Shown: positions 1 to 34,777 of the stretch, piece by piece
Numbering within the stretch: position 1 is the stretch's first letter
Layout: each line of letters starts with the position of its first letter
DNA from: Clostridia bacterium
GTDB lineage: Bacteria > Bacillota > TC1 > UBA5767
Assembly: GCA_030625965.1 (NCBI GenBank)
Contig: DAOUPV010000017.1
Coordinates: 1 to 34,777, forward strand
DNA length: 34,777 nucleotides
Direction of reading: 5' to 3'
Program-made: the position numbers and the translations under genes
The notes under the pieces: model-generated
Seen by the model: only the letters and a program-made list of their open reading frames with translations
Databases searched by the model: none
What the model was told of the DNA's origin: nothing

Positions 1-61
1 TGTCAGCATAGCAAGAGTGCTTAATAGTTTTAAATTAAGAAATAGACAGTAAGAGATGGAG

Positions 62-98
62 CTGTTACAAAATGAGGTTTTTATTCATTTTGTGACAG
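62..98 (+). terminator. Strong stem-loop near left edge, terminator-like
   Basis: A 14-bp stem (one G-U pair) closes a 9-nt loop and is followed by a T-rich but interrupted stretch. It may end a gene lying to the left of the window or mark old insertion-sequence DNA. The U tract is weak, so termination is not certain. Nothing else between the window start and the transposase remnant looks like a gene. Confidence 0.4.
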
Positions 99-185
99 TC
101 GTTTCTTTGTCGTTTATTAAAACCAGCAAGTTTTCAAGAACACCAGTTAATAGCGAGGCCACTGAAAAAATCTGTAGTTTTCAAA

Positions 186-784
186 TCAGATAGCGGAAAT
201 ATCTTGAAATGAGTAAAAGCACCTGTTTTTATCTCTGAAAATGAGAAAAATCAGGTGTTTTTTATGTCTTGTAGTTATTTGCATGGTTGCTCCTGGATCT
301 ACGCATCCATTATACATCAACTTCAAAATCCATTTGACATTCGTTACGAAGAGCGTCACCGCCCCCCTGTAATTCCATGCCAACCAGACCTGAAGATGAT
401 ACTACATCATATCCGTGCCGTGTTTTATCTCACTGTTGTTTACTTCAATCTTGTATCGCTCTTTGGAGCGTTTTTTGCAATACTCACTGTCCTGAAATTC
501 CATCTTTTCTTTGAAATTATCTGATTTGATAGTAACTGAGTAGCTCTTGCTTTTTTCCCATCTTTATAGCAACCCTCCCGTATTGGACAGCGCTTGCATT
601 TCTTCAAGATAAAGTATCGACGACCGTGAATGATGTGGAGGCCATTTGGACTGGATCCCTGCTTTACAATGCGGATATAGGGGTCTATCCAGGGGAGATG
701 GTTGCACTTGTGAATGATCCAAGGAGTGAAGATGCCTGGGACGGTCCGTATCTTGACAAGATGCCAGATGAGAATGCGTTCCAT
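186..784 (-). pseudogene. Decayed IS1182-type DDE transposase, C-terminal part
   Basis: Two minus-strand frames carry adjoining pieces of one transposase. The first contains the cysteine cluster typical of IS1182 enzymes (KKCKRCPIREGCYKDGKK). After a frame change near position 555 the alternative frame continues as SYSVTIKSDNF and ERYKIEVNNSEIKHGTD. It then runs into two stop codons and resumes as NYRGAVTLFVTNVKWILKLM, matching the usual C-terminal block. The N-terminal catalytic half is absent or unrecognisable upstream. With at least one frameshift and internal stops the gene cannot make an active transposase. No terminal inverted repeats were matched, so the borders of the original element are unknown. 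Family assignment is from remembered motif patterns. Confidence 0.75.
220..257. terminator. Stem-loop at 3' end of transposase remnant
   Basis: The arms CACCTG and CAGGTG, extended by imperfect A/T pairing, form a hairpin followed on the plus strand by a six-T run. It lies at the tail of the transposase remnant and may be its old terminator, active in either direction. Confidence 0.35.
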
Positions 785-884
785 AGGAACTATTCCATCG
801 AGGGCAGAAACTTCTATAGAAGGCTATTGCTGATAGTGAAGAATAGTATATTCAAGAGATACAGGTATTTTTACCGTTTGGAGT

Positions 885-902
885 GATACGGTGAACCGTA
901 TC
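885..902. repeat. Perfect 7-4-7 inverted repeat
   Basis: GATACGG and CCGTATC flank TGAA. It sits between the transposase remnant and the oxidoreductase terminator. It could be a small hairpin or part of an insertion-sequence end; no function is assigned. Confidence 0.35.
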
Positions 903-946
903 ATGACTACTGCTAACCATTGAATTTTCTCGAAATGAATGAAAAT

Positions 947-974
947 AGCACTCCGGAGAAATTTCTGGAGTGCT
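947..974 (-). terminator. Intrinsic terminator of the oxidoreductase gene
   Basis: AGCACTCC pairs with GGAGTGCT, with extra pairing inside the loop, and on the minus strand the hairpin is followed by ATTTTC. It lies about 20 bases past the stop codon of the minus-strand oxidoreductase, the right place for its terminator. Confidence 0.65.
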
Positions 975-993
975 TTGATATATGGAAATGCAT

Positions 994-1977
994 TTACTTC
1001 ATTATTTTTAGTATCAAGTTTCCTTTTTTATGCCCGGCCTCTATGTATTTATGTGCGGCAACTATATCCTCCATAGCATATTTTTTATCAATGTAGGAAG
1101 CGAGCTGGCCAGCTTCGGCCATATCTTTTATATAGGCTAGGTCTTCGCTCCTGGCAGCAGATGCACCGGTGTATACCTTCTTGTTCGTTGCCATATTAGC
1201 AAGCAGAACCTGCACCATTAACAAGAATTTCGGATTGGCAATTACATAATTACCATGAGGGCGAATGGAGCTAAGTGCATCTTTAAACTTTGTTTTGCCG
1301 ACCACATCAAAGATCACGTCGTATTGCTGAGAATTCTGAGTGAAATCTTCCTGGGTATAATCGATTACATGATCGGCTCCGACTTCCCGGAGCAGATTTA
1401 ATTTTTCAGTGGAGTCGACAGCCGTGACGATGGCCCCTGCCTGCTTCGCCAATTGAATGGCGGCCGTACCGATGCTGCCACCTGCGCCATTGATCAGAAT
1501 GTGCTGCCCGCTTATCAGATGGCTCTTCCTTATGAAGTGAAGAGCCTCCAAACCGCCAAGCGGCATGCAGACCGCTTCTTCCAACGTCAGGTTCTTGGGA
1601 CTGGTTGACAGGACAGCATCATTGCTTTGTTCTGGTACACAGATATATTCTGCATACGCACCGAAGTGAAGCCCCGTTGTACCAAAAACTTTATCCCCGG
1701 TTTTATATAGGGTAACATCTTTACCGATGGATTCTATGATACCGGAGAATTCTTGCCCAAGAATGATATTTCTTGGCTTGGATAAACCGAAGATAATACG
1801 GAATATAATGCGAAACAATAGACCAAACGATAAGGAGCGTGTTTCGCAGTCTCCTGCTGATATACCCGCAGAATGAATGCGGATCAGGACCTCGTTGTCT
1901 TTGGAAATGGGTTTATCTACGTCTTCCAGTCGGAGCACTTCCGGTGGCCCGTATTGTCCCCATACGATTGCTTTCAT
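994..1977 (-). CDS. Zinc-independent medium-chain (quinone oxidoreductase-like) NAD(P)-dependent oxidoreductase
   Basis: A 327-residue medium-chain dehydrogenase/reductase. It begins MKAIVWGQYGPPEVL, the usual start of the quinone oxidoreductase branch. It has a GroES-like N-terminal fold and a Rossmann domain with the nucleotide-binding motif NGAGGSIGTAAIQLAKQAGA near residues 164-183. It lacks the zinc-ligand pattern of alcohol dehydrogenases (no GHE block or structural cysteine cluster), so it should be a zinc-free, probably NADPH-using, reductase of quinones, enones or similar carbonyl compounds. An upstream TTG is possible, but the ATG five bases after GGAGG is the better start. It is a single gene with its own terminator; its natural substrate cannot be told from sequence. 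Confidence 0.85.
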   Translation of the reverse strand: MKAIVWGQYGPPEVLRLEDVDKPISKDNEVLIRIHSAGISAGDCETRSLSFGLLFRIIFRIIFGLSKPRNIILGQEFSGIIESIGKDVTLYKTGDKVFGTTGLHFGAYAEYICVPEQSNDAVLSTSPKNLTLEEAVCMPLGGLEALHFIRKSHLISGQHILINGAGGSIGTAAIQLAKQAGAIVTAVDSTEKLNLLREVGADHVIDYTQEDFTQNSQQYDVIFDVVGKTKFKDALSSIRPHGNYVIANPKFLLMVQVLLANMATNKKVYTGASAARSEDLAYIKDMAEAGQLASYIDKKYAMEDIVAAHKYIEAGHKKGNLILKIMK

Positions 1978-2021
1978 AAACGCCTCCAATTACGTTTGGC
2001 CGATGTTAAAATCGCCATTGA

Positions 2022-2452
2022 TCAAATCAATGCAACAAGCAGTCCTACGACAAATGCAAAAATGAATGTAGCGATCATAATGCCTATCGTTTTTGAGTAT
2101 CCGTTAGGTGTAATCTGATTGTCACGATCCATGCTTCTCATTAATGGGAATAATCTCCAGAAGAATGTAAGAATGGAAAGTATCAATACAACCACGCTAT
2201 ATAATTGTGTCCGCCAGCTACCGGTAATAATTATGACCAACAGCAAGGCGATGAAAATGAGCTTTGATCCAGCGACCCAATAAATAAGGTATTTGATTAG
2301 ATTGTGGATTTCTTCATGTTCTTTTGATTTTTCCCAGGCGTTAAACACTCCGATGCGTAGCCAAGCTGTGAGCCAGGATTAAAATACAGCATGCTAACGT
2401 TCATAAGCTCTAAAATGATGAAAGCACTCATACATATAGTTAAAGCATTCAT
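2022..2452 (-). pseudogene. Four-helix membrane protein of unknown function, broken by a one-base frameshift
   Basis: Two minus-strand frames join into one plausible protein. The first starts at an ATG after GGGGA and reads MNALTICMSAFIILELMNVS, then PGSQLGY. The second continues IGVFNAWEKSKEHEEIHNL and holds three more hydrophobic helices. Restoring one base near position 2358 (GGC for GC) would give a continuous LGYGIGVFNAW. The protein would have four membrane segments with a short charged loop after the first. I do not recognise a function. The downstream frame alone offers only a GTG start without a good ribosome site, which supports the frameshift reading. A sequencing error would also explain it. 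Confidence 0.6.
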
Positions 2453-2815
2453 ATCAAATCCCCACGTTCCTTATTTAGTCATACTTGTAGCATAACATAC
2501 AGGATTCATTGGATTATCTAGCGCTGGCGCAAGTAGCAAGCTGTGTGCGAACCGCATTGGAACTGCCTCAATGCCTGATTCATTCTCGGTAAGCATTGCG
2601 CATAATTTTACATGTGTGCCGATGCCTCGATTGAAGCGATTTCGATTTGTGAAAAATACTTGAGTGAAATTTCGCTTTTTACAAATGAAAATTGACGCAT
2701 TTATTGAATAATAGATACCAAGAGTCATGTAAGGGTAATTACCAGGATTCTTTGTCGTGACAATTCAGGTACCGGACCAGGGTTGTACAATTGATTCAAT
2801 GAATAGGAGGGTTTT
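2453..2815. other. Intergenic region before the NCS1 permease
   Basis: About 360 bases with no convincing gene. It must carry the divergent control of the permease and the small membrane protein. It contains the short palindrome TTGTCGTGACAA (2752-2763), about 50 bases before the permease start, which could be an operator. No confident -35/-10 pair was found. An 85-codon minus-strand frame here lacks a recognisable family or ribosome site and was not called. Confidence 0.5.
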
Positions 2816-4219
2816 ATGTCAGAACATAAAACAGATTATGGAATTGAGGAAGCGGTCCCAGAGCAAGATAGGCATTATAGTTTTTGGGATATGGCTGCTG
2901 TCTGGATGGGCGCGAACTGCCATCCGGCATCATGGTGGATTGGTGGAGTTATCGCAGCTGCAGGTTTTTCAGTTGCAATAAAAGTAAATTTAATCGTTGC
3001 ACCGGTTTCTTCAGTTATAATTGCACTTATCGCATTTATGGGCTTTAAAGTTGGTACTACTACGATTGGAATTTCCAGGGTTCCACTGGGCATCAATGGA
3101 AGTAAGGTTGCTGGAGCAATCAATGGTTTATCGGGTATAGGTTGGAGTGCGGTAGGTAATTTCTTGGGTGCCATTACCATGAGTTACATTTTCGCATCAC
3201 TCTTCGGTACACCGGTCTATGGTGAACCCGGTAGCACCGGTATTATGGTTTTCGGTGTTCTGCTGTGCGGGATTTTGTCCATGGCGTTTGTTTCCGTATC
3301 AGGCTCCCGTTCTATTGCCGTAGGGGAGAAGATACTAGCCGTACTGCTCATCGTCATGAGTGGTTGGATAACCTATGCGGTTCTCCAAACCTATAACATC
3401 CAGGATATTATCGCATGGGTACCACAAGCGGAAGCTTTCCTTCCATTCGGATTGGCTGTTGATGCACTGATGGCGTATTCCTTGGGTTGGGTTCTGAGCG
3501 CTTGTGAATTCACAAGATATGCAAAGAAAAGTTCAACGTCTACCTTGGCTCCTGGTTTGGGTCTGACGGTTGCTCTTTGGTGGTTCGTTCTGGTAGGTAC
3601 TATCGGAACCATCGCAGTAGCCATGAACACTGGAGTATTCGATCCTAACATGAGTGATCCCTCCAGCTTAGCTGCAGGTCTTGGTTTAGGATGGGTAGCA
3701 TTTGGCGTAATCTTGTTCTCGGTTGTTTCCACAAACCTGATTAACATCTACGTAGGCGCATATTCAATCATGAACATGTTCCCCAAATTGCAGTTGAAAC
3801 CAGCATTGAATTTAACTGGTGTTCTAACCATATTGGTTGGTTTGGTTCCAATCGGCGTGGGAAGTTTCTATCATTCCTTCGAAGTATTCTTGGGTTATTT
3901 GGGCGCTACCTTGCCCACGCTTGCCGCTATCTTGATTGTCGACTACTACATCATTAGAAAAGGCGATTACAGGATTGAACTTATTGGCAAGAAAAATGGA
4001 CCTTACTGGTATGGCAATGGTGTCAACTGGTATGCGATTGCATCCTGGGGACTGGGTGCAGCAACATATCTGTATTTGAAGAGCATCGGATTTGGTGCGA
4101 ACCTGATAGGCGCAGTAGTGCCAAGTATGTTCCTCTCAGGACTGATCTACTATGTGATTGCTAAAATCGCAGTTAGCAAACAGGCTTATGCCGACCTGAT
4201 AACTGATGATGCTGCATAG
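2816..4219 (+). CDS. NCS1-family nucleobase permease (cytosine permease-like)
   Basis: A 467-residue protein with about twelve hydrophobic membrane segments, the length usual for bacterial NCS1 transporters such as CodB. The N-terminal block SFWDMAAVWMGANCHPASWW matches the conserved first-helix region, and SRVPLGINGSKVAGAINGL is the conserved loop after helix 2. NCS1 proteins import purine or pyrimidine bases, allantoin, hydantoins or thiamine precursors with a cation or proton. AGGAGG precedes the ATG. It lies just upstream of a PucR-type regulator and an xdh operon, which suggests import of a purine- or pteridine-like heterocycle; the real substrate is not visible from sequence. A strong terminator follows, so it is probably monocistronic. 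Confidence 0.88.
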   Translation: MSEHKTDYGIEEAVPEQDRHYSFWDMAAVWMGANCHPASWWIGGVIAAAGFSVAIKVNLIVAPVSSVIIALIAFMGFKVGTTTIGISRVPLGINGSKVAGAINGLSGIGWSAVGNFLGAITMSYIFASLFGTPVYGEPGSTGIMVFGVLLCGILSMAFVSVSGSRSIAVGEKILAVLLIVMSGWITYAVLQTYNIQDIIAWVPQAEAFLPFGLAVDALMAYSLGWVLSACEFTRYAKKSSTSTLAPGLGLTVALWWFVLVGTIGTIAVAMNTGVFDPNMSDPSSLAAGLGLGWVAFGVILFSVVSTNLINIYVGAYSIMNMFPKLQLKPALNLTGVLTILVGLVPIGVGSFYHSFEVFLGYLGATLPTLAAILIVDYYIIRKGDYRIELIGKKNGPYWYGNGVNWYAIASWGLGAATYLYLKSIGFGANLIGAVVPSMFLSGLIYYVIAKIAVSKQAYADLITDDAA

Positions 4220-4313
4220 AATAGCAAGATAAAGAAATAAGTTGTGCAGGTGGAGAATAATGGTTCTATTTGATGGGTCCATGTTGGGTAGGATCAGCTT
4301 CATAGAAAAAATG

Positions 4314-4346
4314 AAGGGGAAGAGGTGCAAAAGCCTCTTCCCCTTT
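4314..4346 (+). terminator. Intrinsic terminator after the permease
   Basis: A perfect 12-bp stem (AAGGGGAAGAGG with its complement) closes an 8-nt loop and is followed by a short T stretch. It is about 95 bases past the permease stop. Confidence 0.75.
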
Positions 4347-4406
4347 AGATTACCCAGAAGTATTCCGGGAATTGTGAATGCGACTTAACATAGGAGAAAT
4401 GTAATT

Positions 4407-4676
4407 GTGAAAAGGAATTTTAGCAAACCAGAAACGAAGAACCACAGAATTCGATTCTTGAACTCATTTTGCATAGAATACGTTGAAGATGACCATGTAA
4501 TGCTCATTTCGGTCGATCTTCGCCAGAACAGACCGGAATTGTCTGTTGAGAGAAAAGGTTGGGATTATCCTTACGAGAGTGAAATTGTAGATAAAGAAAA
4601 CCAATTCATAATACAAAACAACATATTGGAATATTTGCTGATTGAGGGATTTGGCAAACCCATTATCCAGGAATGA
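4407..4676 (+). CDS. Hypothetical 89-residue protein
   Basis: A small, acidic, soluble-looking protein starting at GTG, with AGGAGA about ten bases upstream. It has no membrane segment, signal peptide or motif I recognise. The frame is clean and the composition is protein-like, with alternating hydrophobic and charged stretches such as FCIEYVEDDHVMLISVDL. It stands alone between the permease terminator and the IS605-type element. It may be a genuine orphan gene or a leftover of an older insertion. Confidence 0.5.
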   Translation: MKRNFSKPETKNHRIRFLNSFCIEYVEDDHVMLISVDLRQNRPELSVERKGWDYPYESEIVDKENQFIIQNNILEYLLIEGFGKPIIQE

Positions 4677-4751
4677 ATGAATCATAGACAGGTCGGTAGT
4701 GGTGCATACGCTGATGAACGTCGAATTGAGTAATAATCAGAAGCATATAGG

Positions 4752-4760
4752 TGTTATAAT
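4752..4760 (+). promoter_or_regulatory. Extended -10 promoter, probably the original promoter of the PucR-type gene
   Basis: TGTTATAAT is a perfect extended -10 element. No good -35 is seen at 17-base spacing, as often happens for extended -10 promoters. It is about 90 bases upstream of the IS605-type insertion point. Without the element it would lie roughly 100 bases before the ribosome site of the PucR-type regulator. Confidence 0.45.
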
Positions 4761-4860
4761 TCTAGTATGCTGGATTGTTGCAGATAGTAGAGATAACTGC
4801 GATGAAAAGAAAGATTACATTATTAGAAATGTGGCTGGTTGAATTACCAAAATGCACCGT

Positions 4861-4885
4861 AAAGCCCCTAGCTTCAGCTATGGGG
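4861..4885 (+). repeat. Left-end subterminal hairpin of the IS605-type element
   Basis: AAAG (guide) precedes CCCCTAGC-TTCA-GCTATGGGG, a hairpin with one bulged T. In IS608 TnpA recognises this shape, and the AAAG pairs with the TTAC cleavage site. The match of hairpin, bulge and guide supports the left boundary. Confidence 0.8.
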
Positions 4886-4915
4886 ATATAAGGTGTTAAA
4901 CTTTTGCATGTCAAC

Positions 4916-4943
4916 TTGTATTAAATAGTCCACAAGGTATAAT
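4916..4943 (+). promoter_or_regulatory. Promoter of the transposase gene
   Basis: TTGTAT and TATAAT are separated by 16 bases. The predicted transcription start falls almost on the tnpA ATG, so transcripts would be leaderless or nearly so, or start a little further on and serve only tnpB. Confidence 0.45.
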
Positions 4944-4949
4944 ATCAAT

Positions 4950-5357
4950 ATGAGTACAAAATATAAGTCAAATAGCAATGTAGTATATTCATGCAAATAT
5001 CATGTAGTTTGGTGTCCCCAATACCGCCGAAAGATTTTAGTGGGCGAAGTTGAAAGTCGCCTTAAAGAATGAATTCAATTGACTTGCGAAGAGCTCCAAG
5101 CGGACCTGAGTGAACTGGAAATTATGCCAGATCATGTGCATTTGCTAGTAGAAATAGATCCGCAGTTTGGCATTCATAGACTGGTAAAAAGCATTAAAGG
5201 CAAAACATCCAGAATACTCCGTAAGGAGTTTCCGCCGCTAACGACTAAGCTTCCAACGCTATGGTCTAATTCTTATTTTGTTTCAACTGTAGGTGGCGCA
5301 CCAATGTCAGTGATCAAGCAATATATTGAGAATCAAAAAACTTCTCAAAGGGGGTGA
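4950..5357 (+). pseudogene. tnpA: IS200-type Y1 transposase with internal TGA stop
   Basis: The reading frame begins MSTKYKSNSNVVYSCKYHVV and would give about 135 residues, the normal length of TnpA(Y1). The HUH pair is present (MPDHVHLLVE), and the catalytic tyrosine lies near the C-terminus in SVIKQYIENQ. Codon 41 is TGA (5070-5072) in SRLKE-stop-IQL, so only a 40-residue stub or a piece restarted at TTG can be made. All catalytic residues lie after the stop. The rest of the gene is undamaged, so this is a recent nonsense change. The element can move only if a related TnpA acts in trans or the stop is read through. Confidence 0.85.
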
Positions 5358-5361
5358 AATC

Positions 5362-6456
5362 ATGCAAATAACCGCACAAATCAAACTGTTGCCAACGTCA
5401 CATCAGGCACTCCTGCTTGATGTGACAATGCAGGAGTACATCCATACAGTGAACGGAATTGTTAGCGAATATCTGGCAGATACCGCCTTGAAGCCTACAT
5501 CCAAGAATATTAAAGCCGAACTTCCCAGTGCTTTGAAGAACCAAGCGGCACAAGAGGCAAAGAGCGTTTTCAGGAAATACTCTAAATGTCTTCGGGATAA
5601 TGCGAAGAAAGATATCTCCAAGCAAAAAGAAGTCAAAGTGCCTGTGCTAAAAAAGCCCGTAGCCATATGGAACAACCAGAACTTCGCCATCCAGTCCGGT
5701 CATGTCTCGTTTCCTATCTGGAATAACAACAAATCTAGACGACTGCTCCTAAAGGCAATGATATCTGATTATCAAGCCGGTCTTCTGGAGAATAAGCTAG
5801 GCACATTAAGGATAACCAAAAAGTCCGGAAAATATATTGCTCAGATAGCTGTGACCATTGAAGAAGCGCAACCAATCGGTAAACAAGTTGTCGGAGTCGA
5901 TCTTGGTCTCAAGGTGCCTGCAGTAGCTGCTACAGAGGGAGGCAAGGTCAAGTTTTTCGGCAATGGGCGTCAGAATAAATTCGTTAAGCGTAGATTTCGT
6001 TCCACGCGAAAGAAACTTGGCAAAGCAAAGAAGCTGCGTGCTGTCAAAAAAACCAACAACAAAGAGCAACGGTGGATGCGCGACTCTAATCACAAGGTCA
6101 GTCGACAAATCATTGATTTTGCTAAAGCTAACAATGCTTCGATGATCCGACTTGAAAAACTATCTGGTATTCGCCAGACGGCAAGAACAAGCCGTAAAAA
6201 CGAAAAAAATCTGCACACATGGAGCTTCTATCGATTGGCACAATACATTGAATACAAAGCAAAACTGGATGGGATAACAGTTGAATATGTCGACCCAAAA
6301 TACACCAGCCAAACCTGCCCTGTATGCAATACCCGCAATCATGCAAGAGATAGAAAATATAAATGCTCCTGTGGATTCGTAACTCATAGAGATATACTCG
6401 GTGCAAAGAACATAATTAATGCACCTGTGGCGGATGGTAAAAGTCTGCCAGCCTAA
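5362..6456 (+). CDS. tnpB: TnpB, RNA-guided nuclease of the IS605-type element
   Basis: A 364-residue TnpB, full length for the family. The split RuvC site is complete: Asp180 in VVGVDLGLKV, Glu265 in MIRLEKLSGI and Asp344 in THRDILGAKN. The zinc-ribbon cysteines are Cys319, Cys322, Cys335 and Cys337. TnpB proteins use an RNA from the element's right end (omega or reRNA) to cut DNA next to a target-adjacent motif equal to the insertion tetranucleotide, here TTAC. This cutting of empty donor sites favours retention of the element. The ATG follows GGGGGTGA and starts four bases after the tnpA stop; an in-frame upstream ATT is not a credible start. No CRISPR repeats lie nearby, so this is a transposon protein rather than a Cas effector. 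Confidence 0.92.
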   Translation: MQITAQIKLLPTSHQALLLDVTMQEYIHTVNGIVSEYLADTALKPTSKNIKAELPSALKNQAAQEAKSVFRKYSKCLRDNAKKDISKQKEVKVPVLKKPVAIWNNQNFAIQSGHVSFPIWNNNKSRRLLLKAMISDYQAGLLENKLGTLRITKKSGKYIAQIAVTIEEAQPIGKQVVGVDLGLKVPAVAATEGGKVKFFGNGRQNKFVKRRFRSTRKKLGKAKKLRAVKKTNNKEQRWMRDSNHKVSRQIIDFAKANNASMIRLEKLSGIRQTARTSRKNEKNLHTWSFYRLAQYIEYKAKLDGITVEYVDPKYTSQTCPVCNTRNHARDRKYKCSCGFVTHRDILGAKNIINAPVADGKSLPA

Positions 6457-6603
6457 GCTGCTATATGCACTGGCTTAGAACGGGCTAATGGCATAGCCCT
6501 TAACTCAGGGTCATACTGGCATAACGGAAACGGATCTTGCCTTTCATCACCTGAGAATCCTCTGGATTTAACCATGGGGAGTGTCAATGGAGGATAAGCA
6601 TGA
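6440..6603 (+). ncRNA. Predicted omega (reRNA) guide RNA of TnpB
   Basis: The end of tnpB and the right end of the element contain successive hairpins. The arms GCCAG/CTGGC and CTAAG/CTTAG nest just before and after the tnpB stop, and GGGCTA/TAGCCC follows at 6482-6499. The right-end hairpin then starts at 6559. In this family the RNA extends past the element boundary, and the first 16-20 flanking bases serve as guide. Here the guide would start TGGAGGATAAGCATGA, which is the ribosome site and start codon of the next gene. The 5' end is a guess. Confidence 0.5.
6555..6587 (+). repeat. Right-end subterminal hairpin and TCAA terminus of the IS605-type element
   Basis: GAAT (guide) is followed by CCTCTGG-ATTTAA-CCATGGGG, a hairpin with one bulged T, then AGTG and the terminal TCAA. 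This is the IS608 right-end arrangement, in which GAAT pairs with TCAA. It fixes the right boundary one base before TGGAGG. Confidence 0.75.
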
Positions 6604-8165
6604 AGATACCTGTTAAGGAATTGAAACGCGCGAATTATTTTAAGGATAATGAAATCATCGCAGGAAAAACAGGCATTGATGGTGTCATAACCGAGATTTC
6701 TATTCTTGAGTCATACTTTGACTATCAGCGCTTCCAGAAGAAAAACGGTTTCTCACTTGTTTCAGGCTGGTCGGAATTCTTTGAAACCAGAGAAAAGCGT
6801 ACTGAACTTTTAAGAAACCTGAAGATGCTCGGTGTTGCCTGCGTAGGCATATACAAATATGAATTTCCTGAGGGATTTCCAGATGATTTAATTACGATAG
6901 CCGATGAGTTGGGATTGCCTGTACTAGCACTTGACGATTACCAGACGATGGAAAAAATCATAAAATACTTGTCTGAAAATGTTTATATGAAATTCTACAA
7001 AAGTTTTATCCCTAGAGATGAAATTCAGGAGATTTTCCTTAAGTGCCATGAAGAGAACAAGTTCAATTGCATTGGAAACCGGCTCCAAGAAATCAGTGGC
7101 AATAAGATATATATTCGTTATTTCGGTAACGAATACGCCAGGAACAATATTAAGATCATAGAAGTACTTGATGCATACAATGAGTGGAATATGACTTCGC
7201 TCCAGCTGGGTAAGATTGAGATAGTGGACCGCTTTTACAAGTATCAAGTGAATATTGGGGGTGTAGAATACTATTGGATTGGTTTCCATGAGCACGACGG
7301 CTTTGAAATAACCAAGGCTTTTTGGATGTTTGTGGACCAACATGAGTATGATGAATTAAATTACCGCTTCTACTATTTGGCCTATAAGGCACTCCGGCTG
7401 GAGTTCAAAAAGAAGGAGTATGAATTCATAGCTGAGAACCAGAAAGATATTGAAGCGCTATTGATAGGCAAAACCAAACTATTTTATGATATCAACTTAC
7501 GCTGCATCCTTTTTTCGGTAAAATTGGAAGAAGCTCTTTTCCAGCAAAGCTATTCTTTGATTCATATGATTCTGGATCAATACGGGTATGGGGAAAGGAA
7601 GTTGCTTTTGGGAAGCATTGAGGACCAGCTGGTCTTAGTACTGTTCCTGGAGGCCGATATTGCTGAATTGGCAACTATACTTGAGGAGATTGAAGCGAGA
7701 TTGGGCGAGTTGATTTCAGCAACCAATATAGCGATTGCAGCTGGAAATCTGGTTGATGCCGAATCAATGAAGGCAAGCTATGAGAACGCCAAACGAACCT
7801 TGTTCTGGGTGCAAAATAGGGGGAAAGCTAATGTAGGCTTCTATGAAGATCTGGGTGTGCTCAGTGTATTGGACACACGAATTGCAGAGCAGATCATCAG
7901 CACATTACAGGAAAAATATATATCCCCACTATTGGAATGCGATGAGGAAAAAAACATGGAGTTGTTCACCACCATGGAACAATATGTCATCTCATTGTGG
8001 AACTATACGGATGCCTCGAAGAGGCTTTTCATACACTCAAATACGGTTAAGTATCGGATTAAGCAGGCTGAAGGTCTTCTGGGGATTGATCTGTCCGATT
8101 ATCAGGAACGACTGAATATAGAAATGGCAATTTCTATTTATAGATACATGGAGGGAAAAAGATAA
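6600..8165 (+). CDS. PucR-family transcriptional regulator
   Basis: A 521-residue regulator with three parts. The N-terminal PucR domain (about 1-125) starts MKIPVKELKRANYF. A divergent CdaR/GGDEF-like middle region follows. The C-terminal PucR helix-turn-helix (about 455-521) includes NYTDASKRLFIHSNTVKYRI and ends in the usual helix. PucR proteins control purine use in Bacillus and related heterocycle or sugar-acid pathways elsewhere, often binding a pathway intermediate. Its position between the NCS1 permease and xdhABC fits control of both. TGGAGG lies directly before the ATG, but the IS605-type element has cut this site off from the likely original promoter. Expression now depends on element-borne or read-through transcription. 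A strong terminator follows. Confidence 0.85.
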   Translation: MKIPVKELKRANYFKDNEIIAGKTGIDGVITEISILESYFDYQRFQKKNGFSLVSGWSEFFETREKRTELLRNLKMLGVACVGIYKYEFPEGFPDDLITIADELGLPVLALDDYQTMEKIIKYLSENVYMKFYKSFIPRDEIQEIFLKCHEENKFNCIGNRLQEISGNKIYIRYFGNEYARNNIKIIEVLDAYNEWNMTSLQLGKIEIVDRFYKYQVNIGGVEYYWIGFHEHDGFEITKAFWMFVDQHEYDELNYRFYYLAYKALRLEFKKKEYEFIAENQKDIEALLIGKTKLFYDINLRCILFSVKLEEALFQQSYSLIHMILDQYGYGERKLLLGSIEDQLVLVLFLEADIAELATILEEIEARLGELISATNIAIAAGNLVDAESMKASYENAKRTLFWVQNRGKANVGFYEDLGVLSVLDTRIAEQIISTLQEKYISPLLECDEEKNMELFTTMEQYVISLWNYTDASKRLFIHSNTVKYRIKQAEGLLGIDLSDYQERLNIEMAISIYRYMEGKR

Positions 8166-8183
8166 TAATACATGTATCATTGA

Positions 8184-8226
8184 CACCCGGGAAATCACGA
8201 ATCCGTGATTTCCCGGGTGTTTTTTG
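8184..8226 (+). terminator. Intrinsic terminator after the PucR-type gene
   Basis: A perfect 16-bp stem (CACCCGGGAAATCACG and its complement) with a 4-nt loop is followed by a T run. It insulates the regulator from the xdh operon. Confidence 0.9.
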
Positions 8227-8262
8227 TTTTAAATCAATCGTTCTTTTATCTTATTCATACCC

Positions 8263-8279
8263 ATTGCGAAAATCGCAAT
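8263..8279. promoter_or_regulatory. Operator-like palindrome upstream of xdhA
   Basis: ATTGCGA-AAA-TCGCAAT is a perfect 7-3-7 inverted repeat, about 120 bases before the xdhA start. It is too small and lacks a U tract for a terminator. Its position makes it a candidate binding site, perhaps for the adjacent PucR-type protein. No second copy was found in the other leaders by eye. Confidence 0.4.
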
Positions 8280-8397
8280 AGCACTGCTCTCATATTTCGT
8301 TTATTACACAGGGTACTTCTCATAAATAAAGAATAGATATTAACGTAAAGACTACCATAGAAGGTCTTAGATACTACATTTTAAGAAGGAGGAGTAA

Positions 8398-10689
8398 ATG
8401 AGTTTTAAGTGTGTAAATCAGAGAGTAATTCGAAAAGATATTGTTGCCAAGGTAACAGGAAGAGCACGGTATACTGCGGATCGAACTGAACGGGAGATGC
8501 TGTATGGTGCTTTGGTAAGAAGCAAGGTAGCCCATGGCTATGTGAAATCAATTGACACCAGTAAAGCAGAGCAGCTTCCTGGCGTTATCAAGGTGGTAAC
8601 TTATGATGATTTGAAAGCGATTAAATTCCCTACGTGCGGGCATCCGCATAGCGTAATTGTGGAAAAGAGGGATATCGCCGACAAGACGGTGTTCACCAAT
8701 CATGTGCGGCATTTTGGCGATGAGATCGCGGGAGTGGTCGCTGTAGATTCGTATACAGCAAGAAAAGCGGCTGAGCTGGTAGAAGTGGAGTATGAAAAGT
8801 TACCGGTATACCTCGAATCGGAGGAAGCTCTACAAGAGGGTGCGAAAGAAATCCATGACGGGTCAAAAAACATCGTAAAAGAAGATGAGTATGAATTGGG
8901 TTCAGATGTGGAACCGATTTTTGAATCAGCTGACTATGTGCTGGAGGAAGACTATGATATATCACCAGTCAAGCATTGTCACTTGGAAAACCAGATTGCT
9001 TACGCCTACCAAGATGCTGAGCAGCGAATTGTAGTGGTATCCGCCACTCAGATTCCACATATCGTAAGGAGGATCCTATCGCAGGCATTTGAACTTCCTT
9101 ACAGTAAGTTTCGGATCATTAAGCCATATGTAGGAGGCGGTTTCGGCAATAAGCAAGATGTAGTCGTAGAACCTCAGGTCGTTGCTCTGAGTCTCGCGGT
9201 TGGTGGAAAACCGGTCCTGATAGAATACTCCAGGGAAGAACAGATGGTAGCCACCAGAACGAGACATGCTGTCAAGATTAGCTTGAAGAGCGGCTTCAAT
9301 AAGGACGGTGAGATCTTGGCGCAGAAAGCGGTAATCGTTTCTAATGGAGGCGGATATGCAGCCCATGGACATGCCATTACAGAGACGATGGCTGGTAACT
9401 TCATGCAGACCTACATGAGCATTAAGAATTTTAAATCTGAGCAGATTACAACCTATACCAACCTTCCTGTAGCCGGAGCCATGCGTGCTTATGGCGTACC
9501 GCAGATTTCATTTGCCGTCGAATCACATTTGGATAGCATCGCAGGGATGCTGCAATTGGACCCAGCCGCATTAAGAGATATCAATATGACTGAAGACGAT
9601 CTCAATAACGAATTTACGGGAGTCGATTATTCCATAAAGGGATTGAAGGAAGCAATTGAAAGAGGCAAGGAACGAATCTCATGGAATGAGAAGCAGAAAG
9701 CCTACCAAGGACAGATAGGTGAAAAGAGAAAGGGTGTCGGTATGGCTTGCTTTACCTTTGATTCCGGTACGTGGCCGTATTATCCGGAATTGGCAGGAGC
9801 CAATATCACGATGAACCAGGATGGACACCTTTACATGCATCTCGGGGCGGTGGAGATCGGCCAAGGATCGGATACGGTATTTTGCCAGATGGCAGCTGAG
9901 ACGACTGGGGTATCCTATGACAATGTTCACATCAATTCGCTGACGGATACGGATTACTCTCCATTTGATACCGGTGCTTATGGCACCAGGCAGACGTATA
10001 TTACCGGCCAAGCTGTAGTAAAAGCAGCAGAAATTATTTATGGGAAGATCCTTGAAAAAGCCGCGAATCTCTTGGATGTCGGATCAGAGAAGCTGGATGT
10101 CGCTGATGACTATGTGATCGATAAGGCAAGTAAGCGACAGCTGATGTCTCTGGCGGATCTTGCGCTAAACACCTACTATAACGAAGAATCAGGAGAAGTG
10201 ATTACCTGCAGCGTTAGCAATCAGGTCAAGAGCAACTCCATCAATACCGGTGTGTGTTTCACTGAAGTAGAAGTAGATATCACCACTGGCAAAGTGGATA
10301 TTCTGGATATATTCAATATTCACGACTGTGGCACGGTGATCAATCCTGATACGGCAGAAGGTCAGGTCCATGGTGGTATAAGCATGGGTATCGGATATGC
10401 CTTGATGGAAACCATGTTGTTCAATAAGGACGGTCTCCCTCTGAATGATAATCTGCTGGACTACAAACTGCCTACTACCTTGGATCATCCTGATTTGGGT
10501 GCGGATTTCGTTGAGACTTATTCTGAAACCGGACCCTTTGGGGCTAAAGGTCTGAGTGAACCGACAACCGTACCGACAGCGCCCGCGATTCGAAATGCGA
10601 TTCTTAATGCCACAGGTGTGAAAGTGAATAGCTTGCCCATGAATCCACAATGTCTGTTCGAGAATTTCAAAGATGCAGGTTTAATATAG
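8398..10689 (+). CDS. xdhA: Xanthine dehydrogenase-type molybdenum hydroxylase, molybdopterin-binding subunit
   Basis: A 763-residue catalytic subunit, close in length and sequence pattern to E. coli XdhA. Recognisable blocks in order are YVGGGFGNKQD in the molybdopterin-binding region, GAMRAYGVPQISFAVES with the active-site arginine, VEIGQGSDTVFCQMAAE, VHGGISMGIGYALMET, and GPFGAKGLSEPT with the catalytic glutamate. The last block reads GLSEP where many homologues have GLGEP or GVGEP. XdhA hydroxylates purine or related heterocycles with oxygen from water and passes electrons through the Fe-S and FAD subunits. AGGAGGAG precedes the ATG, and the gene starts a tight operon with the other two subunits. 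Xanthine or hypoxanthine is the default substrate; a pteridine is possible given the neighbours. Confidence 0.93.
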   Translation: MSFKCVNQRVIRKDIVAKVTGRARYTADRTEREMLYGALVRSKVAHGYVKSIDTSKAEQLPGVIKVVTYDDLKAIKFPTCGHPHSVIVEKRDIADKTVFTNHVRHFGDEIAGVVAVDSYTARKAAELVEVEYEKLPVYLESEEALQEGAKEIHDGSKNIVKEDEYELGSDVEPIFESADYVLEEDYDISPVKHCHLENQIAYAYQDAEQRIVVVSATQIPHIVRRILSQAFELPYSKFRIIKPYVGGGFGNKQDVVVEPQVVALSLAVGGKPVLIEYSREEQMVATRTRHAVKISLKSGFNKDGEILAQKAVIVSNGGGYAAHGHAITETMAGNFMQTYMSIKNFKSEQITTYTNLPVAGAMRAYGVPQISFAVESHLDSIAGMLQLDPAALRDINMTEDDLNNEFTGVDYSIKGLKEAIERGKERISWNEKQKAYQGQIGEKRKGVGMACFTFDSGTWPYYPELAGANITMNQDGHLYMHLGAVEIGQGSDTVFCQMAAETTGVSYDNVHINSLTDTDYSPFDTGAYGTRQTYITGQAVVKAAEIIYGKILEKAANLLDVGSEKLDVADDYVIDKASKRQLMSLADLALNTYYNEESGEVITCSVSNQVKSNSINTGVCFTEVEVDITTGKVDILDIFNIHDCGTVINPDTAEGQVHGGISMGIGYALMETMLFNKDGLPLNDNLLDYKLPTTLDHPDLGADFVETYSETGPFGAKGLSEPTTVPTAPAIRNAILNATGVKVNSLPMNPQCLFENFKDAGLI

Positions 10690-10699
10690 GGAGGAATAT

Positions 10700-11578
10700 A
10701 TGTTTGATATCAGCAACTACAGAGAAGCGTTAAGCGTAAAAGACGCGATGACATATCTTAAGGAAGATCCGAGTAGTATGGTCATCGCAGGTGGAACCGA
10801 TGTGCTTATTAAGGTCAGGGAAGGGAAACTGGCGGGTAGCAGCCTGGTCGGCATCCATAAGATAGATGACTTGAAAGGGATATGCAAGGATGCCAACGGA
10901 GATATTCATATCGGGTCGTTGGTATGCTTCACCCAATTGGAAGAAGATGAAATTATAAAAGAGAATGTAGACTATCTGGGCAAAGCTGGAGGCACCATGG
11001 GTGGCCCGCAGCTGAGAAACATTGCAACAATCGGAGGTAATGTCTGCAACGGAGTGACATCGGCGGATAGTGGATCTATGTTGGTTTGCTTGAATGCGAA
11101 CCTGAAGCTCTCAAGCATCGATGGTGAAAGAATTATGCCCATCAGCGACTTTTACATGGGACCTGGCAAAGTGGATCTTAGAGCGGGGGAACTACTGACC
11201 GACATCATCATTATGAAAGAAGATTACGAAGGTTTCACCGGAAAATACATCAAATTCAGTCAAAGAAGGGCGATGGATATCGCGACGATCGGCTGCTCAG
11301 TTATGCTGAAGCAAAAAGGGGGAGTAATAACTGATTTCAGATTGGGTTATGGGGTGGCGGCACCTACGCCGGTAAGATGCCCTGTAGCGGAAGCGTTTGC
11401 TGTTGGTAAAAAAGCTACTGAAGAAAATGCCAAAGCAATAGGAGAAAAAGCCTTGGAGGATGTAATGCCGAGGGATTCCTGGAGGGGATCAAAAGCTTTC
11501 AGACAGCAATTGATCAAGGAACTGGCCAGAAAGGCGATTGAAGAATTGGCAGGACTGAGAGGTGGGCAAGATGCTTAA
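10700..11578 (+). CDS. xdhB: Xanthine dehydrogenase-type FAD-binding subunit
   Basis: A 292-residue protein of the CO dehydrogenase flavoprotein/XdhB type. It opens MFDISNYREALSVKDAM. The FAD-binding segments are VIAGGTDVLIK near residue 35 and NIATIGGNVCNGVTSADS near residue 112, followed by RRAMDIATIGCSVML and the C-terminal SWRGSKAFRQQLI. It carries electrons from the Fe-S subunit to NAD+ or another acceptor. It starts ten bases after the xdhA stop with GGGAGGA in front, and its stop overlaps the next start by eight bases, so the three subunits are co-translated. Confidence 0.93.
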   Translation: MFDISNYREALSVKDAMTYLKEDPSSMVIAGGTDVLIKVREGKLAGSSLVGIHKIDDLKGICKDANGDIHIGSLVCFTQLEEDEIIKENVDYLGKAGGTMGGPQLRNIATIGGNVCNGVTSADSGSMLVCLNANLKLSSIDGERIMPISDFYMGPGKVDLRAGELLTDIIIMKEDYEGFTGKYIKFSQRRAMDIATIGCSVMLKQKGGVITDFRLGYGVAAPTPVRCPVAEAFAVGKKATEENAKAIGEKALEDVMPRDSWRGSKAFRQQLIKELARKAIEELAGLRGGQDA

Positions 11579-12035
11579 GCAAATCAATATCACCTTAAAT
11601 GGTGTAGAAAGATCTGTGGAAATCGATGAACGAGAATCTCTGCTAGAGGTCTTACGCGACAAACTGTATATGACTTCTGTCAAACATGGATGTGGCGTAG
11701 GAGAATGTGGTGCCTGTGCGGTACTTATCGATGGTGTGGCCATTGATTCCTGTATCTACTTGGCTACATGGGCAGATGGCAAAGAGATCAGGACGGTGGA
11801 AGGTTTCGAACAGGATGGTGAACTTAATGCCATGCAAGAAGCCTTCGTAGAAGAAGGTGCGGTCCAATGCGGATTTTGCATTCCGGGATTTCTGGTTTCT
11901 GCGACTGAGCTGAAGGAGACGAATAAGAGCTACACCAGAGATGAAGTGAGAAAAGCATTATCTGGCCATTTATGCAGATGTACCGGCTACCAAAAGATTG
12001 TAGAAGCGACGGAGAAAGGTTTAGAGAAAGAGTAG
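11571..12035 (+). CDS. xdhC: Xanthine dehydrogenase-type [2Fe-2S] subunit
   Basis: A 154-residue subunit with both [2Fe-2S] clusters. The plant-ferredoxin-like N-terminal cluster is in CGVGECGACAVLIDG with a further cysteine in DSCIYL. The C-terminal cluster is in QCGFCIPGFLVSA and CRCTGYQKIVEA. The ATG inside the xdhB stop region, preceded by GAGAGG, is preferred over a GTG three codons earlier. It wires the molybdenum site to the FAD subunit. A clear terminator lies 25 bases after the stop and closes the operon. The name follows E. coli usage (xdhC for the Fe-S subunit, not the sulfurtransferase chaperone of the same name elsewhere). Confidence 0.93.
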   Translation: MLKQINITLNGVERSVEIDERESLLEVLRDKLYMTSVKHGCGVGECGACAVLIDGVAIDSCIYLATWADGKEIRTVEGFEQDGELNAMQEAFVEEGAVQCGFCIPGFLVSATELKETNKSYTRDEVRKALSGHLCRCTGYQKIVEATEKGLEKE

Positions 12036-12060
12036 AATTACTGAATAGTATAATAAATAA

Positions 12061-12098
12061 CAAGAGCTAAGAAAGGGTTGCTTTCTTAGCTCTTGTTT
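12061..12098 (+). terminator. Intrinsic terminator of the xdhABC operon
   Basis: A perfect 15-bp stem (CAAGAGCTAAGAAAG with its complement) and a 5-nt loop run into a short T stretch ending TTTTGATTT. Confidence 0.9.
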
Positions 12099-12452
12099 TG
12101 ATTTATATCAACTTTTAGGGAGCTGGATCTTGCAACAAAATATGCTCAAAGTGAGTAAGTAGTTTCTGGGGTGATTCTGATGGAACAATACGAGAAGCGT
12201 TTAATCTATTAAACAGATTTGCTGAAACCACTACAAACACCCTAATCCATGGAAATGAAGCATTTTCATGCTGTAGCTTTGTGAAGATGGCTAAAGAAGA
12301 GCTTCATCACATCAATGTTAGCATTAGGATATGTCAGATGTTCTTAGTATCAAGTCTAGAAGAACTGAAGATGCTCAAAATATTGTATAATGGGTATGAA
12401 CATGGTTACTGACTTTGTTGCAGAAAGTATGAAAAGAAGGAGGGTAAGAATA
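12099..12452 (+). other. Intergenic region with an open frame lacking a start
   Basis: About 350 bases between the xdh terminator and the flavoprotein. One frame stays open from 12155 to 12411, reading for example REAFNLLNRFAETTTN and LHHINVSIRICQMFLVSS. It has no start codon near its beginning and no ribosome site, and I recognise no family. It could be the tail of a deleted gene. A TATAAT (12386-12391) ahead of the flavoprotein may be its -10 box, without a clear -35. Confidence 0.35.
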
Positions 12453-13139
12453 ATGACAAAAGCTAAGATCCTAGGTATTTGCGGAAGCCATCGCAAGGGT
12501 GGTGCTACAGAATATTGCGTAAAAGAAGCTTTGAAGTCATCTGAATCGGTTCCCGGTGTAGAAACAGAATTCGTGTCACTTCAAGGGAAGAAAATCATGC
12601 ACTGTATTCATTGTAATAAATGCATCAAGGATGGTACCTTATGTGTCATCAAAGATGATTTTCAAGAAATTCAAGAGAAGTTTCTGGAAGCAGACGGTTA
12701 TATCCTTGGAAGCCCTGTCTACCAAATGAATTCTACTCCTTTAATACAAGATTTTTGCAGCCGGTTGCGACCGACCTATTTGGTATACCCCGGCCACTTC
12801 GCAAATCGTGTTGGTGGGGCAATTGCTACTGGCGGTACACGTCATGGGGGTCAGGAAATGACACTTTTGACTTTGAGAAATGTTTTTTTGACATACGAGA
12901 TTTTAACTACTGGCGGTCCGGGCGGTAATTATTGCGGAGCAGCTGTATGGTCTCAAGATAAAAAGGAACTAGGTGCCAAAGAAGACTTAGTCGGCATGCA
13001 AAAAGTTACTGGACTTGGTAGAAGAGTAGCTGAAGCCGCACTGATCTTAAAGGCAGGGAAACAAGCACTTAAGGATGAGGGCGTTGAGTTGAAAAAAGAG
13101 GATTTGTGGTTTAAAGATCATTATAAGGATATTGAGTAG
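12453..13139 (+). CDS. Iron-sulfur flavoprotein (NADPH-dependent FMN reductase-like fold)
   Basis: A 228-residue flavodoxin-like protein. The FMN phosphate loop is GICGSHRKGGATEY near the N-terminus. The compact cysteine motif CIHCNKCIKDGTLC (Cys51, 54, 57, 64) matches the [4Fe-4S] motif of the iron-sulfur flavoprotein (Isf) family. SPVYQMNSTPLIQDF and GGTRHGGQEMTL are the usual flavin-contact loops. Isf proteins shuttle electrons in anaerobes, often from ferredoxin. The ATG after AAGGAGGG is preferred over GTG or ATG codons further upstream. It lies between a molybdenum hydroxylase and the reductase/deaminase genes, so it may supply or accept electrons for this pathway. That role is inferred from position only. 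Confidence 0.85.
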   Translation: MTKAKILGICGSHRKGGATEYCVKEALKSSESVPGVETEFVSLQGKKIMHCIHCNKCIKDGTLCVIKDDFQEIQEKFLEADGYILGSPVYQMNSTPLIQDFCSRLRPTYLVYPGHFANRVGGAIATGGTRHGGQEMTLLTLRNVFLTYEILTTGGPGGNYCGAAVWSQDKKELGAKEDLVGMQKVTGLGRRVAEAALILKAGKQALKDEGVELKKEDLWFKDHYKDIE

Positions 13140-13308
13140 AGAGGGTCCGCGTGGTATGAGAGACAGGGGTTTAACGGTGTTGCATACTTTTTAATATGTA
13201 AGTGAAGTGTCTACGATACTACGTGAGACCTCAGATCATTGAATTATCGCTGCGGATTGTGCACATAACTTGATAATGAGGATGTTGAAGTGTTTGGGAG
13301 AGCAGCCT

Positions 13309-14085
13309 ATGGGTATAATTACAGATCTACATACACATATATGCCGAACCCCTTGGAAAGAGATGCATTTGACTGCCCGTGAAAACCACTTGAAGTATAT
13401 AGGGATCAGTGAGCACGTATACCAGTTGCAGGAAACCCGGGCACTAATGGGAGACTTTTTCCTGGAAGGAAGAGTCTATGAAATAGAGGAATACTTTCAG
13501 ATCTTACAGTCTCTCCAAGAGGATGATGTGCACGTTTTGCGTGGAGTGGAGCTAGATTACTTACCTGAGATCATGCCACGATTGCGTCAGAGACTCACAG
13601 AGTATCCTTTTGATTATGTGATAGGTGCCGTGCATGAATTAGATGGTTGGGATATTCATACCTATAGGGATAAACCGGACATATCCCCGGAAAGTTTATG
13701 GCTAAAATATTTCGATGCACAACTCGACTTGTTGGAACATGGATGCATACAAATATTGGCGCACCCGCTACGCTTGGCTGTTACTGAAAAACAATTTACA
13801 CCGCTTGTTGAGGAAAGATTGATTGATTTGGTCCAAAGGGCCTCCCAAAAAGATGTTGCGGTTGAAATCAATGCCAAAGACGTTATATTGGCACCTAGTT
13901 TGGCCAGGGTGATGGTACAAGCCAGTCATAGAAATAAGGCGATGATAACGACCGGGACAGATGCCCACTATCCGGAGGAGCTGAACCGGGGAATTGCTAC
14001 ACTACAGACTCTTCTAAGCGATGGGAATCTGGAAAGAACAGTAATTTTCATCAATCAGATTGCTGTGTCAGTAAGCGGACTATGA
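13309..14085 (+). CDS. PHP-domain metal-dependent phosphoesterase
   Basis: A 258-residue PHP-superfamily protein, the size of histidinol-phosphatase-like hydrolases. The metal-binding motifs are all visible: DLHTHI at the N-terminus, SEHVYQL, GVELDYL, GAVHELDGW, LAHPLRL, VEINAK, and TGTDAHYPEEL near the C-terminus. Such enzymes remove phosphate from small molecules with a tri-metal centre. No histidine operon surrounds it. In this context it could dephosphorylate a pathway intermediate, for instance a phosphorylated pterin side chain, but the sequence does not show this. GGGAG lies eight bases before the chosen ATG; in-frame codons upstream lack a ribosome site. Confidence 0.82.
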   Translation: MGIITDLHTHICRTPWKEMHLTARENHLKYIGISEHVYQLQETRALMGDFFLEGRVYEIEEYFQILQSLQEDDVHVLRGVELDYLPEIMPRLRQRLTEYPFDYVIGAVHELDGWDIHTYRDKPDISPESLWLKYFDAQLDLLEHGCIQILAHPLRLAVTEKQFTPLVEERLIDLVQRASQKDVAVEINAKDVILAPSLARVMVQASHRNKAMITTGTDAHYPEELNRGIATLQTLLSDGNLERTVIFINQIAVSVSGL

Positions 14086-14487
14086 TTATTTTGCGTAATG
14101 TAACATTCGGTACGCATATTGAGGTAGGCGCTAGTTTTGCTTTCTTGCCAAAAGCCAGAGGCTAGTGTAGAATTGAGGCGTGGAACCAGTTCCACGGGCT
14201 ATTTGCTACATGCAGCATACAAGTGGAGGCTTCTGTGATCGAGAGAATGAAAGAGTATATCGCATATCTGAATATTTTCTAACTGTCGGAGTACACTCGC
14301 AGACAAGTTGGAAATTTGAGTGAAGCTGCATGGTCAGGCGCCTAGGCGCATGTGTCATGTGGTGCGAGGAAGCTATGAGAAAAAAAGAAAAAGTCTTTAT
14401 CACGCGCCTGAATATTTTTTAAATGATGGAAGCAGTTACGATGGTAGAATTTACGTAGATCGTTTATTAGATTCAGGAGGCAAAATT
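14086..14487 (+). other. Leader region with two palindromes and a duplicated mini-frame
   Basis: About 400 bases before the first RibD-type reductase. A nested inverted repeat occupies 14092-14116 (TGCGTA/TACGCA around AATGT-A-ACATT). A perfect 8-2-8 palindrome, CGTGGAACCAGTTCCACG, is at 14179-14196. Further on, two similar short frames both end in LNIF-stop: MKEYIAYLNIF (start 14247) and MRKKEKVFITRLNIF (start 14374, after GAGG). The DNA around the stops is nearly the same (CTGAATATTTT). These could be leader peptides, a tandem duplication, or decayed sequence. The long frame upstream of the reductase ATG is not needed to explain the gene. Confidence 0.4.
14179..14196. promoter_or_regulatory. 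Operator-like palindrome upstream of the reductase-deaminase-FolB cluster
   Basis: CGTGGAAC-CA-GTTCCACG is perfectly symmetric and not followed by a T run, so it is more like a protein-binding site than a terminator. It is the best candidate control site for the genes that follow. Confidence 0.4.
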
Positions 14488-15501
14488 ATGGGAAAACTTT
14501 TTATGATGGATTTTGAGACGGAGCAAATTAAGTTGAATGTTTGTTACCAGAACGAGGAAATCCTTGAAGCGATACAGTCTGAAAGCCCGGACCGGGCCAT
14601 GAAAAAGGTGAACGAGGTGTATGGGGAGCTATTGTTCCCGCCTGCTCCGGATGACCGGCCGTATACGTTTTGTTCAGTCGTGTTGTCCGCTGACGGAAAG
14701 ATGTCCTACAGCAACAATCAGCACGGGTCACTGATTGGAAAAGAGAATTATCTGGACCCTGACGGTTCCTTGGCTGACTGGTGGTTCTTGAACGCTCTCA
14801 GAGCTTATGCTGATGGCGTTATTGTCGGTGCGAGAACATTGCAGTGTGAAAAATTTGCCACTAGCCATGTATTTGACAGGGAAATGGCCGCTCAAAGAAT
14901 CGAGGAGATGGGGAAACCTGCTCATCCGTTGAACGTCGTGATTTCTTTTGATGCCACGGACATTCCTTTCGACCATCTGATTTTCAATGTGGACCCGGAA
15001 GAGAAGTTTCCGGTAATCGTAGCAACTTCACCGCAGGGTGGAGAATACATTTCCGGGAATCTGAAGAAGGAACACATCATTCTTGGTCCTTACCAGGACA
15101 AAGACGAAATCGATGAAGAACAGATCAGGTCAATCAAAGAGGCATTGCAGGACCAAAGTATCATACCAGTCATCCTGACTGGGCAAGAGAACCGCCCAGA
15201 TTCCAGAGTACTGCTTTATCTTTTGCGGAAACTTGGGTTAGAGCGCTTGCTACTGGAATCACCCAGTTACAACTGGCATCTAATGGAACAGGAAATGCTG
15301 GATGAGTATTTCATCAATTACTCCATGGTATATGCCGGGGGAGGTATTACACCGGGATATAACCGGGGTTTTGAGCATGACAACCATCCTCATGCCAAAA
15401 TCCTTACAGTTGGCACCCATAATTCTAACTTCATATTCACCAGACAAAAGGTTTTCTACGGTGTAAGTAGCCAGGAAGATCTTAGTAAGTACAAGTATTA
15501 G
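14488..15501 (+). CDS. RibD C-terminal-like (DHFR-fold) NAD(P)H reductase, copy 1
   Basis: A 337-residue protein. The core resembles the reductase domain of RibD: PYTFCSVVLSADGKMSYS (usual form: a hydrophobic strand then S-DGK), then ADGVIVGARTLQ, LNVVISF, PVIVATSP and LGLERLLLESP. RibD reductases use NADPH to reduce a ribosylaminopyrimidinedione and share the DHFR fold. This protein has no deaminase domain and carries an unusual insert, GKENYLDPDGSLADWWFLN, also found in the second copy (30549-31511). There are no rib genes around it, so riboflavin synthesis is unlikely. A reductase of a dihydropteridine, lumazine or similar ring is proposed. AGGAGG lies seven bases before the chosen ATG. 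Thirty-one bases separate it from the amidohydrolase. Confidence 0.8.
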   Translation: MGKLFMMDFETEQIKLNVCYQNEEILEAIQSESPDRAMKKVNEVYGELLFPPAPDDRPYTFCSVVLSADGKMSYSNNQHGSLIGKENYLDPDGSLADWWFLNALRAYADGVIVGARTLQCEKFATSHVFDREMAAQRIEEMGKPAHPLNVVISFDATDIPFDHLIFNVDPEEKFPVIVATSPQGGEYISGNLKKEHIILGPYQDKDEIDEEQIRSIKEALQDQSIIPVILTGQENRPDSRVLLYLLRKLGLERLLLESPSYNWHLMEQEMLDEYFINYSMVYAGGGITPGYNRGFEHDNHPHAKILTVGTHNSNFIFTRQKVFYGVSSQEDLSKYKY

Positions 15502-15532
15502 AAGTGAAATGCAGTTAGAAGGAGGAATAGAC

Positions 15533-16876
15533 ATGTTACAAGCAGATATATGGTTACGCGGAGGAAGTCTGGTTCATGAGGACGGACGCATCGAAAAAAG
15601 GGATATGCTGATTTCTGATGGAAAGATTGATAGGATCATGCACCCGCATCGGAACGTGGAAGTCCAGGCCAAGCAGATCATCAACCTCAAGGGCAAGTAT
15701 GTGATGCCAGGCTTAGTCAATACCCATACCCATCTGTTCCAGACTTGGTTCAAGGGATTGGGCCGGGATTTGAAACTAATAGATTGGCTGGCGGCTTCAA
15801 TTAGGCCTAATGCACCAAAACTGACCCGGGAGGACTGCTACTACGGAGCCTTGCTGGGCGCCATGGATACGGTGATGTCAGGTGGCACATCCATCATGGA
15901 CTTCATGTACGCCAATGAGAAGAAGGACTCAATCCTGGGTGCCATCGACGCACTGGATGATTTGGGTGTTCGGGCGGTCATGGGCCGTGGAATCATTGAT
16001 GTAAAACTGGAAGATGAGAACCACAACCGATTGGTAGAGACACCGGACCAGGTCGTTGAACAGCTGGATAGGCTAAGGGACTATGTCAACGATAAGGACC
16101 GATTGGATATCGGCATTGCAGGCAGTGTGTTCTGGGCCATTTCCGAGGAAGGCTTCGCTACTATCCGGGATTATGCAGATAAACATAAGGTTACCGTAGC
16201 CTTGCATGCTTCGGAGACCGATGATGACAACCAGGATAGCATGCGCCGTTTCGGCATGAGGATGTTCCCCTATTTGGAGAGTATCGGATTTCTTCAGGAA
16301 TGGCTGACCGCAGTACACTGCGTGACCTTGGACGAGACGGATATGGACCTGATTGAGAAGAACAAAATCAAGGTATCCTACAACCCCATGAGCAACCTGA
16401 TTCTGGGATCTGGCATACCACCCATGGAAGAACTGAGAAGGCGCGGCGTGACTATCGGTCTGGGAACAGATGGAGCGGCCTCCAGCGATTCTCAGGACAT
16501 GCTGGAGGCTATCAAGCTGGCGGCTATCTTGCAGAAAGGGGCCAACCAGGACCCAACGGCCTTCAAGGCGGCAGATGTTCTGCAGATGGCTACCTTAGGT
16601 GGTGCACACTGTATGGGTATTGCGGATAAGACTGGTAGTTTTGAGGCAGGCAAAAGGGCTGATCTCTTTGTCTACAACCCACGGTGCATAAAGTCAGCGC
16701 CTGTCTATAATCCGGTGAACTCACTGGTCTACGCTTCGGACACGAGCAGCGTGGAGATGGTGCTCGTCGATGGCAAGGTCATCTACCGGGACGGAAGGTT
16801 TACTAACGTGAACCAGGAGGACGTGCTGGATTGGGTGGAGGACGTTAAAGCTAAGTTTGATACGCAGGACAAATAG
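15533..16876 (+). CDS. Amidohydrolase of the guanine/8-oxoguanine/isoxanthopterin deaminase type (ATZ/TRZ/SsnA-like)
   Basis: A 447-residue metal-dependent amidohydrolase, COG0402-like. The mononuclear metal site is complete: His65 and His67 in NTHTHLFQTW, His225 in LHASETDDDN with the catalytic Glu228, His262 in AVHCVTLDE, and Asp313 in GLGTDGAASSDSQDM. The C-terminal part returns to the beta-sandwich with ADLFVYNP. This clade deaminates aminated heterocycles including guanine, 8-oxoguanine, isoxanthopterin, triazines and adenosine derivatives. AGGAGGAAT precedes the ATG. Placed between a DHFR-fold reductase and FolB-like proteins, it is the candidate enzyme that replaces the ring 2-amino group by oxygen. 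The exact substrate cannot be read from the sequence. Confidence 0.88.
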   Translation: MLQADIWLRGGSLVHEDGRIEKRDMLISDGKIDRIMHPHRNVEVQAKQIINLKGKYVMPGLVNTHTHLFQTWFKGLGRDLKLIDWLAASIRPNAPKLTREDCYYGALLGAMDTVMSGGTSIMDFMYANEKKDSILGAIDALDDLGVRAVMGRGIIDVKLEDENHNRLVETPDQVVEQLDRLRDYVNDKDRLDIGIAGSVFWAISEEGFATIRDYADKHKVTVALHASETDDDNQDSMRRFGMRMFPYLESIGFLQEWLTAVHCVTLDETDMDLIEKNKIKVSYNPMSNLILGSGIPPMEELRRRGVTIGLGTDGAASSDSQDMLEAIKLAAILQKGANQDPTAFKAADVLQMATLGGAHCMGIADKTGSFEAGKRADLFVYNPRCIKSAPVYNPVNSLVYASDTSSVEMVLVDGKVIYRDGRFTNVNQEDVLDWVEDVKAKFDTQDK

Positions 16877-16949
16877 AGTTTGAGTTGAATCGCGGCATAA
16901 CCGGTATACCGGAGTTGATGATAGAACAAATAGAAAAGGAGAATTAATT

Positions 16950-17669
16950 ATGAACTACAAAATGTACAAGAACATCACCATTTTTGCAACCCATGGCCAC
17001 GCTATCCAGGAAAAGGAACTGGGACAAAAATTTGTCCTGGAAATCACCTTGTTCGGTGAAGATCTGTCCAAAGTTGATGCATCCGTATCAGAAGCGGAAG
17101 TGGAGCGTTTCATCCAGGAAGAGGCAATTGATGTGCACCGGGATATGATTCAAGCCGTATCTGGCCACGTAGCCGATCTGATCCTTGAAGCCAGTTCAGA
17201 CGCCCTGAAGGAAGTCCGGATCGAGGTGAAAAAACCATCCACACCTATCCGCATCGGAATGCCGGGCGGTCTGGTCAAGTATGTGAGCACTACGGTAAGC
17301 CGTAGAAAAGAGGACTATGCACCGGTATATGAACACGTTGAGGACTACAATTTCACCAAGATTCGGAGCGCCAGGGTCTTCGACAGGGACGTGAAAATGG
17401 AAGCCGATTTGGAAGTGGCCTTCGACATGGGACCGTCCATCGAGAATGACGATATCGCCTACAGCTACAGCTATACCACGGTTTATGACGTAGCTGTGGA
17501 TACCATCAAGGCCAACAAAGGCGATAAGCCTTTTGAACTGGCCCGCAAGATGGTGGAAAAGGTTTACGAAGACAAGCCTGATGCCAAGATGGTACGTGCT
17601 ACTGTCAGAAACTTCCTGCCAGAAAACAACCTGTCCGTAGATTATATGGAATACATGGTAGTAAAATAG
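16950..17669 (+). CDS. Fused tandem FolB-like (dihydroneopterin aldolase/T-fold) protein
   Basis: A 239-residue protein, twice the length of a normal FolB, with two T-fold halves. Residues 1-120 follow dihydroneopterin aldolase: THGHAIQEKELGQKF with the first-loop glutamate (about Glu21), DMIQAVSGHVADLI where the pterin-anchoring Glu is Gln68, and RIEVKKPSTPI with the catalytic-type lysine (Lys94 or Lys95). The tyrosine expected near residue 54 is missing. Residues 132-239 are more divergent. This half supplies a tyrosine cluster (IAYSYSYTTVYDVAV, 169-183) but has no lysine at the catalytic place, and its anchor position is unclear. The halves may complement each other, as the two T-fold domains of urate oxidase do. 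AAGGAG precedes the ATG, 73 bases after the deaminase. Confidence 0.8.
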   Translation: MNYKMYKNITIFATHGHAIQEKELGQKFVLEITLFGEDLSKVDASVSEAEVERFIQEEAIDVHRDMIQAVSGHVADLILEASSDALKEVRIEVKKPSTPIRIGMPGGLVKYVSTTVSRRKEDYAPVYEHVEDYNFTKIRSARVFDRDVKMEADLEVAFDMGPSIENDDIAYSYSYTTVYDVAVDTIKANKGDKPFELARKMVEKVYEDKPDAKMVRATVRNFLPENNLSVDYMEYMVVK

Positions 17670-17692
17670 AGCGTATCCTAATAGAATCATGG

Positions 17693-17698
17693 TATGAT
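17693..17698 (+). promoter_or_regulatory. Possible extended -10 element between the two FolB-like genes
   Basis: TATGAT is preceded by TGG, giving an extended -10 box; no clear -35 is seen. It is about 250 bases before the single FolB-like gene. The interval of 283 bases between the FolB-like genes holds no recognised gene. One frame reads MVMGRRNFPVFQRVSGF but has no ribosome site. Confidence 0.3.
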
Positions 17699-17952
17699 AT
17701 TAACATAGGGAGTGATGATTTTGCCATTTGCCAAACTGATTTCTTTCGATAGGATTTCAGCATGGTGATGGGCAGGCGTAACTTTCCTGTTTTCCAAAGA
17801 GTTTCCGGCTTTACCTTTTCCGGTCTATTCATGGCTCTTGATATTTTAGCGACGTTAAGTGCGCGAGTTTGCTATTGGATGCATCCGTGATGGATTGTAT
17901 CTAACGGTTTTGATGTATGTAGTAGCGAAGGTTAGAAGAGGGGGAAATTGAT

Positions 17953-18327
17953 ATGAGAAAAGAAGATATCTTATACGTGAAAGATATGCGTTTCTGGGGC
18001 ACCCACGGGTATTTCCAGGAAGAGAACAAACTGGGTCAGCAATTCGGTGTGGACATTGAAGCCAAAATCGATATGACCGACATGTGTGAAAAAGATGAGT
18101 TCGTCTGGGAAATCAGCTATGTGGCTTTGTTCAAAGCGGCTAAGAAAATCGTTGAGGGTGAAGAACATAAATTGATCCAGCGTGTGGCTTATCGTATCGT
18201 TGAGGAAGTATTCGCGACGACACCGGCTTCCAAAGTCAGTGTGACCATCAAGAAACCGGGCGCACCAATCGGCGGCATATTCGATCACACTGGATGTATA
18301 ATCGAGAGAACTAGAGAAGAAATGTAA
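17953..18327 (+). CDS. FolB-like dihydroneopterin aldolase/T-fold protein with Glu-to-Gln anchor
   Basis: A 124-residue single-domain T-fold protein of normal FolB length. It aligns by eye with S. aureus dihydroneopterin aldolase: RFWGTHGYFQEENKLGQ with the loop glutamate (Glu23/24), WEISYVALFKAA with Tyr56, and VTIKKPGAPIGG with Lys100. The residue that anchors the pterin 2-amino group, Glu74 in S. aureus, is Gln76 here (KLIQRVAYRI). The aldolase normally splits 7,8-dihydroneopterin into 6-hydroxymethyl-dihydropterin and glycolaldehyde. With glutamine, a 2-oxo ring such as dihydrolumazine would fit better. No folP, folK or folE is nearby, against folate synthesis. GGGGAAA precedes the ATG, and a terminator follows. 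Confidence 0.82.
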   Translation: MRKEDILYVKDMRFWGTHGYFQEENKLGQQFGVDIEAKIDMTDMCEKDEFVWEISYVALFKAAKKIVEGEEHKLIQRVAYRIVEEVFATTPASKVSVTIKKPGAPIGGIFDHTGCIIERTREEM

Positions 18328-18370
18328 CAAACTGCAGCAACGAATAGAGATGTGGTAACACAAAGGGTAG

Positions 18371-18400
18371 CCCCTTCCGAAAGGAAGGGGTTTTTATTTT
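18371..18400 (+). terminator. Intrinsic terminator after the FolB-like gene
   Basis: CCCCTTCC-GAAA-GGAAGGGG followed by TTTTTATTTT: a perfect 8-bp stem with a GNRA tetraloop and a good U tract. It ends the reductase-deaminase-FolB cluster. Confidence 0.9.
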
Positions 18401-18451
18401 AAAATTATGGATGGACTGGTGGGGAGTATGAGCCTTTCAATCATAAAGAAA

Positions 18452-18511
18452 ACTAATGATAATAAGTTCATAATAGTATTAATTTATGAACGGTTTTTCG
18501 TTAGTCTTTTT
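18452..18511 (+). promoter_or_regulatory. Nested stem-loop ending in a T run upstream of the Pst-like operon
   Basis: An outer 7-bp stem (ACTAATG with CGTTAGT, one G-U pair) encloses an inner 8-bp stem (GTTCATAA with TTATGAAC). The outer arm runs straight into CTTTTT. It lies 55 bases before the binding-protein gene, so it may be a leader terminator or attenuator, or simply a second terminator after the FolB-like gene. A TATGCT within its tail could be a -10 box. Confidence 0.4.
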
Positions 18512-18565
18512 ATGCTAGAATACCAGAAGTATAGAGAGTTCAAAGCAGAAGAGAGGTATTAAGCT

Positions 18566-19468
18566 ATGAAGAGAATTTTGATTTTAATAATAGTTGCATC
18601 CATGTTGTTGGTATTTGTCGGTTGTGCTGATGATAACACTCCGGCTGACGATGGGAGCGGCGTGCAAGAAGTAGGCGAGATCATCTTGACAGGATCTTCG
18701 ACCCTTGCACCGGTGGTAACACAGCTGATTGCGGAGTTCATGGAGACCAATGTTACCTGGGACAAGGTGGATAGTACGTTCCCGGCGGAGGAAATCAACA
18801 TTGTGATCAACGGAGGCGGATCCGGCGCGGGAATCAGCTCTTCCATAGAAAAGACGGCCAATTTCGGTATGGCTTCCAAGAATGTGTCCGAAGAAGAGCA
18901 AGCCAAGTTCGAAGGGTATAGCCAGTACAAGTTGGGTACAGATGCCCTTACCATCGCGGTCAATCCTTCGAACAAGATCTATGAATCCCAAGATGGATTC
19001 ACCAGTGAAGAACTGCAGAAAATATTTTCCGGTGAATATCTATACTGGGATGATGTGAACTCCGAGTTGCCGCATTCTGAAATCGTAGTCGTAACCAGAG
19101 ACATCGGTGGTGGTGCTCACGAAGTATTCCAGAAGAAAATCATGGGAGAAATCGAAGTCAGCCTCAATGTGATTCAAGCCCCTTCTATGGGGGCATTGGT
19201 CGCCAAAATCATTGATAATGAAAACGCCATCGGATACGCTTCCTTCGGCGTAGTAAACCAGAATGAAGCCAAGATCATCCCTATGTCTGTTGACGGGGTC
19301 GATCCTACACAGGAGAATATTATCAGCGGAGATTACAAGATCTCCAGACCGCTGCTGGTATTGAAGAATGGCGAAATGAGCCCGCAGGAAAAAGCCTTGC
19401 TTGATTTCCTGATCTCGGATAGAGGGATGCAGGTTGTCAGCGAACTGGGATTTGTACCTGAAAACTAG
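18566..19468 (+). CDS. Pst-like ABC transporter substrate-binding lipoprotein with altered anion ligands
   Basis: A 300-residue lipoprotein: a hydrophobic signal peptide ends at the lipobox LVFVGC with Cys20. The fold pattern is that of PstS: TGSSTLAPVV, NGGGSGAGI, NFGMASKNV and VTRDIGGGAHEVF. In phosphate binders the Asp of the D-x-G-x-S strand and the R-x-x-G-S-G-T loop hold the ion. Here the Asp place is Asn99, and the loop reads R178-D-I-G-G-G-A, losing the Ser and Thr hydroxyls. The Arg and the early S-T are kept. It may bind another oxyanion, for example a fully ionised one, rather than phosphate. It heads an operon with two permeases and an ATPase. GAGAGG lies about ten bases before the ATG. 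Confidence 0.82.
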   Translation: MKRILILIIVASMLLVFVGCADDNTPADDGSGVQEVGEIILTGSSTLAPVVTQLIAEFMETNVTWDKVDSTFPAEEINIVINGGGSGAGISSSIEKTANFGMASKNVSEEEQAKFEGYSQYKLGTDALTIAVNPSNKIYESQDGFTSEELQKIFSGEYLYWDDVNSELPHSEIVVVTRDIGGGAHEVFQKKIMGEIEVSLNVIQAPSMGALVAKIIDNENAIGYASFGVVNQNEAKIIPMSVDGVDPTQENIISGDYKISRPLLVLKNGEMSPQEKALLDFLISDRGMQVVSELGFVPEN

Positions 19469-19505
19469 TGGCTCATCAGGAAAAAAAGTATATAATAGTT
19501 ATCAG

Positions 19506-19538
19506 AAATAGTCTTTCATATTTTATGAAAGACTATTT
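19506..19538 (+). promoter_or_regulatory. Intercistronic stem-loop after the binding-protein gene
   Basis: A perfect 14-bp stem (AAATAGTCTTTCAT and its complement, 5-nt loop) lacking a U tract. Such hairpins after binding-protein genes usually protect the upstream message and lower expression of the permease genes. It is not a convincing terminator. Confidence 0.5.
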
Positions 19539-19558
19539 GCTATGAACGGGGAAAATCG

Positions 19559-20434
19559 ATGAACATATATGATTATGCAGACAAAATTGCACATAGGATA
19601 TCCAGAATCGTAGTACTCACTACGTTCCTTATTCTGGTGCTGATCTTTCTGTTCATCCTGAATGAAAGTCTGTCGTTTCTAGGCTCCGGTTTCAGTGACA
19701 CTATTCTCTCTGTATCTTGGAGACCTTTATCTAAGAATCCCAGCTTCGGAATGTTGCCGATGATCCTGGGCACCTTGTATATCGGATTCTTTGCAACCTT
19801 GCTGGCTCTACCCGTATCTTTGGGATGCGCCAGCTTCATCAGCTGCCAGGTGCGCGGTAGATTGAAATACCTAATGCTATCCATGATGGACATGCTGGCA
19901 GGCATACCTTCGGTAGTCTATGGCCTACTGGGATTCTATACCGTGGTCAAAATGCTGGAGAGTACAGGCTTGATGGCGGCTGGCGAAAGTATTTTCGCCG
20001 CCATCATAACTTTGTCGGTGATGCTCATTCCCTATATGGCATCAAGCTATGTAAAGGCCTTTGAAGAAGTGGAGTTGATGTACGGATTCCAGACAAGGGC
20101 GCTGGGTGTGTCCAAGTGGTATTCCATGACGCATCTAGTAATTGTGCATACAAAAGGCCACATCCTGACAGGATACATGCTGGCCTTGTCCCGGGCGCTG
20201 GGTGAAACCATGGCGGTCATGATGGTGATTGGCAACAGTCCGATCCTACCGAAACTCTTCGGCAAGGGGATAACCCTGAGTGGCTTGATTGCACTGGAGA
20301 TGAGCGGGGCGCAATTGGACAGCCTGCATTATCAGAGCCTTTATACAGCCGGTATCATCCTGTTGGCATTCCTCTTGCTGATCAATTTACTGATCAGGAA
20401 AATAGAAAGCTGGGTAAAAAGCAATGAAATATAG
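19559..20434 (+). CDS. Pst-like ABC transporter permease (PstC type)
   Basis: A 291-residue inner-membrane permease with about six hydrophobic segments. It has the PstC/PstA signature AGIPSVVYGLLGFYTVV and the ATPase-contact loop around TRALGVSKWYSM, plus SRALGETMAVMMVIGNSP, which is typical of PstC. It follows the binding-protein gene after the stem-loop and overlaps the next gene by 11 bases. GGGGAA precedes the ATG. It should form the membrane pore together with the following permease. Confidence 0.88.
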   Translation: MNIYDYADKIAHRISRIVVLTTFLILVLIFLFILNESLSFLGSGFSDTILSVSWRPLSKNPSFGMLPMILGTLYIGFFATLLALPVSLGCASFISCQVRGRLKYLMLSMMDMLAGIPSVVYGLLGFYTVVKMLESTGLMAAGESIFAAIITLSVMLIPYMASSYVKAFEEVELMYGFQTRALGVSKWYSMTHLVIVHTKGHILTGYMLALSRALGETMAVMMVIGNSPILPKLFGKGITLSGLIALEMSGAQLDSLHYQSLYTAGIILLAFLLLINLLIRKIESWVKSNEI

Positions 20435-21266
20435 GAGAATGCTTCAATCCCATAATTATGTTCGGATACTTTCTACAGTGGCATTTTTAATGGTAGCTAC
20501 TGTAATCAGCATGATATTCTTACTGGTGTTTATTAAGGCCGGTAACAATCTGAATTTGAGTTTTTTCCTGGAAAAGCCCAGTGGATTCCCGATCGGCAGT
20601 GAGGGTGGTGTGTTCCCGGCTATCGTCGGCAGCCTGGCGTTCACCTTGATTGCCAGTGTGTCAGCATCCATACTGGCTCTTATCGTAGCTTTATATCTGG
20701 AGTTCTATTGCAGCAATGAAAGGTTCGGCGAAGCCATCCGGGTAACTATCGGTGTCATCGCCGGGATACCCTCGATAATCCTGGGTTTGTTCGGATATAG
20801 CTTCCTGGTGGTCTACCTTGGTTTCGGGATATCCCTCCTGTCCGGTGGACTGGTTTTGGGACTGATGATATTCCCCTATATAGAAATTAAATTCGAACGC
20901 ATTTTTAGGGACGTCAATGAGATGTATAAGATCAGCACCTATGCGTTGGGGGTGAACACTGGTTATTACATTGTACATATCATCTTGCCTGTCGCGTGGA
21001 GAAACATGGTCTCCACCATAAGCCTGGCTTCAAGTCTGGCGATGGGAGCGACGGCGCCCATCCTGCTGACGGGCGCGGTATTCTATGCAAAAGCGCCCAA
21101 GTCCATCTTTTCGCCTGCTATGGCATTGCCTTTGCATCTTTACAACCTGGTGGGAGAGAATATTTCTATTGAGAATGCGTTTGCGACTGCAGGTGTCCTG
21201 CTGATCCTGCTGGTCGCATTGAATCTGATTACTTGGTCATTCAGCTATTCAGGGGAGGGCAGATAG
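20424..21266 (+). CDS. Pst-like ABC transporter permease (PstA type)
   Basis: A 280-residue partner permease, about six membrane segments. It contains GGVFPAIVGSLAFTLI, the signature AGIPSIILGLFGYSFLV, the coupling loop STYALGVNTGYY, and AMGATAPILLTGA, all in PstA order. Its start lies inside the end of the previous permease and its stop is two bases before the ATPase start, so the three are translationally coupled. Confidence 0.88.
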   Translation: MKYRRMLQSHNYVRILSTVAFLMVATVISMIFLLVFIKAGNNLNLSFFLEKPSGFPIGSEGGVFPAIVGSLAFTLIASVSASILALIVALYLEFYCSNERFGEAIRVTIGVIAGIPSIILGLFGYSFLVVYLGFGISLLSGGLVLGLMIFPYIEIKFERIFRDVNEMYKISTYALGVNTGYYIVHIILPVAWRNMVSTISLASSLAMGATAPILLTGAVFYAKAPKSIFSPAMALPLHLYNLVGENISIENAFATAGVLLILLVALNLITWSFSYSGEGR

Positions 21267-21268
21267 AT

Positions 21269-22009
21269 ATGGTTATAGATATTAGGAACCTGACGACGTA
21301 CTATGATTCCCAAAAGGTATTAGACGATATCAGCTTCAAAATAAGGAAGAACAGGATCACTTCCGTAATTGGTCCGTCCGGTTGCGGCAAGACGACCCTC
21401 CTGATGACCTTGTCCGGTCTGGTGAACAAGGTACCCCATTTTTCCATGCAAGGGGAGATCGAATACAGGAAAAAGACATTCACTAAGGACAATCTCGGTG
21501 AGCTGATTGGCAGAACGGGATTTGTTTTTCAGCAGCCCCTGGCCTTTCCTCTTTCCATAGAGAAAAATATGATCTTCGCCACCAAGTATGCAGGCATAGA
21601 GAAAAGTGAGAGGGAGAGGATTGCTGTTGAGAAATTGAAGGAAGTCAACTTGTGGGAAGAAGTGAAAGACAATCTCAAGATGAAGGCCAGCCGCTTGAGC
21701 GGTGGCCAGCAACAGCGGTTGTGCATTGCTAGGGCTTTGACCATGTACCCGGATGTGCTCCTTCTGGACGAGCCCTGCTCGGCCTTGGATGTCAAGAACA
21801 CAGCCATCATTGAAAAGATGCTGGTGGAGCTGAAGAAAGACTACACGATTATCGTGGTAACCCATAATCTTTCACAGGCCAAAAGGATCAGTGATGAGAT
21901 AGTGTTTGTGAATGAGGGGAAAATTGTTGAATCCGGCACCTGTGCAGGTATTTTCAATGATCCTGTTGAACAAGAAACCAAGGATTATTTAAGCGGTAAT
22001 TTTGGTTAG
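21269..22009 (+). CDS. Pst-like ABC transporter ATP-binding protein (PstB type)
   Basis: A 246-residue ABC ATPase. Walker A is GPSGCGKTTL, the Q-loop is VFQQPLAFPLSI, the signature is SRLSGGQQQRL, Walker B is VLLLDEPCSALD, and the switch histidine is in VVTHNL. DEPCSALD and the Q-loop wording are PstB-like. AGGGGAGGG precedes the ATG; an earlier in-frame ATG lies inside the permease gene and lacks a ribosome site. The stop is 37 bases before the chosen sigI start, so the sigma factor genes are probably on the same transcript. Confidence 0.9.
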   Translation: MVIDIRNLTTYYDSQKVLDDISFKIRKNRITSVIGPSGCGKTTLLMTLSGLVNKVPHFSMQGEIEYRKKTFTKDNLGELIGRTGFVFQQPLAFPLSIEKNMIFATKYAGIEKSERERIAVEKLKEVNLWEEVKDNLKMKASRLSGGQQQRLCIARALTMYPDVLLLDEPCSALDVKNTAIIEKMLVELKKDYTIIVVTHNLSQAKRISDEIVFVNEGKIVESGTCAGIFNDPVEQETKDYLSGNFG

Positions 22010-22046
22010 CCAGGGTTGGATTACAAGAGAAGAGGTGCTAGGCGGT

Positions 22047-22706
22047 ATGCGGGAAGTGGATCAGATGGCTGTGGAATCGGCAGAGAATACAGAGACGCTG
22101 GAAGGATTCATCAGGCAGTACGAATTCTTCATACTGAAGACTGCCGCCAAGACGGCCAAGCGTTACATTTCTAAGAGTGATGACGAATGGTCAATCGCCT
22201 TGCTGGCATTCTCTGATGCCGTTGCCGGGTATGAGTATGAGCGGGGGCATTTTCTGCCGTTCGCCGAGCTGATGATCAGCAGGAGGCTGATAGATCACTA
22301 CCGTAAGGAAGGAAGACATGTTCTGGAGATTCAGGATGCCCGAATCGAAGACACGGCCAAAGTCGAGCATGATGACCGGCTGGAACTGGAAATCGACGCC
22401 ATCACCCAAGTGCTTGCTGTGTACGACATAGGCTTCATGGATCTGGTGCCGGTTTCCCCCAAGGCGGATAAGACCAGGAAATCCTGTTCGCAAGCAGTGC
22501 GCTGTCTCCTGGATGAACCGGCGCTGCTTGCTGAATTGCGTCAGACCAAACGTCTACCGGTGGCGAAAATTCAAAAAAGTACGAACCTACCCCGAAAAAA
22601 GATTGAACGGCACCGTATATATATAATAGCAGTGGCCGAGATACTCTGTGGAGAGTATCCTTGTCTGTCGGAATATCTGAGTCGAATCAGGGAGGTAGAG
22701 GAATGA
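22047..22706 (+). CDS. sigI: SigI-type RNA polymerase sigma factor
   Basis: About 219 residues, the length of SigI. Region 2 is clear: FIRQYEFFILKTAAKTAKRY, then DDEWSIALLAFSDAVAGYEY and LPFAELMISRRLIDHYRKE. A C-terminal helix-turn-helix follows (TNLPRKKIERHRIYIIAVAE). SigI controls heat and envelope stress genes in Bacillus and cellulosome genes in some Clostridia, under the membrane anti-sigma factor RsgI. The start is uncertain: the frame is open back to 22002, and GTG at 22035 or ATG at 22047 are the likely choices. Its stop overlaps the next start as ATGA, the usual coupling to rsgI. Confidence 0.85.
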   Translation: MREVDQMAVESAENTETLEGFIRQYEFFILKTAAKTAKRYISKSDDEWSIALLAFSDAVAGYEYERGHFLPFAELMISRRLIDHYRKEGRHVLEIQDARIEDTAKVEHDDRLELEIDAITQVLAVYDIGFMDLVPVSPKADKTRKSCSQAVRCLLDEPALLAELRQTKRLPVAKIQKSTNLPRKKIERHRIYIIAVAEILCGEYPCLSEYLSRIREVEE

Positions 22707-23521
22707 AAGCGGTCGTAGTAGAAACGAAAGATGGTAGTGCCGCCCTTCTTCGGGATGACGGCAGGATGGTCAAGATGAAGGATGAGGATTTCATGATAGG
22801 GGACGTGATCAATATGCAAGAGAAACCGGAACGCAACAGAATGGGACTGCGCAAAATCGCCTTGGTAGCGGCCATGTTCGTCATATTGCTCGGGGTCGGC
22901 GCGAGTGTTTACAATACGCCATATTACTATGTTAGTCTGGATGTCAATCCAGGAATCCAGCTGGAGGTAAACCGTTTTGAACGGGTGATCGGTGCTGAAG
23001 CGGTCAACGAGGATGCCGTTAAAATCGTGAAAGGTCTTGAAGCGAAGAACAAGAGGCTGGATGATGCTATCGCTGAGGCGGTTGATCTCATGGCGGATGA
23101 AGGATATTTTGACGATGGCAATGGGGCCGTCGTGCTTGCTACCATCGCCAGGAATCAGGAAAAAGCCGAGCGTTTGGCTGGCAAACTGGAGGACATTACC
23201 AACCGGCAATTGGAGAAGAAAAACAAAAAAGCAGAGGTTTCTTCTCGGGTGCTCGGTGTTGAGATGGTGCAACTGGCCAAAGATGCCGGCATCACACCTG
23301 GGAAATATAATATCATCACCAATTTGCTAGGGGAAGAGCTGGGAGAAAATGCGGATGAGTCTGTAAAAGAGCTCATGGCGAGAGTCAAGGCCAACAAAGG
23401 TTTATATGGGAATCTAGGATCCAATGGTAAGGGCAGTTCCCAACAGGCAGAGAAGGATGAGATTTATAACAAGAACGATAAGTTGAGAGATGATGAGGCA
23501 GAAGTAGAGGAAGATGACTAG
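22703..23521 (+). CDS. rsgI: RsgI-type membrane anti-sigma-I factor
   Basis: A 272-residue protein. It has an N-terminal cytoplasmic RsgI domain (about 1-48; MKAVVVETKDGSAALLRDDG), one membrane helix (about 51-69) and an outside domain starting YYYVSLDVNPGIQLEVNRFE, the usual RsgI juxtamembrane block. The far C-terminus is very acidic and low in complexity (DDEAEVEEDD). It should hold SigI inactive until cleaved or signalled. There is no carbohydrate-binding or peptidase module at the C-terminus, unlike cellulosomal RsgI proteins. GGGAGGTAGAGG precedes the ATG. Confidence 0.88.
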   Translation: MKAVVVETKDGSAALLRDDGRMVKMKDEDFMIGDVINMQEKPERNRMGLRKIALVAAMFVILLGVGASVYNTPYYYVSLDVNPGIQLEVNRFERVIGAEAVNEDAVKIVKGLEAKNKRLDDAIAEAVDLMADEGYFDDGNGAVVLATIARNQEKAERLAGKLEDITNRQLEKKNKKAEVSSRVLGVEMVQLAKDAGITPGKYNIITNLLGEELGENADESVKELMARVKANKGLYGNLGSNGKGSSQQAEKDEIYNKNDKLRDDEAEVEEDD

Positions 23522-23761
23522 GAAGATCCTGCTGTGGGCATGGCCAAGTTGCCACTATATGGGGGGGAGTCACTGTCTAAACTGAACATGCCGATCTTGG
23601 TGATTTATGGTGAAAATGATTTTTTGCTTCCTGCCCGTAAGAGTATCGAGCATTTGACACAGTACGCGCCCCAGACTGTGGAGGAACTACTGCCTGACAC
23701 AGGCCATGTCGTAGTCAACCAGGCGCCAAGGATCATCAGGTTCCTGATTGATGGCCAGTGA
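23522..23761 (+). pseudogene. C-terminal fragment of an alpha/beta-hydrolase
   Basis: About 75 residues read LNMPILVIYGENDFLLPARK and LPDTGHVVVNQAPRIIRFLI. This is the final part of an alpha/beta-hydrolase with the acid (GEND) and histidine (TGHVV) of the triad. The nucleophile-elbow half is absent, and the frame starts directly after the rsgI stop without a proper start region. It is a truncated remnant, unlikely to be active. Confidence 0.65.
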
Positions 23762-23811
23762 TCGTCAAATGGCCAGGGGTATTGGGTCCATTATTTAGGT
23801 ATGTTATTATG

Positions 23812-23859
23812 AAACTGCTGCTATCCGTTTAAAGTAACGGTTAGTGGCGGTTTCTTTTT
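23812..23859 (+). terminator. Intrinsic terminator after the transporter-sigI-rsgI unit
   Basis: A long stem (AAACTGCTGCTATCCGTT with AACGGTTAGTGGCGGTTT, a few mismatches and G-U pairs) closes a 6-nt loop and ends in CTTTTTG. It would close the Pst-like/SigI operon. Confidence 0.75.
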
Positions 23860-23937
23860 GTGACAGAAAAAACTGACTAGACAGTTCGTTGTAGATGTAC
23901 GGTGACGGCTTTTGATTTCTCACAGGTGCGCTCTAAA

Positions 23938-23966
23938 TTCGGATATGGATGTGAAAGTGATATAAT
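23938..23966 (+). promoter_or_regulatory. Promoter of the archease-rtcB pair
   Basis: A perfect TATAAT is preceded, at 17-base spacing, by the weak -35 TTCGGA. It ends 34 bases before the archease start. Confidence 0.45.
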
Positions 23967-24000
23967 TATATTGCGGTTACAGAATTAGAGGTGCCCGGAA

Positions 24001-24414
24001 ATGAAAGAATACAGTTTTCTAACACACATGTGCGATATCAGGATGAAAGTAGAGGCTGACAGCCTAGTAGATTTGTTTTCTGCTGCGCTTGAGGGGATGA
24101 ACAGCATCATTACGGGAGGGCGAGAGCCGGTTGAAGATGAGCGACAACAGTTGCTTGTGGACATAGAGTCAGTGGATATTACGGCGCTGCTTATAGATTT
24201 CCTGTCCGAAGTACTGTCTGAGACTCATACAGCCTATGTGGCGTTCGATGAGCTGGAGGTGCTGCAACTGGCGGACAGCCATCTTAGGGCGGTGCTTCAT
24301 GGGAACAAGGTAGAAGGATTCGCCGAGGATATCAAGGCCGTGACCTACCATGAAGCCGAGGTCCGGATGAATGGGGAGGGCTATTACCAGAGTGTAATAG
24401 TATTTGACATATGA
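24001..24414 (+). CDS. Archease, RtcB activator
   Basis: A 137-residue protein of normal archease length. It starts EYSFLTHMCDIRMKVEADSL, the conserved block with the metal-binding Asp after the His, and contains DITALLIDFLSEVL and KAVTYHEAEVR, typical of the family. Archease speeds formation of the RtcB-guanylate intermediate so the ligase turns over many times. Its stop overlaps the rtcB start (ATGA), which makes co-translation with its partner near certain. Confidence 0.9.
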   Translation: MKEYSFLTHMCDIRMKVEADSLVDLFSAALEGMNSIITGGREPVEDERQQLLVDIESVDITALLIDFLSEVLSETHTAYVAFDELEVLQLADSHLRAVLHGNKVEGFAEDIKAVTYHEAEVRMNGEGYYQSVIVFDI

Positions 24415-25853
24415 TTGATAAAAAAGATATTAGGCAGATTTCCCCTTTTTTGTGGGAGATAGCTAGAAGCCATAGAAGCGACATGAGGGTTCCTGCCAGG
24501 ATTTTCGCCTCGGAAAGGATGCTCGATCAGGTGCTGAGCGACCGGTCCATCGAACAGCTGGTCAATGTCACCAGTCTGCCCGGCATCCAGCAGGCGGCCA
24601 TGGTCATGCCGGATGTGCATGAGGGCTACGGATTTCCTATCGGGGGTGTGGCGGCCACCCTTTGCCCGAGCGGGGTCATATCCCCGGGAGGTATCGGGTA
24701 CGACATCAACTGCGGAGTAAGGCTGCTGTATTCTAATTATGAGTATGCGAGCATTGAAAAAGACATCAGACTTCTGGGGGCGTCGATGTTTTCCAGAATC
24801 CCGTCAGGAGTGGGCAAATCGGGGAACATCAAGTTGACTCGCAGGAAGCTGGATGAAGTCTTACGCTATGGCGCCAAGTGGATGGTCAGGAACGGCTACG
24901 GTTACCCAGAGGATATCGAGAATGCGGAATCCTTCGGGTGTCTGAAAAATGCCGATCCTGAAGCTGTTTCCGAGAGGGCTAAGAAACGGGGGCACGACCA
25001 GCTGGGAACGTTGGGAGCGGGCAACCATTTCATCGAGATCGATGAAGTGGATGAGATATATGATGATGAATGCGCCCATGCATTCGGGCTATTTCAGGGT
25101 CAGGCGGTGGTGCAAATCCATACTGGATCCCGGGGGCTGGGGCATCAGGTGGCGACGGATTATGTGAAGATCATGATGTCAGCCATGAGCGATTATGAAA
25201 TAGTAGTCCCGGACAGGGAACTGGCCTGCGCGCCTTTTGATTCACTGGAGGGTCAGCAATACTTCGATGCCATGGCGGCAGCCGCCAATTTCGCTTGGGC
25301 CAACCGCCAGGCCATAACCCATCAGATAAGGGAGGCTTGGGAGGCTGTTTTGGGAAACCGCGTGAATCTAACGCTGCTTTACGATGTGGCCCACAACATC
25401 GCCAAGGTGGAGGAACATGAAATAGACGGTGAGATGAGGGCGCTGGTAGTCCACCGCAAAGGTGCGACCAGAGCCTTCGGGCCCGGTCATCCCGAGGTGC
25501 CGATGGAGTATAGAACTGTGGGTCAGCCGGTGATCATCCCGGGAAGCATGGGGACGGCATCCTATGTGTTGGCCGGAACCGAGGCGGGTATGAAGATGAC
25601 TTTCGGCTCAACCTGCCACGGGGCAGGCAGGAGGATGTCAAGAGGCGAAGCCAGGAGAAAGAAGCGGGGTGAACAGGTCCTGTCGGAGCTTAGCAACCAA
25701 GGTATATGTATATATAGCGATTCCATGAAAGGTCTGGCCGAAGAAGCGCCGGAAGCGTACAAGAAAATCGATGAGGTGGTGGAAGTTATTGACCGATCCG
25801 GCATAGCCAAGAAAGTCGCCAGACTGAAACCCAAGCTGGTCATCAAGGGTTGA
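24411..25853 (+). CDS. rtcB: RtcB, 3'-phosphate RNA ligase
   Basis: A 480-residue RtcB of normal length. Metal and active-site motifs are complete: GGIGYDINCGVRL (Asp, Cys), GAGNHFIEI (Asn, His), QIHTGSRGLGHQ, DVAHNIAK, and GSTCHGAGRRMSRGEA with the histidine that takes the GMP. It joins RNA ends with a 2',3'-cyclic or 3'-phosphate to 5'-OH ends using GTP and manganese, in tRNA or rRNA repair. No RtcA cyclase or RtcR regulator is nearby; the partner is the archease directly upstream. Confidence 0.95.
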   Translation: MIDKKDIRQISPFLWEIARSHRSDMRVPARIFASERMLDQVLSDRSIEQLVNVTSLPGIQQAAMVMPDVHEGYGFPIGGVAATLCPSGVISPGGIGYDINCGVRLLYSNYEYASIEKDIRLLGASMFSRIPSGVGKSGNIKLTRRKLDEVLRYGAKWMVRNGYGYPEDIENAESFGCLKNADPEAVSERAKKRGHDQLGTLGAGNHFIEIDEVDEIYDDECAHAFGLFQGQAVVQIHTGSRGLGHQVATDYVKIMMSAMSDYEIVVPDRELACAPFDSLEGQQYFDAMAAAANFAWANRQAITHQIREAWEAVLGNRVNLTLLYDVAHNIAKVEEHEIDGEMRALVVHRKGATRAFGPGHPEVPMEYRTVGQPVIIPGSMGTASYVLAGTEAGMKMTFGSTCHGAGRRMSRGEARRKKRGEQVLSELSNQGICIYSDSMKGLAEEAPEAYKKIDEVVEVIDRSGIAKKVARLKPKLVIKG

Positions 25854-25901
25854 TGTGAACTTATTTTTCAGTATTAGTAGTTGAGATTGGAGGTAGTGGA
25901 A

Positions 25902-26816
25902 ATGGAAAGAATTGCACGTATCTTTGATTATATGAAAAGTGCTTTCCATCTAAATAAGGAGAACCGCGGACTATATAAACCGCAGATTGTTCTGATTCTG
26001 ATTAAGACTGCATTTTTCATATTCACAGGTGTACTGCTCTACAAGGTGATGCTATTCATAGGGAGCAACAGATTTTGGGTCAGTAGCATCTGGCAACTGG
26101 TCTTCGGCTTAATATTTTGGTTTTTATCTGTTATCTTGTTACTGGCCATAGTAGGTGTCATCGTCGAGGCGGGTTTGTACAATATGTACAAGTCCTGTAT
26201 CGTAACTGGGGCCTTGACGGAAGGGGCCTTTTCCGATGGTGTCCGGAAATATTTCATCCGGTTCTTGTTGGCGGATCTTCTGATGATCGTTGCTTGGATA
26301 CTGTTCCTGGTGCCCTTCATTTTCATAGGGTTCCTTACCCTGATGGTGGGATTCGTGCTAGTTCCCTTGTTGTTCGCCATCTTCACGGCCATGTGGAAGG
26401 TCAACATGGTGATGGAGGACACCCGGGTAATTGAAGGGTTGAGAAACAGCATTGCTTTCGGTAAAAGTCATTTCCTGCCGTTGGGTTTCCTTGTGATGAT
26501 TCGTGGAGCCTTCCTGAGCATGTCAGGCGGAGGTGGAGGAGGATCGGGAGGTTCGAACTCCGCAAGCACAGGATCACAGATCGGCCCTGCCGGGGACAAT
26601 GTTACATTCGGGTACATGTATAGGGAGATTCTGCCTTATCTAAAGATTGCCTTCTATGTCTTGATACCGGTCGTAAGTGCTGCCATTATCATTTCATCCT
26701 TGGTAAGGATGGTATTCCAGGTGTTCTTCAGCTTGTGTATTTTCATCATGTACCAGGAAAACACTGTGGGGGACGAAGTGATTGACGAAGGAGGTGACGA
26801 ACATGTGGTTCGATAA
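25902..26816 (+). CDS. Multi-pass membrane protein of unknown function with a glycine-rich linker
   Basis: A 304-residue protein with hydrophobic segments at about 30-52, 62-92, 118-165, 190-207 and 245-284. Between the last two lies a Gly/Ser stretch (about 208-222). The C-terminal tail is acidic. The block VIEGLRNSIAFGKSHFLPLG has a counterpart in the next protein (AIEGFKAGFRLARKHMKPLF), so the two are distant paralogues. I know no function for this family. TGGAGG lies eight bases before the ATG. The gene overlaps the next by 14 bases, suggesting a heteromeric pair. Confidence 0.7.
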   Translation: MERIARIFDYMKSAFHLNKENRGLYKPQIVLILIKTAFFIFTGVLLYKVMLFIGSNRFWVSSIWQLVFGLIFWFLSVILLLAIVGVIVEAGLYNMYKSCIVTGALTEGAFSDGVRKYFIRFLLADLLMIVAWILFLVPFIFIGFLTLMVGFVLVPLLFAIFTAMWKVNMVMEDTRVIEGLRNSIAFGKSHFLPLGFLVMIRGAFLSMSGGGGGGSGGSNSASTGSQIGPAGDNVTFGYMYREILPYLKIAFYVLIPVVSAAIIISSLVRMVFQVFFSLCIFIMYQENTVGDEVIDEGGDEHVVR

Positions 26817-27603
26817 CCTAATGGATGATTTCAAACGATCCCTTTTGCTGATCAACAAGTTCAGAGGTGTATTCGTGCCGGTCTTCCTGCGTTTGGCCAT
26901 GCATATCATTGTCGGATTGGTCATTTTGGCAGGTGTTATAACAACAATCGCCAGTGGTGTGTTCTCAGGTCTTGCTGAAGAAGAGTTTGTCAGGGTGATA
27001 TTTGGTATTTTGGCGCCGATAAGTATTACTATCGTTCTGACATATATCGTATATATTGTACTGTGGAGCCTGATCGAGGTTGGTAGCATCAGTTTGTATG
27101 GAGCAGCCATCCGGGACGAAAAACCGAACAAGGAACATTTCATGCACGGTGTAAAAAAATATCTGGGTAAAGTATTTTCCGGAAAGTTATTGTTACACTT
27201 CCTTGCCGTGGTATCGACGCCAATCTGGTTCTTCATATTCCTGGTCTACCTAATCATCGTAGGTATCCCTACAGGTGGATGGGGCGCCATATTCCTAGGT
27301 GCTTGGATTGGTGCATTGTTCCTGGCCTGGACTACTGCCATCGTCCATGATGATTTGGGTGCTATAGAAGGTTTCAAGGCTGGTTTCAGATTGGCCAGAA
27401 AGCATATGAAGCCGCTATTCCTCATTAGTCTAGGTAGCTTCTTCTTGGTCGGTTATTTCTCCATGATTTTAGGGCCCATCGCTTTTTTCTTCGCTGGTTG
27501 GCTGTTCGGAGGGATTGTGAGGACTTTCTTCAAAGTAACTGTCTATTTGACGTATATCCGTTATAGTGACTCTGATCAGAATACCGAGGTGACATCCGGG
27601 TAG
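26803..27603 (+). CDS. Multi-pass membrane protein, paralogue of the preceding gene
   Basis: A 266-residue protein with about six hydrophobic segments (roughly 28-50, 64-98, 128-153, 161-182, 204-224 and 226-250). It shares with its neighbour the HGVKKYLGK-type block after the second segment and the AIEGF block before the fifth, but has no glycine-rich linker. AGGAGGTGA precedes the ATG, inside the end of the upstream gene. Function unknown; a two-component membrane complex is the simplest reading. A terminator follows. Confidence 0.7.
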   Translation: MWFDNLMDDFKRSLLLINKFRGVFVPVFLRLAMHIIVGLVILAGVITTIASGVFSGLAEEEFVRVIFGILAPISITIVLTYIVYIVLWSLIEVGSISLYGAAIRDEKPNKEHFMHGVKKYLGKVFSGKLLLHFLAVVSTPIWFFIFLVYLIIVGIPTGGWGAIFLGAWIGALFLAWTTAIVHDDLGAIEGFKAGFRLARKHMKPLFLISLGSFFLVGYFSMILGPIAFFFAGWLFGGIVRTFFKVTVYLTYIRYSDSDQNTEVTSG

Positions 27604-27665
27604 AGGCATATTCTATGATGGCTGTGAGCATTCAAGGCTTGCCATATAAAAAATAGGTTATTTAT

Positions 27666-27700
27666 GATAAACTCGCTCTAAAAGAGCGAGTTTATCATTT
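27666..27700 (+). terminator. Intrinsic terminator after the membrane-protein pair
   Basis: A perfect 13-bp stem (GATAAACTCGCTC with its complement) and a 5-nt loop are followed by ATTTTGG. Confidence 0.8.
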
Positions 27701-27729
27701 TGGAATAGATTGTTATTAGCGGAAGTAAA

Positions 27730-27873
27730 ATTAGTTATGATTTTGATCGGGTTATTGATCGTCAGGGCACGAACAGCCTGAACACGGACGGATTCATACG
27801 GCTCAACGTGGCCTACCCCAGATCTGAGGGTCTCAGCCGCTGCAAAAAAAGCTATCCTTTCCTAATCCAATGA
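27730..27873 (+). pseudogene. Collapsed remnant of a PatB/MalY-type C-S lyase
   Basis: One short frame joins the two ends of this aminotransferase-fold family. YDFDRVIDRQGTNSLN matches the conserved N-terminus (usually FD-x-x-IDRRGTNSLK), and it runs at once into DGFIRLNVAYPRSEGLSRC, matching the conserved C-terminal GFIRLNxACPRS block. Nearly all of the enzyme, including the PLP lysine region, is missing between them. The frame stays open to a stop but has no start codon or ribosome site. This is a large internal deletion, not a small protein. Family identification is from remembered motifs. Confidence 0.65.
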
Positions 27874-27945
27874 GCTAGGATGTCTTTTGCGAAAAGTGTA
27901 CATGCTTGCCATTGATAGAGTACTAGGACAAATGGAGGTAGACCA

Positions 27946-29022
27946 TTGAACAAATACCAAAAGCTACTGGATTTAGGATTAAGAGAACGGACGATACAGG
28001 AATTTGAAGAAGGTTATGAAGATAGCTTTTTAGGCCGGGTGTCCATAGAACATAAGGGCCATTATAAGGTTGTTGGTGAAAAGGGAGAGGTATCGGCCCA
28101 CATATCCGGGAAGCTCGGCTATGTAGCGAGTGGTAAGGCCGACTATCCTGCGGTAGGCGACTGGGTAGTGCTTGACAGGACGGATGACCGTCAGGGTGAG
28201 GCCGTCATCCAGGCGATACTTTCTAGACATAGCGTCTTTTCCAGAAAGGCAGCCGGTAAGACCAGCGAGGAACAGATTGTAGCCGCGAATGTGGATACGG
28301 TCTTCATCTGTATGGCTCTGAACAACGATTTCAATCTCAGACGTCTGGAGCGCTACATCGGTTTGGCCTGGGACAGTGGGGCTACACCGGTGGTCATCCT
28401 GACCAAGACAGATCTTTGCGATGATTTGGAAGCGAAACAGGCAGCAGTTGAAGAGGTGGCCTTATACATCGATGTGCTTGCTGTCAGTGCTGTTACCGAG
28501 GATGGCTTGGAAGAGGTACGGGCAATCATCAGACCAGGGGACACCATCGCGTTTATCGGATCGTCCGGAATCGGAAAATCTACCCTGATTAACAGCTTGC
28601 TGGGTGAAGAGCGCCTTGCAGTGAAAGGCCTAAGGAACGATGACAAGGGCCGGCATACTACGACCCACAGGGAACTCATCCTACTGCCCCAGGGTGGCCT
28701 AGTAATCGATACACCGGGTATGCGGGAAATCCAGATCTACAACACAGACCTGGAGTCCTCTTTCCGGGATATAGAGGAGCTGGCTCTCCAGTGCAAGTTT
28801 TCGGATTGCACCCATGAGAGTGAACCACAATGTGCCGTCAGATCAGGCATTAAGCGCGGGGAACTTTCTGAGGAACGGCTGAACAGCTACCGGAAACTAA
28901 AGCAGGAGCTAATCTATATTGAGGATAAGAAGAGTATGAGCGCTAAGCAGATGGAACAGAAGAAGATTATCCGGATGGTAGGCAGTTTGGACGGTATGAA
29001 GAAAGCAAAGAAACGTCGCTAG
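27946..29022 (+). CDS. rsgA: RsgA, ribosome small-subunit-dependent GTPase
   Basis: A 358-residue RsgA with the circularly permuted GTPase order: TKTDLCDD (G4) and SAVTEDG (G5), then GSSGIGKSTLINSLLGEE (G1), GRHTTTHREL (G2) and DTPGMREI (G3). An OB-fold domain comes first (about 25-100). The C-terminal zinc knuckle is CKFSDCTHESEPQCAV. RsgA checks and releases factors late in 30S assembly and responds to (p)ppGpp. The start is TTG, six bases after GGAGGT. It is a single gene, preceded by the collapsed patB/malY remnant. Confidence 0.93.
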   Translation: MNKYQKLLDLGLRERTIQEFEEGYEDSFLGRVSIEHKGHYKVVGEKGEVSAHISGKLGYVASGKADYPAVGDWVVLDRTDDRQGEAVIQAILSRHSVFSRKAAGKTSEEQIVAANVDTVFICMALNNDFNLRRLERYIGLAWDSGATPVVILTKTDLCDDLEAKQAAVEEVALYIDVLAVSAVTEDGLEEVRAIIRPGDTIAFIGSSGIGKSTLINSLLGEERLAVKGLRNDDKGRHTTTHRELILLPQGGLVIDTPGMREIQIYNTDLESSFRDIEELALQCKFSDCTHESEPQCAVRSGIKRGELSEERLNSYRKLKQELIYIEDKKSMSAKQMEQKKIIRMVGSLDGMKKAKKRR

Positions 29023-29041
29023 TAACACAGAGATGCGAGTC

Positions 29042-29054
29042 GTGCATATTGCAC
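29042..29054. promoter_or_regulatory. Small palindrome in the leader of the radical SAM gene
   Basis: GTGCA-TAT-TGCAC is perfectly symmetric, about 110 bases before the start. It has no U tract and could be an operator half-pair; evidence is limited to symmetry and position. Confidence 0.25.
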
Positions 29055-29164
29055 AATCCTTCCAATTCTGGATATTTGGAGTACAATATACTTATGGTCT
29101 TTGTATTAAGAAACGGGAACCGAATATCTTACAGAATGGTGACCAGGAGTGAAGGAGCCAAGTT

Positions 29165-30496
29165 ATGTCGCTGACATCGATATTGAGAGTCTTATTGACC
29201 AGAACCAGGAAACCCTTTGTCTTCACCAATCGTGGGGATGGTCATCTGGACTACGAAGGCGCTGAACGCCTGGGATTATACGTGCACATCCCATTTTGCA
29301 GAACCATCTGCAGCTTCTGCCCCTACTGTAAAGTCGTATATGACAAGACGATGGCTAAGGCCTACAAGGAAGCGTTGCTTAAAGAGATTTCTCTTGTGGG
29401 TGGGAGAAGTAACTATCCGAAAGAGGTGACCAGCCTGTTCTTCGGGGGCGGTACCCCCGCCCTGATGCTGGCCGACATCAAGGACATCGTTACGCAGCTT
29501 AAGCGCTATTTTAGCATCTGTGAGGGAATCGGTGTGGAGCTGCATCCGGACGATGTGAGCGAAGAAACACTACTGAAACTGAAGGATGCCGGTGTGACCA
29601 TGATCAGTATCGGTGTTCAGTCATTCGATGCGGATTGTCTGGCGGCCTTGGGAAGAACGGCACCGGACTATGGGAAGATCTTTAAGGCGATCAGAGCGGT
29701 TAAGTTTGATACGGTCGACATGGATCTGATTTTTGCCATTCCGGGACAGACTGCCAAGACCCTGACTGAAGATATACGCATGGCCTTTGAAAATGGAGCG
29801 ACCCAGATTTCCACCTATCCCTTTATCGATTTCACGTTCGCGGACAATCGGTACAGACCGCTGTCGGAGCTGGAAAAGAGGAAGATGCTGAGGGAAATAA
29901 CCGGATACTGTAGGCGGGAAGGATTCGAGAGGACCTCTGTCTGGACCTTTGCCAAACCGGGCACAAGGAAGTACTCTTCCGTTACCAGGGAGAATTTTCT
30001 GGGATTCGGTGTTTCGGCGACAACCTTGCTGAAAGACCAGTTCAAGATCAATACCTTCCTGCTCCGGGATTATTTGGACAGAATCGAACAGGGTGCGCTT
30101 CCCACGGCGCTTACCCTGCGCTTCAGCCTGCGCCAAAGAGCGGTGTACTATCTGTTCTGGAGTGCGTATTCTCTTCAGATTGCCAGTTCGGACTTCCATC
30201 GTTTTTTCGGCCGTTCACTGAAGGGCATGTACGGGTTTGAACTCGCTCTGTGCCGCATGCTGGGTCTGGCTACGAAAACCGAGGGAGGATACCGCCTGAG
30301 CGAACGGGGCGCCTATTATTTCCACTATGTCGAGCAGGCCTATACCACGGCCTACATCGACAAGATGTGGAATATCTGCAGGAAAGTGGCTTTCCCGCAA
30401 CAGATTGTCCTGAAGCAATCGAATATAGACGGTTGCCAGTATAAGCTTAGACGGATAGACGTATATACAAATATGGCGTGCTTGTGTTATAATTAA
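29165..30496 (+). CDS. HemW-like radical SAM protein
   Basis: A 443-residue radical SAM protein of the HemN/HemW group. The cluster motif is C-x3-C-x2-C (Cys45, 49, 52) in YVHIPFCRTICSFCPYCKV, with an extra cysteine at 55. LFFGGGTPALM follows, then ISIGVQSFD with the usual LGR about ten residues on, and MDLIFAIPGQT. These match oxygen-independent coproporphyrinogen oxidase relatives. HemW proteins bind and deliver heme and related members carry out other radical steps, so a coproporphyrinogen oxidase activity should not be assumed. The C-terminal domain is long and its end (YTNMACLCYN) is unusual. AAGGAG precedes the ATG. No heme genes lie around it. Confidence 0.8.
   Translation: MSLTSILRVLLTRTRKPFVFTNRGDGHLDYEGAERLGLYVHIPFCRTICSFCPYCKVVYDKTMAKAYKEALLKEISLVGGRSNYPKEVTSLFFGGGTPALMLADIKDIVTQLKRYFSICEGIGVELHPDDVSEETLLKLKDAGVTMISIGVQSFDADCLAALGRTAPDYGKIFKAIRAVKFDTVDMDLIFAIPGQTAKTLTEDIRMAFENGATQISTYPFIDFTFADNRYRPLSELEKRKMLREITGYCRREGFERTSVWTFAKPGTRKYSSVTRENFLGFGVSATTLLKDQFKINTFLLRDYLDRIEQGALPTALTLRFSLRQRAVYYLFWSAYSLQIASSDFHRFFGRSLKGMYGFELALCRMLGLATKTEGGYRLSERGAYYFHYVEQAYTTAYIDKMWNICRKVAFPQQIVLKQSNIDGCQYKLRRIDVYTNMACLCYN
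30485..30493 (+). promoter_or_regulatory. Extended -10 promoter before the second RibD-type reductase
   Basis: TGTTATAAT, identical to the extended -10 proposed for the PucR-type gene (4752-4760). It overlaps the last codons of the radical SAM gene and lies 55 bases before the reductase ATG. No good -35 is visible. Confidence 0.45.
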
Positions 30497-30548
30497 TCAA
30501 ATTTTGAAGTCTGTTCAAAAAGGGATAAGATACAAGGGAGGCACGTGA

Positions 30549-31511
30549 ATGGCATTACCGGAGGTAGTATTTGAGGCGAAGGAAATTAAGCTGGATCGTA
30601 TTCTGGATCATACGGAAGAGTTGGGGTACAAGTATCCGGGCTTTCCCTGTTCCAAGATCGAAGAGGTATACGGAGAACTGAAGTTCAGGGAAAAGCCGGA
30701 GTTAAGACCCATGACCTATGCATCCTATGTGATGTCGATTGACGGTAAAATCGCCTTTGAAGACAATGAGGTGGGACCGCTGATCGCCAAGAACAACTAT
30801 CTGGATCCGGTAGGAGCCTTCGCGGATTTCTGGATTCTCAATATGTTGCGGGGCAACAGTGATGCCATAATCATCGGATCCGGGACGTTGATCAAGGAAC
30901 CGGATTATTCAGGCAGCGCTTACGACAGGGACATTATTGACGCTAGAGTTAGAGCGGGCAAACCCATAGCTCCCTTGACCGTGGTGGTAACCAGGTCAGG
31001 TCGGAACATCCCGTTTGACAATCCGGTCTTCCAGTGTGAAGAGGTACCAATATTGATCGCTACCTCTCCTTCGGGTTATCTCAATCTTAAGAAGGAACTT
31101 AAGAAGGAATACTTCCTGCTGCCGACGGCGAAAAATGGATCGGACCTGGAAATAATAAAAGAAGTGGTCAAGGATAATCCCGATAAGATCGGGGTAACCA
31201 TAACCGGGTCAGGATTGCAAACGGATGCCGGGGAACTGTTGAAGATCTTGGATGCCATGGGTATGGAAAAAGTCCTGGTAGAATCACCGGCGTACTGCCA
31301 TCAGCTGATGCAGGAAGGTCTTTTGGATGAGATATTCATCGATACTTCGTGTGTCTTTGTAGGCGGGCAGGCGACCGGCATCGGTAGTGATAAGGAATCA
31401 TTCATCTCGACGAATCACCCCCATGCCGAGATCGTTTCCATGCATCTCCATGGTCCTCATTTTTTCTATACGAGGTACGGACTGAAGTACGATGTGAAGA
31501 ATAAAAAATAG
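30549..31511 (+). CDS. RibD C-terminal-like (DHFR-fold) NAD(P)H reductase, copy 2
   Basis: A 320-residue paralogue of the reductase at 14488-15501. Shared blocks are KIEEVYGELKF (KVNEVYGELLF in copy 1), MTYASYVMSIDGKIAF, IAKNNYLDPVGAFADFWILN, SDAIIIGSGTL, PILIATSPSGY, GMEKVLVESP and the closing NHPHAEIVS. The core is the NADPH-binding RibD reductase domain, and no deaminase domain is present. The inserted NYLDP-x-G-x-x-AD-W/F-W-x-LN block sets both copies apart from ordinary RibD. GGGAGG precedes the ATG. It is followed at 90 bases by an aldo/keto reductase, so it may reduce another intermediate, or another substrate, of the same pathway. Confidence 0.8.
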   Translation: MALPEVVFEAKEIKLDRILDHTEELGYKYPGFPCSKIEEVYGELKFREKPELRPMTYASYVMSIDGKIAFEDNEVGPLIAKNNYLDPVGAFADFWILNMLRGNSDAIIIGSGTLIKEPDYSGSAYDRDIIDARVRAGKPIAPLTVVVTRSGRNIPFDNPVFQCEEVPILIATSPSGYLNLKKELKKEYFLLPTAKNGSDLEIIKEVVKDNPDKIGVTITGSGLQTDAGELLKILDAMGMEKVLVESPAYCHQLMQEGLLDEIFIDTSCVFVGGQATGIGSDKESFISTNHPHAEIVSMHLHGPHFFYTRYGLKYDVKNKK

Positions 31512-31601
31512 GATACCTGGAACTGCCTGACACCGGATTTATGGTAAACTGTAATGAAGCGGCATGCTCCGCCAAATTATGTTATTGCAGGAGGCATAAA
31601 T

Positions 31602-32570
31602 ATGAGAACAGGTAAGATAGAAGCGGTGGATGGCAGCATTGAGATATCCAAGATTGTGCTGGGTGCTAGCAATTATGGATCAGAAATCAGCAATGAGCTG
31701 TCCTACGAAATCATGGATAAATATTATGAATTGGGCGGCAGAACCATCGATACGGCCAGAGGCTATGCCTCCTATATCCCTTATGGGTCATCCAAAAGCG
31801 AGAAAGTCGTGGGACGGTGGATCAAAGACAGGGGCGTGCGCGATGATGTGGTAGTAATCACCAAAGGCGGCCTTCCCGAAATGAGGGATATGCACAGATC
31901 CAGGTTGTCCTGGGACTGTTTGGAATATGATATCAACACCAGTCTCGCAGTTCTGGACATGGACGATGTTGACGTGTATTTCCTGCACCGTGACGATCCG
32001 GAGATTCCTGTTTCTGAAATTATGGATACGCTGGATGAATTCGTAAAGAAAGGCATGACTCGTGCGCTGGGTGCGTCCAACTGGACGGTGGCCCGGATTC
32101 TAGAGGCCAATGAGTACGCCCTGAAGAATGGGAAGACCCCGTTCACAGTCTCCCAAATCCAATGGAACATGGCTCATTTCCGCAAGGAGGACCTTCTGGA
32201 TGATACTTGTGTATACATGAGTGATCTGGAATATCAGGGTTATAAGGAAGCTAAGATCCCAGTCATGGCCTATTCCACCCAAGCTGTGGGCTTCTTTTCC
32301 AAGTACCTGAAGAGCGGCGAGAGTGAGCTATCGTTCCGCGCCAGGCCGTTTCTGAATGACACCAATATCCGCAAGGTGGAGAAGGTGCGAATCCTCTGTG
32401 AAAAGCTGGGTTGTACGCCGGCGGTGTTGGCCATCAGCTATATAACCTCCAATCCTGTAGAGGGTTTTGCCCTGATCGGCAACGTGAAGATGGAGCATAT
32501 GAATGATTCCCTGAGCAGCATTGATCTGGTGCTGGATCAGAAGACGATTGACTGGCTCGACGAAGACTAG
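31602..32570 (+). CDS. Aldo/keto reductase
   Basis: A 322-residue (alpha/beta)8 aldo/keto reductase. The catalytic tetrad is complete: Asp50 and Tyr55 in TIDTARGY, Lys88 in VITKGGL, and His129 in YFLHRDDP. The NADPH-binding end contains GFALIGNVKMEHMNDSL. AGGAGG precedes the ATG; an upstream in-frame ATG lacks a ribosome site. In the proposed pathway it could reduce an aldehyde freed by the FolB-like aldolases, such as glycolaldehyde, but such enzymes are broad and this is inference from position. A terminator follows. Confidence 0.87.
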   Translation: MRTGKIEAVDGSIEISKIVLGASNYGSEISNELSYEIMDKYYELGGRTIDTARGYASYIPYGSSKSEKVVGRWIKDRGVRDDVVVITKGGLPEMRDMHRSRLSWDCLEYDINTSLAVLDMDDVDVYFLHRDDPEIPVSEIMDTLDEFVKKGMTRALGASNWTVARILEANEYALKNGKTPFTVSQIQWNMAHFRKEDLLDDTCVYMSDLEYQGYKEAKIPVMAYSTQAVGFFSKYLKSGESELSFRARPFLNDTNIRKVEKVRILCEKLGCTPAVLAISYITSNPVEGFALIGNVKMEHMNDSLSSIDLVLDQKTIDWLDED

Positions 32571-32615
32571 TATAGCCGATTTTCGTAATTGAAATATGCA
32601 AGATAGAAAGAATTT

Positions 32616-32648
32616 ACCCCCAAAGGTTGTTTGGGGGTTTGTTTTTTT
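32616..32648 (+). terminator. Intrinsic terminator after the aldo/keto reductase
   Basis: ACCCCCAAA-GGTTG-TTTGGGGGT followed by a T-rich run TTGTTTTTTTT: a perfect 9-bp stem with a strong U tract. Confidence 0.92.
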
Positions 32649-32727
32649 TGAGGATAGGAGTATAATCAAATAAATAAGTAATACCTATAAGGACCAATGA
32701 AAAAGGATATGCGGGTAGGAGGTAAGG

Positions 32728-33210
32728 ATGAGAAGACAGATCAAAGTCAATGGAGAGATCCATTGGATAGAAGGTGAGGACGACCGGAGGCTTCTGGATG
32801 TGTTGCGGGAAGATATGGGCTTGATGGGCACCAAGGAAGGGTGTGGTCAGGGAGAATGCGGGGCCTGCACGGTTCTGATGGACGGCAAGGCTGTTAATTC
32901 CTGCCTGATCTATTTGGGATCGATCGGGGAGAAGAGCATTATTACCATAGAAGGATTGGCCAAGAACGGGGAACTTGATGTGATCCAACAGGCCTTCGTG
33001 GAAGAAGGCGCGGTACAGTGTGGATTCTGCACGCCGGGTATGATCATGTCGGCCAAGGCGCTTTTGATGAGGGATAAGAACCCGGACCGGGAGCGGATCA
33101 AATGCAGTGTCAGCGGCAATCTCTGCCGTTGCACCGGCTATAGTAAGATCATTACGGCTATCGAAAAGGCTGCCGAGAGAATGAGAGAAGGTGACATCCG
33201 TGAGCTATAG
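32728..33210 (+). CDS. Molybdenum hydroxylase [2Fe-2S] subunit (second set)
   Basis: A 160-residue Fe-S subunit with both clusters: CGQGECGACTVLMDG plus NSCLIYL, and QCGFCTPGMIMSA with CRCTGYSKIITAI. It is related to the first set's subunit (EEGAVQCGFC is shared) but is a separate copy. TAGGAGG precedes the ATG. It is translationally coupled to the molybdopterin subunit, whose GTG lies inside its last codons. No FAD subunit gene precedes it; one may lie past the window edge, or the enzyme may use a different electron acceptor, like aldehyde oxidoreductases that lack FAD. Confidence 0.92.
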   Translation: MRRQIKVNGEIHWIEGEDDRRLLDVLREDMGLMGTKEGCGQGECGACTVLMDGKAVNSCLIYLGSIGEKSIITIEGLAKNGELDVIQQAFVEEGAVQCGFCTPGMIMSAKALLMRDKNPDRERIKCSVSGNLCRCTGYSKIITAIEKAAERMREGDIREL

Positions 33211-34777
33211 GTATATCGGGAAGCCCGAGGTAAGAAAAGACGCCTATAAGAAAGTGACGGGAGAAACCAGCTTCATGAGCGATCTGGATTATCCGGGAAT
33301 GCTCTGGGGCAAAATCGTCCGGGCGGGTGTGTCCAGTGCCAGGATCATCTGCATCGACACGACTGAGGCGAAAGCCCTAGAAGGCGTATCGGCCGTGGTC
33401 ACGGCCAAAGACGTGCCGGGACTCAACGGTTACGGGATCATTCTGGAAGACCAGGAAGTATTTTCCAGCGAATGGATCCGCTTCGAAGGCGATGCATTGG
33501 CTGGTGTGGTAGCGGATACGTCTGCTTTAGCAGAGGAAGCGGCCAAGCTCATCAAGTTTGAATATGAGGAGATACCAGGCGTATATGACGTAGATGAAGC
33601 CATCCGTGTCAATGCGCCCAAAGTGCATGACTCTGGCAACGTGCTACTGCATGGGGTGGTCAAGCACGGCGATGTGCAGGGCGCTTTTAGACAGGCGGCA
33701 GCTGTTGTGGAAGAAAGCTATGAGCTTCCCATGCAGGAACACGCCTACTTGGAAACGGAAGGCGGCATTGCAGAGTACAAGGATGGGGAAATGAAGGTCT
33801 TCGTAGGTTCCCAATACCCCTGGCAGGATCAGCGCCAGCTGTGCAAGATCCTGGATATGGACAAGGATCAGGTGCATGTGGTCTCTGATCCGGTCGGCGG
33901 CGCCTTTGGTGGTAGAGAGGGGCTGACCATCCAAGCCCAGTTGGCGGTGATGGCCCTTAAGGTGGATGGACCAGTCAAGCTCGTGAACACAAGGGAGGAA
34001 AGCATCATATCCAGCTGGAAACGGCACCCAATGAAGGTCACCATGAAGACGGCCGCCGATGCGAATGGCGTGATTACGGCCAACCAGGTGCGCATCTATT
34101 CAGATACCGGAGCCTACGCCGGTCTGGGCAAGGAAGTGTTGGGATACTCTATTGAGCATGCCTGCGGTGCCTACCGGGTGAAGAACGTAGACATTGAGGG
34201 ATACAGCTTATATACCAACAATGCGCCTTGCTGTGCCATGCGGGCTTTCGGTGTACCCCAGTCCACCTTCGCCATGGAGAGCCAGGTAGAGATGCTGGCG
34301 GCCAAGTTGGGATTGGATCCTCTTCAGATGCGGTTAACAAACGGATTGGTCCAGGGTGACGTAGCTCCATTCGGACATACGCTCCGCTATTCCATGGGAA
34401 CCATTCCCACGCTGAAAAAGGCGGCAGAAGTCGATCTGTGGCTGAACCGGGAAAAATATAAGGCTACCTCTTCCAAACCCTGGAAGAGACGTGGTGTGGG
34501 CATCGCGACCGAAATCCAGGCCATCGGCATCGGACAGGGAGCACCAGACTACGGTGCGGCCGATCTGGTGCTGACAGAAGAGGGTCGGTTGTCGCTAGGC
34601 GTGGGATGTCCGGATATCGGGCAGGGCAACAACATGGTCTTTCGTCAGATGGCTGCCGAGCTATTGGGTTGCGATCTGGCACATATGGATATCATCCAGG
34701 CGGACACCAAACGCACGCCGGACGCCGGTGTGACTGCAGCCTCAAGAACCACCTATACCGTAGGGAATGCGGTGGTG
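33200..34777 (+). CDS. Molybdenum hydroxylase molybdopterin-binding subunit (second set), 3' end beyond the window
   Basis: At least 526 residues, open to the window end. It starts at GTG (VSYRYIGKPEVRKDAYKKVT) with AGAAGGTGA just upstream, overlapping the Fe-S subunit by 11 bases. Family blocks are VGGAFGGREGLTIQ, NAPCCAMRAFGVPQSTFAM with the active-site arginine, and CPDIGQGNNMVFRQMAAE. The final third, with the catalytic glutamate, is missing. The wording FGGRE and RAFGVPQ differs from the XdhA-like FGNKQD and RAYGVPQ of the first set, so it belongs to a different branch and probably has another substrate. The subunit order (Fe-S first) also differs. Confidence 0.92.
   Translation, partial: MSYRYIGKPEVRKDAYKKVTGETSFMSDLDYPGMLWGKIVRAGVSSARIICIDTTEAKALEGVSAVVTAKDVPGLNGYGIILEDQEVFSSEWIRFEGDALAGVVADTSALAEEAAKLIKFEYEEIPGVYDVDEAIRVNAPKVHDSGNVLLHGVVKHGDVQGAFRQAAAVVEESYELPMQEHAYLETEGGIAEYKDGEMKVFVGSQYPWQDQRQLCKILDMDKDQVHVVSDPVGGAFGGREGLTIQAQLAVMALKVDGPVKLVNTREESIISSWKRHPMKVTMKTAADANGVITANQVRIYSDTGAYAGLGKEVLGYSIEHACGAYRVKNVDIEGYSLYTNNAPCCAMRAFGVPQSTFAMESQVEMLAAKLGLDPLQMRLTNGLVQGDVAPFGHTLRYSMGTIPTLKKAAEVDLWLNREKYKATSSKPWKRRGVGIATEIQAIGIGQGAPDYGAADLVLTEEGRLSLGVGCPDIGQGNNMVFRQMAAELLGCDLAHMDIIQADTKRTPDAGVTAASRTTYTVGNAVV

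Follow-up and report, generated by a model that had tools for sequence, protein, structure and literature searches.

A FolB homologue with a glutamine at the substrate anchor, found apart from folate genes in Bacillota and probably acting in purine or pteridine salvage or breakdown

Dihydroneopterin aldolase (DHNA; FolB, EC 4.1.2.25, PF02152) grips its substrate by an anchor glutamate that has been reported to be strictly conserved (PMC9937910). What is the role of a FolB homologue in which this residue is a glutamine? A protein of this kind, here termed FolBQ, is encoded in the window, that is, the whole stretch of 34,777 nucleotides that was analyzed. Its ORF (17953–18327, + strand) starts with ATG and encodes a single-domain protein of 124 amino acids which exceeds the curated score of Pfam FolB (96.6 bits; cut-off 31.8) and also that of the NCBIfam folB equivalog TIGR00525 (99 bits; cut-off 72.15). 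Automatic annotation, which names it dihydroneopterin aldolase, would assign to it a step of folate synthesis that it probably does not perform.

In phmmer, S. aureus DHNA (1DHN, E 7e-17) and 5f3m (E 1.3e-20) both align with FolBQ over the full length. The segment KLIQRVA corresponds unambiguously in the phmmer alignment to NLLEHLA of the S. aureus enzyme, and MAFFT alignments agree. Gln76 (codon CAG, 18178–18180, + strand) hence takes the position of S. aureus Glu74, the substrate-gripping anchor. This is the replacement that the original prediction had read in the sequence, and at the position where a glutamate would have contradicted it the alignments place Gln76. The catalytic set is kept: FolBQ residues Glu24, Tyr56 and Lys101 (the Lys of "KKP") correspond to Glu22, Tyr54 and Lys100 of S. 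aureus DHNA. The prediction was right about all three residues but mixed the numbering, as its Lys100 is the S. aureus number. FolBQ and DHNA have in common the fold family, the Glu/Tyr/Lys set, the HG motif, the Gln of the GQ motif and the length, whereas the strictly conserved anchor Glu of DHNA is missing from FolBQ. The single-sequence AlphaFold prediction of FolBQ (pLDDT 47) was too poor for overlay on DHNA or urate oxidase. For the gene itself, an assembly artefact was rejected on the basis of an orthologue, 89% identical, in the single-contig genome G009.

The distribution of the Gln anchor was analyzed in a draw of 399 genomes from the same phylum as the window genome, to whose FolBs those of 15 selected genomes were added. 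The draw contains nine close FolBQ homologues, separated from ordinary FolBs by a score gap; eight carry Gln at the anchor and one, from genome G379, carries Glu. The selected genomes add two Gln-type loci, a second FolB in G008 and, in G083, a tandem FolB whose two domains both carry Gln. When the anchor column was excluded from tree building, a branch with support 98/93 separated the 12 sequences of the Bacillota FolBQ clade, which reaches down to about 39% identity, from all others. As Gln occupies the anchor in 11 of these 12 sequences and in none of the 32 other FolBs sampled, all of which have Glu, its presence is more than chance. The tree needs two anchor changes. We read them as a single gain of Gln with a return to Glu in G379; the tree does not reject two separate gains, nor does an AU test reject the Gln rows as a single clade (p 0.33). 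The Gln-type members represent few independent lineages. Class-level searches around G119, G240 and G055 yielded no further members, and the family is therefore patchy; no relatives that would deepen the alignment were found among viral contigs. In S. aureus numbering, the clade keeps the Glu22 and Lys100 positions in 12 of 12 sequences and Tyr54 in 11 of 12. Unlike the anchor, these catalytic residues do not split the clade from other FolBs, and several further columns do: Leu39 of DHNA is replaced by Met, Gly43 by Cys, Tyr13 by Trp and Thr51 mostly by Gly.

Separation from folate synthesis is apparent both at the locus and in whole genomes. The window genome (G000) has another, Glu-type FolB on contig C95, where folP and folK flank it within a folate operon (folE/folP/folK; neighbors named by eye, HPPK by search). 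Folate genes were not found among the neighbors of FolBQ in the window, and none adjoins it at any locus examined. HPPK (FolK) was searched for in 15 genomes and was not found in four of them, G007, G008, G083 and the 99% complete G009, which contain only Gln-type FolBs. The 11 HPPK-positive genomes all have a Glu-type FolB, an association that is expected; the informative part is the persistence of Gln-type genes without HPPK. The sole Glu member of the clade comes from a genome, G379 (84% complete), in which HPPK is present and neither an MCH match nor any other FolB was found. Neither in its neighbors nor in its association with HPPK does FolBQ resemble a FolB of folate synthesis, and we consider a role outside that pathway to be very likely. 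The switch is marked by one testable residue, for which G379, a natural Glu member within the Gln clade, provides a built-in control. A non-folate paralogue of FolB is already known, FolX, the dihydroneopterin triphosphate epimerase (COG1539; PMC5041015). FolX acts in tetrahydromonapterin synthesis and is set apart from FolBQ by this description.

In the window, FolBQ is the last gene of a unit bracketed by two terminator-like hairpins on the + strand, one with a 17-bp stem (12059–12097), which separates it from molybdenum-hydroxylase genes, and one resembling an intrinsic terminator with a 10-pair stem (18369–18392), which closes it after FolBQ; the overall number of such matches in the hairpin search is not above that of shuffled sequences. 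The genes of the unit, all on the + strand, encode an FMN_red flavoprotein (12390–13139; Pfam) that is 52% identical to one beside FolBQ in G119, a PHP-domain, histidinol-phosphatase-like protein (13270–14085; Pfam, NCBIfam), a RibD C-terminal-like reductase (14320–15501; Pfam RibD_C, 30.3 bits), a COG0402-type amidohydrolase/deaminase (15509–16876; Pfam, NCBIfam), a tandem two-domain FolB-like protein, FolB2d (16950–17669; Pfam FolB, 68.8 bits; phmmer to 2cg8), and FolBQ. The upstream deaminase to which the original prediction referred lies within the same unit as FolBQ, and deaminases also occur near several independent FolBQ operons; that of the window is 41% identical to the one beside the G055 operon. 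It matches MTA/SAH, 8-oxoguanine and triazine hydrolases best, and the sequence does not tell the substrate. Upstream of the unit, also on the + strand, Pfam identifies a cytosine/purine-type permease (2816–4219; Transp_cyt_pur, 114.4 bits), a PucR-type regulator of purine catabolism (6600–8165; PucR, 49.4 bits; HTH_30, 59.4 bits) and the three subunits (8398–10689, 10700–11578 and 11562–12035) of a molybdenum hydroxylase of the xanthine dehydrogenase family (8398–12035). A search with Rfam found no riboswitch in the window.

The first domain of FolB2d has Gln68 at the anchor and is devoid of the catalytic Tyr, and its second domain is devoid of the HG...E motif. The anchor of the first domain is Gln in all eight FolB2d homologues. 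The structure model is of moderate quality (pLDDT 64), and Foldseek matches it to DHNA domain by domain and to uricase across both domains; FolB2d and urate oxidase each have two T-fold domains per chain.

Taking the relatives together, six genomes from four families encode Gln-type FolBs in operons that also specify a PnrA-like ABC importer and a flavoprotein resembling FMN reductase; in most cases a deaminase, a LacI regulator and a pair of MCH-type cyclohydrolases are present as well. In G119, G055, G240 and G371, FolBQ is flanked by the FMN_red flavoprotein and by a PnrA-like lipoprotein with two permeases and an ATPase, and a LacI regulator and two MCH-type cyclohydrolases are encoded close by; a COG0402 deaminase lies near FolBQ in the last three of these genomes. 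The MCH, FMN_red, lipoprotein, deaminase, aldolase, alcohol dehydrogenase and kinase families were assigned with Pfam on representatives, and the permease, ATPase and LacI genes by similarity and by eye. The G083 tandem FolB and the second G008 FolB adjoin a transporter and flavoprotein of the same type. FolBQ lies outside an ABC-importer operon in the window and in G009; in the latter, a LacI gene is transcribed divergently from it, and an SDR-MCH-E1-E2-MCH cassette lies about 3 kb away. A formamidase-like gene adjoins FolBQ in G007 and at one G008 locus. What the window unit and the operons of the relatives have in common is a flavoprotein, a deaminase and FolB. The importer lipoprotein belongs to the PnrA/Bmp family, the sequence relatives of which include binding proteins for atrazine and other compounds. 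Among the 399 genomes, MCH is present in 25, including all eight Gln-type genomes of the draw (Fisher p 7e-11, kinship ignored). In the two MCH homologues that were compared with solved MCH structures by alignment, an R-x-x-E motif is retained, which we take to be catalytic. As the four genomes in which HPPK was not found keep only Gln-type FolBs, and as Gln-type FolBs of six genomes occur in operons with an importer and a flavoprotein and mostly also a deaminase, a role of FolBQ in the salvage or catabolism of purines or pteridines is likely.

Several further observations were made. A conserved cassette of the order SDR, MCH, E1 alpha, E1 beta, E2, MCH recurs on other contigs and genomes (loci L082, L084, L086, L087, L088 and L151); in L087 it is preceded by deaminase and PnrA-like importer genes and followed by an FMN_red gene. 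G000, which has its own folate operon, contains six MCH matches on contigs C91, C83, C9, C145 and C64, three of them full length and three partial. Alcohol dehydrogenases, a DeoC/LacD-type aldolase, an FGGY kinase and AOR-type genes recur near FolBQ or FolB2d loci (L059–L062, L149 and L021), and a purine riboswitch in L060 precedes a different gene, about 8 kb away from FolBQ.

What the anchor change means for the ring that is bound can be considered from known structures. In simulations of E. coli DHNA, both N3-H and the 2-amino group of the pterin donate hydrogen bonds to the carboxylate of the anchor, Glu73, at about 100% occupancy, and no other residue matters more for binding (PMC4176595). 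Gln should therefore disfavor a 2-amino ring in that pose and suits one that presents N3-H and C2=O. As the 2-amino group donates to the backbone carbonyl of Leu51' too (PMC4176595), this loop would also have to move for a 2-oxo ring; the loop around S. aureus Thr51 does differ in the FolBQ clade, where that position is mostly Gly and also Glu or Ala. The precedent invoked in the original prediction was urate oxidase, a T-fold enzyme in which an invariant Gln228 indeed holds the 2-oxo substrate, but this residue works together with Arg176, the two forming ligand tweezers (PMC2490695). Gln at the ring-gripping position of FolBQ would be an analogous feature, if the equivalence stated in that prediction is accepted; matches of FolBQ in Pfam and among PDB sequences are to FolB, with no homology to the uricase family found, and urate oxidase performs an oxygen-dependent oxidation whereas chemistry of the DHNA type is aldol cleavage. 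The further proposal, that Gln implies a 2-oxo substrate matching the deaminase, stands in part: the replacement at the anchor is genuine, it is conserved and goes with another genomic role, and the deaminase is linked, but for a 2-oxo, lumazine-like ring itself we see about even chances. FolBQ probably acts on a different ring compound than DHNA does, perhaps a deaminated one.

Three other explanations have to be weighed. FolBQ could be an ordinary dihydroneopterin aldolase that tolerates the Glu-to-Gln change and is redundant with the folate-operon copy, as its scores above both cut-offs and its intact catalytic residues would suggest. Such a reading has to contend with a Gln maintained down to about 39% identity, with loci that never adjoin folate genes, with retention where HPPK was not found, and with a Glu that in DHNAs is strictly conserved (PMC9937910) and the main binding residue (PMC4176595), and we regard it as very improbable. 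Production of a non-folate pterin cofactor, for instance a methanopterin-like carrier for the MCH enzymes, rather than breakdown, is somewhat less improbable. The co-occurrence with MCH, the FTR homologues of several of the genomes and the pterin-binding methyltransferase-like genes near MCH speak for it, but FTR was not found in the FolBQ-bearing genomes G000, G008, G119 and G371, and operons with an ABC importer and LacI, several having alcohol dehydrogenases and a deaminase nearby, have the look of uptake and breakdown.

The remaining explanation keeps FolBQ in the same import and salvage pathway and differs in the ring. This would be a purine-type ring, or a purine or pteridine that keeps its 2-amino group and binds in a different tautomer or register, and an unprotonated ring nitrogen would accept from Gln. 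Gln offers one donor and one acceptor and does not alone dictate C2=O; a 2-amino ring lacking the hydrogen at N3 could be a partner for it as well, and the backbone carbonyl to which the 2-amino group donates in DHNA (PMC4176595) may remain in place. The kinship of the importer lipoprotein with binding proteins for atrazine and other compounds, the linked flavoprotein and, in the window, the purine-type regulator likewise speak for it. Against it stands the deaminase, repeatedly linked to FolBQ (G055, G240, G371 and the window). We hold this alternative to be a possibility of some weight, though an unlikely one.

The reading that we prefer, with roughly balanced confidence when taken as a whole, is that FolBQ is a T-fold aldolase or epimerase derived from DHNA that acts outside folate synthesis in the salvage or catabolism of imported purine- or pteridine-type compounds. 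In the mechanism that we propose, the linked deaminase would generate a 2-oxo, lumazine-type 7,8-dihydropteridine. Gln76 would hold its ring, the side-chain oxygen facing N3-H and the side-chain NH2 facing C2=O, and FolBQ would then act on a polyol side chain as DHNA usually does, by retro-aldol cleavage or by 2'-epimerisation. Retro-aldol cleavage of a dihydrolumazine in particular is a tentative assignment, somewhat more doubtful than the 2-oxo ring itself. The linked operons suggest that Bacillota have a purine/pteridine pathway, as yet undescribed, which includes MCH-type cyclohydrolases. As a speculative extension, Gln-anchored FolBs, paired MCH-type cyclohydrolases, the deaminase and the PnrA-like importer might make up an anaerobic pathway in which purine nucleosides or pteridines are broken down via deaminated, lumazine-type dihydropteridines, with the MCH-like enzymes, and in some genomes also a formamidase, handling a ring carbon and FolBQ removing the side chain. 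We found no papers in the open-access literature linking FolB with lumazine or with MCH.

Some other features of the window can be mentioned. An IS605 OrfB/TnpB-like transposase is encoded between the permease and the PucR gene (5326–6456). Besides the RibD_C-like reductase of the FolBQ unit (14320–15501), the window contains a second one (30549–31511), which lies near a lone [2Fe-2S] hydroxylase subunit (32728–33210).
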